DNA of 64,000 bases from positions 1-64,000 of the forward strand of contig NZ_JAATVW010000004.1 of assembly GCF_011947225.1 (NCBI RefSeq), in the 5' to 3' direction. Made by a program: the position numbers and the translations under genes. This document shows, one piece after another, positions 1 to 64,000 of the stretch. The notes below the pieces were generated by a model. The model did not search any database, was not told the origin of the DNA, and worked only from the letters and a program-made list of their open reading frames with translations. Numbering within the stretch: position 1 is the stretch's first letter; each line of letters starts with the position of its first letter. The DNA is from Planosporangium flavigriseum (GTDB lineage: Bacteria > Actinomycetota > Actinomycetes > Mycobacteriales > Micromonosporaceae).

Positions 1-741
<741 letters not shown>

Positions 742-1109
742 TCCTGCTCCCTCATGTGCCGTGCCGCCGTCGCACCTGGCTGTCGACCAGACGAGATCCG
801 ACGTGACCGTGCACTTACTCTATCGCCGCGGGGCGACGGTTCCAGCCGGTGCGCCCGGACGGGAACCCGTCGGACACGTCGGCACTCAGACTCGTACCCC
901 CGAAAATGGCTGGTTACGCGACGTTAAAGCACAACAGAAACACCTAAACGGGTGTTCCCGCAGGCCAAAGCGCTACGCGCAGAGCGAAATCGGGCCCACC
1001 CGGCGAAGGCCGGGGGGCCCGAAGTACATCAGGTCAGGGAGGCTGGCCGGCCCGCTCGCCGGGCATCACCCGCCCTCTCAGGGGGTGATGCGGGCACGCG
1101 GCGGTCCGA
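742..1109. other. Intergenic region upstream of clpC and downstream of lsr2
   Basis: This 368-base stretch has no supported gene. It must hold the clpC promoter (reading to the left) and the end of the lsr2 transcript. A six-base inverted repeat, AACACC/GGTGTT at 939-944 and 951-956, lies about 200 bases before clpC and could be an operator. No ClgR-like or HAIR-like heat-shock site was recognised by eye. Confidence 0.5.
1063..1091 (-). terminator. Probable lsr2 terminator hairpin
   Basis: GCATCACC at 1063-1070 pairs with GGTGATGC at 1084-1091, and an inner CCCT/AGGG extends the stem. The hairpin begins about 19 bases after the lsr2 stop codon. There is no U-tract, which is usual for high-GC actinobacterial terminators. 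Confidence 0.55.
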
Positions 1110-1457
1110 TCAGTGGCCAGCCTCGGCGTTGTACCGATCGACGATCTCCTGCTTGATCCGGCCGCGATCGGAGACCTTGATCCCCTTGCTCTGCGCCCAC
1201 TCCCGGATCGCCCTGTTCTGGTCCCGGTCACCGCCACCACGGATGCGACTCGCGGAGCGGCCGCCGGCCAGCACGCCACCCCTGCCGACCTTGGTGCCGG
1301 CGGAGACATAAGGCGCGAGGGCTTCACGCATCTTGTTGGCGTTTTTCTTTGACAGGTCGATCTCGTACTGAATGCCGTCGATCGCAAACTTGACGGTCTC
1401 TTCGGCCTCGCCGCCGTCCAGGTCGTCGACCAGCACGTGGATTGTTCGCTTGGCCAC
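1110..1457 (-). CDS. lsr2: Lsr2 nucleoid-associated protein
   Basis: This is a 115-residue H-NS-like xenogeneic silencer that bridges AT-rich DNA. The N-terminal dimerisation domain (AKRTIHVLVDDLDG...) and the C-terminal DNA-binding domain with the RGR minor-groove motif (residues 98-100) are both present. A longer reading frame runs upstream to 1589, but the GTG at 1457 has GGAGGG seven bases before it and gives the standard family length, so it is preferred. The gene sits between lysS and clpC. Its presence is relevant to silencing of the foreign island at 28-35 kb (inference). Confidence 0.96.
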   Translation of the reverse strand: MAKRTIHVLVDDLDGGEAEETVKFAIDGIQYEIDLSKKNANKMREALAPYVSAGTKVGRGGVLAGGRSASRIRGGGDRDQNRAIREWAQSKGIKVSDRGRIKQEIVDRYNAEAGH

Positions 1458-1542
1458 GAGTATTCCCTCCGAAAGTACGCGCCCGCCTTTAGGCAAAAAC
1501 AATAACTCAAGAAGTGGGCACAGCGTCAACGGGTGTGGAAAA

Positions 1543-3084
1543 TTACTCTGGCCGTGCGATCGGAAACAGGATTGTCTCGCGAATCCCAAGGCCGGTGAGG
1601 GCCATCAGCAACCGGTCGATTCCCATCCCCATACCGCCAGCCGGCGGCATTCCGTACTCCATCGCACGCAGAAAGTCCTCGTCGAGTTGCATAGCGTCCG
1701 GGTCGCCCTTTGCCGCCAGCAGCGACTGGGCCACCAGGCGATCACGCTGGACCACCGGGTCGACCAACTCAGAGTAGGCCGTGGCAAGCTCGAATCCGAG
1801 CACGTACAGGTCCCACTTCTCGGTCAGCCCCGGCACCTCACGGTGGGCGCGGGTCAGCGGGCTGGTCTCCTCTGGGTAGTCACGCACGAAGGTGGGCGCG
1901 ATGAGGCCGGGCACGACCAGCGCCTCGAAGAGCTCCTCAGCGAGCTTTCCGGGGCCCCACTTGGGGTCGATGGGCACGTCGTGCTTGGCCGCGAATTCCA
2001 TCAGCCGTGGCATCGGGGTTTCCACGGTGACCTCTTCGCCGAGAGCCTCGGAAAGCGAGCCGTAAAGCGTCACTTCGCGCCACTCGCCGCCGAGATCGAA
2101 CTCCGTACCGTCGTGGTGACGCACCACGTGCGAGCCGCTCAACCGGAATGCGGCCTCCTGAACCAGCTCACGGGTCATGGTCGCCATGGTGTTGTAGTCG
2201 GCATAGGCCTGGTAGGCCTCCAGCATCGCGAACTCGGGCGAATGCGAGGAGTCGACGCCTTCGTTGCGGAAGTTTCGGTTGATCTCGAAGACCCGCTCGA
2301 TGCCCCCGACCACACACCGCTTCAGGAAAAGTTCCGGGGCGATCCGGAGATACAAATCCGTGTCCAGCGCGTTGCTGCGCGTAACAAAAGGCCGTGCCGC
2401 GGCGCCGCCGTGCAAGAGCTGCAGCATCGGGGTTTCGACCTCGAGATAATCACGGTTGTGCAATGACTCGCGCAAGCTCCGGACAACCGTCGCCCTTGTC
2501 CGCACGGTTTCCCGCGCCTGGGGCCGCACGATCAGATCAACGTAGCGCTGCCGCACCCGGGATTCTTCGCTCATCGGCTTGTGCGCGACCGGCAGCGGGC
2601 GCAGCGACTTCGCTGTCATTTCCCAACGGTCGGCGAGCACGGACAGCTCACCACGTCGGCTGGTGATCACCTCGCCCTCGATTCCGACGTGATCGCCGAG
2701 GTCGACCAGGCGCTTCCAGTCGTCGAGGGCTTCCTGACCCACCCGGTCGAGGGAGAGCATCGCCTGCAATTCCGTCCCGTCACCCGCGCGCAGCGTCGCG
2801 AACGCGAGCTTTCCGGTATTGCGAATGAAGATGACGCGACCGGTGACACCCACCTTCTCGCCGGTGGCCGTGTCGGTCGGCAGGTCGCCGAAGCGCTCAC
2901 GGATCTCCGCGAGGGTCGCCGTCCGGGGGAAACCGACCGGGTAAGGCTCACGGCCGGTCTCCAGAAGGCGGGCACGCTTTTCCCGCCGAACCCGCATCTG
3001 CTCCGGCAGGTCGTCGTCGGCGTCGATATGTACGGGCTGGTCGGTCACCGGTTTTCCCTCAATGCTCGGGTCGTTCGTCGTCAC
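1543..3084 (-). CDS. lysS: Lysyl-tRNA synthetase, class II
   Basis: This 513-residue enzyme charges tRNA-Lys. An N-terminal OB-fold anticodon-binding domain ([18 protein letters not shown]) is followed by the class II catalytic core: motif 2 [11 protein letters not shown] and motif 3 [11 protein letters not shown] near residue 484, ending in the usual ETILFP...RPE. The GTG at 3084 keeps the conserved [13 protein letters not shown] start of the family; the SD there is weak. The stop lies 85 bases upstream of lsr2 on the same strand, so the two may be co-transcribed. Confidence 0.97.
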
Positions 3085-3121
3085 CGAGCCTACTCAACGC
3101 CGCTACCGGTAGTTTTAATCC

Positions 3122-3856
3122 GTGGACCCCTCGATCTTGCCGACGCGGGCCAGGTCCTTCGGTCAGGCCGCCGACCTCTACGACCGCATCCGGCCCCGCT
3201 ACCCGACTGACGCGATCCGGTGGATCCTCGGCGATCACCCGCTCACCGTCGTTGACCTGGGCGCGGGTACCGGAATCCTCTCCCGGCAACTGGCCGGGCT
3301 GGGCTACGAGGTGATTCCCGTGGAGCCGGATTCGAGCATGCGGCAGCGGTTGAACGCGGCGGGCGGCGCGCCTGAGGCGGTGGACGGGTCGGCCGAGTCG
3401 ATCCCGCTACCCGACGCCGCCGTGGACGCGGTGGTCGCGGGGCAGGCCTACCACTGGTTCGACCAGGACTTGGCGCACCCGGAGATCGCCCGGGTGCTGA
3501 AGCCGGGCGGCGTGTTCGGGCCGGTGTGGAACGAGCGGGACGAGCGCGTGGCGTGGGTCGCCGCGCTGTCCGAGATCATCGAGGACCCCGGAGCGGACGA
3601 GCGGGTCAAGCCACTCGGGCCGCTGTTCGGCGAACTCGAGCGGGCGGATTTCCGGCACTCGGTGACGCATACCCCGCAGACCCTGCTCGAGCTGGTCCGG
3701 TCCAGGTCGTTCTACCTCACCTCGAAGCCGGCGAAGCGGGCCGCCGTGGACGCCGCCATCCACGACCTGTGCGCCACCCACCCTGAGCTCGCCGGGCGCG
3801 ACGAGTTCGAACTGCCGTACGTCACCCGCGCATACCGGGCTCGCCGCTCAGGCTGA
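3122..3856 (+). CDS. Class I SAM-dependent methyltransferase
   Basis: This 244-residue cytoplasmic methyltransferase has SAM motif I VVDLGAGTGILSR (about residues 43-55), the acidic loop ...PVEPDSSM and post-motif ARVLKPGG. This is the Methyltransf_11 type; the substrate cannot be told. The GTG at 3122 follows an AT-rich TAGTTTTAAT box with no Shine-Dalgarno, suggesting a leaderless transcript. The gene is divergent from lysS, and its 3' end overlaps the convergent coaX by nine bases. Confidence 0.85.
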   Translation: MDPSILPTRARSFGQAADLYDRIRPRYPTDAIRWILGDHPLTVVDLGAGTGILSRQLAGLGYEVIPVEPDSSMRQRLNAAGGAPEAVDGSAESIPLPDAAVDAVVAGQAYHWFDQDLAHPEIARVLKPGGVFGPVWNERDERVAWVAALSEIIEDPGADERVKPLGPLFGELERADFRHSVTHTPQTLLELVRSRSFYLTSKPAKRAAVDAAIHDLCATHPELAGRDEFELPYVTRAYRARRSG

Positions 3857-4612
3857 CACGTTCCGTTCGAAGATCATCCGCAGACCGATGAGGGTGAGCA
3901 TCGGCTCGTGCTGGGTGATCGTGGCGCACTCGCCGATCACGATCGGCGCGAGGCCACCGGTCGCGACCACGGCCTCCACCGGGCCGATCTCCGACATGAT
4001 CCCGCGCACGATGCCGTCGACCTGCCCCGCGAAGCCGTACACCACGCCGGACTGCAGCGCCTCGACCGTGTTCTTGCCGATGACCCGAACCGGCTTGACC
4101 AGTTCGACCTTGCGCAGTTGGGCGGCGCGGGCGGCCAGCGCGTCGATGGAGATCTCCACGCCGGGGGCGAGCACCCCGCCGAGGAACTCGCCCTTCCCGC
4201 TGACCACGTCGAAGTTCGTGGAGGTACCGAAGTCGACGACGATCGCCGGCCCCCCGTAGAGGGTGTAGGCCGCGAGCGTGTTGGCCACCCGGTCGGCGCC
4301 GACCTCCTTGGGGTTGTCGGTCGCCAACTGGACGCCCGTGCGGATGCCCGGCTCAAGGATCACCGTCGGCACGTCCGCGTAGTAACGGGACAGCATCGTG
4401 CGCAGCGATCGCAGTGACGCCGGCACCGTGGAGCAGGCGGAGATCCCGGTGACCTGTACCGCGTCCCCCGCGAGCAGGCCGCGGAACAGCAGGCCCATTT
4501 CGTCGGCGGTGTCCCGCGCGTCGGTCTTGGTGCGCCAGGAGTGCACCAGCTTCTCGCCCTCGAACGTGGCGAGAACGGTGTTGGTGTTACCGATGTCGAT
4601 ACACAGCAGCAC
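3848..4612 (-). CDS. coaX: Type III pantothenate kinase
   Basis: CoaX (254 residues here) phosphorylates pantothenate, the first step of CoA synthesis, and is feedback-resistant in this family. The ASKHA phosphate motif DIGNTNT at the N terminus and the VVDFGTSTNFDVV motif mid-protein are clear. A TTG at 4621 would overlap the nadC stop, but GGAG abuts it directly. The GTG at 4612 is nine bases after that GGAG and gives the family start VLLCIDIGNTNT, so it is preferred. The gene is last in the panC-panD-nadB-nadC-coaX cluster. Confidence 0.95.
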   Translation of the reverse strand: MLLCIDIGNTNTVLATFEGEKLVHSWRTKTDARDTADEMGLLFRGLLAGDAVQVTGISACSTVPASLRSLRTMLSRYYADVPTVILEPGIRTGVQLATDNPKEVGADRVANTLAAYTLYGGPAIVVDFGTSTNFDVVSGKGEFLGGVLAPGVEISIDALAARAAQLRKVELVKPVRVIGKNTVEALQSGVVYGFAGQVDGIVRGIMSEIGPVEAVVATGGLAPIVIGECATITQHEPMLTLIGLRMIFERNVSA

Positions 4613-4617
4613 GGACG

Positions 4618-5478
4618 TCAACTCCGGGGGCGCAGGTCCAGGGCGATGTCGAGGATGGGCGAGGAGTGCGTCAACGCCCCAACGGAAAGGTAGTCCACGC
4701 CGGTTTCGGCGAACTCACGAGCCCGGTCCAAGGTCAGGCCGCCGGTTGCCTCCAGCTCGGCACGGTCGCCGACCGCCGCCACGACTGACCGCAGCAGGTC
4801 GGGTGCCATGTTGTCGCAGAGCAGGAAGTCGGCGCCGGCCTCGACCGCCTCCTCCGCCTCGGCCACCGTCGTCACCTCGACCTGTACCGGCACGTCGGGA
4901 AAGGCCTCGCGAACCAGGCGGAAGGCCGGCGCGATGCCACCGGCCGCCAGCTTGTGATTGTCCTTGATCATGGCAACGTCGTAGAGGCCCATGCGCTTGT
5001 TGGTGCCGCCGCCGACGCGTACCGCGTACTTCTCCAGGATCCGCAGGCCGGGCGTGGTCTTGCGGGTGTCGAGGACCAGCGCCTTCGTGCCGGCCAGCTC
5101 GTCGGCCCAGGCCCGGGTGTGCGTCGCCACCCCGGACATGCGGCACAGCAGGTTGAGGGCGGTGCGCTCGGCCGTCAGGATCGCCCGGGTCGGCCCGGCC
5201 ACGGTGGCCAGGACATCCCCACGGGCCACCCGCGCGCCGTCGGCCTCTTTGATCAGCACCTTCACGGTACCGGCGGAGGCCTCGTCAAAGACGACGGCCG
5301 CCACGGCCAGGCCGGCCACCACGCCGTCGGCGCGGGCAATCAGTTCAGCCGTGTCGGCCTGGTCGGCCGGGATCGTGGCGACACTGGTGACGTCCAGGCC
5401 GTCGGGCCCGAGATCCTCGGTCAGCGCGCGGCGCACGATCTCCCGTACCGCGTCCGGATTGAGCAGGTCGTCGCTCAT
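4618..5478 (-). CDS. nadC: Nicotinate-nucleotide pyrophosphorylase (carboxylating)
   Basis: The 286-residue quinolinate phosphoribosyltransferase makes nicotinate mononucleotide from quinolinate and PRPP. The family signatures DTRKTTPGLR, KYAVRVGGGTNKRMGLYD and ATGGL are present. The ATG at 5478 overlaps the nadB stop (ATGA), indicating translational coupling; a longer frame upstream to 5547 is antisense to family expectations and is rejected. It follows nadB. No nadA is seen in the window. Confidence 0.97.
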   Translation of the reverse strand: MSDDLLNPDAVREIVRRALTEDLGPDGLDVTSVATIPADQADTAELIARADGVVAGLAVAAVVFDEASAGTVKVLIKEADGARVARGDVLATVAGPTRAILTAERTALNLLCRMSGVATHTRAWADELAGTKALVLDTRKTTPGLRILEKYAVRVGGGTNKRMGLYDVAMIKDNHKLAAGGIAPAFRLVREAFPDVPVQVEVTTVAEAEEAVEAGADFLLCDNMAPDLLRSVVAAVGDRAELEATGGLTLDRAREFAETGVDYLSVGALTHSSPILDIALDLRPRS

Positions 5479-7127
5479 GGCATCGGCTCCCAGTCCTCGA
5501 TCAACGCACCGGCGGGCGTCACCCGCGCCAGCAGGTGCCCTCGCCACTCCTCACCGGCTGCGGGGTAATCCTCCCGCCAGTGGCAGCCACGCGTCTCCCG
5601 GCGGCCGGACGCGGCGGCGACGAGCGCGGCGGCGACGGTGACCAGGTTGGCCGCCTCCCAGCTCGCCACGTTGGGCCGGGCCCGCTGCTCCCCCAGCTGG
5701 GTGAGGGTGGCGGCGACGTCTGCGAGCGAGTCCTGGCTTCGCAGTACCCCCGCTCCCCGGCTCATGGCCTGCTGGAGCGGGCGGCGGACGGCCGAGTCGA
5801 CCGCCCACTGTCGGACGTCTTCGAACACCGGGTCGCGCTGCGCCGGCAGGTCGCCGGCGATGTCCGTGGCGATCCGGCGGGCGAACACGAGGCCCTCCAG
5901 CAGCGAGTTGGAGGCGAGCCGGTTCGCACCGTGCACGCCGGTGCAGGCGACCTCGCCGCAGGCGTACAGGCCCGGGATGGACGTGCGACCGTGGAGGTCG
6001 GTCCGCGCGCCGCCGCTGGCGTAGTGCGCCGCTGGGGCGACGGGGATCAGTCCCGTCGTGGGCTCGATCCCGGCGGCGCGACAGCTCGTCATGATCGTCG
6101 GGAAGCGGGATTCGAGGAACTCCGCGCCGAGGTGGCGCGCGTCCAGCCACACGTTCGTACTGTCCTCGGCGAGCATCACCCGGTGGATGGCCTTGGCGAC
6201 GACGTCGCGCGGGGCCAGTTCGGCCAGGTCGTGCTGGCCGATCATGAACCGCTTGCCGTCGCCGTCGCGCAGGTACGCCCCCTCTCCCCGCAGCGCCTCG
6301 CTGACCAGGGGTTGCTGAGAGGCGTCAGTCTCTGTGACCAACGCCGTCGGGTGGAACTGAACGAACTCGAGGTCGGTAACCGTCGCCCCGGCCCGCAGCG
6401 CGAGCGCCACGCCGTCGCCGGTCGACACGACCGGGTTGGTCGTCACCGCGTACACCTGGCCCATGCCGCCCGTGGCCAGCACGACAGCGCGGGCGAGGAT
6501 CGCACCGACCCCCTCCTCGGTGCCCTCCCCGAGCACGTGCAGCGTCACGCCGCAGGCCCGACCCGCGCCGTCCCGCAGCAGATCGAGGACCAGGGCATGT
6601 TCGACCAGGCGGATCCACGGGTCCCGGCGTACGGCCGCGTGCAGCGCCCGCTGCACCTCGGCCCCCGTGGCGTCACCACCCGCGTGCACGATCCGGTTGG
6701 CGTGATGGCCGCCCTCGCGGGTCAGCATCAGGGAACCATCCGGGTTGCGGTCGAACTCCGCCCCCCAGCGCATCAGCTCCCGTACCCTCGTCGGCCCTTC
6801 GTTGACGAGCACGTCGACGGCGGTCGGGTCACCGAGCCCGACCCCGGCGACGAGGGTGTCCCGCGCGTGGGCCGCCGGCGTGTCGTACGGGTCGAGCACG
6901 GCGGCGATGCCGCCCTGCGCCCACCGGGTCGACCCGTCATCGATGTTGACCTTGGTGACGACGGTGACGTGCAGTCCTGCCTCGCGCAGGTGCAGGGCTG
7001 CGGTCAGCCCCGCGACGCCGGAGCCGACCACGACGACGTCGGTGGTCTCCGCCCACCCAGGCTGCGGAGCCTGCAGCCTGGGCGCCAGCGGAGGAAGAGC
7101 GGGAAGATCCATGTCGACAGTGAACAT
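5475..7127 (-). CDS. nadB: L-aspartate oxidase
   Basis: NadB (about 550 residues) is an FAD enzyme oxidising L-aspartate to iminoaspartate for de novo NAD synthesis. The Rossmann FAD motif VVVVGSGVAGLTAALHL lies near residue 35. The RWAQGGIAAV, EGGHHANRIVHAGGD and YASGGARTDLHGRTSIPGLYACGE motifs follow. GTG 7130, ATG 7127 and ATG 7112 are possible starts; the ATG at 7127 is six bases after GGA and is chosen with modest confidence. The gene is coupled to nadC by an ATGA overlap. Confidence 0.96.
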   Translation of the reverse strand: MFTVDMDLPALPPLAPRLQAPQPGWAETTDVVVVGSGVAGLTAALHLREAGLHVTVVTKVNIDDGSTRWAQGGIAAVLDPYDTPAAHARDTLVAGVGLGDPTAVDVLVNEGPTRVRELMRWGAEFDRNPDGSLMLTREGGHHANRIVHAGGDATGAEVQRALHAAVRRDPWIRLVEHALVLDLLRDGAGRACGVTLHVLGEGTEEGVGAILARAVVLATGGMGQVYAVTTNPVVSTGDGVALALRAGATVTDLEFVQFHPTALVTETDASQQPLVSEALRGEGAYLRDGDGKRFMIGQHDLAELAPRDVVAKAIHRVMLAEDSTNVWLDARHLGAEFLESRFPTIMTSCRAAGIEPTTGLIPVAPAAHYASGGARTDLHGRTSIPGLYACGEVACTGVHGANRLASNSLLEGLVFARRIATDIAGDLPAQRDPVFEDVRQWAVDSAVRRPLQQAMSRGAGVLRSQDSLADVAATLTQLGEQRARPNVASWEAANLVTVAAALVAAASGRRETRGCHWREDYPAAGEEWRGHLLARVTPAGALIEDWEPMP

Positions 7128-7138
7128 CACGTGTCCGA

Positions 7139-8002
7139 TCAGCGCGGAAGCGGACCCGCGCCGATGCCTTTCACCGAGCCACGCAGTTTCTCCGCGCCGG
7201 CCACCATCGCGTAGCAGGCGAACGTCTGGTCGCTGCCGAGCCAGTCGTTGGCGCTGGTCGGGCCGACGTAGGCCGCGCGCAGGTCGGTGCGGGTCGCGCC
7301 GACGTAGCTCGTGGCGAGACCCGCGCAGCCGGAGGTCGCCGTGGAGCCCAGTTTCGCCGCGTCGTACGGAGCGTTCGGAGGCGTGATCGTGTACGTGCCG
7401 GTGAACTCCCCGTCGTGCGGCCGGTCACACGGCGTGTACGCCATCCCGTTGTCGCCGTCGCGGGCCACGCACTCGATTCCCAGTCCGCCCGCCTTCAACG
7501 CCTCGCGCAGGCTGCCCGTACGAGTGACGAACCGCTTGCTCGCCGGGCCCACCGCCTCGACGGCGGCACAGCCGAAGAAGCCCGATCCCGCCGGCTTGAT
7601 CCAGGCCGCGACGACCTGGACCCGGCTGGCATGCCAGTCGCCACCGAAGAACATCGGAGCGGCCGCCAGGCAGCCGCGGCGCGCCTGTGCGTACATCAGG
7701 GCCTGCTGCACCTTGGCGTCGTCGCCCTTGCTGCGGGCAGCCTTCGCGGCCAACTCCCGGTCGACCTGCCCGACCAGGAAGACCTCGGCGGTGTGCGGCG
7801 CGGTGCAGGCCACCGGCGCTCCCGGCCAGGGGAACCCACCGGCGGCATGGCCTTCGTCGACGTTCCAGCACGACCCGACGGCCGGGGTGCCCTTGGGCCG
7901 CTCCGCACTGACCTTCTCCGGGAGAGTCAGCCAGTAGACCCCACCCACGACTCCGACGACCGCGACGGTGACAGCGGCCAACAAGATCAAGCGCTTACGC
8001 AC
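7139..8002 (-). CDS. Septum formation family protein, membrane-anchored
   Basis: This 287-residue protein has one N-terminal membrane segment (LILLAAVTVAVVGVVGGVYW), so the bulk should be outside the cell. The extracellular part has two halves, each with the Cys and CxxPH-E pattern (VACTAPHTAEVF; YTPCDRPHDGEFTG) of the septum-formation domain family (Pfam Septum_form). It is a paralogue of the next gene upstream (8075-8977). The start is GTG at 8002. The role is inferred only from the family name; how it relates to the flanking NAD/pantothenate genes is unknown. Confidence 0.8.
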   Translation of the reverse strand: MRKRLILLAAVTVAVVGVVGGVYWLTLPEKVSAERPKGTPAVGSCWNVDEGHAAGGFPWPGAPVACTAPHTAEVFLVGQVDRELAAKAARSKGDDAKVQQALMYAQARRGCLAAAPMFFGGDWHASRVQVVAAWIKPAGSGFFGCAAVEAVGPASKRFVTRTGSLREALKAGGLGIECVARDGDNGMAYTPCDRPHDGEFTGTYTITPPNAPYDAAKLGSTATSGCAGLATSYVGATRTDLRAAYVGPTSANDWLGSDQTFACYAMVAGAEKLRGSVKGIGAGPLPR

Positions 8003-8074
8003 CCCCGGCAGGGTACGCGACGGCCGCGATCCGTGGGGGGCGCGCGGCGCTGACGCTTACCCGGCGCCGACCGG

Positions 8075-8977
8075 TCACACGGCGTTGATCGGTAGGGCTC
8101 CGACGCCCGCACCCTTCAGCGACGTGGTGAAGTTCTTGTTCTGCATCCAGATGTAGCAGCGGGCGCCCCGGTTGCCGAGGTCCCAGTCCGCCTTGCCGAA
8201 GCCGTACGTGATCTGCCCGACCCGGTAGCGCACCTTGTCGTCGTTGGGCACGCCGGTGTACGCCGCGATCACGCTCCGACAGCCGTCCAACTGGAGTTTT
8301 TCCCGCTGGGCAGCGTCCGGGTAGGTGCCCGGCGGCGCCTGCCAGACCCCGGCGAACTCGCTGTTGTGCGCGGTCGCGCAGTCCACCGCGGCCATCGAGT
8401 CGATGTCCTGGACTTTCGTGGTGACCTTGAAGCAGCCCAGGGCGAGCGGCCGGGCGCCGGTCAGGGCGCCCTTCAGGCTGCCCGTACGGGCGGCCACGGT
8501 GTACGAGTCGAGGTCGGCGAACTCGATCAGGTCGCACCGGTACCACCGGCCACCCGCGCCCCACTGCGTGGGCGTGGGGAGGACCAGGTCGAGGCCGATG
8601 CGCCCGGTACGCCAGTCGCCGCCCACCCAGTTGTTCGCGGCCGTCGTGCAGTCGGCGTACGCCTTCTGCTGCGCCTGGCCACCGGCTGGCGGTGGCACCT
8701 CGGTCGCGGCGTCACCACCGGCGAAAGTACCGACGTGGACGGTCTCGAGGGTGTGCCGAGCGCCGCAGTCGACGGGCGGCGGGAGCTTCGGCGTCCCCGG
8801 CGACAGGTCGGCCACGTCGTAACAGGCAAACGTGGGGGGTACGGGCAGCGTCGGCTCCGGCAGCGCCGGCCAGTTGTTGGTCAGGTTGCCGTCGACGCCG
8901 GGCGGTGGACCACCGCAGCCGGCGAGCAGCAGCGCCGCGGTCGCTCCCAGGACCGCGCCGACGAACTTCCCTCGCAC
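8075..8977 (-). CDS. Septum formation family lipoprotein
   Basis: This 300-residue secreted lipoprotein has a lipobox in LLLAGCGG (Cys near residue 21). The double Cys-containing domain is the same as in the neighbouring gene: VDCGARHTLETVHVG and VDCATAHNSEFAGVW occupy the two CxxxH-E positions. GTG at 8977 has GGGGAG eight bases upstream. It lies between panD and the membrane-anchored paralogue. It likely arose by duplication, giving one lipid-anchored and one TM-anchored copy. Confidence 0.8.
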   Translation of the reverse strand: MRGKFVGAVLGATAALLLAGCGGPPPGVDGNLTNNWPALPEPTLPVPPTFACYDVADLSPGTPKLPPPVDCGARHTLETVHVGTFAGGDAATEVPPPAGGQAQQKAYADCTTAANNWVGGDWRTGRIGLDLVLPTPTQWGAGGRWYRCDLIEFADLDSYTVAARTGSLKGALTGARPLALGCFKVTTKVQDIDSMAAVDCATAHNSEFAGVWQAPPGTYPDAAQREKLQLDGCRSVIAAYTGVPNDDKVRYRVGQITYGFGKADWDLGNRGARCYIWMQNKNFTTSLKGAGVGALPINAV

Positions 8978-9025
8978 CCGTGAAACTCCCCTCGGGGCCT
9001 ACGCCCCGGCCGGAGCATACGTGAC

Positions 9026-9454
9026 TCAGCCGGTGGCGGTGAGATCACCACGGCGCAGGCCGTCGACCATTCCGGCAGGCGCGTCAGCCGGGTCCGAGCC
9101 GAGGGCGATGACCCGGTTGCCGGCGTCGACGTGCACCACCCGGGGCTGGTAGCTGCGCGCCGTGGCGTCGTCCATCTGCGCGTACGAGATGAGGATGACA
9201 AGGTCACCCGGGTGTACCAGGTGGGCCGCGGCACCGTTGATGCCGATCACGCCGCTGCCCCGCTGTCCCGAGATCACGTACGTCTCCAACCGGGCGCCGT
9301 TGGTCACGTCCACGATCGCCACCTGCTCGCCCGCGAGCAGGTCGGCCGCGTCCATCAGGTCCTCGTCCACCGTCACCGAGCCGACGTAGTGCAGGTCGGC
9401 CTGGGTCACCGTGGCGCGGTGGACCTTCGACTTGAGCATGGTCCGACTGAACAT
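9026..9454 (-). CDS. panD: Aspartate 1-decarboxylase proenzyme
   Basis: PanD (142 residues) makes beta-alanine for pantothenate. The proenzyme cleaves itself to form a pyruvoyl group; the cleavage pair is Gly25-Ser26 in [10 protein letters not shown]. The N terminus [21 protein letters not shown] is typical. The ATG at 9454 directly abuts the panC stop TAG (9455-9457), so translation is coupled to panC. The short polar C-terminal tail after YQPRVVHVD is common in actinobacteria. Confidence 0.97.
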
Positions 9455-10297
9455 CTAATGAATCTCCACCGGGGCGTTGTCGATGAGGCGGGTAGTGCCG
9501 ACCCGCGCCGCGATGAGCAGGCGCGCCGGGCCGTGCTCCGGGGGTGGCCCCAGTTCGGGGTCAGTGAGCACGACATAGTCAACGTCGAGGACCGCAGTCT
9601 GTTCCAACTCCTTGCGCGCGGCGGCGAGGGCGTCCTCGCCGTTCTCCGCCGCCACCGCACCCGCGCGCAGCGCGCGGGACAGCGCGAGCGCGGTCTCCCG
9701 CTCGGCTGGCGAGAGGTACCGGTTGCGGCTGGACAGGGCGAGCCCGCCCGGCTCACGTACGGTCGGCACGCCGCAGATCTCGACGCCAAGATCGAGATCT
9801 CGGACCATCGTCCGGATCAGCGTGAGCTGTTGGTAGTCCTTCTCCCCGAAGTACGCGATGTCGGCGCGGGTCAGGTGCAGCAGCTTGCAGACCACGGTCA
9901 GCACGCCGTGGAAGAAGCCGGGGCGGCTCGCGCCTTCGAGGAGTTCGCCCACCGGGCCCGGGTTGACCCGCACCGCCGGCTCACCGTTCGGGTACATCTC
10001 CGCCGGGGTCGGCGTGAACACCACGTCGACACCTTCAGCCGCCGCGATCTCCAGGTCGCGATCGAAGGTGCGCGGGTACCGGTCGAAGTCCTCGTTCGGC
10101 CCGAACTGCAGCGGGTTGACGAACAGCGTCATCACAACGTGGTCGGCCTGTTCGCGGGCGGTACGCAGCAGGCGGGCGTGGCCTTCGTGAAGTGCTCCCA
10201 TGGTCATGACGACCCCGACGGTGCCCGACATCCCGGCGCGGGCCGCCGCGAGTTCGGCGCGGGTACGTGCGACGACAGGACCGGCTTCGCGGCTCAT
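9455..10297 (-). CDS. panC: Pantothenate synthetase
   Basis: PanC (280 residues) joins pantoate and beta-alanine with ATP. The nucleotide-binding HIGH-like motif appears as MGALHEGH (about residues 33-40). [18 protein letters not shown] and FGEKDYQQL follow, then the [12 protein letters not shown] (KMSKS-region) loop. The start ATG at 10297 overlaps the stop of the DUF2520 gene (ATGA). No panB lies in the window. Confidence 0.97.
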
Positions 10298-11220
10298 GCC
10301 GTTGCCTCCTCACAGTCATGGGCGAGACGGTTATGGGCGAGACGGTTATGGGCGAGCACGTCGAGCAACTGTTCGGCGTCCGCCGGCAGCAACCGACCGG
10401 CGGCGACCGCCCGGTCGGCGGTGCGCCGGGCGAGGGCCAGGTAGGCGGGTACCGACTCGGGCGCGCTCGCGCCGAGATCCGCCAGGTGCCGGGCGACCGT
10501 ACCCGCGTCGCCGCGCGACACCGGCCCGGTCAGCGCCGCGTCGCCGAGGCGCAGCGTGTTGTCGAGGGCCGCATGCAGCAGCGGGTCGAGGACGCGGGCG
10601 GGATCGGTGACGCCCGCGTCGCGCAGGCGGTCCATCGCCTCGTTGACCAGCGTCACGAGGTGGTTGGAGCCGTGCGCGAGCGCGGCGTGGTAGAGCGCCC
10701 GGCGCTCCTCGGGGATCCATTCCACGGCCCCGCCGAGGTCGGCCACGATCCGGGTGGCGAACGCGCGCAGGTCGACCGGGGCGGTGACGCCGAAGCTCAC
10801 GCCGGAGCGCAGGCGATCGAGGTCCAACCGCGTACCCGTGAAGGTCATCGCGGGGTGGAGCGCGAGCGGCCCGGCGCCGGCCACGACGGCCGGGGCGAGC
10901 GCGCCGAGGCCATGGGCACCCGAAGTGTGCGCGACGATCTGATCGGGCCCCAGCGCGCCCGCTTCGGCCAGGTCGGCGATGAGCGGGGTAAGCGCGTCGT
11001 CGGGGACCGAGACGATGACGAGACGGGTGCCGGCGGCGACCTCTTCGGCGGGTCGCACCGCGGCGGTGGGCAGAAGCTCAGCGATGCGAGTACGGGATGC
11101 GGCCGACCGGCCGGACGCGGCGATGATCTGGTGGCCGGCGGCGGCGAGGGCGGCTCCGAGGGCCGCGCCGACCCGTCCCGCGCCGACAATGCCGACACTC
11201 AGCGGCGACGTATTACCCAT
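10294..11220 (-). CDS. Rossmann-like and DUF2520 domain protein
   Basis: This 308-residue protein has an N-terminal NAD(P)-binding motif [17 protein letters not shown] (residues 8-24) and a C-terminal DUF2520 helical domain ([14 protein letters not shown]...). It resembles ketopantoate or prephenate dehydrogenase-like reductases. Its coupling to panC suggests a role in pantoate/pantothenate supply, but this is not shown. The C terminus carries a five-residue repeat (HNRLA twice) encoded by a 15-base tandem repeat. Confidence 0.85.
10318..10356. repeat. 15-bp tandem repeat at the end of the DUF2520 gene
   Basis: The unit ATGGGCGAGACGGTT occurs at 10318-10332 and 10333-10347, followed by a partial third copy to 10356. 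The unit is a multiple of three, so copy-number change would keep the frame. It encodes repeats of the residues NRLAH near the protein end. Confidence 0.9.
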
Positions 11221-11311
11221 GTGACGATCCAGTCCTCAGCAGTGGGGTACCGGTCGTCGCAAGTATGCGCTGCCCCCGCAGAGCGCGGACAGCGCATGTG
11301 GTGTGCGCCAC

Positions 11312-11968
11312 TTACCGCACGTGTCGGTGCAGATACTCCCGAATCAGCGCCTTGGCCTCCTCGATCACGACCGGATCTCCGGCCGGATCCCGGCGGAACG
11401 CCATCTTGATCAGCGCGTCGGCGGTCTCCACCGCGATGCTGAGCGCAAGCTCCAGGCGCACGCCCGAGGTGATGCCGAAGCGCTCGACCAGCAGCGCCGC
11501 GAGTTGCTCGACGATCACAGTGTTGTTGTCGCGCTCGTCGTCGAGCAGGTGAACGTCGACCACGTCACCGAAGTGCAGCGTTCGGAAACCGGGAGTGGTG
11601 CGGTGCATCGTGATGTACCCGTCGATCGCCGCGTCCACCGCGTCCCACCAGTACGCGAAGTTCTCCTCCGCGATGCGGGCGCCCAACAATTGCAGGTAGG
11701 ACTCCAGATTGCGCATGGTCAGCGCCTGGACGACCGCGCGCTTGTCGGGGAAGAACTGGTACACGGAACCGATCGCCACGCCGGCGCGCTCAGCGAGCAG
11801 GGTCGTGGTCAGCCCGTCGTACCCGACCTCGTCTACCAGTTCGGCGCAGGCGTCGAGCATGCGGGCCACCCGCGCGACGCTTCGACCCTGCACCGGCACG
11901 CGACGCAGCGGGCCTGCGGCGCCCCGGTCGGTCGCGGGCTTGGTGGTTGCCGATGTTGCCACTGGCAT
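11312..11968 (-). CDS. TetR/AcrR family transcriptional regulator
   Basis: This 218-residue repressor has a TetR helix-turn-helix between about residues 45 and 75 ([30 protein letters not shown]). A ligand-binding C-terminal domain of unknown specificity follows. It lies 91 bases upstream of the DUF2520-panCD genes on the same strand, and upstream of it (plus strand) lies a decayed oxidase gene. Its target could be itself, the pantothenate cluster or the dead oxidase; the sequence does not decide. Confidence 0.9.
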   Translation of the reverse strand: MPVATSATTKPATDRGAAGPLRRVPVQGRSVARVARMLDACAELVDEVGYDGLTTTLLAERAGVAIGSVYQFFPDKRAVVQALTMRNLESYLQLLGARIAEENFAYWWDAVDAAIDGYITMHRTTPGFRTLHFGDVVDVHLLDDERDNNTVIVEQLAALLVERFGITSGVRLELALSIAVETADALIKMAFRRDPAGDPVVIEEAKALIREYLHRHVR

Positions 11969-12090
11969 GCACCCCCTCGTTCCGTCGAATCGGTCAATCT
12001 ACTCAGCCCCACGATCGGCGTGCCCCCTCAGCCCTGATCGCGAAGCCTCTCCATTGACGGCCGCCGTACATGAAGAGCAGCCACATAGCT

Positions 12091-12867
12091 GTGACGCACA
12101 TCTCATGGTCTAACTAGGTGGGCATCGCGTCGAGCACCGCCACCCGAATTGTTGCGCCGCGATCTCGCGCGGAGGTCGTCACCGCGGTGAGGACCTCCGC
12201 CGCCGACGGTCTGCGCGTCAAGGCCGTGGGCAGTGGCCACTCCTTCACCGCCACCGCCGCCACCTCCGGCGTACGGGTGGAGCTCGGCGCGTTGGCCGGG
12301 CTGGTCTCGATCGATCCCACCGCCCGCCTCGTGACCGTTCAAGCCGGGATGACGCTGCGCCGGTTGAACGCGGTGCTCGCCGCTCACGGGCTGGCGCTAC
12401 CCAACTTGGGCGACATCGACACCCAACCGGTCGCCGGCGCGCTGGCGACCGGCACCCACGATACGGGCGCGGGTTTCGGATGCCTGTCCACCTTCGTGGA
12501 AGACATGGAGATCGTCACCGGCACGGGCGAGATGATCCGATGCTCCTCGCCTGATCTTCTCCGCGCGGCCGCCGTCAACATCGGCACGCTCGGTATCGTC
12601 ACCGAGCTGACCCTGCCCCTCGTACGAGGTCTTCTGCACCCCGCGCCATTCACCAGTTCGCAGGCATGCCCTACGAGGAGTACTTCCGTGCGTTCGAGGC
12701 GCTGGGCTGAGGTTCGACGGCCGGCCGCACCGGGGAAAACAGCACTTCCGGGAGGCGTCCCACTTCGCTTCCGCCTCCCCCCGGTTCGGGGACTTCCGCG
12801 CCGTCCGCGACGCGCTCGACCCCGACCGGATCTTCGCGAACGAGTACCTGGACCGGATTTTCGGCTG
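12091..12867 (+). pseudogene. FAD-binding sugar/alditol oxidase (D-arabinono-lactone oxidase-like), decayed
   Basis: The FAD-binding half is intact in sequence: RVKAVGSGHSFTA, ALPNLGDIDTQPVAGALATGTHDTG and NIGTLGIVTELTL. The C-terminal end is also recognisable (GMPYEEYFRAFEAL, FDGRPH, then DPDRIFANEYLDRIFG). Three lesions are seen. A TAG at 12115-12117 replaces the expected Trp of an N-terminal WSNW motif; the in-frame GTG at 12091 gives VTHISWSN before it. The middle of the protein, roughly 180 codons by family length, is missing after position 12630. A one-base frameshift near 12710 separates the two C-terminal fragments. Confidence 0.85.
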
Positions 12868-12869
12868 AC

Positions 12870-12922
12870 TTATCCACAACATGGTGGATAGCTGTTATCC
12901 ACAATCCACATGGTTATCCACA
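12870..12922 (+). promoter_or_regulatory. Cluster of DnaA boxes
   Basis: Three perfect TTATCCACA boxes lie at 12870-12878, 12895-12903 and 12914-12922, all in the same orientation. CAATCCACA at 12902-12910 and CTATCCACC on the opposite strand near 12884-12892 are weaker matches. The cluster sits in the short gap between the dead oxidase and the 3' end of topA, so it is not at a promoter. No dnaA or dnaN lies nearby, so this is not obviously oriC. Confidence 0.8.
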
Positions 12923-12972
12923 GCCGATTCGATGGATGAGGATGGGCGGATCTTTGAAGCGCTGGTCCCGGA

Positions 12973-15756
12973 TCAGGAGTCGGTGGCAGCCTTCTTGGCT
13001 GGGGCCTTCTTCGCCGGAGCCTTGGCTGCCTTGGTCGCCTTCGCTGCCGTCGCCTTCGCTGCCGTCGCCTTTGCTGGCGTTGCCTTGGCGGTGGTCGCCT
13101 TGGTGGCCGTTGACTTCGCCGCGGCTGCCTTCTTGGCGGGCGCCTTCTTCGCCGCCTTGCGGGGCGTCGCTGGGCCCTTGGCACGCTTCTCGGCGAGCAT
13201 CTCGCTGGCCTGCTCGATCGTCATCGTCTCGGGCGACTGCCCGCGCCGCAGCGACGCGTTCGTCTCGCCGTCGGTGACGTACGGCCCGAACCGGCCGTCC
13301 TTGATCACCAGCGGCTTCTCGGTCAGTGGATCGTTGCCTAGCTCCCGCAGCGGCGCGGCGGCCACCCGGCGGCCCCGCGTCTTCGGGGCGGCCAGCAGCG
13401 TCAGCGCCTCGTCGAGGCCGATCGTGAACAGCTGCGACTCCGACTCGATCGACCGCGTCTCCTCGCCCCGCTTCACGTACGGGCCGTAGCGGCCGGCGTG
13501 CGCGGTGACCTCGGCGCCGTCCGGGTCGACGCCGACCACCCGGGGCAGCGTCAACAGTTGCAGCGCCTGCTCCAGGGTCAGCGTCTCCGGCGACTGGGTG
13601 CTCAGCAGCGAGGCGTTGCGGTCGCCGGACGAGATGTACGGGCCATACCGCCCCGACTTGATCATGATCGGCTCACCCGTCTCCGGGTGCTCGCCCAGCT
13701 TGCGCTCACCGCCACCGCCGAGGAACAGCTCCTCGACCTTCTCCGGGGTCAGCTCGTCGGGGGCGATGCCGTCCGGCAGCGACACCCGGTCGCCGTCCTC
13801 CTCGCCGCCCCGCTGCAGGTACGGACCGTACCGGCCGACGCGGGCGACCACGCCGTCGAAGAGCGGGATCGAGTTGACCCCGCGGGCGTCGATGTCGCCG
13901 AGCTGCTCGGTGACCATCCGCTTCAGGCCACCGGAGCGGGCGATCGAGCCCTCGTCACCGAGATCGCTGCCAAAGTAGAAGGTGCGCAGGAAGTCGATCG
14001 CAGCCGCGTCGCCGCCGGCGATCTCGTCGAGCTCGTCCTCCATGCTGGCGGTGAAGCTGTAGTCGACCAGCCGGGGGAAGTACCGCTCGAGCAGTCCGAC
14101 CACGGCGAACGCCAGGAACGACGGGATCAGCGCCTGGCCGCGCCGGAAGACGTACCCACGGTCCTGGATCGTCTGCATGATCGACGCGTACGTGGAGGGC
14201 CGGCCGATGCCCAGCTCTTCGAGGGCCTTGACCAGCGACGCTTCGGTGTAGCGGGCCGGCGGCTGGGTGGTGTGGCCGAGCGCCGCCAGCTCCTCGGCCG
14301 TCAGGCCCTGACCCTTGACCAGGTTCGGCAGCCGCCGCTCGCTGTCCTCGGCCTCGGCGTCCTCGTCGTCGCTCGACTCCACGTAGGCACGCAGGAAGCC
14401 CGGGTCGGTGATCGTCTTACCGGTCGCCGCGAAGTCCACCGACTCGTTCGACGTCGACAGGGCGTTGATCCGAACCGAGATCGAGTTACCGACCGCGTCG
14501 GTCATCTGGGACGCGATGGTGCGCCGCCAGATCAGCTCGTAGAGCCGGAACTCCTCGGCCGACAGCTCCTTGGCCACCTCGCCGGGCGTCCGGAACGTGT
14601 CGCCGGCCGGGCGGATCGCCTCGTGCGCCTCCTGCGCGTTCTTGACCTTGCCGGTGTACCGGCGGGGCTGCGGCGGCACCGCCACGTCGCCGTACAGCTC
14701 GCGGATCTGCGTACGGGCAGCCGAGATCGCCGCCTCGGAGAGGTTCACCGAGTCGGTACGCATATAGGTGATGTAGCCGTTTTCGTACAGCCGCTGGGCC
14801 GTGCGCATCGTCTGCTGGGAGGAGAAGCGCAGCTTGCGCGACGCCTCCTGCTGCAGCGTGGAGGTGATGAACGGCGCGTACGGCCGGCGCCGGTAGGGCT
14901 TCTCCTCGACCCGGGTGACGGTGAACGGGCGGCCCTCCAGGCGCGCCGCGAGGCCGCGAGCGCCCTGCTCGTCGAGGTGCACGACCCCGGCGCCCGGCCG
15001 GACCCGGCCGGTCGTCGGCTCGAAGTCCTTGCCGGTGGCGATCCGGTCGCCGTCCAGGGCGATCAGGGTGGCGTTGAACGAGCGAGCCCCCTCGGCGGCT
15101 TCCTGGATGGCGAGCAGCGCCCGGATGTCCCAGTACTCCGCTGAGCGGAACCGCATCCGCTCCCGCTCGCGCTCGACCACGATGCGCGTGGCGACCGACT
15201 GCACCCGGCCCGCCGACAGCTTCGGCATGACCTTCTTCCACAGGACCGGCGAGACCTCGTACCCGTAGAGCCGGTCGAGGATGCGCCGCGCCTCCTGGGC
15301 GTCGACCAGCGCGCGGTCGATCTCGCGCGGGTTGGCGACCGCGGCCTGGATCGCCGGCCGGGTGATCTCGTGGAAGACCATCCGCTTGACCGGCACCTTG
15401 GGCTTGATCGTCTCCAGCAGGTGCCAGGCGATGGCCTCGCCCTCGCGGTCCTCATCCGTGGCGAGGAAGACCTCGTCGACCTCCTTGGCCAGCTTGATCA
15501 GCTTAGCGATCTGCTGCTTACGGTCCTGGCTGACCACGTACAGCGCCTGGAAGTCGTTGTCGACATCGACCCCGAGCCGCGCCCACGGCTCCTTCTTGTA
15601 CTTCGCAGGCACGTCGGCCGCGTTACGCGGAAGGTCACGAACGTGGCCCAGGCTCGCCTCAACGACGTACCCGGGACCGAGGTAACCCGAGATCGTCTTG
15701 GCCTTCGCCGGTGACTCGACGATGACCAGACGCGTTCCGTTGGCGGACTTGGGCAC
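12973..15756 (-). CDS. topA: DNA topoisomerase I
   Basis: TopA (927 residues) relaxes negatively supercoiled DNA. The Toprim domain is N-terminal (LVIVESPAKAKTI; DEDREGEAIAWH), and the active-site tyrosine lies in NGYITYMRTDSVNLS. Several C-terminal GRYGPY-type repeats follow instead of Cys4 zinc fingers. The last 60 or so residues are a Lys/Ala/Thr tail of KAT/KAPAK repeats, as in other actinobacterial topoisomerases. The GTG at 15756 has GGGGAG close upstream. The gene converges on the DnaA-box cluster. Confidence 0.97.
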   Translation of the reverse strand: MPKSANGTRLVIVESPAKAKTISGYLGPGYVVEASLGHVRDLPRNAADVPAKYKKEPWARLGVDVDNDFQALYVVSQDRKQQIAKLIKLAKEVDEVFLATDEDREGEAIAWHLLETIKPKVPVKRMVFHEITRPAIQAAVANPREIDRALVDAQEARRILDRLYGYEVSPVLWKKVMPKLSAGRVQSVATRIVVERERERMRFRSAEYWDIRALLAIQEAAEGARSFNATLIALDGDRIATGKDFEPTTGRVRPGAGVVHLDEQGARGLAARLEGRPFTVTRVEEKPYRRRPYAPFITSTLQQEASRKLRFSSQQTMRTAQRLYENGYITYMRTDSVNLSEAAISAARTQIRELYGDVAVPPQPRRYTGKVKNAQEAHEAIRPAGDTFRTPGEVAKELSAEEFRLYELIWRRTIASQMTDAVGNSISVRINALSTSNESVDFAATGKTITDPGFLRAYVESSDDEDAEAEDSERRLPNLVKGQGLTAEELAALGHTTQPPARYTEASLVKALEELGIGRPSTYASIMQTIQDRGYVFRRGQALIPSFLAFAVVGLLERYFPRLVDYSFTASMEDELDEIAGGDAAAIDFLRTFYFGSDLGDEGSIARSGGLKRMVTEQLGDIDARGVNSIPLFDGVVARVGRYGPYLQRGGEEDGDRVSLPDGIAPDELTPEKVEELFLGGGGERKLGEHPETGEPIMIKSGRYGPYISSGDRNASLLSTQSPETLTLEQALQLLTLPRVVGVDPDGAEVTAHAGRYGPYVKRGEETRSIESESQLFTIGLDEALTLLAAPKTRGRRVAAAPLRELGNDPLTEKPLVIKDGRFGPYVTDGETNASLRRGQSPETMTIEQASEMLAEKRAKGPATPRKAAKKAPAKKAAAAKSTATKATTAKATPAKATAAKATAAKATKAAKAPAKKAPAKKAATDS

Positions 15757-15939
15757 GGCGCTCCCCGTGGTGTTCTGCGGATCGTGGGTATCAGCCGGTC
15801 GGCTGAATGACTGTCAAACGTAACGCGCCAACCGGAAAGCGGTTTAGGGGCCGCGTCACGGGACAGACGGCGCCACCGTACACCGATTAACCGGTTGGAC
15901 GCCCAGTCATACCCGATTTCCTGCTGGCATGTCGTCCTT

Positions 15940-16554
15940 TCAGATCCAATTTTCACCGGTTACACCGGCAGGTGGATCACCGACAAGTTCGATCAACCTG
16001 GCCAACCGGCGTCGTCCGACGATGCGATACGCCGGGCCGCCCGCGCGGGGCCCCAGCAGCACCGGTGGCAGCCCGACTGCGGCGAGCGCCGCACCGACCA
16101 CTCCCCACATGGGTTCGTCCGAAACACCCAGTTTCAGGGCAAACGCGGACGCTCCGTCCCGCTCCCCCGCGGCGATCGCCCACAGCCGCAGCCGCCGGCC
16201 GTCCAGCGCGAAGCCCGGCGGCGGGTGTTTCACCGCGCCGCGCAGCCAGGACGCTCCCAGCGCCGCCAGGGCCGACGAGTACGCGGTGCGGAAGCAGATG
16301 TGCCCGTCCACGCCTCCCGGCTCGCCGGTCGCCCGCTCGCCGGTCACCCGCTCGCAGGTCGCCGCGAGGCCCCGTGCGCTCGCCTCGGCCAGCAGCGCCC
16401 TGGCCCGCCACGGCTGGTCGACCACGATCGAGACCCGGGCGGTGCCGCCCATCCGCACCACCTGGCCCGCCCCGGCCAGCAGCCCTTCGAAGTCGAGCGG
16501 CGACGCCGGTCGCCCCTCCACCCCGAATAGGGACAACTGCCTGCCTAGTGACAC
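15940..16554 (-). CDS. Conserved protein of unknown function upstream of topA
   Basis: This 204-residue protein is not assigned to a function. The N terminus RQLSLFGVEGRPASPLDFEGLLAG and the C terminus LGPRAGGPAYRIVGRRRLARLIELVG look conserved in type. The middle contains FRTAYSSALAALGASWLRGAVK and a short ERVTGERATGE repeat. Its GTG start overlaps the stop of the upstream lipoprotein gene by ten bases, so the two are likely co-translated. No signal peptide or membrane segment is seen. Confidence 0.75.
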   Translation of the reverse strand: MSLGRQLSLFGVEGRPASPLDFEGLLAGAGQVVRMGGTARVSIVVDQPWRARALLAEASARGLAATCERVTGERATGEPGGVDGHICFRTAYSSALAALGASWLRGAVKHPPPGFALDGRRLRLWAIAAGERDGASAFALKLGVSDEPMWGVVGAALAAVGLPPVLLGPRAGGPAYRIVGRRRLARLIELVGDPPAGVTGENWI

Positions 16555-17135
16555 TCGGGAACCTCGTTGAACGCCTGACGCAGCGGAGCCGAGGAGAGCT
16601 TGTCGACCTCCAGCGCGCTCGCCGCGTACTCGTGTTGAAGCTTTTCGAAGGCCGTCGCCACCGCCGAGTAGAACGCGTTGGCGTCACCGGTGTCCAGGTC
16701 TTTGACGGTGCTGCGGGCGTGTCCGTACGCGTCGCGCGCGGCCTGCAGGGAGGCGACGAACCGGGCGGCGATCTCTTTGCCCTGGTCGACGTCGGGCGCC
16801 CCGGCGTCGGCGACCCGCTGGCGGGCCGCCTCACTCGCGGCCTCGGCGCCGCTGAGCAGCCCGATCAGGTTCTGCTTGGCCTGAGCCGACGTGGTCGCGC
16901 TGGTCAGCTGGGCCTGCGTCTCCTGGGTGAGCGTGGCGAGCCGGGCCCGCCACGGCGACAGCGCCGTGCACACCGACTTCGCCCAGGCGGCGGGCGTCAC
17001 GCCGGAGCCGTGGCCGGCGCTGGGGGACCCCCCGCGCGAACCGCAGGCGACCAGGAGACCCGGGATCAGCGCGACGGCCAGCAATGACGGCGCGAAGCGG
17101 CGCACAAGTGGCACCGTCGCCAGCGTGATCGTCAT
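16545..17135 (-). CDS. Putative lipoprotein of unknown function
   Basis: The 196-residue product has a signal peptide with lipobox LLVACGSR. An Ala-rich helical region with Cys residues (SVCTALSPWRARL; VPECH) follows, and no known domain was recognised. A longer frame goes up to 17180, but the ATG at 17135 places the signal peptide at the N terminus and is preferred. It is the first of a two-gene unit with the 15940-16554 gene. Confidence 0.75.
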   Translation of the reverse strand: MTITLATVPLVRRFAPSLLAVALIPGLLVACGSRGGSPSAGHGSGVTPAAWAKSVCTALSPWRARLATLTQETQAQLTSATTSAQAKQNLIGLLSGAEAASEAARQRVADAGAPDVDQGKEIAARFVASLQAARDAYGHARSTVKDLDTGDANAFYSAVATAFEKLQHEYAASALEVDKLSSAPLRQAFNEVPECH

Positions 17136-17182
17136 GGCCGCCAGCGTAGAGCGCCGCGGATGGAGTGCGGTGCCGCCCAAGA

Positions 17183-17232
17183 AAGCAGGTGCCCCTGCGG
17201 CACGAACTCGTGCTGCAGGGGCACCTTGCTTC
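17183..17232 (-). terminator. hppA terminator hairpin
   Basis: GGTGCCCCTGCGGCAC on the left and GTGCTGCAGGGGCACC on the right form a stem of about 20 pairs, with one bulge and one wobble, around an AACT loop. It starts about ten bases after the hppA stop codon and also separates hppA from the 17135 lipoprotein gene. Confidence 0.7.
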
Positions 17233-17242
17233 CGTCCACGGA

Positions 17243-19585
17243 TCAGGCGGTGACCCTAGCCTGCTTGTCCGTTGGCACGCCGGGCTCGCCCGCTTCCGAC
17301 ATGGCGATCGGCTTGCGCTTACTGAACACGACCGCGCCGACGATGATCAACGCGGCGACGACCGCGATGGTGATCCGCAGCGGGGTGTTCTTGTTGTCGC
17401 CCACGCTCCAGGTCACGATGGCCGGCGCGATGAGCAGCGAGACGAGGTTCATCACCTTCATCAGCGGGTTGATCGCCGGCCCGGCGGTGTCCTTGAACGG
17501 GTCGCCGACGGTGTCGCCGATGACCGTCGCCGCGTGCGCGTCCGAGCCCTTGCCACCGAAGTGGCCGTCCTCGACCAGCTTCTTCGCGTTGTCCCAGGCA
17601 CCACCGGAGTTGGCCAGGAACAGCGCCATCAGCGTGCCGGTCCCGACCACACCGGCCAGGTACGCGGCCAGCGGACCGACCCCGAGGCCGAAGCCGACCG
17701 CGACCGGGGCCAAGACCGCCAGCAGGCCGGGGGTCATCAGTTCGCGCTGGGCGTCCCGGGTGCAGATGTCGACGACCTTGCCGTACTCCGGCCGCTGGGT
17801 GCCGTCCATGATCCCCGGGTACTCGCGGAACTGGCGGCGCACCTCGAACACGACCGCGCCCGCCGACCGGGACACCGCGTTGATCGCCAGCCCCGAGAAC
17901 AGGAACACGACCGCGGCGCCGAGCAGCAGGCCGACCAGGTTGCTCGGGTTGGCCACGTTGAGGATCTGATCGATTCCCGTACCGACGTTGGCGCTCTCCA
18001 ACGCCGTCCGGATGGTGTCGGTGTACGACCCGAACAGCGCGGTCGCCGCCAGGACAGCGGTTGCGATCGCGATGCCCTTGGTGATCGCCTTGGTCGTGTT
18101 GCCCACCGCGTCGAGCTCGGTGAGCGTACGGGCGCCGTTCTCGTCGATGTCGCCGGACATCTCGGCGATGCCTTGGGCGTTGTCGCTGATCGGACCGAAG
18201 GTGTCCATGGCGACGATCACGCCGACGGTGGTCAGCAGGCCGGTGCCGGCGAGCGCCACCGCGAACAGCGACAGCGTGATCGAGCCGCCGCCGAGCAGGA
18301 ACGCGCCGTAGACGCCGGCCGCGATGACGACCGCGGAGTACACCGCCGACTCGAAGCCGACGCTCACCCCGGCGAGCACCACGGTGGCCGGGCCGGTCAG
18401 CGAGGTCTTGCCGATGTCCTGGACCGGCCGGCGGCCCGTCTCGGTGAAATAACCGGTGATGGCCTGGATCACGGCGGCGAGCACGATGCCGATGACCACC
18501 GCGACGATCGCGACCACCTGCGGGTTCCGCGTCGTGCTCGCCGCCAGCGGCGAGTCGTGCAGAGCGTCGAAGGTGTTCGGCAGGTACGCGAACGTCGCGA
18601 TCGCGACCAGGACCGCCGAGATCAGCGCGGACAGGTAGAAGGCCCGGTTGATCGCGGCGAGGCCGGAGCGGTCGGACTTGCGCAGGCGGGTGATGAACAC
18701 GCCGATGATGGCTGTCAATACCCCGATCGTGGGAACGATCAGCGGGAAGACCAGACCCTCCTCACCGAACGCCGCCTTGCCCAGGATCAGCGCGGCGACC
18801 AGCGTCACCGCGTACGACTCGAACAGGTCGGCCGCCATACCGGCGCAGTCACCGACGTTGTCACCTACGTTGTCAGCGATCGTCGCCGCGTTGCGCGGGT
18901 CGTCCTCGGGGATGCCCTTCTCGACCTTGCCGACCAGGTCGGCTCCGACGTCGGCGGCCTTCGTGAAGATGCCGCCGCCGACCCGCATGAACATCGCGAG
19001 CAGGGCGGCGCCGAAGCCGAAGCCCTCCAGAACGGTAGGCGCGTGGCTCTTGTAGACCAGAACGACGATCGACGCGCCGAGCAGGCCGAGGCCGACGGTG
19101 AGGAACCCGACGACGCCACCCGTACGGAAAGCGATCTTCATCGCCGTTTCCCGCCCGCCCGTGGCTTCCCTGGCCGCTGCCGCGACGCGCAGGTTGGCGC
19201 GGGTCGCCATCGCCATTCCGGCGCCACCGATGAACGCGGAGAAGAGCGCGCCGATGACGAAGAACAGTGAACGGCCGATCTTGACCGTCGTGTCGTTGCC
19301 GCCCGTGTCGCTGACAGGGAGCAGGAACAGCAGTACTACAGCAATTACGACGAAGATGCCGAGGGTCTTGAACTGGCGGAACAGGTACGCAGTAGCGCCC
19401 TCCTGTACCGCCCCGGCGATCTCCTGCATTCGTTCGGTGCCCTTACCGGTGGCAAGAACCGCCTTCACCAGCGCGGCCGCAAAACCCAACGCCACCAGGG
19501 CGATGACGGCGGCGACGATGATGTAGGTCAGGTTGCTACTGGAGAGGGTCACCTCGCCACCTTCGGCGAGATAGAGCGCGGACAT
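17243..19585 (-). CDS. hppA: Membrane-bound proton-translocating pyrophosphatase
   Basis: This 780-residue, multi-spanning pump couples pyrophosphate hydrolysis to H+ (or Na+) export. The catalytic signatures DVGADLVGKVE and GDNVGDCAGMAADLFE are present. The motif GNTTKA carries lysine at the position where K+-dependent enzymes have alanine, so a K+-independent H+-pump is predicted. ATG at 19585 has AGGAGG seven bases upstream; an in-frame start at 19606 is less likely. Confidence 0.96.
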   Translation of the reverse strand: MSALYLAEGGEVTLSSSNLTYIIVAAVIALVALGFAAALVKAVLATGKGTERMQEIAGAVQEGATAYLFRQFKTLGIFVVIAVVLLFLLPVSDTGGNDTTVKIGRSLFFVIGALFSAFIGGAGMAMATRANLRVAAAAREATGGRETAMKIAFRTGGVVGFLTVGLGLLGASIVVLVYKSHAPTVLEGFGFGAALLAMFMRVGGGIFTKAADVGADLVGKVEKGIPEDDPRNAATIADNVGDNVGDCAGMAADLFESYAVTLVAALILGKAAFGEEGLVFPLIVPTIGVLTAIIGVFITRLRKSDRSGLAAINRAFYLSALISAVLVAIATFAYLPNTFDALHDSPLAASTTRNPQVVAIVAVVIGIVLAAVIQAITGYFTETGRRPVQDIGKTSLTGPATVVLAGVSVGFESAVYSAVVIAAGVYGAFLLGGGSITLSLFAVALAGTGLLTTVGVIVAMDTFGPISDNAQGIAEMSGDIDENGARTLTELDAVGNTTKAITKGIAIATAVLAATALFGSYTDTIRTALESANVGTGIDQILNVANPSNLVGLLLGAAVVFLFSGLAINAVSRSAGAVVFEVRRQFREYPGIMDGTQRPEYGKVVDICTRDAQRELMTPGLLAVLAPVAVGFGLGVGPLAAYLAGVVGTGTLMALFLANSGGAWDNAKKLVEDGHFGGKGSDAHAATVIGDTVGDPFKDTAGPAINPLMKVMNLVSLLIAPAIVTWSVGDNKNTPLRITIAVVAALIIVGAVVFSKRKPIAMSEAGEPGVPTDKQARVTA

Positions 19586-19805
19586 TCGTCGTCCTCCTGA
19601 TACCAAGGCACAGGTGACAGGTACCGCAGGCGACTCACCAGCGGTCCAGTCTCCACGCGGGGCGTCCCGACATCCACTCCTGCCCAGGTGCGGGACCGGG
19701 ATGTCACTTATGACCCGCGTACTCTAGCCGCCCGACGTGTGCCCGGTCACACCGGCGACCACCATGTCGCATCGATTTTCGCCAACATGCTAGCCGGCTT
19801 TCGGA

Positions 19806-19819
19806 TGGGAGCGCTCCCG
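19806..19819. promoter_or_regulatory. CebR/CelR-like (LacI family) operator
   Basis: TGGGAGCGCTCCCG matches 13 of 14 bases of the palindrome TGGGAGCGCTCCCA. That palindrome is bound by CebR in Streptomyces and CelR in Thermobifida. It is about 220 bases upstream of the hppA start. No cellulose-utilisation gene is adjacent, so the link to hppA is only positional. Confidence 0.45.
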
Positions 19820-19860
19820 AGCACCGTTCATAACGGTCATCAATGGATCATGAGGACAGA

Positions 19861-19898
19861 TGAGCGGGCGATGCACCCGTGAGCGGGCGATGCGCCCG
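19861..19898. terminator. Tandem hairpin repeat downstream of the bldG operon
   Basis: A 19-base unit, TGAGCGGGCGATGCRCCCG, is repeated twice (19861-19879 and 19880-19898). Each unit can fold as GGGCG-ATG-CGCCC or nearly so. It lies just after the stop of the anti-sigma gene and may terminate that transcript. Confidence 0.45.
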
Positions 19899-19919
19899 TC
19901 GCGAAGTGCCCGCGGTGGG

Positions 19920-20384
19920 TCAGGCGTCGGTGGGCTTGCGGGTGACCGGCCAGGACATGCTGACCTCGGTACCCAAACCGTCGGCCAGGGTGTTGACCTG
20001 AAGATCGTCAACGAGGCCGGCGAGCAGCGTGAGCCCCATCCGTGCGGCGACGGCCTCTTCGGCAAGGGACTCGGGCACCTCGGCCGCCGCCGGCGCCTCG
20101 CCCAGGAACGCGGCGGGATCGGTCGTCGCCGGGCTGTCGCTGACCCGGTCGGTAACCCGTACGGTGAACCGGTCACCGTTGTTCATCGCCATGTCGATAA
20201 GGCTGTCCGTGCCCTGCGAACGATGCAGTGCGACCGCACGCGAACAGGCCTCGCCGATAGCTAGCCGGATTTCTTCCAGCAGCTCATCGGCCACGCCGGC
20301 CCGGCGCGCCACGGCGACCGCGACGAGTCGCGCGGTGCGCACGTGGGCCGGTGCCGGCGAGAACGACAGGCGTACCGTCGGCAT
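19920..20384 (-). CDS. Anti-sigma factor, RsbW-type ATPase (partner of BldG)
   Basis: This 154-residue protein resembles HATPase_c anti-sigma kinases: EEIRLAIGEACSRAVALHR (N-box region), FTVRVTDRV, and GLTLLAGLVDDLQV. It should bind or phosphorylate the adjacent BldG-like antagonist and control a sigma factor. In S. coelicolor bldG is likewise followed by an anti-sigma gene. The upstream bldG stop (TAG, 20389-20391) is only a few bases away; ATG 20384 is chosen over GTG 20387. Confidence 0.85.
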   Translation of the reverse strand: MPTVRLSFSPAPAHVRTARLVAVAVARRAGVADELLEEIRLAIGEACSRAVALHRSQGTDSLIDMAMNNGDRFTVRVTDRVSDSPATTDPAAFLGEAPAAAEVPESLAEEAVAARMGLTLLAGLVDDLQVNTLADGLGTEVSMSWPVTRKPTDA

Positions 20385-20388
20385 CACG

Positions 20389-20751
20389 CTACGCCGACTG
20401 GCCCGCGTCAGCGCCCGTCGCCGCGGTGGCTGCCTCGACCGAGTCGTACAGCGCGAAAACCCGGTCGAGCGCGGTGATCCGGAAAATCTTCAGCAACCGC
20501 TCATGGCCGCAGACCAGGGCCAGCGTGCCCCCAGCGGCCCTCAGCCGCTTGAGCGCTCCCACCAGAACACCCAGTCCGGTCGAGTCGAGGAACTCGACGC
20601 GGCTCAGGTCGACAATCACGCTGCGGGCACCGGCCTCGACAAGTTCAACGAGGCGCTCACGCAGCCGCGGCGCGGTATAGACGTCGACCTCGCCACCGAC
20701 CTCGAGCACCGTGTGATCGTCAACGGTGCGGGTCGACAGCGACAACTCCAT
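20389..20751 (-). CDS. bldG: Anti-anti-sigma factor, BldG-like STAS protein
   Basis: The 120-residue STAS protein begins [25 protein letters not shown]. The phosphorylation motif [12 protein letters not shown] places the target serine at residue 57, the same position as in S. coelicolor BldG. The preferred start is ATG 20751 with AGGAGG five bases upstream, rather than a longer frame to 20808. Context (hppA behind, helicase divergent in front, anti-sigma gene downstream) matches the bldG region of streptomycetes. The expected role is control of development and stress regulons. Confidence 0.92.
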
Positions 20752-20915
20752 GCGGACCTCCTCAACCGTGGTGCCGCCGGTGCAGCACCGCAAAGTCCCT
20801 GCGGGCATCTAACCATCGCGTCGTCGAGTGGGCGACGCGTCCCTGGTCATTCGCTCCTTCGACCACATCCATTCGGCTTACGCCACATGGACGCCGAGGC
20901 CCGAACGGTGTCAAA

Positions 20916-23258
20916 GTGCAGGGCGTGACGAGCGTATTGCCCGAGCCTGCCCAGCTGTTGAATCAGTTGATACGAGGACGCCAGGCGACGCCGCTTACGC
21001 ACGTCGAACGCGTACCGGCCCGGCGTGGCGAGCGGACCGGCTGGTCGGGCTGGGTGCCGGAGGACCTGCGTCGCGCGTACGACAGTCGGGGAGTCGACTC
21101 ACCCTGGCACCACCAGGCACGAGCCGCCGATCTCCTGCACTCCGGCCAGCATGTGGTGGTCGCCACCGGCACCGCCTCCGGCAAGTCGCTGGCGTACCAG
21201 CTGCCGACGCTCGCCCGCCTGCTCGACGACCCACGCGCCACCGTGCTCTATCTCTCCCCGACCAAGGCGCTCGCGGCCGACCAGCTGCGTACCCTGACCT
21301 CCCTGAATCTCCCGGGCATCCGCCCGGCCAGTTACGACGGTGACACCCCGCGTGAGGAGCGCGAGTGGATCCGACAGCACGCCCGGTTCGTACTAACAAA
21401 TCCCGACATGCTCCACCACGGCATTCTGCCTGGCCACGCCAGGTGGACGACCTTCCTCCGCCGCCTGGCGTACGTGGTGATCGACGAATGCCACGCCTAC
21501 CGGGGTGTCTTCGGCTCCCACGTCGCACACGTGCTGCGCCGGCTGCGGCGGATCGCCGCCCGGTACGGCAGTGAACCGGTCTTCGCGTTCGCGTCGGCGA
21601 CCGTCGGTGACCCGGGCGGCACGGCCGAGCGCCTCGCCGGGGTACCCGTGACCGCCGTGACCGAGGACGGCTCCCCGCGCGGCGGAGTGACCTTCGCGCT
21701 GTGGGAACCGCCGATGCTCGACCCCGTCACCGGACTCGGCGTGTCCCCCGACGACGTCGAGGATGCCGCTCCGGTCCGCAAGTCGGCGCTGCGGGAGACC
21801 GCCGACCTGCTCGCCGACACCGTCGCCCACGGGGTGCGGACCCTGGCGTTCGTACGGTCGCGGCGGGGCGCCGAGGTCGTCGCCGCGATGGCCCGGCGCT
21901 CGCTGGACGAGGTGACCCCTGGCCTCGGCGAGCAGGTTGCCGCGTACCGCGCAGGTTACCTGCGTGAGGAGCGCCGGGTACTGGAGCGGGCCCTGCTCGA
22001 CGGCTCGCTGCTCGGCCTCGCCGCCACGAACGCGCTCGAACTCGGCGTCGACCTGTCCGGCCTCGACGCGGTGATCCTCGCCGGGTACCCGGGAACGCTC
22101 GCCTCGCTCTGGCAGCAGGCGGGCCGGGCGGGCCGCTCGGGCCGCGAGTCGCTGTGCGTCCTCGTGGCCCGCGACGACCCACTCGACACGTACCTCGTCC
22201 ACCACCCGGAGGCGCTGTTCTCCCGGCCGGTCGAGGCGACGGTGCTCGACCCCGCCAACCCGTACGTGCTGGGCCCGCAGTTGGCCTGTGCGGCCTCCGA
22301 GCTGCCATTGACGCCCAAGGACCTGGGGTTGTTCGGCGGGCCGGTCGCCGAGTCGGCGGTCTCGGCCCTCGTCGAGGCGGGCGTGCTCCGCAAGCGCCCC
22401 ACCGGCTGGTACTGGACCCAGCGTGGTCGGCCCGAGGTCGACCTGCGCGGCTCCGGCGGCGCGCAGGTCGCCGTGGTCGAGGCGAAGACCGGCCGGCTGC
22501 TCGGCACCGTCGACGGCGGTTCGGCGCATCACCAGGTCCACCCGGGCGCCGTCTACCTGCACCAGGGCGTCTCGTACGTCGTCGACGACCTCGACCTCGA
22601 CGACGCCGTCGCGCTCGTACACGCCGAAGAGCCCGACTTCACCACCCACGCACGCGAGGTGACCGACCTGTCGGTGCTGTCGGTGCGCTCGTACGTCGAC
22701 GCCGGCCCGGTCGGCCTGTTCCTCGGCGAGGTGGAGGTGACCAGCCAGGTCGTCGCGTACCAGCGGCGGCGGCTGAGCACCGGCGAGGTGATGGACACCC
22801 GCCCGCTCGACCTGCCGGAGCGCTGCCTCCGCACGGTCGCCGTCTGGTACACAGTCTCGCCCGGCGCGCTCGCGGACGCCGGAGTCGCCGCCCCCGATGT
22901 ACCGGGTGCGCTGCACGCCGCCGAACACGCGGCGATCGGCCTGTTACCGCTGGTCGCGACGTGCGACCGGTGGGACATCGGCGGCCTGTCGACCGCGGCC
23001 CACCCGGATACCGACGCGCCCACGGTCTTCGTCTACGACGGCCATCCGGGTGGCGCGGGCTTCGCGGAGCGGGCCTTCGGGGTCGCGGCGGAGTGGCTGG
23101 GCGCGACGAGAAAGGCGATCGCTTCGTGCGGGTGCGAGTCGGGGTGCCCCTCGTGCGTGCAGTCGCCCAAGTGCGGAAACGGGAACAATCCGCTGGGCAA
23201 GGACGACGCGGTGAAGGTGCTCGACCTGGTACTGGAGGAGTTGGCCGGGCGCGCCTGA
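20916..23258 (+). CDS. DEAD/DEAH-box helicase with DUF1998 domain (MrfA/Hrq1-like)
   Basis: This 780-residue SF2 helicase has Walker A ATGTASGKSLAYQLP (about residue 83), the DECH box VIDECHAYRG and motif VI QQAGRAGRSGR. The C-terminal zinc-binding segment CGCESGCPSCVQSPKCGNGNNPLGK carries four cysteines as in MrfA-type DNA-repair helicases. Starts at GTG 20916 or GTG 20925 are both possible. The gene is divergent from bldG, an arrangement known from Streptomyces. A role in DNA repair is inferred from the family. Confidence 0.93.
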   Translation: MQGVTSVLPEPAQLLNQLIRGRQATPLTHVERVPARRGERTGWSGWVPEDLRRAYDSRGVDSPWHHQARAADLLHSGQHVVVATGTASGKSLAYQLPTLARLLDDPRATVLYLSPTKALAADQLRTLTSLNLPGIRPASYDGDTPREEREWIRQHARFVLTNPDMLHHGILPGHARWTTFLRRLAYVVIDECHAYRGVFGSHVAHVLRRLRRIAARYGSEPVFAFASATVGDPGGTAERLAGVPVTAVTEDGSPRGGVTFALWEPPMLDPVTGLGVSPDDVEDAAPVRKSALRETADLLADTVAHGVRTLAFVRSRRGAEVVAAMARRSLDEVTPGLGEQVAAYRAGYLREERRVLERALLDGSLLGLAATNALELGVDLSGLDAVILAGYPGTLASLWQQAGRAGRSGRESLCVLVARDDPLDTYLVHHPEALFSRPVEATVLDPANPYVLGPQLACAASELPLTPKDLGLFGGPVAESAVSALVEAGVLRKRPTGWYWTQRGRPEVDLRGSGGAQVAVVEAKTGRLLGTVDGGSAHHQVHPGAVYLHQGVSYVVDDLDLDDAVALVHAEEPDFTTHAREVTDLSVLSVRSYVDAGPVGLFLGEVEVTSQVVAYQRRRLSTGEVMDTRPLDLPERCLRTVAVWYTVSPGALADAGVAAPDVPGALHAAEHAAIGLLPLVATCDRWDIGGLSTAAHPDTDAPTVFVYDGHPGGAGFAERAFGVAAEWLGATRKAIASCGCESGCPSCVQSPKCGNGNNPLGKDDAVKVLDLVLEELAGRA

Positions 23259-23271
23259 CCCTCGCAGCGAC

Positions 23272-23634
23272 TCAGGACCGGACCGGTCCGGCACGGGCCC
23301 ACGCCCGTGCCGGACCTCCCACCTGGCCGAGGCTCACGGGGTCGGCCGCCACCCCGATCACCATGTCGAGCCCGTCCAGCCGGCACTCCACGAGCCGGGC
23401 GCCGTTGGCGGCGACGATCTGGCCGGCCCGCTCGCAGGCCACGGACACCCCCTCCCCCGCGCGTACCGCACCCGCGAGCGCCCCCAGGTCGGCGGCGGCC
23501 TGCGCCCGGTGCCTGGCTACCAGTACCGATCCTGCGGCGGCGACGGCGCCCGCGAAGGTCAGCACCGCGAGCCCCACGCCGAGCAGCCACAGCGATGCCG
23601 AGCCCCGGTCGTCGAACCAGGGTGTCCCGCTCAC
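23272..23634 (-). CDS. Rv3654c-family TadE/TadG-like protein
   Basis: The 120-residue protein has the pattern RGSASLWLLGVGLAVLTFAGAVAAAGS (one N-terminal membrane segment) and a periplasmic helical part with ADLGALAGA and a Cys pair. It matches the last gene of the mycobacterial Tad-like operon. The GTG start overlaps the TadE-like stop (GTGA). Role: minor pilin-like or assembly component of a Tad/Flp system. Confidence 0.82.
   Translation of the reverse strand: MSGTPWFDDRGSASLWLLGVGLAVLTFAGAVAAAGSVLVARHRAQAAADLGALAGAVRAGEGVSVACERAGQIVAANGARLVECRLDGLDMVIGVAADPVSLGQVGGPARAWARAGPVRS
23287..23314. terminator. Bidirectional terminator between helicase and Tad operon
   Basis: A perfect 12-base inverted repeat, TCCGGCACGGGC / GCCCGTGCCGGA with a CCAC loop, lies within the last codons of the Rv3654c-like gene. 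It sits 29 bases after the helicase stop, between two convergent units. Confidence 0.65.
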
Positions 23635-24077
23635 GGCACCTGGTCCGGCTCGCGGGCGGCCACCGCGTACGCCTCGACGGTCAGCCCTGGCAGCCGGCTA
23701 CCGAATGGACGCACGACCATACGGACGGCCGCCCGAACAAGATCACCGTCTTGACCGACCGAGATGACAGCTCCGGCGGGAGCGGCACGCTCGCCAGCGG
23801 CGATTCCCGGCTCGCCCCTCGCCTCGGCTCGCGCGGCCTCCCGGGCGGCGTCGACACAGCGCAGCTTGGTCGCGACGGCGCTCACCGAGGTCAGACCCGC
23901 GAGCAGCAACAGCAGGAGCGCCGGGAGGGCGACCGCCAACTCGGCCGTCACCGACCCTCGGTCACCACGCCGGTTCAACACCAGCCACGTCCGATCACCG
24001 GGTCCGTTCAGCACCACCCACGCTCGTCTGCCCTGTTGATTGATCGCCACCCACTCCCGGGCGCTTCGGCTACTCAT
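23631..24077 (-). CDS. TadE-family minor pilin-like protein
   Basis: The 148-residue product has the TadE signature RGSVTAELAVALPALLLLLLAG (TAE...ALP) starting near residue 38. Before this, the N terminus holds three copies of an 11-residue repeat (EWVAINQQGR / AWVVLNGPGD / TWLVLNRRGD), which is unusual. ATG 24077 overlaps the stop of the upstream DUF4244 gene (ATGA). It belongs to the Tad-like operon. Confidence 0.82.
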   Translation of the reverse strand: MSSRSAREWVAINQQGRRAWVVLNGPGDRTWLVLNRRGDRGSVTAELAVALPALLLLLLAGLTSVSAVATKLRCVDAAREAARAEARGEPGIAAGERAAPAGAVISVGQDGDLVRAAVRMVVRPFGSRLPGLTVEAYAVAAREPDQVP

Positions 24078-24247
24078 TTCAGCGCTCGCTGGATGATCGC
24101 GGCGAGCGCCGCCCGCACGGTGTCCGACGTGAGGACCTTGAGCAGCAGGCCAGCGAAGGCGACCGCGGCGAGGGTGCCGACCGCGTACTCGGCGGTGTTC
24201 ATGCCGGCGTCGCCGCGCAGCCGCTGCAGGAGCTTGCGGACCTTCAT
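24074..24247 (-). CDS. DUF4244 Flp-pilin-like protein, 57 residues
   Basis: This short gene reads MKVRKLLQRLRGDAGMNTAE and continues through YAVGTLAAVAFAGLLLKVL to a C-terminal ...IIQRALK. The GMNTAEYAVGTLAA segment is a class III (Flp) prepilin-like processing and membrane motif. ATG 24247 has GGGAG six bases upstream. It lies between TadC and TadE and matches the position of Rv3656c. It is likely the major pilin-like subunit of this system. Confidence 0.9.
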   Translation of the reverse strand: MKVRKLLQRLRGDAGMNTAEYAVGTLAAVAFAGLLLKVLTSDTVRAALAAIIQRALK

Positions 24248-24259
24248 TTTGATCTCCCG

Positions 24260-24925
24260 TCATCTCGATCGGAGGACGTCGCCGAGCACGGCGACGACGA
24301 CCGGCACCACGCCGGTCAGCAGAAAGGCAGGCAGGAAGCAGAGGCCGAGTGGCAGCACGACGAGTACGCCCAGTCGCTGGGCCGCCGCCTCGGCCTGCGC
24401 CCTTCGGGCCGCTCGCAGGTCCCCGGCGAGCCGACCGAGCGCGCCGGTCATCGCGGCGCCGCTGGCGGCAGTGCGTACGGCCGCGCGCCGCACCCGCTCG
24501 CCGCCCGGGATCGCGGCCAGCGGCGCCCACGCCTCCTCCGGCCGGGCACCGAGGCGCAGCGCCGTGCCGACGAGTTCGAGTCGCCGGCCCAGCGGACCGC
24601 CGAGCGCTTCGCCAACGACCTCGGCAGCGCGGGCCGGCGGCGCACCGGCACGAAGCGCGGCGGCCAGCAGGTCGACCGCGATCGGGAGGTCAACGGCGAC
24701 CTGGCGGTCATCCCGTCCGGCGGTCGACCACTGACGGGCGGCCCACCAGCAGCCGGTGCCCACGGCCACGCCGGCTGCCAGGCCGGTCCATCCACCGAGC
24801 AGTCCGGCTGTGGCGACGCCCGCGAGGACCGCGGCGGCACCGATGCGCGGGTCCGGCCGGGAACGCTCCGCTGTGAAGCGCCGACGCCCCCGGTTACCAG
24901 GGACGCGGCGCCGGCCCGCCGTCAC
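24260..24925 (-). CDS. TadC-like type II/IV secretion F-domain protein
   Basis: The 221-residue inner-membrane protein has a T2SSF domain. Its segments are AVDLPIAVDLLAAALRAGAPPARAAEVVGEALGGPLGRRL and RTAASGAAMTGALGRLAGDLRAARRAQAEAAAQRLGVLVVLPLGLCFLPAFLLTG. The frame continues upstream of 24925 only as antisense-like sequence; the GTG at 24925 overlaps the TadB stop (GTGA). It pairs with TadB to form the platform of the Tad machine. Confidence 0.87.
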   Translation of the reverse strand: MTAGRRRVPGNRGRRRFTAERSRPDPRIGAAAVLAGVATAGLLGGWTGLAAGVAVGTGCWWAARQWSTAGRDDRQVAVDLPIAVDLLAAALRAGAPPARAAEVVGEALGGPLGRRLELVGTALRLGARPEEAWAPLAAIPGGERVRRAAVRTAASGAAMTGALGRLAGDLRAARRAQAEAAAQRLGVLVVLPLGLCFLPAFLLTGVVPVVVAVLGDVLRSR

Positions 24926-25641
24926 GACGCCCTGTCCACGGCCGTGCGGCACAGCCGGCCGGTCCAGCTCAGGCCGCAGTACTGAAGTAGCAGCGCACCG
25001 AGCGCGCAGGCCGCACCCGACGGCGTGTGCAACAGCGCGTGACCCGGTTGCGCGCCCATCGCGTACCCGAGCCCGACGCCGGCAACGGGCAGCAGCGCGA
25101 GCAGGGCGGTGCTGGCCCGGGCACCGGTCGTCTGTGCCGCGATGGCCTCCCGGGCACGTTCGATGCTGCGTAGGTCGGACTCGACGCGATCGAGCAGGTC
25201 GGCCAGCGGCGCCCCCAGTCGCTCGCTCACTGCACAGGCGGCGGTCAGCCGGTCCAGCGATAGCCGGACCGCTGGGTCCGGACGATCCGTGGCGAGTGCG
25301 GTGCGGGCCGCCTCGACCGCGGCCGACGGCGCGACCCCCGCCCGCAGGTCGGCCGCGAGTCCCCCGATGACGTCCAGGGCCGCGCTGCGATCGGCGGTGG
25401 CAACCCGCTCTCGGACGGCCCGACGGACCGCGCGGAGCGCGAGAAGCGCATACCCGAGGGCGAGTACGGCAGCTACCACGCCCCCAAGGACACCGGCCAC
25501 GCCGGCAGCGAGAACGGCGGCGGCAAGCATCGCGGCGGTGGCGCGCGGCCCGGCAGTGAAGCCGACCGTCCACGCCGACCGGGGCGTCCGCGAGGCGGTG
25601 AGTCGCGCCAGGCGTCGCCGCACCGACCTTGCCCGGATCAT
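24922..25641 (-). CDS. TadB-like type II/IV secretion F-domain protein
   Basis: The 239-residue protein has N-terminal membrane segments (AAMLAAAVLAAGVAGVLGGVVAAVLALGYALLAL). A T2SSF-type region follows with RAGVAPSAAVEAARTAL, ERLGAPLADLLDRVESDLRSIERAREAIAAQTTGARAS, and a last membrane segment. ATG 25641 overlaps the stop of the TadA gene (ATGA), with GGAGG five bases before it. Confidence 0.87.
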   Translation of the reverse strand: MIRARSVRRRLARLTASRTPRSAWTVGFTAGPRATAAMLAAAVLAAGVAGVLGGVVAAVLALGYALLALRAVRRAVRERVATADRSAALDVIGGLAADLRAGVAPSAAVEAARTALATDRPDPAVRLSLDRLTAACAVSERLGAPLADLLDRVESDLRSIERAREAIAAQTTGARASTALLALLPVAGVGLGYAMGAQPGHALLHTPSGAACALGALLLQYCGLSWTGRLCRTAVDRAS

Positions 25642-26699
25642 GACGCCTCCGCCCATAGGACCGGTGGAGGCTCGACGCCACGGCGTACCAACAGGTCGGC
25701 GAGGGCGCGGGCGACCGGTCCGGCGCCGCGATCGCGGCGCCAGGCGGGCACGGCCTGTACGAGTCGTGACTCCGTCGACGGCAGCAGCAGGCAGACCTCG
25801 TCCAGCACCCGGCCGGTCGCGACTGCGCGTACCTGTAACACCACCTGAAGGGCTGCGGCGATCTGGGCGTGCAGCGCCTCCCTGGGCACCCCGCTGAGCA
25901 GGCCGAGCGCCTCCAGCCGGGCCGGCACGTCTGCGGAACTGTTGGCGTGAAGAGTGCCCGCCCCGCCCTCGTGGCCGGTGTTCAGCGCACCCAGCAGATC
26001 AATGACCTCGGCGCCGCGGCACTCGCCGACGACCAGCCGGTCCGGCCGCATCCGAAGCGCCTGCCGCACCAGGTCGCGCAGGGTCACCTCACCCGCACCC
26101 TCGACGTTGGACTGCCGCGCTTCCAGGGCGACCGCGTGCGGATGCGCCGGTCGTAATTCGGCGGCGTCCTCCACGATGACGATGCGCTCATGCGGCGGTA
26201 CGAGTGACAGGAGAGTCGCCAGGAGGGTGGTCTTGCCAGCTCCGGTCCCACCCACGACGAGGTAGGCCAGCCGGGCGGCCACGATCGCGGCGAGCAGCGC
26301 CGCCACGTCGGCGGTGAGGCTGCCGGCGGCGACGAGTTCGGGCAGGGTGAACGCGCGCCGGCGCAGGGTACGCAGCGACAGGTACGGCCCGTCCCGAGCG
26401 ATCGGTGGCAGAACGGCGTGCATGCGGGTGCCGTCTGGCAGGCGGGCGTCGACGAATGGGCGGCCCTCGTCGAGGCGGCGCCCGGCTGCTGCCGCCAGCC
26501 GCTGCGCGAGCCGGTGCACATCGGCCGGCGCTCCGAGCCAGACGCCTGCCCGCTGCAGCCCACGGCCCCGGTCGATCCACACCTCACTGCCGTTGACCAG
26601 TACGTCGGTCACGTCAGCCTGGGCGAGCAGGGCCATCAGCCCGCCCGCGCCGCCAGGACCGTAAGCCGCTCCGGCCGGCTCGTCGGTATCAACCGTCAT
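25638..26699 (-). CDS. TadA/CpaF-family secretion ATPase
   Basis: The 353-residue hexameric ATPase powers pilus or protein secretion. Walker A VVGGTGAGKTTLLATLLSLV, Walker B/Asp-box IVIVEDAAELR and the His-box ALNTGHEGGAGTLHANS are present. LVVGECRGAEV is the Walker B region. ATG 26699 overlaps the stop of ssd (ATGA). It is the motor of the Tad-like operon. Confidence 0.93.
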   Translation of the reverse strand: MTVDTDEPAGAAYGPGGAGGLMALLAQADVTDVLVNGSEVWIDRGRGLQRAGVWLGAPADVHRLAQRLAAAAGRRLDEGRPFVDARLPDGTRMHAVLPPIARDGPYLSLRTLRRRAFTLPELVAAGSLTADVAALLAAIVAARLAYLVVGGTGAGKTTLLATLLSLVPPHERIVIVEDAAELRPAHPHAVALEARQSNVEGAGEVTLRDLVRQALRMRPDRLVVGECRGAEVIDLLGALNTGHEGGAGTLHANSSADVPARLEALGLLSGVPREALHAQIAAALQVVLQVRAVATGRVLDEVCLLLPSTESRLVQAVPAWRRDRGAGPVARALADLLVRRGVEPPPVLWAEAS

Positions 26700-27790
26700 G
26701 CCGCCGGCTCCCGCGTACGCAGGTCGAGGTCGTCCAGGATCCGTTGGCACAGCAGGGCCAGCGGTCCCCTGCCGGTTCCGGCCGGCGGCTCTCCGCGCTC
26801 CAGCGCCCGGGCCAGTTCGGGCTCGGGCCGGAGCGTGCCGGCGAGCGGAAGATCCAGCGCCCGGGCGATCTCCCGCGCCTTTAGGCGGCCCGGGGCCGGT
26901 CCCCGCACGACGATCCGGAGCGCGCTGGTGTGCGCGGTGGCGACAGCGGCAACCCTGGCGGCGGCTGCGCAGGCACGCAGTTCAGCAGGGACCAGGAGAA
27001 GGGTCTGGTCGGCAGAGCCCAGTGCGAGGATGGCGGCGTCGTCGAGGCGCCGCGGCAGGTCGACGACCACGAGGTCCCGGCTGGCCCGGCCGGCGGCGAG
27101 CGCGGCCTCCATCGCGTCATGGGGAACGGTCAGCAGATCGCCCCGGTCCCAGGACAGCACGGCGAGCTCACCGCGGCTGGGCAGGGCGTCCACGAGCGCC
27201 GGCGGCGAAACGCCCGTGGAGCCGTGTGAAAGCGCGGGCCATCGCAGCCCATCAAGCGATTCCCAGCCGAGGACCAGGTCCGCCCCGCCACCCATCGGGT
27301 CGGCGTCCACCAGCAGCGCCCGAAGCCCGGCGCGGGCTGCCGTCACTGCCAGACCAGCCGCCAGGACGCTGGCTCCTGAGCCTCCCCGCCCGCCGAGCAC
27401 CGCGACGACCGTGGCCGGCCTGGGCGCTCCGGCTGCGTCGACCAGGCGGTCCACCAGCCACGGCTCGGCTGCCGGCAGGACGGCGATGTGTTCGGCGCCG
27501 AGCGCCTCGGCCACCTCCCAGGGCGGCTCCTCGACGGGCCCCATGACCACGAGCACGGTCCCGGGCCGTCGGGGAAGCCGGGCTCGTACGCACCCCGGCG
27601 CCGCCCCGAGGCCGACAAGGACGAGGGGTGCGGCGCCGAAGCGCGCACGCGCGGCGACCGCGTCGGGCGCCACCTCCAGCTCGACCCGGGCGTCGGCGGC
27701 GAGTCGCAGCGCCTCGTCGAGCAGGTACGGGTCGTCGGTGACCAGGAGCGGACGGAGCGGAGCAGAGACGGTGGCGCTTCGAGAAGCCAC
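26696..27790 (-). CDS. ssd: Septum-site-determining-like protein Ssd / CpaE-like MinD ATPase
   Basis: The 364-residue protein has an N-terminal receiver-like region (RPLLVTDDPYLLDEALRLA). A MinD/ParA-type domain follows, with the deviant P-loop VLGGRGGSGASVLAAGLAV and ALLVDADPMGGGADL; the usual P-loop lysine is not seen. It corresponds to Rv3660c, which heads the same operon. The GTG at 27790 is preceded by GTGGAGG with a six-base spacer. It probably localises the Tad machine and may affect septation. Confidence 0.88.
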   Translation of the reverse strand: MASRSATVSAPLRPLLVTDDPYLLDEALRLAADARVELEVAPDAVAARARFGAAPLVLVGLGAAPGCVRARLPRRPGTVLVVMGPVEEPPWEVAEALGAEHIAVLPAAEPWLVDRLVDAAGAPRPATVVAVLGGRGGSGASVLAAGLAVTAARAGLRALLVDADPMGGGADLVLGWESLDGLRWPALSHGSTGVSPPALVDALPSRGELAVLSWDRGDLLTVPHDAMEAALAAGRASRDLVVVDLPRRLDDAAILALGSADQTLLLVPAELRACAAAARVAAVATAHTSALRIVVRGPAPGRLKAREIARALDLPLAGTLRPEPELARALERGEPPAGTGRGPLALLCQRILDDLDLRTREPAA

Positions 27791-27876
27791 GGGCGGCCTC
27801 CACGGATCGAGGGGCGGGACGGACCGGCCCACCCTGCGCGCACCGGTCGATCCCGCGCCGCCCGTACTCGATGATC

Positions 27877-27904
27877 TGTGGACAGCGAGGGTGCTTGTGG
27901 ATAG
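27877..27904 (-). promoter_or_regulatory. Two DnaA-box-like sequences upstream of ssd
   Basis: TGTGGACAG (27877-27885) and TGTGGATAG (27896-27904) are near matches, on the minus strand, to the DnaA box TTATCCACA and its mycobacterial TTGTCCACA form. They lie about 90-115 bases before ssd. With two imperfect copies this could be chance. Confidence 0.3.
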
Positions 27905-28016
27905 GTCAAGGCGACGGCAGTTGATCTGATATGGCGACAAGGCCGTCTTGTCTGGGCCCCTCCGCCCCACACCGTCTCGGGTTATGGACGGAACTTCTGT
28001 CAGCTCACTTAGATGA

Positions 28017-29552
28017 TCATGACGGCTTCGCGATGACCATGAACTTGTTCTCCGCGCGCTGCGCGAACTTCAGGAATCCGCGCAGCCCGGGGAGGCCCTC
28101 CAACATCCCGAAGATCGGGATCAGCAGGATCACGGCCAGCGGCTCCCACCACTTGCGCCGACCGCCACCGGATACTCCGGCATTGACCCGCAGGCCCTCC
28201 CAGTACATCCAGATCGTGTAGGCCATGTTCAGCGCCCAGACTGGAATGACTAAGAGCATCTCCGGAGATGTGTTGGAAGCGAGGAGAATGCTCAGGAACA
28301 GAACTACTCCGACATTCGTGATCGGGCCGACAACCCACGACATCACCGAATATCCGAGTAGCAGCCGGTTTCGCAGTTGCAGCGACCGGTTGAATACCAG
28401 GCCCGCCAGGCCCCAGGACCAGCGCTCGCGCTGCCGGAAGAAATCGTGGAGGGTGGCAGGCGACGCGCCGTAGCACCGCCCGCCGAACCAGGCGCTCCGG
28501 CCCTCGTAGCGAGCACTGAAGATCATTGCGAACTGGGCGTCCTCGACAATGCTCCGAGGGCCGAAATCCCAGCCTATTGTCGCCTCGATCGAGGCCCGCA
28601 CCAGCAGTAACTCACCGTGCACGCCGGCGCGCGGCGTGCCACTGCCGGTCCAGGTCGAGAAGCGCCCGACGTCCTCGGCGGGCCGGACCGAGTCCGCGAG
28701 CCAGGTGAGCGTGTTCACTGCGTACTCGCGCGGATACGTCAGGATGCCCTGAGCCAGGTGCTTGGCATCGTGGCCAGCCTGAACCTGCTCCTCGATAAAC
28801 CGGGCCATGGCCAGGGCGGTATCCGGGCCCACACCAGTGTCGTCATCCATGTGCAGCACCCACACGTCGTCGCAGTCCTCATGCTCGCGGATCCGCAGCT
28901 CGTGCGAGTAGTGGGTGGCACGCGCCTTAAATTTCGTTCCGTTGGCTGTGCGATACCGCCTCGGTACGGTGACAAGCCTTATCAGCTCACTTCCGGCGGC
29001 CAGCCTGGCGATCCGCTCTGTTGCCTCACAGCCCTCGTCGATGACGATGTCGATCCTGAGCCGGGGAAAGCACCTGGGGAGATAGGCGATGTAGGACAGG
29101 ACCGAGCGCTCGAGCGCGGGGTAGATGTCGTGCCGGCCGATGGTAGGAACGACAACGATCAGGAAACGCTCGCTTCTCGTCAGCCCGCGGCCAGACCACC
29201 GAGCCTCTGACTCGCGCAGTGCCTTGCGAGTCCGCCGGATGCCGAGGATACCGGTGAGCGTGGTGAAGATGGGCCACGTCCACAGCACCGTCAGCGGCCA
29301 GCCAAGCGCGCCGGCAGATGGGGCGTTGGCCCAGAGGTCACCCACCACAATGAGCAGGTAGGAGAGGACCAACGGCCAGTACGCTGGCCTCCAGCGGGCG
29401 AGCCTGCGGTGCAGTTCTCGCGCCTGCTGCGGGCCGAACAAGGTCAACGCGCCCCGGAACTGCCCCGTGCTCAGCGCTTCCCGGCCCGCAAGCCAGGCGC
29501 CCCAATCAAGCCAGGCGTCCCAATCCGGAGGCGCAGCCTTCTGTCCTCCCAC
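28017..29552 (-). CDS. Egghead-like family 2 glycosyltransferase (putative beta-mannosyl/glucan synthase)
   Basis: The 511-residue membrane enzyme has two N-terminal membrane segments (PLVLSYLLIVVGDLWA; TVLWTWPIFTTLTGILGI) and a GT2 domain. The domain starts at VVVPTIG (133), with the DDD motif at 236-238 (HMDDDTG), the acceptor-site ED at 337-338 (SIVEDAQF) and QRERW at 374-378. Three C-terminal membrane segments follow. The layout (GILTYPREYAVNTLTWLADS...GVHGE) resembles animal Egghead/BRE-3 beta-mannosyltransferases. GTG 29552 has AGGGGAG eight bases upstream and is preferred over TTG 29597. It is divergent from a GH26 mannanase. Confidence 0.8.
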   Translation of the reverse strand: MGGQKAAPPDWDAWLDWGAWLAGREALSTGQFRGALTLFGPQQARELHRRLARWRPAYWPLVLSYLLIVVGDLWANAPSAGALGWPLTVLWTWPIFTTLTGILGIRRTRKALRESEARWSGRGLTRSERFLIVVVPTIGRHDIYPALERSVLSYIAYLPRCFPRLRIDIVIDEGCEATERIARLAAGSELIRLVTVPRRYRTANGTKFKARATHYSHELRIREHEDCDDVWVLHMDDDTGVGPDTALAMARFIEEQVQAGHDAKHLAQGILTYPREYAVNTLTWLADSVRPAEDVGRFSTWTGSGTPRAGVHGELLLVRASIEATIGWDFGPRSIVEDAQFAMIFSARYEGRSAWFGGRCYGASPATLHDFFRQRERWSWGLAGLVFNRSLQLRNRLLLGYSVMSWVVGPITNVGVVLFLSILLASNTSPEMLLVIPVWALNMAYTIWMYWEGLRVNAGVSGGGRRKWWEPLAVILLIPIFGMLEGLPGLRGFLKFAQRAENKFMVIAKPS

Positions 29553-29776
29553 TTTCGCTTCTCCCCTGCGCGCTCGTAGTCGCCGGGCAATGAGCAACTA
29601 CCCGTAGACAGCTCGGCCAACCCGGGGACGGAGCCGCCGAGCACCTCACCCGCTATGACGCCGAGGAGAGCGTGCCTGCTGGAGGCGCACAACGCCGCTA
29701 TGGCCGAAAAACTCTCCGGTAGCGCAGGACACCCTCCAGGGCCAGCGGTGGGGTCGAGGTACGCCGAACCCCGGAC

Positions 29777-29796
29777 TGATCACTGATCAGTGATCA
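29777..29796. promoter_or_regulatory. Perfect 20-bp palindrome (candidate operator)
   Basis: TGATCACTGATCAGTGATCA is a perfect dyad. It is flanked by a second, outer inverted repeat, CCGAAC near 29764 and GTTCGG near 29812. It is placed between the divergent GT2 and GH26 starts. The binding protein is unknown. Confidence 0.65.
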
Positions 29797-29872
29797 CTAA
29801 GAGTTCGGGGGTAAAACCCTCGAAACCCTTCGTATCGTCAGGAATTATCACTCTTCGTAGTCGGTTCGTAAC

Positions 29873-29886
29873 TGGGAGCGCTACCA
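29873..29886. promoter_or_regulatory. CebR/CelR-like operator in front of GH26
   Basis: TGGGAGCGCTACCA matches 13 of 14 bases of the LacI-family operator TGGGAGCGCTCCCA, used by actinobacterial cello-oligosaccharide repressors. It ends 33 bases before the GH26 start and overlaps a plausible TACCAT -10 box. Repression by a CebR-like regulator, relieved by oligosaccharide, is inferred. Confidence 0.6.
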
Positions 29887-29919
29887 TAGGCCGCCCCTTA
29901 CCGACCTCCGGGAGAGCAC

Positions 29920-31161
29920 GTGATCCTCAATCGACGCCGATGGTCGGCCCGTATGCGCGCAGCGATTACGGCCGCCACCGCGCTCACCGCAGCTGGACTC
30001 CTCGCCATCGCACCCCGTGCGATCGGCGCGTACCCGACCGCGGACACGATCTGCGACCGGTTCGGATCCGCCCACCAGGGCAGCGACGTTGTCATGAACG
30101 ACCGCTGGAATCCGACCGCGACCGGACAGCAGTGCGTCGGCGCCACCAGCACCCCGCCCACGCCGGGTGGCCAGGTCAGCAAGTCCGACGTGCTCAACTG
30201 GATGTCCAAGCTTCAGCACCGCAGCGACAACCGGGTCGTCTCCGGCTTCTTCGGCGGCTACAGCGGCAGCACGTTCAACCTGGACCAGACCAACCAGCTC
30301 AAGAACCAGAGCGGTCCGTACCCTGGCCTGCTGGCCTGCGACTACGCCAACTGGGTCAACAGCGCCAACACCCAGGTCGACAGCTCGTGCAACGACACGC
30401 TGAAGGACTGGTGGCACAACGGTGGCCTGGTCAGCGTCGGCATCCACATGCCGAGCCCGACCGGCGGGAACTTCGGCACGAAGCTGGGCAACTTCGGCGA
30501 CCTCACCAACAGCGGCACCGCCGTCGGCCGCGCCTACCAGGACTCGCTCACCAAGATCGGCGACGGCCTGAGCGATCTCAAGAACGCCGGCGTGGTGGTG
30601 CTGTGGCGACCGTTCCACGAGATGAACGGCGACTGGTTCTGGTGGGGCAACCAGGACGCCGACACGTACAAGAACGTGTGGAACTACACGTACAACTACC
30701 TGGTCAACACCCGCGGGCTCGACAACCTGATCTGGGTGTACGCGCCGGACTGCAGCCGCAACGGCAACCTCACCGACTACTACCCGGGTGGTGACAAGGT
30801 CGACGTCGTCGGACTGGACTGCTACACCGACAACCCGTCCGGCGGCGACGGCAACGTCGTCAAGAATCTCGACGCGCAGTACAACCAAATGCTCGGCCTG
30901 GGCAAGCCGTTCGCCTTCACCGAGGCCGGCCCTCGCGACCAGACGGGCGGGTCGTTCGACTGGAAGAAGTGGATCGACGCCATCCAACAGCGGTACCCCA
31001 AGACCACGTACTTCCTGGCGTGGAACGACAAATGGAGCCCGCCGCAGAATCAGAACTCGACCGGTCTGATGAACCATCCGTGGGTCATCAACCGAGGCGA
31101 GATCGACCTCAGGGGTGGCGCCACGCCTCCGACTCCGCCACCGGGCAGCGGTGGCCACTGA
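29920..31161 (+). CDS. Secreted GH26 beta-mannanase with truncated C terminus
   Basis: The 413-residue product has an N-terminal signal peptide (AAITAATALTAAGLLAIAPRA). Residues about 38-75 (ADTICDRFG...VVMNDRW...QQCVGAT) resemble the first strands of GH12 endoglucanases. The GH26 domain has acid/base Glu234 (WRPFHEMNGDWFWWG) and nucleophile Glu335 (FAFTEAGP). It ends in a Pro/Thr linker (TPPTPPPGSGGH) with no binding module. After the stop, the frame reads ASYRVVNPWSAGW, the beginning of a CBM2, so the module was lost through a stop in place of its first Cys. GTG 29920 follows GGGAG. Confidence 0.9.
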   Translation: MILNRRRWSARMRAAITAATALTAAGLLAIAPRAIGAYPTADTICDRFGSAHQGSDVVMNDRWNPTATGQQCVGATSTPPTPGGQVSKSDVLNWMSKLQHRSDNRVVSGFFGGYSGSTFNLDQTNQLKNQSGPYPGLLACDYANWVNSANTQVDSSCNDTLKDWWHNGGLVSVGIHMPSPTGGNFGTKLGNFGDLTNSGTAVGRAYQDSLTKIGDGLSDLKNAGVVVLWRPFHEMNGDWFWWGNQDADTYKNVWNYTYNYLVNTRGLDNLIWVYAPDCSRNGNLTDYYPGGDKVDVVGLDCYTDNPSGGDGNVVKNLDAQYNQMLGLGKPFAFTEAGPRDQTGGSFDWKKWIDAIQQRYPKTTYFLAWNDKWSPPQNQNSTGLMNHPWVINRGEIDLRGGATPPTPPPGSGGH

Positions 31162-31200
31162 GCCAGCTATCGCGTGGTCAACCCGTGGTCTGCCGGCTGG
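31162..31200 (+). pseudogene. Remnant of a CBM2 cellulose-binding module
   Basis: In frame with the GH26 gene and right after its TGA, the sequence encodes ASYRVVNPWSAGW. This matches the start of CBM2 domains, which normally begin with a Cys where the TGA now stands (TGC to TGA). Similarity ends at about 31200, where integrase-derived sequence starts. Confidence 0.6.
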
Positions 31201-31231
31201 CTGCCGCCGGATCAGCGCCGGGGCCGGCTTG

Positions 31232-31312
31232 TCGCTGACTGCTGGCTCCCCCGAAGATCGGGATGACGGGGAGGAGCCAGGGACAGCCGGTGCGGTACCT
31301 GCACGAACATGA
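31232..31312 (+). pseudogene. Integrase 3' end, left copy
   Basis: The frame SLTAGSPEDRDDGEEPGTAG then AVPART-stop is clearly homologous to the end of the second integrase remnant (SLTSGPLKDPGDGEDPGTAG, ALPART-stop) at about 34677-34757. Only the last two dozen codons remain. It abuts the CBM2 remnant, so a deletion or recombination fused the two. Confidence 0.7.
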
Positions 31313-31360
31313 CGCGATAGTGCCGTCGGGAAAAGGGACGACCCCCGCCGGGGGAGGCGG
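31232..31360 (+). repeat. Left copy of ~130-bp direct repeat (integrase end plus att-like core)
   Basis: This copy pairs with 34677-34806. Identical blocks include GGACAGCCGGTGCG, CCTGCACGAACATGAC and the core GGGACGACCCCCGCCGGGGG (31335-31354 versus 34780-34799). In the right copy the core is the 3' terminator arm of the 6C RNA gene, which suggests that this is an attachment-site repeat. Confidence 0.75.
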
Positions 31361-31568
31361 TAGAACGTCGTCAGCCGTTGGCGGCCGTGATCGTTCGGCC
31401 CTCATTCGCGCACCTCACGAGGGGTCCGACGTCATCGGTTGCCAACGGCTGTCAGCGTTGCCGCTGACTTTTTTGCTGACGACCAACAACTCCTGGCCCT
31501 GACTGCGGCCACTATCCGCGTGACCTACGGCGAGGCTTGGCGTGGTCGGGGCAGGCGTGCACGCCGAG

Positions 31569-31907
31569 CTAACCAGCGCGCTGGCATTCCGAATCGTCGA
31601 CCTTGCGTCGTAGGCTCGCCTCGGTCCACGTGAGTCTCCGACCGCTATCGGAGAAGCGCGCGAACAGCGATACGCATTGGCCCACGTGCGGCAGGTCCAT
31701 GAGACCCGATGGGACGGACCCGCAGGTTTCGACTTGAGAGCTCTCGTTTGGGCCGACGCACACCTCGGTGGCGGAAACCTTCGTGACGTGTGCGGTGTAA
31801 CGCGGACCTTCGCCGTCACCTAGGGTGCACCCGCAAATCAGCAGCCCGTAGCCGAGGAAGCCGGCGAACACCGGCCACGGCGGACGCCGCTTCGTCTGCT
31901 GGGTCAT
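31569..31907 (-). CDS. Small putative lipoprotein of unknown function
   Basis: This 112-residue product starts MTQQTKRRPPWPVFAGFLGY, with a hydrophobic stretch ending in a possible lipobox LLICGC. The mature part (YTAHVTKVSATEVCVGP, two more Cys) recognises no known family. No clear Shine-Dalgarno precedes ATG 31907; a TTG at 31928 is the alternative. It is a cargo gene of the accessory island. Confidence 0.5.
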   Translation of the reverse strand: MTQQTKRRPPWPVFAGFLGYGLLICGCTLGDGEGPRYTAHVTKVSATEVCVGPNESSQVETCGSVPSGLMDLPHVGQCVSLFARFSDSGRRLTWTEASLRRKVDDSECQRAG

Positions 31908-32139
31908 CGGCGCATCGTACGAGCGCAACCTGCCGTGCGTTGTCCGGTCAATGGTCAGTTGTCACGGTGCGGCCGGCCGGCGCGTGCGCGGCGGGCCGGA
32001 GGTCCAGAGCGCGCCGCCTTGATTCATCACAGGCGAATTCGGCAATACATGGGGCTAGTGCGCTGTCCTCCGTCGACTGATGCGCGACAGTCGTCTGCCA
32101 ACTGATCTGCGACATCCGAACGCGGATCGCGGCTACTTG

Positions 32140-32433
32140 TTGACTGGTGTTACGACCGCAGCCCGGCCAGGCTTGGTCGAGGTGACCGGCGGGATCGCTC
32201 GCATCGCGGCTGCCCACCGCAAGTTGGTGTGGCTCTCTTCTGGCATGCGTACCGCCGGTCACCGTGGCGCGGAGAGGCTCCAGAGGGGTTTGCCCAGCTC
32301 GAAGTAGCGCTGCCCTCCTCGCCGGCATCGGCTCGGTGGGATCGAGGAGGACAGCGTGGGACGAGTCATCATCGGCATGGATCCGCACATTGCGATCGTT
32401 GACGCTAGGGAGTTCGCAGAAGACCGGCGGTAA
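32140..32433 (+). mobile_element. IS110-family remnant (left end and transposase N terminus)
   Basis: From GTG 32356, preceded by GAGGAGG, the frame reads GRVIIGMDPHIAIVDAREFA and stops at 32433 after 25 codons. GRVIIGMDPH is the typical start of IS110-type DEDD transposases (first catalytic Asp). The rest of the enzyme is gone. The roughly 200 bases before it could be the element's left non-coding end, where IS110 elements encode a bridge RNA; that part is inferred. Confidence 0.6.
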
Positions 32434-32487
32434 GTCAATCGATCGCCGCTGGGTCCACCGTTCCGCCCGCAATCAGCCAGTCGACTG

Positions 32488-32625
32488 TTACATGATCCAG
32501 ATGGTCAATAGCTCGGCCGTCACGACGAGCACCACCTCCCAGCCGGCGCGGCGATACACCTCGACGTTGGCCGGGTTGCTGGTTCCAGGATCGCCGGCAG
32601 GCCGTCCGCGGCGGCGCGGCGTAAT
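32488..32625 (-). pseudogene. GNAT acetyltransferase C-terminal fragment
   Basis: Reading left on the minus strand, one frame gives AAADGLPAILE. After a one-base shift, SNPANVEVYRRAGWEVV and ...LLTIWIM-stop (TAA 32488-32490) follow. The SNPANVEVYRRAGWEV pattern is the end of a GNAT fold. The N-terminal half and the acetyl-CoA motif are missing. Confidence 0.6.
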
Positions 32626-32728
32626 CCGGTCTCCTTACGGCTCGGGCGTTCCTCGGCATGGCCTGCGGATAGAGAGGGCCACGAGGGGTCCGCACCCGCG
32701 GAGCCACCGGGGAACTGGGGACACGACC

Positions 32729-33280
32729 ATGACGCACCTGAGATCCGTGCTGACCCTGCTAGGGACGGTGTTGCTGACCATGGTGGCCGGGTGCGGCGCG
32801 GCGCCCGACAAGGCCACGCCCCCTCCGGCGGCTGGCCCGCCGCCAGCAGTGACGGCCCCACTGATGGCGGGGATGAGCGTGCCGGCAGCGTCCGGCCACC
32901 ACGGTCAGCAAGTGCCGGCGGCGACCGCCTCGGTTGTCATCAAGAACTTCGCATTCTCGCCGGCAGCGGTCACCGTGGCGGTTGGTACCACGGTGACGTG
33001 GTCCAACCGCGACCAGGCTGCGCACACCGTCACCGCCTCGGGTGGCGCGTTCAAGTCGCCCACCTTGGACCCCGGCGACACCTTCCGGTTCACGTTCACG
33101 AAGGCCGGCCGCTACGCCTACCTGTGCACCATCCACCCGTTCATGACGGGGACGGTTGTAGTGACGCCAGGAATGGTGACGCACGGGACCCCGAAGAGCA
33201 TGAGCCGCCAGTCCGGTAAAACGCCAGCTCGCCACTCGTGCGTCGAGTTCTGGCACGGTACAGGCCTGCGTGGCGGATAA
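32729..33280 (+). CDS. Cupredoxin-domain lipoprotein (plastocyanin/azurin-like)
   Basis: The 183-residue copper protein has a signal peptide with lipobox LLTMVAGCG and a Pro/Ala-rich linker. Its type 1 copper site has His in QAAHTVTASGG and Cys-His-Met in YLCTIHPFM. The conserved fold ends at about GTVVVTP; the following roughly 35 residues look like unselected read-through, so the true 3' end may have been altered. The frame extends far upstream, but ATG 32729 matches the signal peptide. It probably carries electrons or copper outside the cell. Confidence 0.85.
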   Translation: MTHLRSVLTLLGTVLLTMVAGCGAAPDKATPPPAAGPPPAVTAPLMAGMSVPAASGHHGQQVPAATASVVIKNFAFSPAAVTVAVGTTVTWSNRDQAAHTVTASGGAFKSPTLDPGDTFRFTFTKAGRYAYLCTIHPFMTGTVVVTPGMVTHGTPKSMSRQSGKTPARHSCVEFWHGTGLRGG

Positions 33281-33411
33281 CGTACGGGACTACGGGGTAG
33301 CAGGCCAGTTGGTCACTTCGCGGACAGGGGCATGATTTCGCCCGGCCCACGGCCGGTCGGCGAGTCCGCGGAAGGCATGTTGATCACCAGCCTTCGCTGT
33401 GGGGGATGCGG

Positions 33412-34380
33412 ATGACCACGCAGATGGCTCGGCCTCAGGTTGGGATCACTCCGAACATGTTCGCGATCCCGTACGGGCTGGCTGGCCTGGCTACTTGCTG
33501 GGGATACGCCGCCCTCCTGAAGCTGGCGCCCGCGATTGTGGCCGGCGTCCTGTTCATCGTCACCGCAGCGGTATGGCTGGTGCTCGTGGTCGGGTACCTC
33601 TCGCAGGTGCCGCGCCGGCGCGGCGGCTGGCGCGCCGAACTGGCCGATCCGGCGTTGGGACCGTTCGTGTCGCTGATCCCGATCGTCGGCATGCTCCTGG
33701 CGATCGGCCTGATGCCGCACGCCCTCGCCGCCGGTAGATGGCTGTTTGGGGTCTTCGCCGTCGCCACCACCGTCCTGGCCGGGTGGATGACCGGCCAGTG
33801 GCTCGTCGAAGACCTCGACCTGGACCGGCTGCACTCCGGCTACGTCCTGCCCGCGGTCGCCGGAGGCCTCATCGCCTCCATCGGCGCCGCCCTCGCCGGC
33901 TGGACCGGAATCGCCCACGCGTTCATGGGCCTGGGCGTCGTGTCGTGGCTGCTCATCGGCTCCGTCATCATGGCCCGGCTGATGTTCCGCCCTCGGCTGC
34001 CCGCGCCGCTGACGCCCACCTTGGCGATCGAGGTCGCGCCGCCCGCCCTGGCTGGCCTCGCCTACCTGGCCATCACCCACGGCAGGGTCGACCTGGTCGC
34101 CCTGGCTCTCGGCGGCTTCACCGCGCTCGCCGTGATCGTCCAGATCCGGCTTGTCCCCGTGTACCGCAGGCTGTCCTTCGGCCCTGCGTTCTGGTCGTTC
34201 GCGTTCCCATACGCCGCGGTGGCCACCTTCGCGCTGCACTGGGTCAACTATGGCAGGCCGGTCGGGTACAAGGTCTGGGCCTGGATCGTCCTCCTCGCGA
34301 TCACCGCGTTCATCGCCGCCCTGGTCGCGGAGACCACAGCGGCCCTCGCCCGGCGCGAATTCCTGCCACAACTCCAGTAA
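33412..34380 (+). CDS. TDT-family transporter (TehA/SLAC1-like), multi-spanning
   Basis: The 322-residue protein has about ten hydrophobic segments (from FAIPYGLAGLATCWGYAALL to VWAWIVLLAITAFIAALVAETTAAL). The FAIPYGLAGLA...W pattern is typical of the tellurite-resistance/dicarboxylate transporter superfamily. The substrate is unknown. ATG 33412 is chosen because GGGGG lies six bases before it; ATG 33406 is too close. It is island cargo, directly upstream of the integrase remnant. Confidence 0.82.
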   Translation: MTTQMARPQVGITPNMFAIPYGLAGLATCWGYAALLKLAPAIVAGVLFIVTAAVWLVLVVGYLSQVPRRRGGWRAELADPALGPFVSLIPIVGMLLAIGLMPHALAAGRWLFGVFAVATTVLAGWMTGQWLVEDLDLDRLHSGYVLPAVAGGLIASIGAALAGWTGIAHAFMGLGVVSWLLIGSVIMARLMFRPRLPAPLTPTLAIEVAPPALAGLAYLAITHGRVDLVALALGGFTALAVIVQIRLVPVYRRLSFGPAFWSFAFPYAAVATFALHWVNYGRPVGYKVWAWIVLLAITAFIAALVAETTAALARREFLPQLQ

Positions 34381-34435
34381 CCGCCAACCGTCACAGCTGT
34401 CGCGTCCGACCGCGTCGACAGGCGGTGACGTATCA

Positions 34436-34757
34436 GTGCGGACTCGGGCCAAGGCCGCAGCGCACGTGCCGTACCGGCACCGATGCGGCCCCGCCCGCTT
34501 CCATGACCTACATCACACCTACGCGACCTGGCTCGTCAGCGACGGCCTACCGGTCAACGTTCGTCCAGCGCGTGATGGGGCACCAGCTAGCCTCGACGAC
34601 GCTCAACCGGTACACGCACGCCCCGGCCGACTACGACGACCGGGTTCGGGACGCCCTGGACGCGTCCGCTGACTTTTCGCTGACTTCCGGGCCGCTGAAA
34701 GATCCGGGCGACGGGGAAGATCCGGGGACAGCCGGTGCGCTTCCTGCACGAACATGA
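34436..34757 (+). pseudogene. Tyrosine recombinase (integrase) C-terminal remnant, right copy
   Basis: A first frame reads RFHDLHHTYATWLVSDGLPVN. Near 34556 it shifts to a second frame with VQRVMGHQLASTTLNRYTH (including the nucleophilic Tyr) and on to ...TAGALPART-stop at 34757. The conserved arginine of HDLRHT is replaced by His. The N-terminal two thirds are absent. The remnant ends beside the 6C RNA terminator, the usual position of an integrase next to its att site. Confidence 0.85.
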
Positions 34758-34806
34758 CCTGGGAGGACTCGCCACAGAAGGGACGACCCCCGCCGGGGGG
34801 AGGCGG
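34677..34806 (+). repeat. Right copy of ~130-bp direct repeat
   Basis: This copy pairs with 31232-31360. It includes the integrase tail, a spacer and the 20-base core at 34780-34799, which overlaps the terminator stem of the 6C RNA gene. About 3.4 kb of island lies between the two cores. Confidence 0.75.
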
Positions 34807-34813
34807 GGGTCGT
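34783..34813 (-). terminator. Terminator of the 6C RNA
   Basis: ACGACCCCCGCC (34783-34794) and GGCGGGGGTCGT (34802-34813) form a perfect 12-pair stem with a seven-base loop. It is immediately 3' of the two C-loop hairpins on the minus strand. Confidence 0.8.
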
Positions 34814-34890
34814 CGTGGGTCCGACTCCGGGGGGTTGAGCCGAACCCTCTCGGCAATCACGGGGGGTTGTGAAGGCCGAGGGTCTGGGGC
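34783..34890 (-). ncRNA. 6C small RNA
   Basis: On the minus strand two hairpins each expose six cytosines. Hairpin 1 is ACCCTCGGC...GCCGAGAGGGT (34844-34883), with the C-run at 34861-34866. Hairpin 2 is TTCGGCTC...GAGTCGGA (34820-34844), with the C-run at 34829-34834. A strong terminator follows. This is the 6C motif of actinobacteria (mycobacterial B11). In M. tuberculosis it also lies between Rv3660c (ssd) and Rv3661, on the minus strand, just upstream of the HAD gene as here. The 5' end is estimated, not seen. Confidence 0.85.
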
Positions 34891-35087
34891 GCAGGTTCCG
34901 ATACGGACATACCGACCAGGACGCGAAACCTTGTCGCAAATATAAGCATGCCTGAGGTGCCCGCCACACGTCGAGTAGTGCCGGCTTCGACTATCTGCAA
35001 CTACTGGATCGATGTACTCAGATACTGACGGTCAATGCTTGCACATTCGATCGCAGACAGTGAACGCGGACGGCTAGACTGCCGCCC

Positions 35088-35888
35088 GTGGGTCGCAGCG
35101 CCGCATTTTTCGACCTCGATAAGACGGTCATCGCGAAGTCCAGCGCGCTCGCGTTCGGACGGCCGTTCTACCGTGATGGCCTCATCGGGCGTCGAGACAT
35201 GATCAAAGCCGCGTACGCCCAGCTCATCTTCCGTATCGGCGGCGCGGACGACCAGCAGATGGCCCGCATCCGCGACGCCGTCGCACAGCTGTGCAAAGGC
35301 TGGCGGGCCGAGCAGGTCCGGCAGATCGTCAATGAGACGCTGCACGAGCTGATCGACCCCTACGTGTACGCGGAAGCCACCGCCCTCATCAGCGAGCACC
35401 GGGCAGCGGGACGTGACGTCGTACTCGTCTCGTCGTCCGGTGACGAGATGGTGCGCCCGATCGGTGAGCTGCTCGGCATCACCGACGTGATCGCGACCCG
35501 TATGGTGGTCGACGACGGCCGCTACACCGGCGAGGTCGACTTCTATGCCGCCGGCCCCAACAAGGCGATCGCCGTACGCGAACTGGCGGCCGAACGCGGC
35601 TACGACCTGGCGGACTCGTACGCGTACTCGGACTCGATCAGCGACACGCCGCTACTGGAGACCGTCGGCCACCCGACAGCAGTGAATCCGGACCGGGCGC
35701 TGCGCCGGCTGGCCACCGAGCGGGGCTGGCCCGTCCTGGCGTTCCGCCACCCCATCCCGTTGATGCGCCGCCTGCGGCAGCGTCCGGCGGTTCCGGCGGC
35801 CGCAGCGGCGGTCGGGCTGGGCCTGGGTGTCGCTCTCGGTCTCATCCTGTACGGCCGCCATCGGCGAGCCCGCACCGCGGCGGCGTAA
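35088..35888 (+). CDS. HAD-IB family hydrolase (SerB1/Rv3661-like phosphatase)
   Basis: This 266-residue phosphatase-like protein has HAD motif I FFDLDKTVIAKSSA (DxD), motif II VLVSSSGDEMV, and the motif III/IV region GPNKAIAVRELAAERGYDLADSYAYSDSISDTPLLETVG. A C-terminal membrane anchor follows (AAAVGLGLGVALGLILYG). GTG 35088 is seven bases after a TAGACT -10 box with no Shine-Dalgarno, so the mRNA is probably leaderless. Its neighbour relations (6C RNA, ssd, Rv3662c-like) match M. tuberculosis Rv3661. Confidence 0.93.
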   Translation: MGRSAAFFDLDKTVIAKSSALAFGRPFYRDGLIGRRDMIKAAYAQLIFRIGGADDQQMARIRDAVAQLCKGWRAEQVRQIVNETLHELIDPYVYAEATALISEHRAAGRDVVLVSSSGDEMVRPIGELLGITDVIATRMVVDDGRYTGEVDFYAAGPNKAIAVRELAAERGYDLADSYAYSDSISDTPLLETVGHPTAVNPDRALRRLATERGWPVLAFRHPIPLMRRLRQRPAVPAAAAAVGLGLGVALGLILYGRHRRARTAAA

Positions 35889-36352
35889 CGATCTCAGACC
35901 CGACATTCACCCTCGCGGGCGCTTCACCTGATTTGCAAAGTAACGATTTCCTTACGCCACGAAAATCGGATATGGGTAGCTTACTGGCGTCAGGGCTCTG
36001 ACCAGCGTAGAAAGTGACGTACGAGCCGGGGCACGGGCTCACGCACAGCCACCGAACACCGACGTACGACCAGCCGGCAGACGCGTTCGCGGCGGCACGT
36101 GATCAGCCGACCCCCGAGTCGTAAAGAAGGCCTGGACGTGGAGCGGCGCTTCACGGAGGCGCCATCGACCTGTCGCTCACCGCGAGAGACACGTCAGACG
36201 GTTTTGCACAGCTCTCTACCGCTGCGGCCGACAAGACAAATACCCGGACAAACTGGCCGCACTGCGCCGGAATCAGCTCAACCGGGGGACAGAAACTGTC
36301 GGTCCCCCGACCTAACGTGACACTGTTGCATGCTTCTCGGCGAGGAGACGGA
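35889..36352. other. Intergenic region after the HAD gene
   Basis: This 464-base stretch holds no supported gene. It includes a short AT-rich part (35930-36000), a direct repeat of GACGTACGA near 36015 and 36061, and a strong hairpin at about 36279-36307. No known riboswitch class was recognised. Confidence 0.4.
36279..36307 (+). promoter_or_regulatory. Leader hairpin before the small membrane protein gene
   Basis: GGGGGACAG and CTGTC...TCCCCC form a compact stem-loop about 45 bases before the GTG of the next gene. It could be an attenuator or a terminator. The evidence is only the inverted repeat. Confidence 0.35.
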
Positions 36353-36928
36353 GTGGCCCCACTGCTGACCTTGATCACCTATGTGGTGGCTGCTGCACTG
36401 GCTATCGGATACGTGTGCGAGGCAGGTCTGCCGTCCTGGCGCCGCGCTAGCGCCTGCATCCTCGGCATGATCCTCGCCGTCGGCGCGGGTCAGCTTCTGA
36501 CCTCGTCAAACCCGCTGGCGGCCTACGCCACCGGCATCCCGTCCCTGCTGGCGCTGGGCATCATCATGATCGCGCCGGAGCGCACCGCCAAGCCGTCCGC
36601 CACACCGCGGCGGCGAGCCGGCGACAGGCCGCGACCGGAGAGCCCGACCGCGCAGCCGCAGCTCGACCGCCGGGCGCCCCACCGCCGCGCGCCCAGGCCG
36701 GTCCTCACCGACTCCAGGGGCACGCGCCTGACCGGGCCGGCGTCCGAGGTCACCTACGCCGCCCAGACCACGCAGGTCACGCACGCGCCGACGGCCACCC
36801 GGAGGCCCGGGAGTGCCGGTCTGGGCCCCCATCCGGCCACCGACGGCCATCTCGCGGAGCGACGCCACCAGAGCCGCCGCGGAACGCCCCGCTCGCTCAG
36901 CCGGATATCTCGGTGCAGATATCGGTGA
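36353..36928 (+). CDS. Small membrane protein of unknown function
   Basis: The 191-residue product begins VAPLLTLITYVVAAALAIGY and has two further hydrophobic stretches up to about residue 75 (ACILGMILAVGAGQLL; GIPSLLALGIIMIAP). A long, basic, low-complexity tail follows that may be cytoplasmic. GTG 36353 has AGGAG five bases upstream. The last 32 bases overlap the convergent Rv3662c-like gene, so the true end of the tail is doubtful. No family recognised. Confidence 0.55.
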   Translation: MAPLLTLITYVVAAALAIGYVCEAGLPSWRRASACILGMILAVGAGQLLTSSNPLAAYATGIPSLLALGIIMIAPERTAKPSATPRRRAGDRPRPESPTAQPQLDRRAPHRRAPRPVLTDSRGTRLTGPASEVTYAAQTTQVTHAPTATRRPGSAGLGPHPATDGHLAERRHQSRRGTPRSLSRISRCRYR

Positions 36929-37649
36929 GCTCGGCCGCCCCGACCTCCACCGCCGCCGCGTAGTGGCGAAACCAGGAGCGCAGACCATCGGGGGTACCGG
37001 TGGCGAAGGCTCCGGCAGCCCCCACGTACTCGGGCTCGCGCGCGCGATGCCCACTGTCGACGGGGAGTAGACCCCGGGGGTCGAGCCCGGCAGACATCAG
37101 GGTGAGCCGCCCCGCGGCGCGCGCCACGACTCCGTTCGGCCCCGCGAAAGCCCGCAGCGCGAGCAGTTCCCCATGGACGACCGCGGCCTGCAGGAGCGCC
37201 GGGGCGCTGCCGGGCTGTCCGTCCCCGAGGCCGGCGACCAGCTCGGCAAGGGCATCCAACCGCGCCGCCACCGCCGGGTCGGCCACCGGCCGCCCCAACT
37301 CCGCCTCGTCGACGACCCCGCGCGCGGCGAGTACGTGCAGGCGCGCCAGCGCCTGGCGCGGTGATCGCTGCCAGGTCGCGGTCAGCCCGTCGAGCGCCAC
37401 GCTGACCCGTAGCGCACCCTGCACGATCGGGTCGGTCACCACACCGGCGCGTACCTGCTCCAGCTCGTACGCATGGCCTTCGAGGGCCGCGCTGGCAACC
37501 GCCGACCGCAGGCCCGCCTCAGCGGCGACCTCGCCACCCGATCGGCGCAGTGCGCGGTGGCGCATGGCCGCGTCGGCGGCCTGGCGGGCGTGGTCGAGCG
37601 CGGCTGACACGTCGGCGAGTTCGAGCAGCGGGGCAAGGGGGTTGGTCAC
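36897..37649 (-). CDS. Rv3662c-like conserved protein
   Basis: The 250-residue protein is all-helical by composition. Its segment SAVASAALEGHAYELEQVRAG is reminiscent of the N-terminal helix of Fic-domain proteins, but no HPFx(D/E)GN Fic motif is present. In M. tuberculosis the same kind of gene (Rv3662c) lies beside Rv3661 in the same relative orientation. A longer frame runs to 37949; GTG 37649 gives VTNPLAPLLELADVSAALDHAR and the expected length. Function unknown. Confidence 0.8.
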   Translation of the reverse strand: MTNPLAPLLELADVSAALDHARQAADAAMRHRALRRSGGEVAAEAGLRSAVASAALEGHAYELEQVRAGVVTDPIVQGALRVSVALDGLTATWQRSPRQALARLHVLAARGVVDEAELGRPVADPAVAARLDALAELVAGLGDGQPGSAPALLQAAVVHGELLALRAFAGPNGVVARAAGRLTLMSAGLDPRGLLPVDSGHRAREPEYVGAAGAFATGTPDGLRSWFRHYAAAVEVGAAELTDICTEISG

Positions 37650-37877
37650 GCTGGCGATGATTCCATCCCCGTGCTGGGCGCTCTCATCCCGTACCGGAAA
37701 CCGATCTTTGCTCGGGGCTGTTCGAAACTGGCACCGAACGGCAACATATGAGCAACAGCATGCCGGTCGGCGCGCAGTTGCGCTCATTCGAAGATGCGTG
37801 GCCCGGCCCCTCGCCCCGACCGCCATGCCCCCACTAGCCTGCAAGGCGAAAGACCCGAGCCCAGGGGGCACCGCGCA

Positions 37878-37934
37878 ATGAGCGAGCACAGCGAGCTTGT
37901 CGCGGCCTGCGAGCACAGCAAGGAGACGCGATGA
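37878..37934 (+). CDS. Putative 18-residue leader micro-ORF coupled to acs
   Basis: ATG 37878 starts MSEHSELVAACEHSKETR; its TGA (37932-37934) overlaps the acs ATG (37931-37933) as ATGA. A G-rich stretch (GGGGG) precedes it by about nine bases. The acs SD (AAGGAG) lies inside the micro-ORF. This would allow translational coupling. A similar micro-ORF precedes nuoM. Expression is not proven. Confidence 0.45.
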   Translation: MSEHSELVAACEHSKETR

Positions 37935-39898
37935 GCGAGACTTTCGCAAATCTGCTCAACGAGACCCGACAGTTCCCGCCGCCAGCCGAGCTGGCCGCGA
38001 ACGCCAACGTCCAGGAAGCCGCGTACGCGCAGGCCAAGGCCGACCGGCTCGCCTTCTGGGAGACCCAGGCGCAGCGGCTGGTCTGGGCCAAGGAGTGGGA
38101 CCAGGTGCTCGACTGGACCAACCCGCCGTTCGCGAAGTGGTTCGTCGGCGGCCAGCTCAACGTGGCGTACAACTGCCTTGACCGCCACATCGAGGAGGGC
38201 CGGGGCAGCAAGGCCGCGATCCACTGGGTCGGCGAGCCGGGCGACACCCGCTGCCTGACGTACGCCGACCTGCACCGGCTGACCTGCCAGGCCGCCAACA
38301 CGCTCACCGAGCTGGGCGTGCGGGCCGGCGACCGGGTGGCGATCTACCTGCCGATGATCCCCGAGGCTGCCGTCGCCATGCTCGCCTGCGCCCGGATCGG
38401 CGCGACCCACAGCGTCGTCTTCGGCGGCTTCTCCGTCGACGCGCTCGCCAGCCGGATCTCCGACGCCGACGCCAAGGTCGTCATCACCGCCGACGGCGGA
38501 TACCGGCGCGGCAACCCCAGTGCGCTCAAGCCCACCGTCGACGAGGCGGTCGACCGCTGCCCGGGCGTCGAGCACGTGCTGGTCGTGCGCCGTACGGGGC
38601 AGGACGTGGCCTGGCACGACGGCCGTGACCTGTGGTGGCACGAGACGGTCGAGCAGGCCAGCACGGAGCACGCGGCACAGCCGTTCGACGCCGAACACCC
38701 CCTGTTCATCCTGTACACCTCCGGAACGACCGGGAAACCGAAGGGCATCCTGCACACCTCCGGCGGGTACCTCACGCAGACGAGCTGGACGTACCACGCG
38801 GTCTTCGACCACAAGCCCGACACCGACGTGTACTGGTGCACCGCCGACATCGGCTGGGTCACCGGGCACAGCTACATCGTGTACGGACCGCTGTCCAACG
38901 GCGCCACCCAGGTGATGTACGAGGGCACGCCGGACACCCCGCACCGGGGCCGGTTCTGGGAGATCGTGCAGCAGTACGGCGTCACGATCCTGTACACCGC
39001 ACCGACGCTGATCCGCACGATGATGAAGTGGGGCGACGACATCCCCGCGAAGTACGACCTGTCGTCGCTGCGCATCCTGGGCTCGGTCGGTGAACCGATC
39101 AACCCGGAGGCCTGGGTGTGGTACCGGCAGAACATCGGCCGCGACCAGGCCCCGATCGTGGACACCTGGTGGCAGACCGAGACCGGCTCGATCATGATCA
39201 GCCCGCTCCCCGGCGTGACCGCGACCAAGCCCGGCTCGGCCATGACCCCGCTGCCCGGCATCGCGGCGGACGTCGTCGACGACCAGGGCAACTCGGTACC
39301 GAACGGCGGCGGCGGTTACCTGGTGCTGCGTGAGCCGTGGCCCAGCATGCTGCGCACGATCTGGGGCGATGACCAGCGCTTCATCGACACGTACTGGTCG
39401 CGCTTCGAGAACATGTACTTCGCCGGTGACGGCGCCAAGCGCGACGCCGACGGCCACCTCTGGCTGCTCGGCCGGGTCGACGATGTCATGCTGGTCTCCG
39501 GGCACAACATCTCCACCACCGAAGTGGAGAGCGCCCTGGTCAGCCACCCCAAGGTGGCCGAAGCGGCGGTGGTCGGCGCGACCGACCCGACGACCGGGCA
39601 GGCGATCGTGGCGTTCGCGATCCTGCGCGGCAGCGTGCCCGAGGACGAGGCCGGCGGCGAGGCGCTGCTCAAGGAGTTGCGCGACCACGTGGCGAAGACC
39701 CTCGGCCCGATCGCGAAGCCGCGCCAGATCATGGTCGTACCCGAACTGCCGAAGACCCGCTCCGGAAAGATCATGCGGCGGCTGCTGCGCGACGCGGCGG
39801 AGAACCGGTCGCTGGGTGACGTGACGAGCCTGCAGGACTCGGCCGTGATGGACCTGATCGCCGGCGGAATGCAGTCGAGCAAGTCCGACGAGGACTGA
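37931..39898 (+). CDS. acsA: Acetyl-CoA synthetase
   Basis: The 655-residue AMP-forming ligase activates acetate to acetyl-CoA. Signatures are the P-loop YTSGTTGKPKG, VYWCTADIGWVTGHSY, TWWQTETGSIMI, and LLGRVDDVMLVSGHNISTTEVESAL. The C-terminal PKTRSGKIMRR holds the lysine normally controlled by acetylation. ATG 37931 follows AAGGAG. It follows the Rv3662c-like gene divergently, as acs follows that region in M. tuberculosis. Confidence 0.97.
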   Translation: MSETFANLLNETRQFPPPAELAANANVQEAAYAQAKADRLAFWETQAQRLVWAKEWDQVLDWTNPPFAKWFVGGQLNVAYNCLDRHIEEGRGSKAAIHWVGEPGDTRCLTYADLHRLTCQAANTLTELGVRAGDRVAIYLPMIPEAAVAMLACARIGATHSVVFGGFSVDALASRISDADAKVVITADGGYRRGNPSALKPTVDEAVDRCPGVEHVLVVRRTGQDVAWHDGRDLWWHETVEQASTEHAAQPFDAEHPLFILYTSGTTGKPKGILHTSGGYLTQTSWTYHAVFDHKPDTDVYWCTADIGWVTGHSYIVYGPLSNGATQVMYEGTPDTPHRGRFWEIVQQYGVTILYTAPTLIRTMMKWGDDIPAKYDLSSLRILGSVGEPINPEAWVWYRQNIGRDQAPIVDTWWQTETGSIMISPLPGVTATKPGSAMTPLPGIAADVVDDQGNSVPNGGGGYLVLREPWPSMLRTIWGDDQRFIDTYWSRFENMYFAGDGAKRDADGHLWLLGRVDDVMLVSGHNISTTEVESALVSHPKVAEAAVVGATDPTTGQAIVAFAILRGSVPEDEAGGEALLKELRDHVAKTLGPIAKPRQIMVVPELPKTRSGKIMRRLLRDAAENRSLGDVTSLQDSAVMDLIAGGMQSSKSDED

Positions 39899-39907
39899 TC
39901 CACCGCT

Positions 39908-39970
39908 CGCCGATCTAGGAGAAATGAATACAAACCGGGCAAAGTAATCACCGTTTCTCCTAGATCGGCG
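39908..39970. repeat. Long hairpin element after acs (17-bp perfect inverted repeat)
   Basis: CGCCGATCTAGGAGAAA (39908-39924) and TTTCTCCTAGATCGGCG (39954-39970) are exact reverse complements around a 29-base AT-richer loop. It lies ten bases after the acs stop codon and 65 bases before the next gene. It could terminate acs or be a small REP/MITE-like palindromic element; only a genome-wide count can tell. Confidence 0.8.
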
Positions 39971-40035
39971 GGGCGATCGGGCAGAGTGTCCATGCCGTGG
40001 ATGCGAAGTAGCAGCTTTTCCGTACGCTGAGGTTC

Positions 40036-40956
40036 ATGACTGCCTTGGTCGACGAGTCCTGCGTGCTGCTCGATGGCCCGTGGAGACACCGCTTCGTCAG
40101 CGCCAACGGCACCCGTTTCCACGTCGTGGAGGCGGGCAGCGGCCCGCTCGTGCTCTTCCTGCACGGATTCCCCGAGTTCTGGTGGGGCTGGCACCAGCAG
40201 CTACGCCTGGTCGCCGAGGCCGGCTTCCGCGCCGTCGCGATCGACCTGCGCGGGTACGGCGCGAGCGACAAGCCACCCCGCGGCTACGACGGCTACACCA
40301 TGGCTGGCGACGTGGCCGGACTGATCCGTGCTCTCGGTGAGCGCAGCGCCATCCTCGTCGGCGCGGGGTACGGCGGCACGATCGCGTGGACGACAGCCGC
40401 TTTCCACCCCACGCTCGTACGCCGTCTCGTGGTCATGAGCGCGGCGCACCCGCTGCGGTTGCGCGCCGCGCTCGCGAGCGACCCGCGCGGACAGCTCGCG
40501 GCCTCGCTTCCCATGCTGCGCTTCCAGGCGCCGCGCTTCGAGCACGTGCTCACCCGCGACAACGCGGCCCTGGTCGGTGAGTACCTGCGGCGCTGGGCCG
40601 GGCCCGAGTGGCAGCGCAGCGAAGACTTCGACGACTACGAGCGCCGGTGCCGGACCGCCATGCGGATCCCGCAGGCGGCGTTCTGCGCGATGGAGACGTA
40701 CCGGTGGGCGGCGCGCTCCGTGCTGCGGCCGCACGGGTACCGGTTCGTCAAGCTGCTCCAGCAGCCCATCGTGAGCCCGACCCTGCACCTGCACGGTGCC
40801 CTGGACTCCGCGGTGCTGCCGCGCACCGCCCAGGGCTCAGGACGGTACGTGATCGCCCGCTACGAGTGGCAGTTGCTCGACGGCGTCGGGCACTTCCCGC
40901 ACCTGGAAGTCCCCCACCTCGTGGCCGGCGAGATCCTGCGCTGGGCGAAGGAGTAG
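40036..40956 (+). CDS. Alpha/beta-hydrolase, epoxide-hydrolase-like, nucleophile missing
   Basis: The 306-residue protein has the alpha/beta fold landmarks: oxyanion motif HGFPEFWWGWHQQL, IDLRGYGASDKP, acid residue in HLHGALDSAVLP and His in VGHFPHLEVP. The nucleophile elbow, usually GHDWGG, reads GAGYGGT, so the catalytic Asp is a Gly and the preceding His is Ala. It may be non-hydrolytic or use another mechanism. It resembles the EphE-type proteins found near acs in mycobacteria. Confidence 0.85.
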   Translation: MTALVDESCVLLDGPWRHRFVSANGTRFHVVEAGSGPLVLFLHGFPEFWWGWHQQLRLVAEAGFRAVAIDLRGYGASDKPPRGYDGYTMAGDVAGLIRALGERSAILVGAGYGGTIAWTTAAFHPTLVRRLVVMSAAHPLRLRAALASDPRGQLAASLPMLRFQAPRFEHVLTRDNAALVGEYLRRWAGPEWQRSEDFDDYERRCRTAMRIPQAAFCAMETYRWAARSVLRPHGYRFVKLLQQPIVSPTLHLHGALDSAVLPRTAQGSGRYVIARYEWQLLDGVGHFPHLEVPHLVAGEILRWAKE

Positions 40957-41322
40957 CTACACGCGGTACTCACGTAGCTCGGTCACCTCGTCCCGCGGCA
41001 CCCAGCCCTGGTAGACGCCGAAATCGAACTCCTCCAGGCTCAACCGCGCGGCGACCGGCGCGAGCCCACCCGTGTACTCGACGCGCAGCCAGGACTCGTG
41101 CTCGGCCAGCACGATGAACGGCTCGTCGCGCCACATGCAGGTCGTACGGATGTACACCAGCTCCTCAACCTCGTCGGCGGGCACGAACCGCCGGAACCGA
41201 CCGGGTCGCACCTCCTCGAAGCCGTCTTCCGGGCTGGCCCGGTAGATGCGTATCTGCTCGCCGTCTGGGCTCGCCTCGTGCTCGCAGCCCTGCCAGCGTG
41301 CGGCGTATCCGTCGCGGATCAT
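40957..41322 (-). CDS. Conserved protein of unknown function beside the ESX locus
   Basis: The 121-residue protein is acidic and has no signal or membrane segment (DGYAARWQGCEHEASPDGEQ ... VYQGWVPRDEVTELREYRV). ATG 41322 overlaps the stop of the SseB-like gene (ATGA), so the two are co-translated. No family recognised; a type VII secretion link is inferred from position only. Confidence 0.7.
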   Translation of the reverse strand: MIRDGYAARWQGCEHEASPDGEQIRIYRASPEDGFEEVRPGRFRRFVPADEVEELVYIRTTCMWRDEPFIVLAEHESWLRVEYTGGLAPVAARLSLEEFDFGVYQGWVPRDEVTELREYRV

Positions 41323-43157
41323 TGCTCACCCACCCGCCGCCACTCCGGTCCGTCCGCGTCGAACGTGGCGATCAGCTTCTCGTCACCGTCGCGGCCGACC
41401 CGCCACAGCTCCGCGCCGTGCGGCAGCCGTACGCTGTCGACCTTGAACTCAGCGATCACGTCCCGGCTCTCGCTCGGTGCGAAGCCGTTACCGCGGAACG
41501 GGGGACGATCGATCACCCACCCCTGCATCGCGTGCATCGCCGCTTCGTTCTGACCGCCGTACGGGATTCGGTAGAGGTTGCCCCGGTGGGCCGCCCAGCG
41601 CACTACGAACACCTCGGCGTCGTCGGGGCCGAACGGCGAATCCGCGTAACCCAGGCCGAGCGCCTCATACAACGCGTGGGGCGTACGCAGGTGCGCGACC
41701 TCACTTGCGCGGTGCACGAAGCCGGAGACCCGGTCGTAGCCGCGTTCCAGGTAGTAGGGCACCTGGCTGGCAGCGATCGTCTTCTGCATCACCACCGGCC
41801 CGGTCGCCGGCGGCGGAAGGCTGCTGCGCAGCGGGGCATCCGGCGTGGCGGCCGGCTCGGGAAGCTCGGGCTGCTCGCCGGTGAGGCCCTCGCCGGCGGC
41901 CCAGGTGGCGAGGGCGACGATCTGGGCGCCGGGCAGGGTCGCACCGATGGGCGTACCGGGGTTGACCGCAAAGGACAGTGATTCGCGCGGCCATGCGTTG
42001 ATCAGTTGCGTGAACTTGATCCAGGTGCCCCGGGAGTCCGCACCGAGGTGGTGGGTGAGCCGTTCGGTCGAGGTGAACACCACGACATACCGCTGACTGT
42101 CGATATCTTCGGTGTGCCACTGGTCGATGTTGGCGACGGCGGCATCCTGCGCTCCCGGTACAAGCACCTTCGCCAGCAGCAGCGTCGACAGGAAACTGTC
42201 GGTGCTGCCCTCCTCCGCGGCCTCGAGCAGGCTCTCCTCGACCTGGTTGGCCGGCGTGAAGTCGCTCGTCGCTGCTACGGGGTCCGCCGGCGTCTCCTCC
42301 TGTTGCGTCACCGCCTCGGTCCGGGTCGGCACTTCGGGCTGCGTCGCCACCTCGGTCATCCCGATGGGCGCTCCATTCGGCGTACCGAAGGGGGCGCCGA
42401 AATCGCGGGCCGGCTCATAGCCGTGGGACGTTCTGTCACCTTCGGTCTGCGCGATCACGTTTTCGGTCGCGCCGATGTGCTCGGGTACGGCGTCAGCCGG
42501 AGCGCCGGCCCCCACCGCTCGGCTGTCCGGTCGCGCGGCGGCTTCCCGGCGGGGGTCGCCGAAGCCATGCCGGCTGAGCAGTTCGACGCGGCGCGACAGC
42601 GCGCGCCCCTCACGTGGGAGAAGACCGCCGCCGGCCGGCGGCAGACCGACGTTCCGTCCTGGCTGGCCGTTCGCGGCCGGCCCGCTGGGCAGCGCGGCGG
42701 GGTCGGGCGTACGCGACCGCAGCGCGGTCGCCTGTTCGATGCGCGCCTGGGCACCCATCGTACGACCGGGTAGCCGCACGTCGCCGCGGCTGATCTGCGT
42801 GACGAACCAGGGCGGGAGGTATCCCTCGATCGGCAGGCCCGGGTTGACGGCGAGCCACCAGTCCGGGTCGGGCCACGTGGCGGCCAACTCGTGGAAGGGC
42901 AGCTTGCGGAACGTGCCGGCGTGTTCGGCGAGGCAGGCGTCGAGCGCTGCGGGTGACGTGAACGCGAGCACGTGGGTGCGGGAATCGGTGGCCCAGGTGC
43001 CCCAGGCCACCGGGGCGCGATCGGAGAACGTGTCCGGATCCATCGGCAGGACGAGCTCGAGGCGGGCCAGAAGCCGGAAGTAATGCTCCTGGTCACCCGC
43101 GCGGAGGGCGGCGCGCATCGCGGCCTCGGCTTCGGTGGCCGGCTCCCAGTCGCTCAC
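41319..43157 (-). CDS. SseB-like protein with two SseB N-terminal domains
   Basis: The 612-residue protein contains two similar domains. The first is at about residues 10-125 (YFRLLARLELVLPM...HVLAFTSPAALDACL...LAVNPGLPIEGYLP). The second is at about 310-425 (STLLLAKVLVPG...YVVVFTSTERLTHHL...FAVNPGTPIGATLP). Between them is a Pro/Ala-rich, probably disordered linker. A further C-terminal domain follows with HALYEALGL. GTG 43157 follows GGGAGG. SseB-like proteins of this kind occur in actinobacterial type VII secretion loci; the exact role is unknown. Confidence 0.82.
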   Translation of the reverse strand: MSDWEPATEAEAAMRAALRAGDQEHYFRLLARLELVLPMDPDTFSDRAPVAWGTWATDSRTHVLAFTSPAALDACLAEHAGTFRKLPFHELAATWPDPDWWLAVNPGLPIEGYLPPWFVTQISRGDVRLPGRTMGAQARIEQATALRSRTPDPAALPSGPAANGQPGRNVGLPPAGGGLLPREGRALSRRVELLSRHGFGDPRREAAARPDSRAVGAGAPADAVPEHIGATENVIAQTEGDRTSHGYEPARDFGAPFGTPNGAPIGMTEVATQPEVPTRTEAVTQQEETPADPVAATSDFTPANQVEESLLEAAEEGSTDSFLSTLLLAKVLVPGAQDAAVANIDQWHTEDIDSQRYVVVFTSTERLTHHLGADSRGTWIKFTQLINAWPRESLSFAVNPGTPIGATLPGAQIVALATWAAGEGLTGEQPELPEPAATPDAPLRSSLPPPATGPVVMQKTIAASQVPYYLERGYDRVSGFVHRASEVAHLRTPHALYEALGLGYADSPFGPDDAEVFVVRWAAHRGNLYRIPYGGQNEAAMHAMQGWVIDRPPFRGNGFAPSESRDVIAEFKVDSVRLPHGAELWRVGRDGDEKLIATFDADGPEWRRVGEQ

Positions 43158-43433
43158 GGCCACCTCCCTTTGTCGGTTTCGGACGGTAGCGCTGCGCACC
43201 TAACCTACAAGGACTTCGACGCGAGGGCAGGTCTCACAGCGCAACGATCGATGTACGCCCACCATCGGCGCTTCGATCGAGGATCGTTATACCTGTTCGA
43301 GGCGAATAACGCGACGGTGTGTCCGGCCGGTGTTTCCGAGCAGCGCAGCGACGAGCGTCTTTGCCGATGGATGCCGGCCGAATAACATGCTCATCCGGCG
43401 GCCAGAGGTGGACGGATGCCAGCGGGGGGTCGG

Positions 43434-44669
43434 ATGCGACGGCAAAGGCTACGAAGGAGTGTGGCGGGCGCGGCCGCGGCTGCCCTGGCCACGCTGGGCG
43501 TGGTGCCGTACGAGCCGACGCCGGCGGCTGCCGCCTGCACGGTCGCGCCGCAGCAACAGCGGATGCCGACCATCGCCGGGCAGCCGTGGGCGCAGCAGCG
43601 CTGGGGCCTCGACCGGCTAACCGCGCTCGGCGTCACCGGCAAGAACGTAGTCGTCGCGGTCATCGACTCCGGTGTGGATGCCCGACACCCCCAGCTTCGC
43701 GGCCGGGTTGCCCCCGGTTGGGACGCTTTCGAACCGTCGGGAAACGGGCAGGAGGACTGCGTCGGCCACGGAACGGCGGTGGCCAGTCTCATCGCCGCAC
43801 AGCCCAGCCCGGACACGCCTTTTCGCGGCCTCGCTCCCGGGGCGACGATTCTGCCGATACGGGCGAGTGAACGCGTCAACGGCAACGACACCGGCCGGGG
43901 TACGCCGGCCGACCTCGCCCGGGCAATCAGAGCGGCCGTCGACCGGGGCGCGAAGGTGATCAACCTGTCGCTCGTGTTGACGGAAGACCGCCCGGAGGTG
44001 CGGGCGGCGGTCGCGGAGGCGATCGCCCGGGACGTCGTTGTCGTGGCGGCCGTCGGCAACGGGCACGATCCGAACAGCCCGAAGGACGCGACGACGTATC
44101 CGGCTGCCTACGACGGCGTCATCGGGGTGGGCGCGATCGACGAGAGCGACGTCCGGTTCGGACAGTCGCAGACGGGCACGTCGGTTGATCTGGTTGCACC
44201 CGGCAATCAGATTCCGGCCGCGGTGCCGGGCGGCGGTTACCAGATCTACGCGGGTACGAGCTTCGGTGCGCCCTTCGTCTCCGCCACAGCGGCGCTGGTG
44301 ATCCAGAAGTACGGGCCGAAAATCTCGGCTCGCCAGGTCGCGACCCGCCTGCTGGCCACCGCGGACCCGGCGGCGGGCTCACCCGGCAGCCCGGAATACG
44401 GGCAGGGAGTGATCAACCCCTATCGTGCGGTCACCGGTGTGCTCGCCGTGGGCGCGCCGCCGAAGCGTCCCCCGCTTCCTCAGCTCGAGAGCGACCCGGC
44501 AGCCGAGGCGGCTGCCGCTGCAGCGGCGGCCCGCCGGCGGACCGTCGCACTGTCACTCGCCGGCGGAGTGGGTGTTCTCGCCCTGGTCGTGGTCGGCGTC
44601 GCCGTCGTGGTGCCGCGAGGGCGGCGGCGCGATTGGCGACCGGGCACCGGCCGCGCATCCCAACCGTAA
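43434..44669 (+). CDS. mycP: Type VII secretion-associated serine protease, mycosin
   Basis: The 411-residue subtilase has a signal peptide, then the catalytic triad: Asp in VVVAVIDSGVDARHP, His in DCVGHGTAVASL, Ser in YAGTSFGAPFVSATAAL. A C-terminal membrane anchor (VALSLAGGVGVLALVVVGVAVVV) and a basic tail complete the mycosin layout. ATG 43434 has GGGGGG four bases upstream and is preferred over ATG 43416. It should sit outside the membrane with the ESX complex. Confidence 0.92.
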   Translation: MRRQRLRRSVAGAAAAALATLGVVPYEPTPAAAACTVAPQQQRMPTIAGQPWAQQRWGLDRLTALGVTGKNVVVAVIDSGVDARHPQLRGRVAPGWDAFEPSGNGQEDCVGHGTAVASLIAAQPSPDTPFRGLAPGATILPIRASERVNGNDTGRGTPADLARAIRAAVDRGAKVINLSLVLTEDRPEVRAAVAEAIARDVVVVAAVGNGHDPNSPKDATTYPAAYDGVIGVGAIDESDVRFGQSQTGTSVDLVAPGNQIPAAVPGGGYQIYAGTSFGAPFVSATAALVIQKYGPKISARQVATRLLATADPAAGSPGSPEYGQGVINPYRAVTGVLAVGAPPKRPPLPQLESDPAAEAAAAAAAARRRTVALSLAGGVGVLALVVVGVAVVVPRGRRRDWRPGTGRASQP

Positions 44670-44677
44670 CTACGCGC

Positions 44678-44711
44678 AACGGCGGCCCGGTGAGCTCACC
44701 GGGCCGCCGTT
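44678..44711. terminator. Bidirectional terminator between mycP and esx genes
   Basis: A perfect 34-base palindrome with arms AACGGCGGCCCGGTGAG and CTCACCGGGCCGCCGTT has no loop bases. It lies nine bases after the mycP stop and 16 bases after the esx stop on the other strand, between convergent units. Confidence 0.85.
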
Positions 44712-44726
44712 ATCGCGCTGAAGACG

Positions 44727-45017
44727 TCAGCCGGAGAACAGGCTGGTGTTGCTCTTCTCGGTCTGGATGTATTCCTGGGTGGACTCTTCGAGGGCCTTCT
44801 TGATGCCCTGGAGGATCTGCGTGAGATCCTGAGCCGCGCGCGTCCACTGCTGCTGGCGCTGCTGGTCGGCGGACTGGGCCTCACCGTTCCAGGTCGAGAC
44901 CAGCGGCTTGGCGGCCGAGTCGAGGTCGCTCAGCTGGCTGTGCAGCGCGCCGATCGCGGTGTCGATGTGCCCGGCAGCCGCCTGCAGCTGACCGAAGTGC
45001 ACGAGAAGCTCGCCCAT
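44727..45017 (-). CDS. WXG100-family ESX secretion target (ESAT-6-like), second copy
   Basis: The 96-residue helical-hairpin protein has the WNG turn (LVSTWNGEAQ, near residue 43) and the secretion signal YxxxE (YIQTE) near the end. Its ATG (45017) is 21 bases after the stop of the other WXG100 gene, so the pair is an operon and probably a heterodimer exported by the ESX machine. Confidence 0.93.
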   Translation of the reverse strand: MGELLVHFGQLQAAAGHIDTAIGALHSQLSDLDSAAKPLVSTWNGEAQSADQQRQQQWTRAAQDLTQILQGIKKALEESTQEYIQTEKSNTSLFSG

Positions 45018-45038
45018 GGTTTGAAGCCTCCCCTTTCC

Positions 45039-45365
45039 CTAGAGCGGCAGCTTGACCGTCGCGCCGCCCTGGAACGTCTTCAGGCGGTTGGCGGATTCGG
45101 AGTCCGACGAGGTGTAGAACGTCCCGGCCTTCTCGATGGCGGCCGCCGTCTCGTCGAGGGCGCGGTGCAGGAGGTCCATGTCGGTGCGCCACTGCAGTCG
45201 GGCGTTGTCGAATGCTTGAGCCCCCTGGCCCTTCCAGCCGGAGCGCAGACTGTCCAGCTCGTTCATGAGCCGCGTGAGCATGTTGGTCAGGTCGCTGTTG
45301 GTGGAGCGGAACTTGTTCGCAGTCTGGGCCATCACCCCAGCGTCTGACTGCGTCTGCTCAGCCAA
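45039..45365 (-). CDS. WXG100-family ESX secretion target (CFP-10-like), first copy
   Basis: The 108-residue protein has WKG at the turn (LRSGWKGQGAQAF) and a YxxxD signal (YTSSD) followed by a flexible tail. It begins with TTG at 45365, a rare start for such a gene. It is the first of the WXG100 pair. Confidence 0.92.
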   Translation of the reverse strand: MAEQTQSDAGVMAQTANKFRSTNSDLTNMLTRLMNELDSLRSGWKGQGAQAFDNARLQWRTDMDLLHRALDETAAAIEKAGTFYTSSDSESANRLKTFQGGATVKLPL

Positions 45366-45470
45366 CCGAATTCACCCCGTTTCTCGCTTCAGCCACTAGG
45401 TCAGGCAATGAGTACCGCCGATGACGGTAGCGGTACGGCTCAATCTCCCGCCAGCCCCTACGTCGAAACC

Positions 45471-45479
45471 TGTGGATAA
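45471..45479 (-). promoter_or_regulatory. Single DnaA box
   Basis: TGTGGATAA is an exact reverse-complement match to TTATCCACA. It lies upstream of the esx pair, between it and eccB. One nine-base match may be chance. Confidence 0.3.
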
Positions 45480-45511
45480 CTTCCGGCACTCCAGACACTT
45501 CGTCCGCGTTT

Positions 45512-46936
45512 TCAGGATCCAGCACGTTGCCGCGCCTCCGCCGGGTCCAGCGCCGGCCCGACCGGCAGCAGCACGACGAGTTCGGCGGGCATCGCAGTCG
45601 GAGTGACGCCCGCGTAGCCGAGTTTGGTCACCAGGTCCCGGCTTGCCAGCGGATACCGGATGCCGAGCTCTGAAACGATGCTCAGCGCTCCGCTGCGGGC
45701 CCCGGGTGAGGCGACCGCCTCCACGAGCGCGCCCCGGCCCGAGACGACGATCCGATCGGCCAGCAACGCGCCGCTGCCGGTACGCGCCTGGGTGGTCACG
45801 GCACCGCTCTGATCGGGCAGTTTCGCGTCGACGAGCACCTTGCTGGCGCCCTTCCCGTCCGAGATTGATGCGCACACCGGTCCGGCGGTGAGCCGGATGG
45901 TGGGCGGAACCGCGAACGGCGGGGAACCGGCGAGCCTCGTCCTGGACGGGGCTACCTGGCTGTTGCCGGGCAGTTCGTTGTCCCGGCCCCGCGGACCGAG
46001 CGGCGTCTCCGGGTCGGCGAGGAGCAGATCGGCCTCGGCTTCGGTGATCTCGGCGAGCCCGTCGGCGAGAACCACGGCGTGCTGGACGGCGCCACCCGCG
46101 TTCGCGCGCTTGTACACCTGCCCGACCCTGCCCCCGGGCAACGCCGAGGACCTGGCGCCGCGACCCTCGATCGAGAGCGGCTTGAGGTCCGGGCCGGCCG
46201 GCAGCGCGTTGATCAGCGCGGGCGAAACCGGCACGATCGGTTTCGTGCTCCAGACGAACGCTTGCAGCACCAGGTCGGGCTGCACGAGTTGGTGCCGGCG
46301 GTTGTCGTACACGAGGTAGCGCCGGCCGTCCGGGGTGGACACGAGGATCCCCTCGCCCGGGCTGGCGGCGCGGGCGGGTACGAGCGGCTGGCCGACCTCT
46401 GCCGCGCCCCCGACGAAGAGCACCGACTGCGGATTGGCCGCGCCGGAGCCGCCTGAAGCGTCCCCGGCCCCCTGCGAGCAGAGCGTCCAGGGCGGCCTGG
46501 CGAGGTGCTTGGCATCGGGCAGCGAGTCCGGCGCGCCCGGGATGCCCATCGGAGCTCCGAAAGTCGCCTTGTCGATCGCAGATCGTGACCAGGTCACGAC
46601 CTGGGGGCGGGCCGCGTCGGCGATCAACAGCGCGGAGGTGTAGTTGATGACCGGATGGAGCTTCCGGTCACCCTTGTAGTAGACGTACCGGGCACCGGAG
46701 TCCTTATCGATGATCACCTGGCCCTCGGTCTGCCAGTCGCCGGAACCACCGGCGAAGATCCCGTACACTGCCGCGCCCGCCAGTGCGAGCACGGCGACGA
46801 TGGCGCCGGCCATGGTCGCACCGGCGACGCGCCGAAACGGCGATTGAGCGGGATCAGTCTCCCGCATGACCAGGGCCGCGACGACACGCTGCACCGAGAA
46901 TTGATAGGAGTGCAGCTGATCCTGGCGCGATGGCAT
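45512..46936 (-). CDS. eccB: Type VII secretion protein EccB
   Basis: The 474-residue protein starts MPSRQDQLHSYQFSVQRVV, the conserved cytoplasmic leader of EccB. One membrane segment (AGATMAGAIVAVLALAGAAVYGIF) and a large extracytoplasmic R-repeat domain follow (RYVYYKGDRKLHPVINYTSALLI; LCSQ and VCASI cysteines). ATG 46936 follows GGGAGG. EccB is a core membrane component of the ESX translocon. The gene is divergent from eccE. Confidence 0.93.
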   Translation of the reverse strand: MPSRQDQLHSYQFSVQRVVAALVMRETDPAQSPFRRVAGATMAGAIVAVLALAGAAVYGIFAGGSGDWQTEGQVIIDKDSGARYVYYKGDRKLHPVINYTSALLIADAARPQVVTWSRSAIDKATFGAPMGIPGAPDSLPDAKHLARPPWTLCSQGAGDASGGSGAANPQSVLFVGGAAEVGQPLVPARAASPGEGILVSTPDGRRYLVYDNRRHQLVQPDLVLQAFVWSTKPIVPVSPALINALPAGPDLKPLSIEGRGARSSALPGGRVGQVYKRANAGGAVQHAVVLADGLAEITEAEADLLLADPETPLGPRGRDNELPGNSQVAPSRTRLAGSPPFAVPPTIRLTAGPVCASISDGKGASKVLVDAKLPDQSGAVTTQARTGSGALLADRIVVSGRGALVEAVASPGARSGALSIVSELGIRYPLASRDLVTKLGYAGVTPTAMPAELVVLLPVGPALDPAEARQRAGS

Positions 46937-47022
46937 CGACCCTCCCCGTAGGGCGCGCCCCCACACGACGGGCGGCCGAGCCTACGATAAGCGCCCGGAC
47001 GATGTGGCGGGAGGTCGCAGCG

Positions 47023-48960
47023 GTGTCGATGGGACAGCCGACGGCATGGCCGGTCGGCGCGGGAGGCGCCGCCCCGCCCGGCCGTACGCGCGAACCAACC
47101 CAGACCGGCTGGGGCACCAGGCCCGCGCGCGTCCGCCAGCGCGGCACGCTGTTCCGGTGGCACAGCGGTCAGGTGGTCGCCGCCGAGTTCGCGGTGGTGG
47201 TGCTGCTCGCCGCGGCGGGCAGTGGCCTGCCGTGGCTCATCGCCGTATCACCGGCGAGCCTGATCGTCCTGGCCGTCACTTTCGGCCGGATCAAAGGACA
47301 TTGGGCGTACGAGTGGCTGGCGCTGGGCTCGCGTTACCTGGGCCGCCGGGGCACTCTGCCGGCCGGTGCGGACCCCGCCGCGCTGCTCGACCTGGTCCGG
47401 CCCACCGCGGTAGTGAACAGCGTCGAGGTCGACGCGGCCACGATCGGCGTCATCGAGGACGCGTACGGGCTGACCGCGGTGCTGGAGCTCGGTGACCCGA
47501 GCGCCCTGCTCGCCGACGCGGCGCCCCTCGCCCCGTCACCGGCCGAGCTCCTGCCCGCGCCGAACGCCGATCAGCCTCAGGTCCGGTTACAGCTGCTCGT
47601 CTCCGGCTTCCCGGCTCCCGCGCTGCGCGCCGGCTCGGGCTCGCCGGCAACCTCGTACCGCCAGCTCACCGAGGGCCGGATCCTCGCGCTGCAGCGGTCG
47701 TTCCTGGCTGTCCACGTCCGCCGGTCGGGCGGCTTCGCCGAGGCCGAGCTGCTACTGGCACTGTCGAGCGCGGTGCGGCGGGCGCGCCGCCGGCTCGCGC
47801 GCGAGGAGCTGCCGTGCCGGGCGCTGAGCGCGGACACCGCCCTGCGCGTACTCGGGGAGCTGGCCCACCTCGACGGGGCGACCGAGCTACAGGAGGACTG
47901 GTCGGCGGTGAGCGCCGGCAGGCTGCGCCAGGTGAGCTTCCGGCTGCACCGCTGGCCGGACGTCGGCGGCGACCTCGGCCGGAGCCTGCTGACCCGCATG
48001 CTCACGCTGCCGGGCGCCGCGACGACCGTGTCACTGGCCGCTGAGCGGCTGGACGCCGAGGAGGTACGCGCCGAGCTGGTGGTCCGGCTCGCCTCTCCGG
48101 GTCCGCAGAACGAGACGGTGGCGCTCGGCGCGCTGCAGCGCCTGCTGGGGGCCGCAGGTGCGCGGGCACGGCGCCTCGACGGCACCCAGCTCGCCGGCCT
48201 GGCCGCGACCCTTCCGCTCGGCGGCGCCGCAGATCCCGGCGCGGCCGGCTTGGCCGACGTGCTGGACAGATCGGCCGACGCCGCGCTGGTCGGCGACGCC
48301 GGCATGCGGGCGACGCCACAGGCCCTCGCCGCGCTGGAGCTTCCGACGGCCGCTGCCGGACTGGTCATGGGCGTCAACCGGCGCGACGAGCCGACAACCG
48401 TCCGGCTGTTCCGACCGAAGCCGACGCGGGCGGCCCTGTTCGGCGGCGTGCGCTACGCGCACCTCGTCGTACTGCGGGCGCTCGCCCTCGGTGCCCAGGT
48501 GGTGGTGCAGACCGGCCGGCCGCAGACCTGGGAGCCGTTCGACCGCGCCATCGGCGGCGCCGGGAACGCGCTGACGATTCTCCCGCTCGACCGGCCGGTC
48601 GAGCTGCCGCCGGCGACCCCGCTGCAGCCGCAGCTGGTCATCGTGGACGTCGGTCCGGTCGGCGGTATGGCGATGCCCGTGGTGGAGGCCGCTTGGCGCG
48701 CCGTACTGGTCCTCCGCGACGAGCTGGCGTCACACGACCTGGACATCCTCGCCCGGGCCGACCTCGTGCTGCTACCGCCGCTGTCAGTGCCCGAGGCCGA
48801 GATCGCGGGGTACGGGCTGGGACTGGACCAACTGGCGAGCAACCTGCCCAGGGTGCGCCCGGACATGGTCGGCGTCGTGGCGGGCCGGCAGACCCTGCGC
48901 TGGACGCTGCTGTCGGCGACCCCGATCGAACAGCAACTGATCGGCGGCATCAGCCGCTAG
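47023..48960 (+). CDS. eccE: Type VII secretion protein EccE
   Basis: The roughly 645-residue protein has two adjacent membrane segments near the N terminus (EFAVVVLLAAAGSGLPWLIAVSPASLIVLAVTFG). A long cytoplasmic domain typical of actinobacterial EccE follows (YRQLTEGRILALQRSFLAVHV). The open frame starts at 46930, inside the divergent eccB start. GTG 47023, with GGGAGG eight bases upstream, is preferred. EccE stabilises the ESX membrane complex. Confidence 0.85.
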   Translation: MSMGQPTAWPVGAGGAAPPGRTREPTQTGWGTRPARVRQRGTLFRWHSGQVVAAEFAVVVLLAAAGSGLPWLIAVSPASLIVLAVTFGRIKGHWAYEWLALGSRYLGRRGTLPAGADPAALLDLVRPTAVVNSVEVDAATIGVIEDAYGLTAVLELGDPSALLADAAPLAPSPAELLPAPNADQPQVRLQLLVSGFPAPALRAGSGSPATSYRQLTEGRILALQRSFLAVHVRRSGGFAEAELLLALSSAVRRARRRLAREELPCRALSADTALRVLGELAHLDGATELQEDWSAVSAGRLRQVSFRLHRWPDVGGDLGRSLLTRMLTLPGAATTVSLAAERLDAEEVRAELVVRLASPGPQNETVALGALQRLLGAAGARARRLDGTQLAGLAATLPLGGAADPGAAGLADVLDRSADAALVGDAGMRATPQALAALELPTAAAGLVMGVNRRDEPTTVRLFRPKPTRAALFGGVRYAHLVVLRALALGAQVVVQTGRPQTWEPFDRAIGGAGNALTILPLDRPVELPPATPLQPQLVIVDVGPVGGMAMPVVEAAWRAVLVLRDELASHDLDILARADLVLLPPLSVPEAEIAGYGLGLDQLASNLPRVRPDMVGVVAGRQTLRWTLLSATPIEQQLIGGISR

Positions 48961-49034
48961 ACCGGTCGACGTTCGCGGCGAAGATCGCGCGTCCGGGCCC
49001 ACGAGACTGGCACGGGCATGCGACGATCACCGGC

Positions 49035-49418
49035 ATGGGCATCCTCATCCGGCTCGCCGTCACCGCCGTCGCCGTGTGGATATCGACGCTGGTCCTCAAA
49101 GGGATCACCGTCGACGAGACCGACACGGTGAAGAAGATCGGTACTCTGCTTGCGGTCGCCGCGATCTTCGGCATCGTCAACGCGGTCCTGCGGCCCATCA
49201 TCAAGACGGTCGGGTGCGGGGTCTACGTATTTACCCTCGGCCTGATCGCTCTCGTGGTCAACGGGCTGTTGTTCCTGCTCACCAGCTGGATCTCCGGCAA
49301 CCTCGGCCTGCCGTTCCACGTCGACGAGTTCTGGCCGACCGCGGTGCTCGGTGCGCTGCTCGTCAGCGTGATCAGCTGGGTGCTCAACCTCGTCGTCCCC
49401 GACGGAGGGGATGACTGA
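49035..49418 (+). CDS. Four-helix membrane protein, phage-holin superfamily IV-like (DUF360/YvlD type)
   Basis: The 127-residue protein has four membrane segments (LIRLAVTAVAVWISTLVL; LLAVAAIFGIVNAVL; GVYVFTLGLIALVVNGLLFLL; AVLGALLVSVISWVLNLVV). This is the pattern of the mycobacterial 4-TMS holin-like family. ATG 49035 was chosen; no Shine-Dalgarno is seen. The function is unknown in chromosomal members. Confidence 0.85.
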   Translation: MGILIRLAVTAVAVWISTLVLKGITVDETDTVKKIGTLLAVAAIFGIVNAVLRPIIKTVGCGVYVFTLGLIALVVNGLLFLLTSWISGNLGLPFHVDEFWPTAVLGALLVSVISWVLNLVVPDGGDD

Positions 49419-49475
49419 TCACAGTCGCCGGTCATTACCGGGAAAGCCGGCACCCCTTACCGATACGGTTGGCGC

Positions 49476-50417
49476 GTGAATCAACTGCGCCGCGGTTATC
49501 TGTTCGGGTTCTTCGCGTACGCCATCTGGGGTTTCTTCCCGCTCTACTGGAAGCTGCTCAAGCCCGCCGGGCCGATTGAGATCTTGGCGCACCGGATCGT
49601 ATGGTCCGCCGCATTCGTCACCCTGCTCCTCGTGGCGCTGCGTAACTGGCGGTTTCTCCGGTCTCTCGCCGGCCGCCCGCGTACCCTCGCCGGCATCGCC
49701 GTCGCGTCCACGGTCATCGCGGTCAACTGGGGGATGTACATCTACGGGGTCAACTCCAGCCACGTCGTCGAGACCTCGCTCGGCTACTTCATCAACCCGT
49801 TGGTCACCGTGCTGCTCGGCGTGGCGGTACTGCGCGAGCGACTGCGGGTGGCCCAGTGGGTCGCTCTCGCCACCGGCGCGGTCGCGGTGGCCGTCCTGAC
49901 CGTCGACTACGGCAGGCTGCCCTGGATCGCCCTGACCCTCGCGGTGAGCTTCGGCCTGTACGGGCTGCTGAAGAAGAGCCTGGCGCTGCCCGCCGCGGAA
50001 GGCCTGTTCGTCGAGTCGCTGGCGCTCACCGCCCCGGCACTGGCCTACCTCGGGTGGCTCGCCAGCCACCACCGGTCCACGTTCGGGCACGTGTCCGCCG
50101 TGCAGACGACGCTGCTGGTACTCGCCGGTGCGGTCACCGCGATCCCGCTGCTGCTCTTCGCCGGTGCCGCCAACCGGATCCCGCTGACCGGACTGGGCCT
50201 GCTGCAGTACATGACCCCGAGCCTGCAACTCGGCATCGGCGTGTTGATCTACCACGAGCCGCTGCCGCCGGCACAACTGGCCGGGTTCGGCCTGGTATGG
50301 GCGGCGCTCGCCGTGTTCACGTGGGACGGGATCCGCAACGCCCGGCGACTTTCCCGCGAACGGGCGGCCAAGGAGAGCGAGGCCGAGGAGGTTGCCGCGA
50401 CGGCTACCGCCGTCTGA
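49476..50417 (+). CDS. rarD: EamA/DMT transporter RarD
   Basis: The 313-residue, ten-helix transporter has the RarD signatures GYLFGFFAYAIWGFFPLYWKLL, EILAHRIVWSAAF and NWGMYIYGVNSSHVVETSLGYFINPL. The substrate is uncertain. GTG 49476 is preceded by GATACGGTTGGCGC without a Shine-Dalgarno; a leaderless mRNA is possible. The C terminus is polar and Ala/Glu-rich. Confidence 0.93.
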   Translation: MNQLRRGYLFGFFAYAIWGFFPLYWKLLKPAGPIEILAHRIVWSAAFVTLLLVALRNWRFLRSLAGRPRTLAGIAVASTVIAVNWGMYIYGVNSSHVVETSLGYFINPLVTVLLGVAVLRERLRVAQWVALATGAVAVAVLTVDYGRLPWIALTLAVSFGLYGLLKKSLALPAAEGLFVESLALTAPALAYLGWLASHHRSTFGHVSAVQTTLLVLAGAVTAIPLLLFAGAANRIPLTGLGLLQYMTPSLQLGIGVLIYHEPLPPAQLAGFGLVWAALAVFTWDGIRNARRLSRERAAKESEAEEVAATATAV

Positions 50418-50430
50418 GCCCGGCAACCTC
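50388..50430. terminator. Bidirectional terminator between rarD and the anti-sigma gene
   Basis: GAGGTTGCCG (50388-50397) pairs with CGGCAACCTC (50421-50430), and an inner GACGGC-TACC-GCCGTC stem stacks inside. The structure includes the last codons of rarD and ends ten bases before the convergent gene. Confidence 0.6.
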
Positions 50431-50440
50431 GTCGGCGGCG

Positions 50441-51193
50441 TCAGGCCTGCTCGTACACGAGCAACGACGAGTTGTCGCCCTTGCGGATCTCGACCTTGCC
50501 GATCTCGGCGGGGCTGAACCGGGTCGCGGCCGAGAGGGTGAGGTCATCGCCGCGCCCGGCCGTCCAGGTGGACAGCTTCTCGGGCGCCTCACCGTTCTTC
50601 GGGTACACGAGCATGTGTAGCGACCAGCGGGGCCCCGAGCCGCCTCCGTTGTAGACGCAGTGCATCCGCACTTCGGTGCCGCCGGCGAACGGAGTCAGCG
50701 CCACCTGCGCCGTGATCGGTACCGACTCGGCCACCGGGCGCATGGCAACCATCGCCGGCGGGGTCGGAGTGTCGTTGATGAACCGGGCGCCGATCAGCAC
50801 CCCGAACGCCACGCACGCGGCGGCGGCGAGTCCGGCGGCGACGGCGCGCCAGCGACTCGGGCGGCGCTGCCCGCCGCGCTGCGGCATCCGGCTACTGCCG
50901 TACGGCTGGAACTGCTCGGCCGGGTTAGACCGGGGTACCGACGGCAGGGGCCGTACCGGGACGGGGGCCTCGAAACGCGACGGCGTGTTCGCATGCCGCT
51001 CGCCGCTCCGCCCGATCGCCTCCACCTCGTCCGGGCCAAGCTGAGCGAGCAGGTCGGGCAGTCCCGTGAAGTCGGCGACCTCCCGCTGGCAGACCACGCA
51101 CGTCGCGAGGTGCCGTTCGTACGCGATCCGGTCCTCGGGGTCGAGGATGCCGAGGACGTAGGCGCCCGAATCGATCACTTGCTCACACGTCAC
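50441..51193 (-). CDS. Zinc-containing anti-sigma factor (RslA-like)
   Basis: The 250-residue protein has an N-terminal ZAS domain with HLATCVVC (HxxxCxxC, about residues 31-38), which binds the sigma factor. One membrane segment (AVAAGLAAAACVAFGVLIGARF) and an extracellular anti-sigma-K-type sensor domain (TPFAGGTEVRMHCVYNGG ... SLLVYEQA) follow. GTG 51193 overlaps the sigma stop (GTGA). It should hold the ECF sigma inactive until a redox or envelope signal. Confidence 0.88.
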   Translation of the reverse strand: MTCEQVIDSGAYVLGILDPEDRIAYERHLATCVVCQREVADFTGLPDLLAQLGPDEVEAIGRSGERHANTPSRFEAPVPVRPLPSVPRSNPAEQFQPYGSSRMPQRGGQRRPSRWRAVAAGLAAAACVAFGVLIGARFINDTPTPPAMVAMRPVAESVPITAQVALTPFAGGTEVRMHCVYNGGGSGPRWSLHMLVYPKNGEAPEKLSTWTAGRGDDLTLSAATRFSPAEIGKVEIRKGDNSSLLVYEQA

Positions 51194-51702
51194 GACGTCA
51201 CCCCCAGTTCCTCCAGGACCAGCTTGAGCGCGCGCAGCGCATAGTACGTACGGGACTTCACCGTGCCGGGAGGAACGCCCAGGCGACTGGCCGCTTCGTT
51301 GACCGACCGACCCTGGTAGTAGCACTCCACAAGGACCTCCCGATGGTGCGGTGAGAGGCGGGCCAGCGCCTCCGACACGATCCACGAGTCGACCGCACGG
51401 TCGGTCTCGTCCGCCATCGGCCGCTCCGGCGGCGCATCGGTGATCACCTCGCCGACCCGCGCCGACCGACGCCGCCAGTTGTCGATCGCCAGGTTGCGGG
51501 CCGTGGTGAACAACCAGGCCCGCACCGACCCGCGCGTCGGATCGAGTGCTTCGGGATGCTGCCAGGCTCGCAGCAGCGTCTCCTGCACCAGGTCCTCCGC
51601 ACGCTGTCGGTCTCCCCCGTTCAGTCGGAGAGCGTGCGCGTACAACGCGTCGCCATGCTCAGCGTGCAGCGCGCGTAGCTGATCGGCGTCCTCGTCGCCC
51701 AC
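51190..51702 (-). CDS. ECF RNA polymerase sigma factor (SigL-like)
   Basis: The roughly 170-residue sigma factor has region 2 (DRQRAEDLVQETLLRAWQH ... RAWLFTTARNLAIDNWRRR) and region 4 with its helix-turn-helix (LSPHHREVLVECYYQGRSVNEAASRLGVPPGTVKSRTYYALRAL). An ATG at 51711 is directly abutted by GGGAGG, too close for initiation. GTG 51702, nine bases after it, is preferred. It is paired with the anti-sigma gene, as in sigL-rslA of mycobacteria. Confidence 0.9.
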   Translation of the reverse strand: MGDEDADQLRALHAEHGDALYAHALRLNGGDRQRAEDLVQETLLRAWQHPEALDPTRGSVRAWLFTTARNLAIDNWRRRSARVGEVITDAPPERPMADETDRAVDSWIVSEALARLSPHHREVLVECYYQGRSVNEAASRLGVPPGTVKSRTYYALRALKLVLEELGVTS

Positions 51703-51860
51703 GCCAGGCATCCTCCCACCTTGTCCATAAGCACGTAGCGCGCGCGAGGAAGGTTCAACGTGGACTAAAGATTTCCACGTCTTCCCTTAAACGTTCTCGC
51801 GCACCTCTGCTCCGAGGAGTCTCCCCGGTAACGACGATCTTCGAAAGGTGCGGGAGCGCG

Positions 51861-52637
51861 TCAGTCCTTGAGCGCGTCGGCGAGGTTGGCGGCGGTCGAC
51901 AGCAGCCTCGTACGCACGATGCGGGCCGAGGTCATCAGCTCACCGGCGGGCAGGGCGCACTGCAGGACGACCCGGCGCTCGGGATCGCGGTCGTTGACGG
52001 CCAGGACGGCGGCGCAGGCGAGTCCGTTCCGGTACTGATTAATCTCGATCTGCATGCCGCGCCGCTCCCCCGCGGCCAGGTCCGCCTCGAACGCCTCTCC
52101 CGACGTGATCGTCTGCGGCGTGTACGCCGGCATGCCGCTCTCCTTGAGGAACCTGGCCCGCTGCTCCGCGCTCAGCGTCGCGAGCAGCGCCTTGCCCATG
52201 GCCAGCGCGTGCGCGCCGTCGTCGAAGCCCGGAATCAGGTCGTCGACGTACGGCGAGCGTGGTCCTTCGGCGACGGCCGTGATCGTCGGCCGGTTGCCGA
52301 CGAAGCGCGCCAGTTGGTGGCTGTACCCGGTCTCGGCGGCCGCCCGCCGTAACGTCTCGGTGACCACTGCCGGTCCCCGGAACGCCACGACCAACTCGCG
52401 GAACCGGTCGGCGACCTCAAGCCCGACAACGTAGGTTCCGTCCTCACGACGAATCACGTACCCCTCGTACGCAAGGGTGCGTACGAGGTGGTAGGTGGTC
52501 GCGACGGTGAGCTGGCAGCGCCGCGCCACCTGTTTGACCGTGAGCCCGCGTTCGGACTGTCCCACCGCTTCGAGCACCCGCAGCGCACGCGACACGCTGC
52601 GGATCAGATCCGACGGCTCCGCCTGTGGATCTCGCAC
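51861..52637 (-). CDS. IclR-family transcriptional regulator
   Basis: The 258-residue protein has an N-terminal winged helix (LRVLEAVGQSERGLTVKQVARRCQLTVATTYHLVRTLAYEGYV) and a C-terminal IclR effector domain (YSHQLARFVGNRPTI...HALAMGKALLATL). A longer frame reaches 52820, but GTG 52637 is seven bases after GGGAGG and gives normal length. No catabolic genes are adjacent, so the regulon is unknown. Confidence 0.92.
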   Translation of the reverse strand: MRDPQAEPSDLIRSVSRALRVLEAVGQSERGLTVKQVARRCQLTVATTYHLVRTLAYEGYVIRREDGTYVVGLEVADRFRELVVAFRGPAVVTETLRRAAAETGYSHQLARFVGNRPTITAVAEGPRSPYVDDLIPGFDDGAHALAMGKALLATLSAEQRARFLKESGMPAYTPQTITSGEAFEADLAAGERRGMQIEINQYRNGLACAAVLAVNDRDPERRVVLQCALPAGELMTSARIVRTRLLSTAANLADALKD

Positions 52638-52969
52638 CGCTCCGCCTCCCCAGCCGCAGCAGCAACAGGATTTACACCATATGAAATTGGTCAGGCGGGG
52701 GGAAACCTTTCGGCCAACGAAAGGGTGATGCGAAGGGACCAAAAGGGCTATTGAATACCGCAAGTGAGTGACGCGAAGGCAATTGCTCAACGCGACACGC
52801 CGACGACACGCCGTACGCATTCGGCGTGCTCACCGTAACGACGGCTGTCGTATCAGTAACTCCGGTCGTGCGCGTGAGTGAACTCGCCGGCCGTCAGTAT
52901 CCTTCACGATCGCTCTCGCCGCCCGGTGGTCAGGCAGCGCAACCAAACGCGAATGGCCCGCGAATGGCC
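52638..52969. other. Intergenic region between IclR gene and polyprenyl synthase
   Basis: This 332-base region carries the IclR promoter (minus) and the 3' flank of the polyprenyl synthase. A perfect seven-base inverted repeat, CCTTTCG/CGAAAGG, at 52706-52724 lies 69-87 bases before the IclR start and may be its operator. No gene is supported here. Confidence 0.45.
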
Positions 52970-54004
52970 TCAGCCGGTCCGCTCCGCGATGAAATCGCAG
53001 AGCGACTCCAATGCCCGGCGCGCCGGCACGTCGGGTAACACGGACAGCGAGGACCGGGCTCGTTCGGTGTACGAGCGGACCGTCTCCCGCGCCTGCTTGA
53101 ACGCAGACGACGTGCGGAGCAGGCCGAGCGCCTCGGCGTGCAGCGCGTCGTCCGTGATCGGGCCGGTCGCCAGGAGCTGGCGCAGCCGCACCGCGGCCTC
53201 GTCGGTCTCGTCCGAGGCCAGCGCGTACAGCACCGGAAGGGTCGGCACGCCTTCACGCAGGTCGGTGCCGGGCGTCTTACCCGACTGCTCCGACTCCGAG
53301 GCGATGTCGAGCAGGTCGTCGGAGAGCTGGAAGGCGATACCGATCGTCTCGCCGTACTCCGCCAGGGCGGCCACCTGCTCCGGGGTGACCCCAGCGAACA
53401 TCCCACCGAACCGGGCGCTGGTCGCGATGAGCGAGCCGGTCTTCTGCTCGATGACGCGCAGGTAGTGGTGGAGCTTCTCTTCGCCGTCACGGGGACCGGA
53501 GGTCTCGGCGATCTGCCCGTGCACCAGCCGGGCGAACGTCTCGGCCTGGATGCGTACCGCCTCCGGACCGAGTTCTGCCGCGGCGCTCGCGGCCCGCGAG
53601 AACAGGAAGTCCCCGGTGAGGATCGCCACGACGTTGCCCCAACGGGAGTTGACCGACGGCGCCCCCCGGCGCACCGGCGCCTCGTCCTGGACGTCGTCGT
53701 GGTACAGCGTCGCCAGGTGGGTCAGCTCGACGACGATCGCCGCCTTGACCACCTCGGACGCCGACGGCTCGCCGAAGTGCGCCGCGAGAGCGACCAGCAG
53801 CGGACGGAACCGCTTGCCACCGGCGTCGACCAGATGCCGGGCAGCCGCGGAGACCAGCGGATCCGCGCTGGTCACGGTCTGCCGCAGCTCATCCTCGACA
53901 GCCGCCAGGATGCTGCCGACGCCGGCCTCCAGGCCAGCGTCGGCGAATTGAATGCCGACAGACGCTCGCGCCTGCTCTGTTTCGGTACCCGCCACGCCAA
54001 TCAC
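52970..54004 (-). CDS. Long-chain polyprenyl diphosphate synthase
   Basis: The 344-residue trans-prenyltransferase has the two aspartate-rich motifs, LYHDDVQDE and QLSDDLLDI, and GGKRFRPLLVALAA. Residues before the first motif (LATLYHD) lack bulky aromatics in the closest positions, consistent with long-chain products such as the menaquinone side chain. It lies 36 bases downstream of nuoN on the same strand, a sensible location for quinone supply to complex I. GTG 54004 or the GTG three codons later is the start. Confidence 0.9.
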   Translation of the reverse strand: MIGVAGTETEQARASVGIQFADAGLEAGVGSILAAVEDELRQTVTSADPLVSAAARHLVDAGGKRFRPLLVALAAHFGEPSASEVVKAAIVVELTHLATLYHDDVQDEAPVRRGAPSVNSRWGNVVAILTGDFLFSRAASAAAELGPEAVRIQAETFARLVHGQIAETSGPRDGEEKLHHYLRVIEQKTGSLIATSARFGGMFAGVTPEQVAALAEYGETIGIAFQLSDDLLDIASESEQSGKTPGTDLREGVPTLPVLYALASDETDEAAVRLRQLLATGPITDDALHAEALGLLRTSSAFKQARETVRSYTERARSSLSVLPDVPARRALESLCDFIAERTG

Positions 54005-54040
54005 AATCCCACACCGCTCCCCCGTGCCCCGTCGTTCGTC

Positions 54041-55576
54041 TTAGCGAATGAACTCGGCTGCCTTCGTCGTGATGGGGAGCAGCAGTGTCGGGGCCACGCC
54101 GAGAGCCAGCGTGGCGAGCGTACCGATCATGAGAGCGGCCGACGTCAGGGCACCCGGTATCGACACGCTCGGCGTGCTCTCCGCCGGCTCCGACAGCCAC
54201 ATCAGCACGACGACCCGCAGGTACGGGAAGGCGAGAATCGCGCTCGACAGCACACCCGCGATGACCAGCCAGGTCTGCCCGCTCTCCACGCCGGCCGCGA
54301 ACACCCCGAACTTGGCGGTGAAGCCGCTCGTCAGCGGGATGCCCGCGAAGGCGAGCAGGATGAACGTGAAAACGGCCGCGAACAAGGGCGACCGCCGGCC
54401 CAGGCCGGCCCAGCGTGACAGGTGCGTCGCCTCGCCGTCGGCGTCGCGTACCAGGGTGACGACCCCGAACGCGGCGAGCACGGTGAAGCCGTACGCGACC
54501 AGGTAGAACAGCGAGCTGGACAGGCCGTCCTTGTTCAGCGCGACCACGCCGATGAGCAGGTATCCGGCGTTCGCGATGGACGAGTACGCCAGCAGCCGCT
54601 TGATGTCGGTCTGGGTCACCGCGAGGACCGCGCCCACGAGCATCGTCAGGACGGCGATCGTGCCGATGACGGGCTGGAAGTCCCACTGGGACCGCCCAAA
54701 CGCTACGTACAGCACCCGCAGCAGGCCGCCGAACGCCGCGACCTTGGTGCACGCGGCCATCAGCGCCGTGATCGGCGTCGGGGCGCCCTGGTAGACGTCC
54801 GGCGTCCAGACATGGAACGGCACCGCGGCGGCCTTGAACAGCAGTCCGATCGCGAGCATCGAGAGGCCCACGTAGAGCAGCACCGGGCTCGCCGGCGAGC
54901 CGACGATCGCCTCGTCGATGCCCCGGAAGTCGACCCGGCCGGCGAAGCCGTAGATCATCGCGACGCCGAACAGGAAGAAGGCCGAGGCGAACGAACCGAG
55001 CAGGAAGTACTTCATCGCCGCCTCCTGGCTGAGCAGGCGTCGGCGGCGAGCCAGCGCGCACAGCAGGTACAGCGGCAGCGAGAAGACCTCGAGCGCCACG
55101 AACATCGTCAGGAGGTCGTTCGCCGAGGAGAACAGCATCATGCCGCCGAGGGCGAACATCGTCAGCGGGTAGACCTCGCTCGCGCCCTCCGCGGTGGCGG
55201 CCTGGGCCCGGTCGGCCTCGGTGTTGGCGGTCACCGCCGCCTGCGCGACGAACGAACCGCCCCGCTCCAGGGTGCGCTCGCCGATCAGCAGCAGCGCCAC
55301 GATGCCGAGGACCAGGATCGAGCCCTGCAGGAACAGCGACGGCCCGTCGACGGCGATCGCGCCACCGGCGGTCACCGTGCGCTTGTCGGCGGTCGCGATC
55401 ACCACGATCAGCGCCGCGACCGCGCCGAGCAGCGCCAGCGGCAACTGGATCCGGGCCCGGGAGAAACGCCGGAAGGCGGCCTCCACGAGCACGCCCAGGC
55501 ACGCGACGCCGAACAGGATGAGCATCGGCGCCAGCGCCGCATAGTCGATGTTCGGCAGCTTGAACGAGTCGCTCAC
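54041..55576 (-). CDS. nuoN: NADH-quinone oxidoreductase subunit N
   Basis: The 511-residue, antiporter-like membrane subunit of complex I has about 14 membrane segments. Signatures include YFLLGSFASAFFLFGVAMIYG, HVWTPDVYQGAPTPITALMA and RLLAYSSIANAGYLLIG. GTG 55576 has AAGGAGG seven bases upstream and overlaps the nuoM stop. It is the last nuo gene. Confidence 0.96.
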   Translation of the reverse strand: MSDSFKLPNIDYAALAPMLILFGVACLGVLVEAAFRRFSRARIQLPLALLGAVAALIVVIATADKRTVTAGGAIAVDGPSLFLQGSILVLGIVALLLIGERTLERGGSFVAQAAVTANTEADRAQAATAEGASEVYPLTMFALGGMMLFSSANDLLTMFVALEVFSLPLYLLCALARRRRLLSQEAAMKYFLLGSFASAFFLFGVAMIYGFAGRVDFRGIDEAIVGSPASPVLLYVGLSMLAIGLLFKAAAVPFHVWTPDVYQGAPTPITALMAACTKVAAFGGLLRVLYVAFGRSQWDFQPVIGTIAVLTMLVGAVLAVTQTDIKRLLAYSSIANAGYLLIGVVALNKDGLSSSLFYLVAYGFTVLAAFGVVTLVRDADGEATHLSRWAGLGRRSPLFAAVFTFILLAFAGIPLTSGFTAKFGVFAAGVESGQTWLVIAGVLSSAILAFPYLRVVVLMWLSEPAESTPSVSIPGALTSAALMIGTLATLALGVAPTLLLPITTKAAEFIR

Positions 55577-57111
55577 CGACCCGCCTCCTTGGTGACCGTG
55601 AGCTTGCCCGCGGTCGGGGCCGGGTCGCTGGCTCCGACATCGGAGAGCGTGGCCTTGACCGCCGGGTTGACGACGTCGAGCACCGGCTTCGGGTAGAAGC
55701 CGAGCAGCAGGATCAGCGCGATCAGCGGCGTGACGACCACCGCTTCCCGCAGGGACATCGGCCGCTTCATGCCCTCGACCTGCTCAATAGCCGGGTTCGG
55801 GGCGCCCTGGATCGTGCGCTGGATCATCCACAGCACGTACCCGGCGGCCAGGATGATGCCGAACGTGGCGATCACGGCCACCGTCTTGTTGACCGTGAAC
55901 ACGCCGACGAGCACCAGGAACTCGGAGATGAACGGCGACGTGCCGGGCAGGGCCAGCGAGGCCATGCCGGCGAAGAAGAACACCCCCGCGAGTACCGGCA
56001 GGTACTTGCCGGCACCGCCGAAGTCACCGATCAGCGCGCTGCCCCGCCTGGCCACCAGCATGCCGACGACCAGGAACAACAGGCCGGTGGCGAGACCGTG
56101 GTTGAACATGTAGAGCACGGCGCCGCTGGCGGCCTGCGTGGTGAACGCGAAGATGCCGATGCCGATGAAGCCGAAGTGGGCGATCGAGGTGTAGCTCACC
56201 AGCCGCTTCAGGTCGTTCTGCCCGATGGCCAGCAGCGCGGCGTAGACGACGCCGACGAGCGCGAGCGCCATCCCGAGCGGCGCGAAGTACTTCGAGGCGT
56301 CGGGGAACAGCGGCAGGCAGTACCGCAGGATCCCGAACGTACCGACCTTGTCCATGACGCCGACGAGCAGCGCGGCCGCACCGGCGGGCGCGGCGCCACC
56401 GGCGTCGGGCAGCCAGGTGTGGAACGGGAAGAACGGCGCCTTGATCGCGAACGCGAGGAAGAAGCCGAGGAAGAGCCACCGCTCCGCACCGGTGCTGAAG
56501 TCCGCCTTGAGCAGGGTCTCCCAGTCGAACGTGTGCCCACCGAGGACCCACAGCCCGACGACCGCGGCCAGCATGAGCAAGCCGCCGGCCAGCGAGTACA
56601 GGAAGAACTTCACCGCCGCGTACTGGCGACGCTGGCCGCCGTACGAGCCGATGAGGAAGTACATCGGAACGAGCATGACCTCGAAGAACACGTAGAACAG
56701 GAAGACGTCGGCGGCCGCGAAGACGCCGATCATCGAGCTCTCGAGGAAGAGCATGAGCGCGAAGTACATCGGCACGGAACGCCGGCTGTTCTCGGCGTCG
56801 TGCCACGACGCCAGGATCACCAGCGGTACCAGCAGCGCGATCAGCGCCAGCATCACCAGGGCGATGCCGTCAGCGGCGAAGGTGAAGCGCACGCCCCACG
56901 CCGGGATCCAGGGGTACGACTCGCGGAACTGCAGCCGCGGGCCGTTGGCCTGGAAGCCGATCCACATCGCGACCGCGAACCCGAGGACCGCCACCGACCA
57001 GGCGAGCGCGACGCGCTTCGCCAGCTCAGGCTTGTCCTTGGGCAGCAACGCCACCACGACCCCGCCGACGGCCGGTGCGACCGTCAGCACGGATAGATAA
57101 GGAAAGCTCAT
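55573..57111 (-). CDS. nuoM: NADH-quinone oxidoreductase subunit M
   Basis: The 512-residue membrane subunit has the conserved proton-channel region FFEVMLVPMYFLIGSYGG, AIKAPFFPFHTWLPDA and LKRLVSYTSIAHFGFI. ATG 57111 (MSFPYLSVLTVAP) is preferred over the frame extension to 57141. The ATG overlaps the stop of a 25-residue micro-ORF located between nuoL and nuoM. Confidence 0.96.
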   Translation of the reverse strand: MSFPYLSVLTVAPAVGGVVVALLPKDKPELAKRVALAWSVAVLGFAVAMWIGFQANGPRLQFRESYPWIPAWGVRFTFAADGIALVMLALIALLVPLVILASWHDAENSRRSVPMYFALMLFLESSMIGVFAAADVFLFYVFFEVMLVPMYFLIGSYGGQRRQYAAVKFFLYSLAGGLLMLAAVVGLWVLGGHTFDWETLLKADFSTGAERWLFLGFFLAFAIKAPFFPFHTWLPDAGGAAPAGAAALLVGVMDKVGTFGILRYCLPLFPDASKYFAPLGMALALVGVVYAALLAIGQNDLKRLVSYTSIAHFGFIGIGIFAFTTQAASGAVLYMFNHGLATGLLFLVVGMLVARRGSALIGDFGGAGKYLPVLAGVFFFAGMASLALPGTSPFISEFLVLVGVFTVNKTVAVIATFGIILAAGYVLWMIQRTIQGAPNPAIEQVEGMKRPMSLREAVVVTPLIALILLLGFYPKPVLDVVNPAVKATLSDVGASDPAPTAGKLTVTKEAGR

Positions 57112-57185
57112 GCGATCGCCTCGCTTCGCTCGGCGATGCATTCGCCAAACACTGAATCTCCGATTCGCTCGCTACGCTCGCTCAT
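57108..57185 (-). CDS. Putative 25-residue micro-ORF linking nuoL and nuoM
   Basis: Its ATG (57185-57183) overlaps the nuoL stop, and its TGA (57110-57108) overlaps the nuoM ATG, so the nuoL-nuoM gap is fully spanned. The peptide starts MSERSERIGDS and ends ECIAERSEAIA, with SER/ERSE units at both ends and one Cys. The DNA is made of GAGCGnAGCGAG repeats that also form hairpins. It resembles the micro-ORF before acs (MSEHSEL...ACEHSKE). Expression is not shown. Confidence 0.45.
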   Translation of the reverse strand: MSERSERIGDSVFGECIAERSEAIA

Positions 57186-59104
57186 CCGAACGTCACCGCC
57201 AGCATGGCCGCTACCACGAGCAGCGCACCTCCGAGGATCGACATGGCATACGACCGGACGAAGCCGGTCTGGGTGCGGCGCAGCCGCCCGGAGCCGCCGC
57301 CGATCGCCGCGGCGAGCCCGTTGACCAGGCCGTCCACGCCGCGGTTGTCGAGGTAGACGAGCGCTCGGGTCAGGTACTTGCCGGGCATCTCGAAGACGGC
57401 CTCGTTGAAGGTGTCCGCGTACAGGTTGTTACGGGCTGCCGTGACGATCGGGCCGGCCGGCTGCTCCTGCAGCGCCGCGCCCTTGGTGAACAACACCCAG
57501 CCCAGGCCCGCGCCGATCAGCACGACCACCACGGTCAGCGCGGTGACGGTCCAGTGGCCCAGGTGCCCGTGGCCCTCCTCGTGCGTGCCGAGCACCGGCT
57601 CGAGCCAGCCGACCACCGAGGTGGCCATCAGCCCACCGGCCGCGACCGAACCGACCGCGAGCAGGATCAGCGGGATCGTCATAATCTTCGGCGACTCGTG
57701 CGGGTGCTTGATGTCCTCGGTCCACCGCTTGGGGCCGTGGAAGGTGAGCACGAACAGCCGGGTCATGTAGAACGCGGTCAACCCGGCGCCGAGCAGCGCC
57801 GCCGAGCCGAGGACCCACCCCAGCCAGCCCTCGTGGTTGAAGGCGGCCAGGATGATCGGGTCCTTGGTCCAGAAGCCGGAGAACGGGAAGAGCCCGATGA
57901 TGGCCAGGTAGCCCAGGCCCATCGTCGCCCAGGTGATCGGCATGTACTTGCGCAGGCCACCGAAGCGGCGGATGTCGGTCTGGTCGTTCATGCCGTGCAT
58001 GACCGATCCTGCGCCGAGGAACAGCCCCGCCTTGAAGAAGCCGTGCGCCAGCAGGTGGATGATGCCCAGCGCGTACGCGGCGCCGCCGAGGCCGACCGCG
58101 AGGAACATGTACCCGATCTGGCTGACGGTCGAGTACGCGAGGACGCGCTTGATGTCGTCCTTCGCGCAGCCGATGACGCAGCCGATGAGCAGGGTGAGCG
58201 CCCCGATCCCGACGACGACCGTACGGGCGACGTCGCTAGCGTCGAAGATCGGGTGCGACCGGGCGATCAGGTAGACGCCGGCCGTCACCATCGTCGCCGC
58301 GTGGATCAGGGCCGACACCGGGGTCGGGCCCTCCATGGCGTCGGGCAGCCACGCCTGCAGCGGGAACTGGCCGGACTTACCGCACGCGCCGAGCAGCAGC
58401 AGGAGCGCCACGGCCGTGACGGTGCCCGCCGAAAGCTTGTGGATGTTGTTGAACACCTCGTCGTACTGCACCGTGCCGAGGGTCGCGAAGAGCAGGAAGA
58501 TGCCGAGCGCGAAACCCGCGTCACCGACGCGGTTCATGATGAAGGCCTTCTTGCCCGCGGTGGCGGCGGACGGCCGCAGGTACCAGAACGAGATGAGCAG
58601 GTAGCTGGCGAGACCCACGCCCTCCCAGCCGAAGTACAGCATCACGTAGTTGTTGCCGAGCACCAGTAGCAGCATGGCCGCGACGAACAGGTTGAAGTAC
58701 CCGAAGAAGCGTCGCCGGCCCGGGTCGTGCGCCATGTACCCGACCGCGTACACGTGGATCAGGAACCCGACGCCGGTGATCAGCAGCACGAACACCGCGG
58801 ACAGCGGGTCGTACAGCAGCCCGAAGTCGACCTTGAGCCCGCCCACCGGCATGAACTCGAACAGATTGATCGACACTGCCTTGTTCTTCAGGCCGGACAG
58901 CGAGAAGAAGTAGACCAGGCCGAGCACGAACGCCACACCGACGCTCGCCACACCGAGCAGGTGGCCCCACTTGTCGGCGCGGCGGCCGAGCAGGAGCAGA
59001 ATGGCGGCGCTGACCAGCGGGATCGCGATGAGCAGCCAGAAGCTGGACAGCGCGCCCGTGGGGGACGCGAAGCTGACCGCTTCAGCCAACGTCGTCGGTT
59101 GCAC
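57182..59104 (-). CDS. nuoL: NADH-quinone oxidoreductase subunit L
   Basis: The 640-residue subunit is the largest antiporter-like membrane protein of complex I. Signatures include FGWEGVGLASYLLISFWY, KSGQFPLQAWLPDAMEGPTPVSALIHAATMVTAGVYL and DDIKRVLAYSTVSQIGYM. The C-terminal lateral helix region is present. GTG 59104 has GAGGG upstream. The gap to nuoK is ten bases. Confidence 0.97.
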   Translation of the reverse strand: MQPTTLAEAVSFASPTGALSSFWLLIAIPLVSAAILLLLGRRADKWGHLLGVASVGVAFVLGLVYFFSLSGLKNKAVSINLFEFMPVGGLKVDFGLLYDPLSAVFVLLITGVGFLIHVYAVGYMAHDPGRRRFFGYFNLFVAAMLLLVLGNNYVMLYFGWEGVGLASYLLISFWYLRPSAATAGKKAFIMNRVGDAGFALGIFLLFATLGTVQYDEVFNNIHKLSAGTVTAVALLLLLGACGKSGQFPLQAWLPDAMEGPTPVSALIHAATMVTAGVYLIARSHPIFDASDVARTVVVGIGALTLLIGCVIGCAKDDIKRVLAYSTVSQIGYMFLAVGLGGAAYALGIIHLLAHGFFKAGLFLGAGSVMHGMNDQTDIRRFGGLRKYMPITWATMGLGYLAIIGLFPFSGFWTKDPIILAAFNHEGWLGWVLGSAALLGAGLTAFYMTRLFVLTFHGPKRWTEDIKHPHESPKIMTIPLILLAVGSVAAGGLMATSVVGWLEPVLGTHEEGHGHLGHWTVTALTVVVVLIGAGLGWVLFTKGAALQEQPAGPIVTAARNNLYADTFNEAVFEMPGKYLTRALVYLDNRGVDGLVNGLAAAIGGGSGRLRRTQTGFVRSYAMSILGGALLVVAAMLAVTFG

Positions 59105-59114
59105 CGGAGCCCTC

Positions 59115-59414
59115 TCAGTACTTCAGCAGGTTGGCGTCGTCGACGCTCGCCGAGCGTCGAGTCCGGAAGATCGACATGATGATGGCGAGCCCGACCACGA
59201 CCTCGGCCGCCGCCACGACCATCACGAAGAACGCCATGATCTGGCCGTCGAGCGTGCCGTTGATGCGGCTGAACGTCACGAGCGCCAGGTTGGCCGCGTT
59301 GAGCATCAGCTCGATGCACATGAACAGCACGATGGCGTTGCGGCGGATCAGCACGCCGACTGCGCCGATCGTGAACAGGATCGACGACAGAATGATGTAA
59401 TTCGTGGCCGTCAC
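59115..59414 (-). CDS. nuoK: NADH-quinone oxidoreductase subunit K
   Basis: The 99-residue, three-helix subunit has the conserved membrane glutamates in [16 protein letters not shown] and [16 protein letters not shown] 59414 overlaps the nuoJ stop (GTGA). Confidence 0.97.
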
Positions 59415-60190
59415 TTCTCCGTACCCTTCGGTGCCGCCTCAGCCGACGTGAGCTCGCGCGTCGGCACGATCTTGGAGATGCTGCGGTCGGCCATGCTGCC
59501 GTCGGGCAGCCGCGCCGGGGTGGCGACCGAGTCCGACGTCGCGAAGACGCCGGGTCCGGGCTTCGGCGCCGGGTAGTTGCCGGGCGCGAAGCGCTCGCGC
59601 ATCAGCTCCGGCTGGGTCTTGCGGTCTTCCTTGCGCCGCTCGATGTGCGCCAGCAGCATCGCGCCGACCGCCGCGGTGATCAGCAGCGCCGAGGTGACCT
59701 CGAAGGCGAAGACGTACTTGGTGAACAGCAGTTCCGCGATGCCCTGGATGTTCCCGCCGCGCTTGGTGTTGGCCGCGGTCAGCCCGGCGGCGTTCACCGA
59801 GCCGAGGGCCCGGAACAGGCCCGTGCCGACCAGACCGGCGAAGCCGATGCCGAGGATGATCGCCGCCATCCGCTGTCCGCGCAGCGTCTCGATCAGCGAG
59901 TCGGACGCGTCCCGGCCCACCAGCATGAGCACGAACAGGAACAGCATCATGATCGCGCCGGTGTACACGATGATCTGCGCGAAGCCGATGAACGGCCCGG
60001 CCTGCACGATGTAGAACACGCCGAGGCACAGCATCGTCATGGCCAGGAACAGCGCCGAGTGCACGGCGTTGCGCGCCCAGACCATACCGATCGCCCCGAT
60101 CACCGCGATCGGCGCGAGGATCCAGAAGGTCGCCGCCTCTCCGCCCTTCATCGCGTCGGAAGCGGCGGCGAGGACCATTTCGTGGGTCAT
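59411..60190 (-). CDS. nuoJ: NADH-quinone oxidoreductase subunit J
   Basis: The 259-residue membrane subunit has five predicted helices and the motif [24 protein letters not shown]. The polar tail after ERRKEDRK, about 70 residues, is longer than in proteobacteria, as is common in actinobacteria. ATG 60190 overlaps the nuoI stop. Confidence 0.96.
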
Positions 60191-60792
60191 CGCTTCTCCC
60201 CGTACTGCTCGGCCTGGGCCTTCTCCGCGCGCGCCGGGACGTCGGACATCGAGTTGCGGACCCGCTCCGCCCCGACCGACATCCCCGGGTTGTCCAGCGC
60301 ACCGACGTAGTAGTCCTTCTCGGACTCGCCCAGGCGCATCGGGTGCGGCGGCTGCTCCATGCCCGGCAGCAGCGGCGCGAGCAGCTGCTCCTTCGTGAAG
60401 ATCAGATCCTTGCGGTTGTCCCGGGCCAGCTCGTACTCATTGCTCATGGTGAGCGAGCGGGTGGGGCAGGCCTCGATGCAGAGACCGCAGAAGATGCAGC
60501 GGGCGTAGTTGATCTGGTAGGTCGCCGCATACCGCTCACCGGGCGAGTAACGCTCCTGGTCGGTGTTGTCGGCGCCCTCGACGTAGATGGCGTCGGCCGG
60601 GCAGGCCCAGGCGCACAGCTCGCAGCCGACGCACTTCTCCAGCCCGTCCGGGTGCCGGTTGAGGATGTGCCGCCCGTGGTAGCGCGGCGCCACCGGCTTG
60701 CGCTTCTCCGGGTACTCCTCGGTGACGACCTTCTTGAAGATGTGCGAGAAGGTGACGCCGAAGCCCTTCAACGTGCCTGTGAACGCACCCAC
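60187..60792 (-). CDS. nuoI: NADH-quinone oxidoreductase subunit I
   Basis: The 201-residue subunit binds two 4Fe-4S clusters through [12 protein letters not shown] and [12 protein letters not shown]. It passes electrons to the quinone site. A short proline-containing C-terminal extension follows. GTG 60792 lies three bases after the nuoH stop. Confidence 0.97.
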
Positions 60793-60795
60793 GAC

Positions 60796-62172
60796 TTACC
60801 GGCCTTCCTGCTCGGTGGCGTTCTTGTCGCCGGTCGCCGGCCCGACGGGTACGGGCTCGCGCTCGGCGGTCAACCGCGGGGCCCGCGGGCTCGGCGGGAC
60901 CTCCAGGTTCAACGGCGGCATCGGGAAGCCCTCGGCGCCGCCCACGCGACCGGCCGGGTCGATGCCCTCGATGCCGGTCGGCACCTTCGACTTCTCCTTG
61001 GCGGGCCACAGCACCCAGACCGCCGCGACGATCAGCACCACCGCGACCGTGATGAACATCTTGATCCGGCTCTCCAGGGCGGAGTTCTGCAGGGTGCGCA
61101 GGCCGGCCAGGCCGAGGATCCAGACCAGGTTGATCGGAATGAGGGCCTTCCAGCCGAACCGCATGAACTGGTCGTAGCGCAGCCGGGGCAGGGTGCCGCG
61201 CAGCCACACGAACACGAACAGCAGGAGCAGCACCTTGGCGGTGAACCACAGCACCGGCCACCAGCCGGAGTTGGCGTGGCTCCAGATCGTGACCGGCCAC
61301 GGCGCCCGCCAGCCGCCGAGGAACAGCGTCGCGCACAGACCGGAGACGGTGACCATGTTGATGTACTCGGCGAGGAAGAACATCGCGAACTTGAACGACG
61401 AGTACTCGGTGTGGAAGCCACCGACCAGCTCCGACTCCGCCTCGGGCAGGTCGAACGGGGCCCGGTTGGTCTCACCGACCGCAGAGACGAAGTAGATGAG
61501 GAAGCTCGGGACGAGCAGCAGCGCGTACCAGCTCGGCGCGGTGAGCGTCAGGCCGAACAGGTTCCAGGTCGTCCCGTGCGCCTGCGCCTCGACGATCTCG
61601 CTGGTCGACATGCTGCCGGCCTGGATGAACACGGCGACGATCGACAGGCCCATCGCGACCTCGTACGAGATCATCTGAGCGCTCGATCGCAGGCCGCCCA
61701 GCAGCGGGTAGGTCGAGCCGGAGGCCCAGCCGGCGAGCACGACGCCGTAGATGCCCATCGACGAGCAGGCCAGGATCAGCAGCACCGCGACCGGGATGTC
61801 GGTGAGCTGGATCGGCGACATGTGGCCGAACCAGCTGACGCTCGGGCCGAGGGGCATGACCGCGAAGGCGGTGAACGCGCAGGTGGCCGAGATGACCGGG
61901 GCGATGAAGTACACCGCCTTGTCGGCCAGCTTGGGGAGGATCTCTTCCTTGAGCCCCAGCTTCAGGCCGTCGGCCAGCGACTGCAGCAGACCGAACGGGC
62001 CGTTGCGGTTGGGCCCCGGGCGCACCTGCATGTACGCGACGGCGCGGCGCTCGTACCAGATGGTGAAGAGCGTCATCACCACGAGGAACGCGAAGATACC
62101 AACGATCTTGATGAGGACCAGCCACCACGGGTCGTGGCCGAACTGGTCCACTGAGCCGGCTGCGAGGGTCAC
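60796..62172 (-). CDS. nuoH: NADH-quinone oxidoreductase subunit H
   Basis: The 458-residue membrane subunit helps form the quinone site. Signatures are [59 protein letters not shown] and [14 protein letters not shown]. The tail is Pro-rich. The frame is open to 62265, but GTG 62172 overlaps the nuoG stop (GTGA) and gives the expected start [11 protein letters not shown]. Confidence 0.97.
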
Positions 62173-64000
62173 TCGGCACCTCCTGCGCTGATCTCGACCA
62201 CGGCCCCTGCGGTCACGCCGAGCGTGCGGCGGACCGTGGACCCGGCCGAGTTGGTCGGCACCCACACCACGCCGTCGACCATGTCGTCGACGATCATGGC
62301 CGGGAGCGTGATCGCGCCCTGCTCGGAGCGGACGGTGAGGGGGTCACCATCTGCCACGGCCAGGCCACTAGCGGTCGCCTTGGAGAGCGTGACGACGGCC
62401 GGCCGCGCGGTTCCGGCCAGGTACTCGTCGCCGTCCTGCAGCGAACCGAGGTCGATGAGCTGGTGCCAGGTCGCGAGGATGACCCGCCGGCGACCGGCGA
62501 CGACCGGCTCGGCCGGCGGCACGGTCACCCCGGCCGCCCGGAAGCGCGGCGGCGCGGGCAGCGGGGTCCGGGTGTTCGCGAGGGCGGCAAGCTGCCGGCG
62601 CACTTCCAGCACGTCGCCGCAGCCGAGCTGGACACCCATCTCGGCGGCGAGCGCGTCCAGCACCCGCGCGTCGCTCATCGCCGTCGTGCGAAGGACGGCG
62701 TCGAACGGGCGGATCCGGCCCTCCCAGTCGACGTAGGCGCCGGCCTTCTCGACGGCGGGCGCGACCGGGAAGACCACGTCCGCCCGATTGGCGACGGCGC
62801 TGCGCCGCAGCTCGATGCTGACCAGGAAGCCGACCCGGTCGAGGGCCTCCTCCGCGAACCGGGGCTGCGCCAGGTCACCGGGTTCGACCCCGGCCACCAC
62901 CAGGCCGCCCAGGGAACCGGCGGCCGCCGCCGCGATGATCGCGTCGGTGTCCCGGCCCGGCGCCGTGGGCATGGGGCTGTCGCCCATCTCCCACACCTGG
63001 GTCAGCTCGCCGAGCGCGCCGGCGTCGCTGACCGGCCGCGAGCCGGGTAGCAGGTTGGGCAGGCAGCCCGCTTCCAGCGCACCGCGGTCGCCGGCGCGCC
63101 GCGGCACCCAGGCGAGCCGGGCGCCGGTCTCGGCGGCGAGGTCCGCGGCGGCCGAGAGGCCACCGGGGACGGTGGCGAGGCGCTCACCGACGAACAGGAT
63201 CGCGCCGGGCTCGCTGAGCGCGGTGCGGATGGCGCTGCTCTCGGCGAGTACCGAGGCCTCGTTGCCGGGGACCGTCGGCAGCACGGTGGCGCCAATCTTG
63301 GCGTACCCGCGGGTGGTGAACGGCGCGACGGCGATGGCCCGCAGCTTGTTCTTGCGCCACGCCTTGCGCAGCCGCAGGAACAGGATCGGGCACTCCTCCT
63401 CCGGCTCCAGGCCGACGATCACCACCGCCGGGGCCGTCTCCACCTCGGCGTAGGTGACCTCGACCCGGCCGACGACGGAGCTCGCGAGGAACTCGGTCTC
63501 CTCGGCGGACAGCGGCCGGGCCCGGAAGTCGATGTCGTTGGTTGCGAGGGCGACCCGGGCGAACTTCGCGTACGCGTACGCGTCCTCGACGGTGAGCCGG
63601 CCGCCGGTGAGCACACCGACGCCGCCGTTGTCCCGCGCCCGGGCCAGCCCCTCGGCCGCGACGCTCAGCGCCTCGGGCCAGCTCGCCTCGCGCAGCTCAC
63701 CGGTCTTGGCGTCGCGTACGAGCGGGGCTGTGATCCGGTCGAAGGCGTTGGCGTACTGGAAGCCCCAACGGCCCTTGTCGCAGTTCCACTCTTCGTTGAC
63801 CGCCGGGTCGTCACCGGCCAGCCGGCGCATGACCTTGCCGCGCCGGTGGTCGGCACGCATCGAGCAGCCGGCTGAGCAGTGCTCGCACACACTGGGCGTG
63901 GAGACCAGGTCGAACGGCCGGGCCCGGAACCGGTACTGGGCGCCGGTCAGCGCGCCGACCGGGCAGATCTGCACCGTGTTGCCGGAGAAGTAGGAGTTGA
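62169..64000 (-). CDS. nuoG: NADH-quinone oxidoreductase subunit G, C-terminal part
   Basis: The gene runs off the right edge, so only the last ~610 residues are seen. They start within the N-terminal iron-sulfur part ([17 protein letters not shown]). The molybdopterin-oxidoreductase-type 4Fe-4S motif [23 protein letters not shown] and [10 protein letters not shown] follow. The long catalytic-like domain is degenerate, as in all NuoG. Ends SAGGAE-stop overlapping nuoH. Confidence 0.96.

What the first reader, a model, noticed from the sequence alone, without database searches (positions are those of the whole stretch)
31232..34890. Integrative island using the 3' end of the 6C RNA gene as attachment site
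Seen: a 6C-type RNA on the minus strand (34783 to about 34890). Its terminator arm GGGACGACCCCCGCCGGGGG (34780-34799) is repeated exactly at 31335-31354. Each copy directly follows the 3' end of a related tyrosine recombinase gene. Between them lie cargo (small lipoprotein, cupredoxin, TDT transporter) and an IS110 remnant. In M. tuberculosis ssd, 6C RNA and Rv3661 are contiguous; here about 7 kb is inserted exactly between ssd and the 6C RNA. Inference: elements integrate into the 6C RNA terminator and rebuild it, as others do with tRNA genes. Two integrase ends in the same orientation suggest tandem accretion. I do not know of a description of 6C RNA as an integration hot-spot.
Basis: partly seen in the sequence, partly recalled or inferred. 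Interest (0 to 1): 0.78.

Follow-up and report, generated by a model that had tools for sequence, protein, structure and literature searches.

The report
Mobile elements insert into 6C RNA
A family of mobile DNA elements in soil actinobacteria inserts itself into the terminator hairpin at the end of a conserved small regulatory RNA gene (6C) and rebuilds that hairpin, much as related elements do with transfer RNA genes; the stretch seen here looks like a decayed remnant of two such insertions.

Summary
Supported, and stronger than the finding claimed. The 6C RNA is real (RF01066, 69.3 bits). Its terminator arm is repeated at 31333-31354 and, at up to 2 mismatches, nowhere else in the host genome. 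In same-genus genome G022, ssd starts next to 6C; window flanks joined across 34777-27934 align to it without a break. The window thus carries a 6.8-kb insert at the 6C 3' end.

In relatives the insert can be an intact AICE-type element (Int, Xis, RepSA, FtsK-type Tra). Its integrase abuts 6C, and 25-29-bp exact repeats mark its ends; in four of the genomes they begin at the first base of the terminator loop. Of 139 family loci, 20 have an integrase or remnant abutting the 6C 3' end; none of the 77 with ssd within 700 nt does. G188 has a tandem array. Integrase relatives sit at tRNA genes; 6C use needs one or two changes on the trees.

The window copy is a decayed remnant without rep or tra. 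sRNA attachment sites are known (PhiW104 at ryeB); 6C as a site, with a lineage devoted to it, appears new. Boldest reading: the 6C terminator (13-bp inverted repeat, 7-nt loop) mimics an anticodon stem-loop.

The parts
34778..34849 (-). 6C small RNA gene (the integration target, rebuilt)
   Evidence: Rfam RF01066, 69.3 bits
34782..34814 (-). 6C terminator hairpin: 3' arm 34782-34794, 7-nt loop TCCCCCC 34795-34801, 5' arm 34802-34814 (13-bp perfect inverted repeat)
   Evidence: sequence and hairpin script; coordinates read off
34778..34799 (-). att core next to 6C: part of the loop, 3' arm and CCCTT
   Evidence: 22-bp exact repeat
34442..34682 (+). frame-broken C-terminal remnant of a tyrosine integrase of element A
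   Evidence: tblastn with P0001, 55 and 67% identity, E 1.6e-18; integrase HMM
33406..34380 (+). cargo: SLAC1/TDT-family transporter
   Evidence: PF03595, 105.9 bits
32729..33280 (+). cargo: cupredoxin-domain protein
   Evidence: PF13473 / PF00127
31569..31928 (-). small ORF of 119 aa, lipoprotein-like by eye
   Evidence: ORF list; not tested further
31333..31354 (-). second copy of the att core, between remnant elements A and B
   Evidence: 22-bp exact repeat
31228..31332 (+). tail of a second, related element (element B), homologous to the tail at 34673-34777
   Evidence: 77% identity over 134 nt including the core
29920..31161 (+). GH26 glycosidase gene inside the 6.8-kb insert; source element not determined
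   Evidence: PF02156, 222.7 bits; no room for it between 6C and ssd in G022 and G073
28017..29597 (-). GT2-type glycosyltransferase gene inside the insert
   Evidence: PF13632
27934..34777 (.). whole insert between ssd and 6C relative to the empty site of G022
26696..27970 (-). ssd-like gene (MinD/ParA-type ATPase domain), left host flank
   Evidence: PF01656; the name ssd is taken from the finding
35088..35888 (+). HAD hydrolase, right host flank
   Evidence: PF12710

Best explanation
The 3' (terminator) half of the 6C small RNA gene is the chromosomal attachment site (attB) of a lineage of AICE-type integrative and conjugative elements in Micromonosporaceae. The element's attP carries a copy of the 6C terminator from its loop onward (loop, 3' arm, CCCTTT). 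A tyrosine integrase recombines the two, so the host keeps a complete 6C hairpin made of its own 5' arm and the element's loop and 3' arm, and a second core marks the far end. Further elements can enter the rebuilt site and form tandem arrays. The window shows a decayed product: two element ends and two cores, with int broken and rep, tra and a third core lost. Shown by sequence: the repeats, the orientation, intact element modules in relatives, empty against occupied sites, tandem arrays, and the clustering of 6C use on the integrase trees. Inferred: strand exchange in the loop, present activity of the integrases, conjugation, and preserved 6C function after integration.
For: Exact cores flank the inserts in G182 (28 bp, 14.9 kb), G186 (26 bp, 12.5 kb), G196 (25 bp, 14.1 kb), G089 (25 bp, 11.0 kb), the G188 array (27 and 29 bp; cores at +18.7 and +36.5 kb) and the window (22 bp, 3.4 kb). 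Empty-site continuity: G188 vs G143 88.5% over 2783 nt, G095 vs G192 84.7% over 1990, window vs G022 79.7% over 2865. Integrase or remnant abuts the 6C 3' end in 20 of 139 family loci, and in 0 of the 77 with ssd within 700 nt. With short tail scars the count is 28 of 139. No integrase HMM hit in 444 kb of 5' flank. 6C abuts 25 of 79 named integrase loci, one of them cut by its contig end. Modules: Phage_integrase, RepSA 469 bits; RepSA 472 and 322 bits, FtsK_SpoIIIE, NUDIX; excisionase TIGR01764 over cut-off. Trees: 6C against tRNA needs 1 change or 2.
Against: No excision or transfer was tested. The window lacks a third core beside ssd (best site 8 mismatches), and nothing ties GH26 and GT2 to element B. 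The continuity test was not clean in every case: G182 joined to G003 matches on both sides but not across the junction; G186 and G196 joined to G164 match only up to about 15-50 nt past 6C; the window joined to G073 breaks at the junction, because G073 has about 150 nt of its own there. G164 itself, counted as empty, matches an element tail over 43 nt, so 'empty' sites may hold small scars. Of 139 loci, 45 have ssd at 700 nt or more, and 32 of these show no abutting integrase (27 not even a tail scar), so other processes also lengthen this interval. In 14 of the 20 integrase loci no far core was found in the flank held. G086 was fetched because of its integrase hit, so the unbiased count is 19 of 138. 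Twenty-four of the 163 family genomes with 6C were not assessed.
Confidence: 0.93

Rival explanations
1. The repeat of the 6C arm in the window arose by local duplication or by chance in GC-rich DNA, and the neighbouring integrase fragments are incidental.
For: Neither integrase remnant in the window is a whole gene, and the second copy is followed only by an element tail.
Against: Only two copies in 5.72 Mb at up to 2 mismatches. Two or more cores recur in five other integrase-bearing genomes at 11.0 to 18.7 kb spacing, with int, xis and rep shown in G182 and G188. In G022, ssd starts next to 6C.
Confidence: 0.02
2. The insertions target the ssd-6C intergenic region in general (a permissive hotspot), not the 6C gene itself.
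For: 32 of 139 loci have ssd at 700 nt or more without an abutting integrase; the families most often seen among their ORFs are alpha/beta hydrolases and other non-mobile functions.
Against: The integrases found abut the 6C 3' end in one orientation, the core is 6C sequence itself, and in four genomes it starts at the terminator loop. No integrase hit lies in the 5' flank.
Confidence: 0.04
3. The window's interval was built by several unrelated events: one small 6C-targeted remnant plus GH26 and GT2 acquired separately next to ssd.
For: No core remains at the ssd end, and GH26 and GT2 lie outside the two-core segment.
Against: A second element tail at 31228-31332 points to an element B reaching towards ssd, as in the G188 array.
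Confidence: 0.35

Closest known systems
AICEs of the pSAM2 type (actinomycete integrative and conjugative elements)
   Same: Tyrosine Int, Xis-like HTH protein, RepSA initiator, FtsK/SpoIIIE-type Tra, NUDIX protein, att repeats, tandem arrays; Ghinet 2011 (PMC3218068, passages seen) describes the att-tra-rep-int-att layout and tandem AICEs
   Different: Ghinet 2011 reports the vast majority of tyrosine-integrase AICEs in tRNA 3' ends, all pSLS-subfamily members excepted; here the site is an sRNA terminator. Whether pSLS elements use 6C was not tested
Prophage PhiW104 at the ryeA/ryeB sRNA locus of Salmonella
   Same: Attachment site within the last 23 bp of an sRNA gene (passage in review PMC7380047, citing Balbontin 2008, itself not seen)
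   Different: A prophage in enterobacteria, at an unrelated RNA; there the opposite-strand RNA is altered
Islands at tRNA and tmRNA genes (Islander/TIGER type)
   Same: Element restores the 3' end of an RNA gene (stated in passages of PMC12884075); in the tRNA-Ala repeats looked at here the identity block runs from the anticodon loop to the 3' end, as it runs from the loop in 6C elements
   Different: Target is 6C RNA, not tRNA or tmRNA; Williams 2002 on sublocations is recalled, not read (not held)
6C/B11 sRNA
   Same: The target; two C-rich loops that pair with G-rich 5' UTR sequence in M. abscessus (PMC10470900 passages)
   Different: No paper found that names it as an integration site

Membership tests
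AICE (intact elements in relatives G182 and G188) | integrase of tyrosine or serine type | tested here: met
   PF00589 78.9 bits for P0001, the G182 integrase
AICE (intact elements in relatives G182 and G188) | excisionase next to int | tested here: met
   TIGR01764 58.7 bits (G182) and 44.0 bits (G188 second element), cut-off 28.8; first G188 element not scanned
AICE (intact elements in relatives G182 and G188) | replication initiator (such as RepSA) | tested here: met
   PF20199 469 (G182), 472 and 322 bits (G188); NCBIfam RepSA equivalog matched below its cut-off
AICE (intact elements in relatives G182 and G188) | FtsK/SpoIIIE-type Tra | tested here: met
   PF01580 42 and 56 bits in the two G188 elements, cut-off 24; not tested for G182
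AICE (intact elements in relatives G182 and G188) | flanking att direct repeats | tested here: met
   27-29 bp exact
AICE (intact elements in relatives G182 and G188) | excision and conjugal transfer | not testable with these tools
   needs experiment
AICE (the window's own insert) | int, rep and tra present | tested here: not met
   only a broken int remnant; no rep or tra recognised among the ORFs looked at. Filed as remnant of such elements, not as an AICE
Islands at tRNA/tmRNA genes | tRNA or tmRNA gene at the integrase-proximal end | tested here: not met
   ARAGORN finds none in the window; the RNA there is 6C
Islands at sRNA genes (PhiW104 type) | core within the 3' end of an sRNA gene, RNA gene kept whole on integration | tested here: met
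   cores and 6C still recognised in occupied genomes
pSLS integrase subfamily | integrase clade of pSLS | not tested
   a plasmid search with P0001 gave 6 records, all at most 33% identity, none shown under the name pSLS; no tree with pSLS was made

The most novel reading that the evidence does not exclude
The 6C terminator is an anticodon stem-loop mimic. Integrases that had recombined tRNA-Ala(TGC) at the anticodon loop moved to an sRNA because its terminator offers the same recombination-site layout: inverted stem arms as core-binding sites around a 7-bp overlap (the loop). Target choice would then follow stem-loop gene architecture rather than tRNA identity, and each integration can renew or change a regulatory C-rich loop of 6C.
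Probability: 0.4. Interest if true: 0.78.

Novelty: new variant of a known kind. Interest (0 to 1): 0.62.

Why it matters
Why integrases favour tRNA genes is an old question. Here one clade has left tRNA for a structurally similar but unrelated RNA hairpin, with tRNA-using relatives at hand, so the determinants (stem arms, loop length, conservation) can be separated by in vitro recombination. It adds a recurrent insertion hotspot in Micromonosporaceae, an antibiotic-producing family, with integrases that may serve as chromosomal integration tools. It also places part of a conserved regulatory RNA, including one of its C-rich loops, under the control of incoming elements. Annotation that looks only for tRNA sites would miss these islands.

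Tried and rejected
Chance or local duplication: rejected. A tRNA target overlooked in the window: rejected. 6C targeting outside the family: 44 of the roughly 139 non-family genomes with 6C in the class-level sample were looked at, 28 in L280-L307 and 16 in L308-L323; none gave a hit with the integrase HMM, and one gave a weak motif match in an 83-aa frame. This excludes neither other integrase families nor the rest of the sample. Unrelated integrases in long ssd-6C intervals: of 74 ORFs listed, 62 were scanned; Phage_integrase is not among the first 25 of 60 families shown, so a single weak member cannot be excluded (10 of them also singly). Phage or plasmid carriers of close relatives: best identity listed 34% and 33%. 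A third core near ssd: not found. Matching of tRNA anticodon arms to 6C: Asp(GTC) matches better on average than Ala(TGC), so the resemblance alone does not single out Ala. A motif CAGGTCAC near the core was seen by eye in several elements and not tested. Several of the 16 integrase loci without a target label show tRNA-like 3' halves by eye that ARAGORN did not call; they were left unlabelled. The second tree's careful search did not finish; its quick tree is reported, and six labelled tRNA rows were left out of it.
Full report
OBSERVATION. The 6C RNA is at 34778-34849 on the minus strand (RF01066, 69.3 bits). The repeated 20-mer is exact at 31335 and 34780. It has no other match in the window at up to 3 mismatches and none in the 5.72-Mb genome at up to 2. 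The exact repeat is 22 bp and lies in 134 nt of 77% identity. The integrase next to 6C is a frame-broken C-terminal remnant; at the inner copy only an element tail remains.

WHAT IS INSERTED. In same-genus genome G022 the ssd side begins 24 nt after 6C; in G073 it begins 156 nt after; in G053 about 1.7 kb after. Joining window 6C to window 27933 aligns to G022 continuously, 79.7% over 2865 nt. Against G073 the alignment breaks at the junction, because that genome has about 150 nt of its own there. The insert is therefore about 6.8 kb and includes the transporter, the cupredoxin, GH26 and GT2. A third core expected beside ssd was not found (best site 8 mismatches).

RECURRENCE. 6C was found in 163 of 200 family genomes. 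The family is Micromonosporaceae by inference: contigs of G182, G174, G102, G103, G155 and G196 agree in length with named records (and contig lengths). Loci for 139 could be read and placed by script; two fetched loci (G096, G046) were not re-found, and the other 22 were not fetched. In 20 of 139 an integrase or remnant abuts the 6C 3' end on the opposite strand. G086 was fetched because of its integrase, so the unbiased count is 19 of 138. In 13 of the 20, ssd was found, at 2.7 kb or more; in 7 it was not found in the flank held, which for G174 and G178 is only 2.4 and 1.4 kb. Of the 77 loci with ssd within 700 nt, none has an abutting integrase. DNA of integrase tails directly after 6C is found in 27 of 139 loci (the 13 donors are among the 139, each compared with the others), against 0 of 135 sequences taken from the 600 nt before 6C. 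Together, 28 of 139 show an integrase or a tail scar. G164, with ssd at 570 nt, also matches an element tail over 43 nt and is not in that count. No integrase hit lies in 444 kb of 5' flank, against 2.0 Mb of 3' flank.

ATTACHMENT SITES. In G182, G186, G196 and G188 the identity block starts at the first base of the 7-nt terminator loop (TCCCCCC) and runs at least through CCCTTT, 25-29 bp. G089 has a 25-bp block that starts in the 5' arm. The window block starts inside the loop. G095 has a 19-bp block 1.1 kb away with no integrase. The other 14 integrase loci showed no far core in the flank held, by an 18-nt exact search; G065 has a 50-nt near-repeat (96%) about 5 kb away. G188 is a tandem array: cores at 0, +18.7 and +36.5 kb, with two integrases of 92 and 67% identity to P0001. 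In Micromonospora sp. KC606 (L212) an integrase abuts a core whose other side is another element's end. Empty-site pairs: G188/G143 88.5% over 2783 nt and G095/G192 84.7% over 1990 nt, both continuous. Not continuous: G182/G003, and G186 and G196 against G164, which match only to just past 6C.

ELEMENT TYPE. G182 carries Phage_integrase, an excisionase-family HTH protein, RepSA and NUDIX; the two G188 elements carry RepSA, FtsK/SpoIIIE and NUDIX proteins, and the second also an excisionase-family and a GntR protein. Only these two genomes were scanned for modules. This is the AICE layout described by Ghinet 2011 (PMC3218068; passages).

TARGET SWITCH. Of 79 named integrase loci, 25 have 6C at the integrase end. 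By my reading of the ARAGORN output for 58 of the 79, 38 have a tRNA gene within about 200 nt in the same geometry; 16 are undetermined, of which L212 was later placed in a 6C array. The best tree (70 of 79 rows; 54 labelled) needs one change between 6C and tRNA and 13 among all targets. The fork that joins the two long 6C rows (L222, L275) to the rest is weak (86/47), and the program warns that these two long branches meet. A second, quick tree (58 rows) needs two changes and puts tRNA-Ala integrases nearest. The host genome itself has a relative at tRNA-Val(GAC) (L093).

MECHANISM. Tyrosine integrases recombine at two inverted core sites around a 6-8-bp overlap (recalled). The 6C terminator offers a 13-bp inverted repeat around 7 nt. 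Of 20 occupied sites, 19 have a stem of 13 bp and a 7-nt loop, against 66 of 118 others with a 7-nt loop; one of the 139 gave no hairpin (Fisher p 8e-4, not corrected for relatedness). Two tRNA-Ala(TGC) sites of integrases near the 6C clade have identity blocks that begin at the anticodon loop: exactly at its first base in L216's genome, where the two copies lie on different contigs, and 3 nt before it in G106. A tRNA-Ala(GGC) repeat pair in G106, whose integrase was not examined, also begins at the loop. In one tRNA-Ala(TGC), that of L216's genome, the arms and following bases match the window's 6C hairpin at 15 of 16 positions. Over 22 anticodon classes seen in loci on hand, Ala(TGC) ranks second (mean 12.7 of 16, n=7) to Asp(GTC) (14.3, n=3); against the Micromonospora form of the hairpin the means are lower (10.7 and 12.3). 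This supports anticodon stem-loop mimicry but does not prove it.

RNA CONSEQUENCES. In mycobacteria 6C is B11; in M. abscessus its C-rich loops repress eccB4 by pairing with a G-rich 5' UTR (PMC10470900, passages). The core includes the second loop, so an incoming element supplies part of a regulatory site. 6C scores in occupied genomes stay high, for example 75.9 bits in G188 and 69.1 in G182 (gathering 47).

PRIOR WORK. sRNA genes are known prophage sites, including PhiW104 at ryeB (PMC7380047, passages). No paper of the library holds both '6C RNA' and 'integration site'. Listings for '6C RNA' with Actinobacteria (11 papers) and for '6C sRNA' (18 papers) show no title on integration, and one of them seen by passages (PMC9569102, 12 of 30 places) does not mention it there. 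Searches found no paper with their term sets; one search listed 13, of which one was looked into and speaks of tRNA sites; one search was too broad to inform. The library holds only part of the literature.

VERDICT. [quoted passage not shown] the 6C target and a dedicated integrase lineage are new as far as searched.

Noticed in passing
G000:C1:317296-318006 (L093): A related integrase in the window's own genome lies next to tRNA-Val(GAC), showing the tRNA-using branch in the same cell.
   Followed up: partly
L055:10080-11327: The second element of the G188 array carries a protein with a Cap4 nuclease domain (PF14130, 28.3 bits, cut-off 26.2), perhaps defence cargo.
   Followed up: no
L060:11838-12932: The G182 element carries an IS110-family transposase; the finding reports an IS110 remnant in the window's insert as well.
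   Followed up: no
G106:C30:7867 and 16672 (L326, L327): 58-bp repeat pair at tRNA-Ala(GGC), 8.8 kb apart, starting at the anticodon loop; probably another island.
   Followed up: partly
L324, L329 and several 6C elements: A motif like CAGGTCAC lies roughly 10-35 nt past the core in tRNA-Ala and some 6C elements and left of the far core in some; possibly an integrase arm site. Seen by eye only.
   Followed up: no
32 of 139 family 6C loci: ssd lies 700 nt or more from 6C without an abutting integrase; several carry alpha/beta hydrolases or other genes, perhaps older scars.
   Followed up: partly
G053 (L065), same genus: About 1.7 kb lies between 6C and ssd without a recognised integrase or tail.
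   Followed up: no
G023, G125, G305: These genomes have two 6C matches; extra 6C copies are also reported in mycobacteria (PMC9569102, passages).
   Followed up: no
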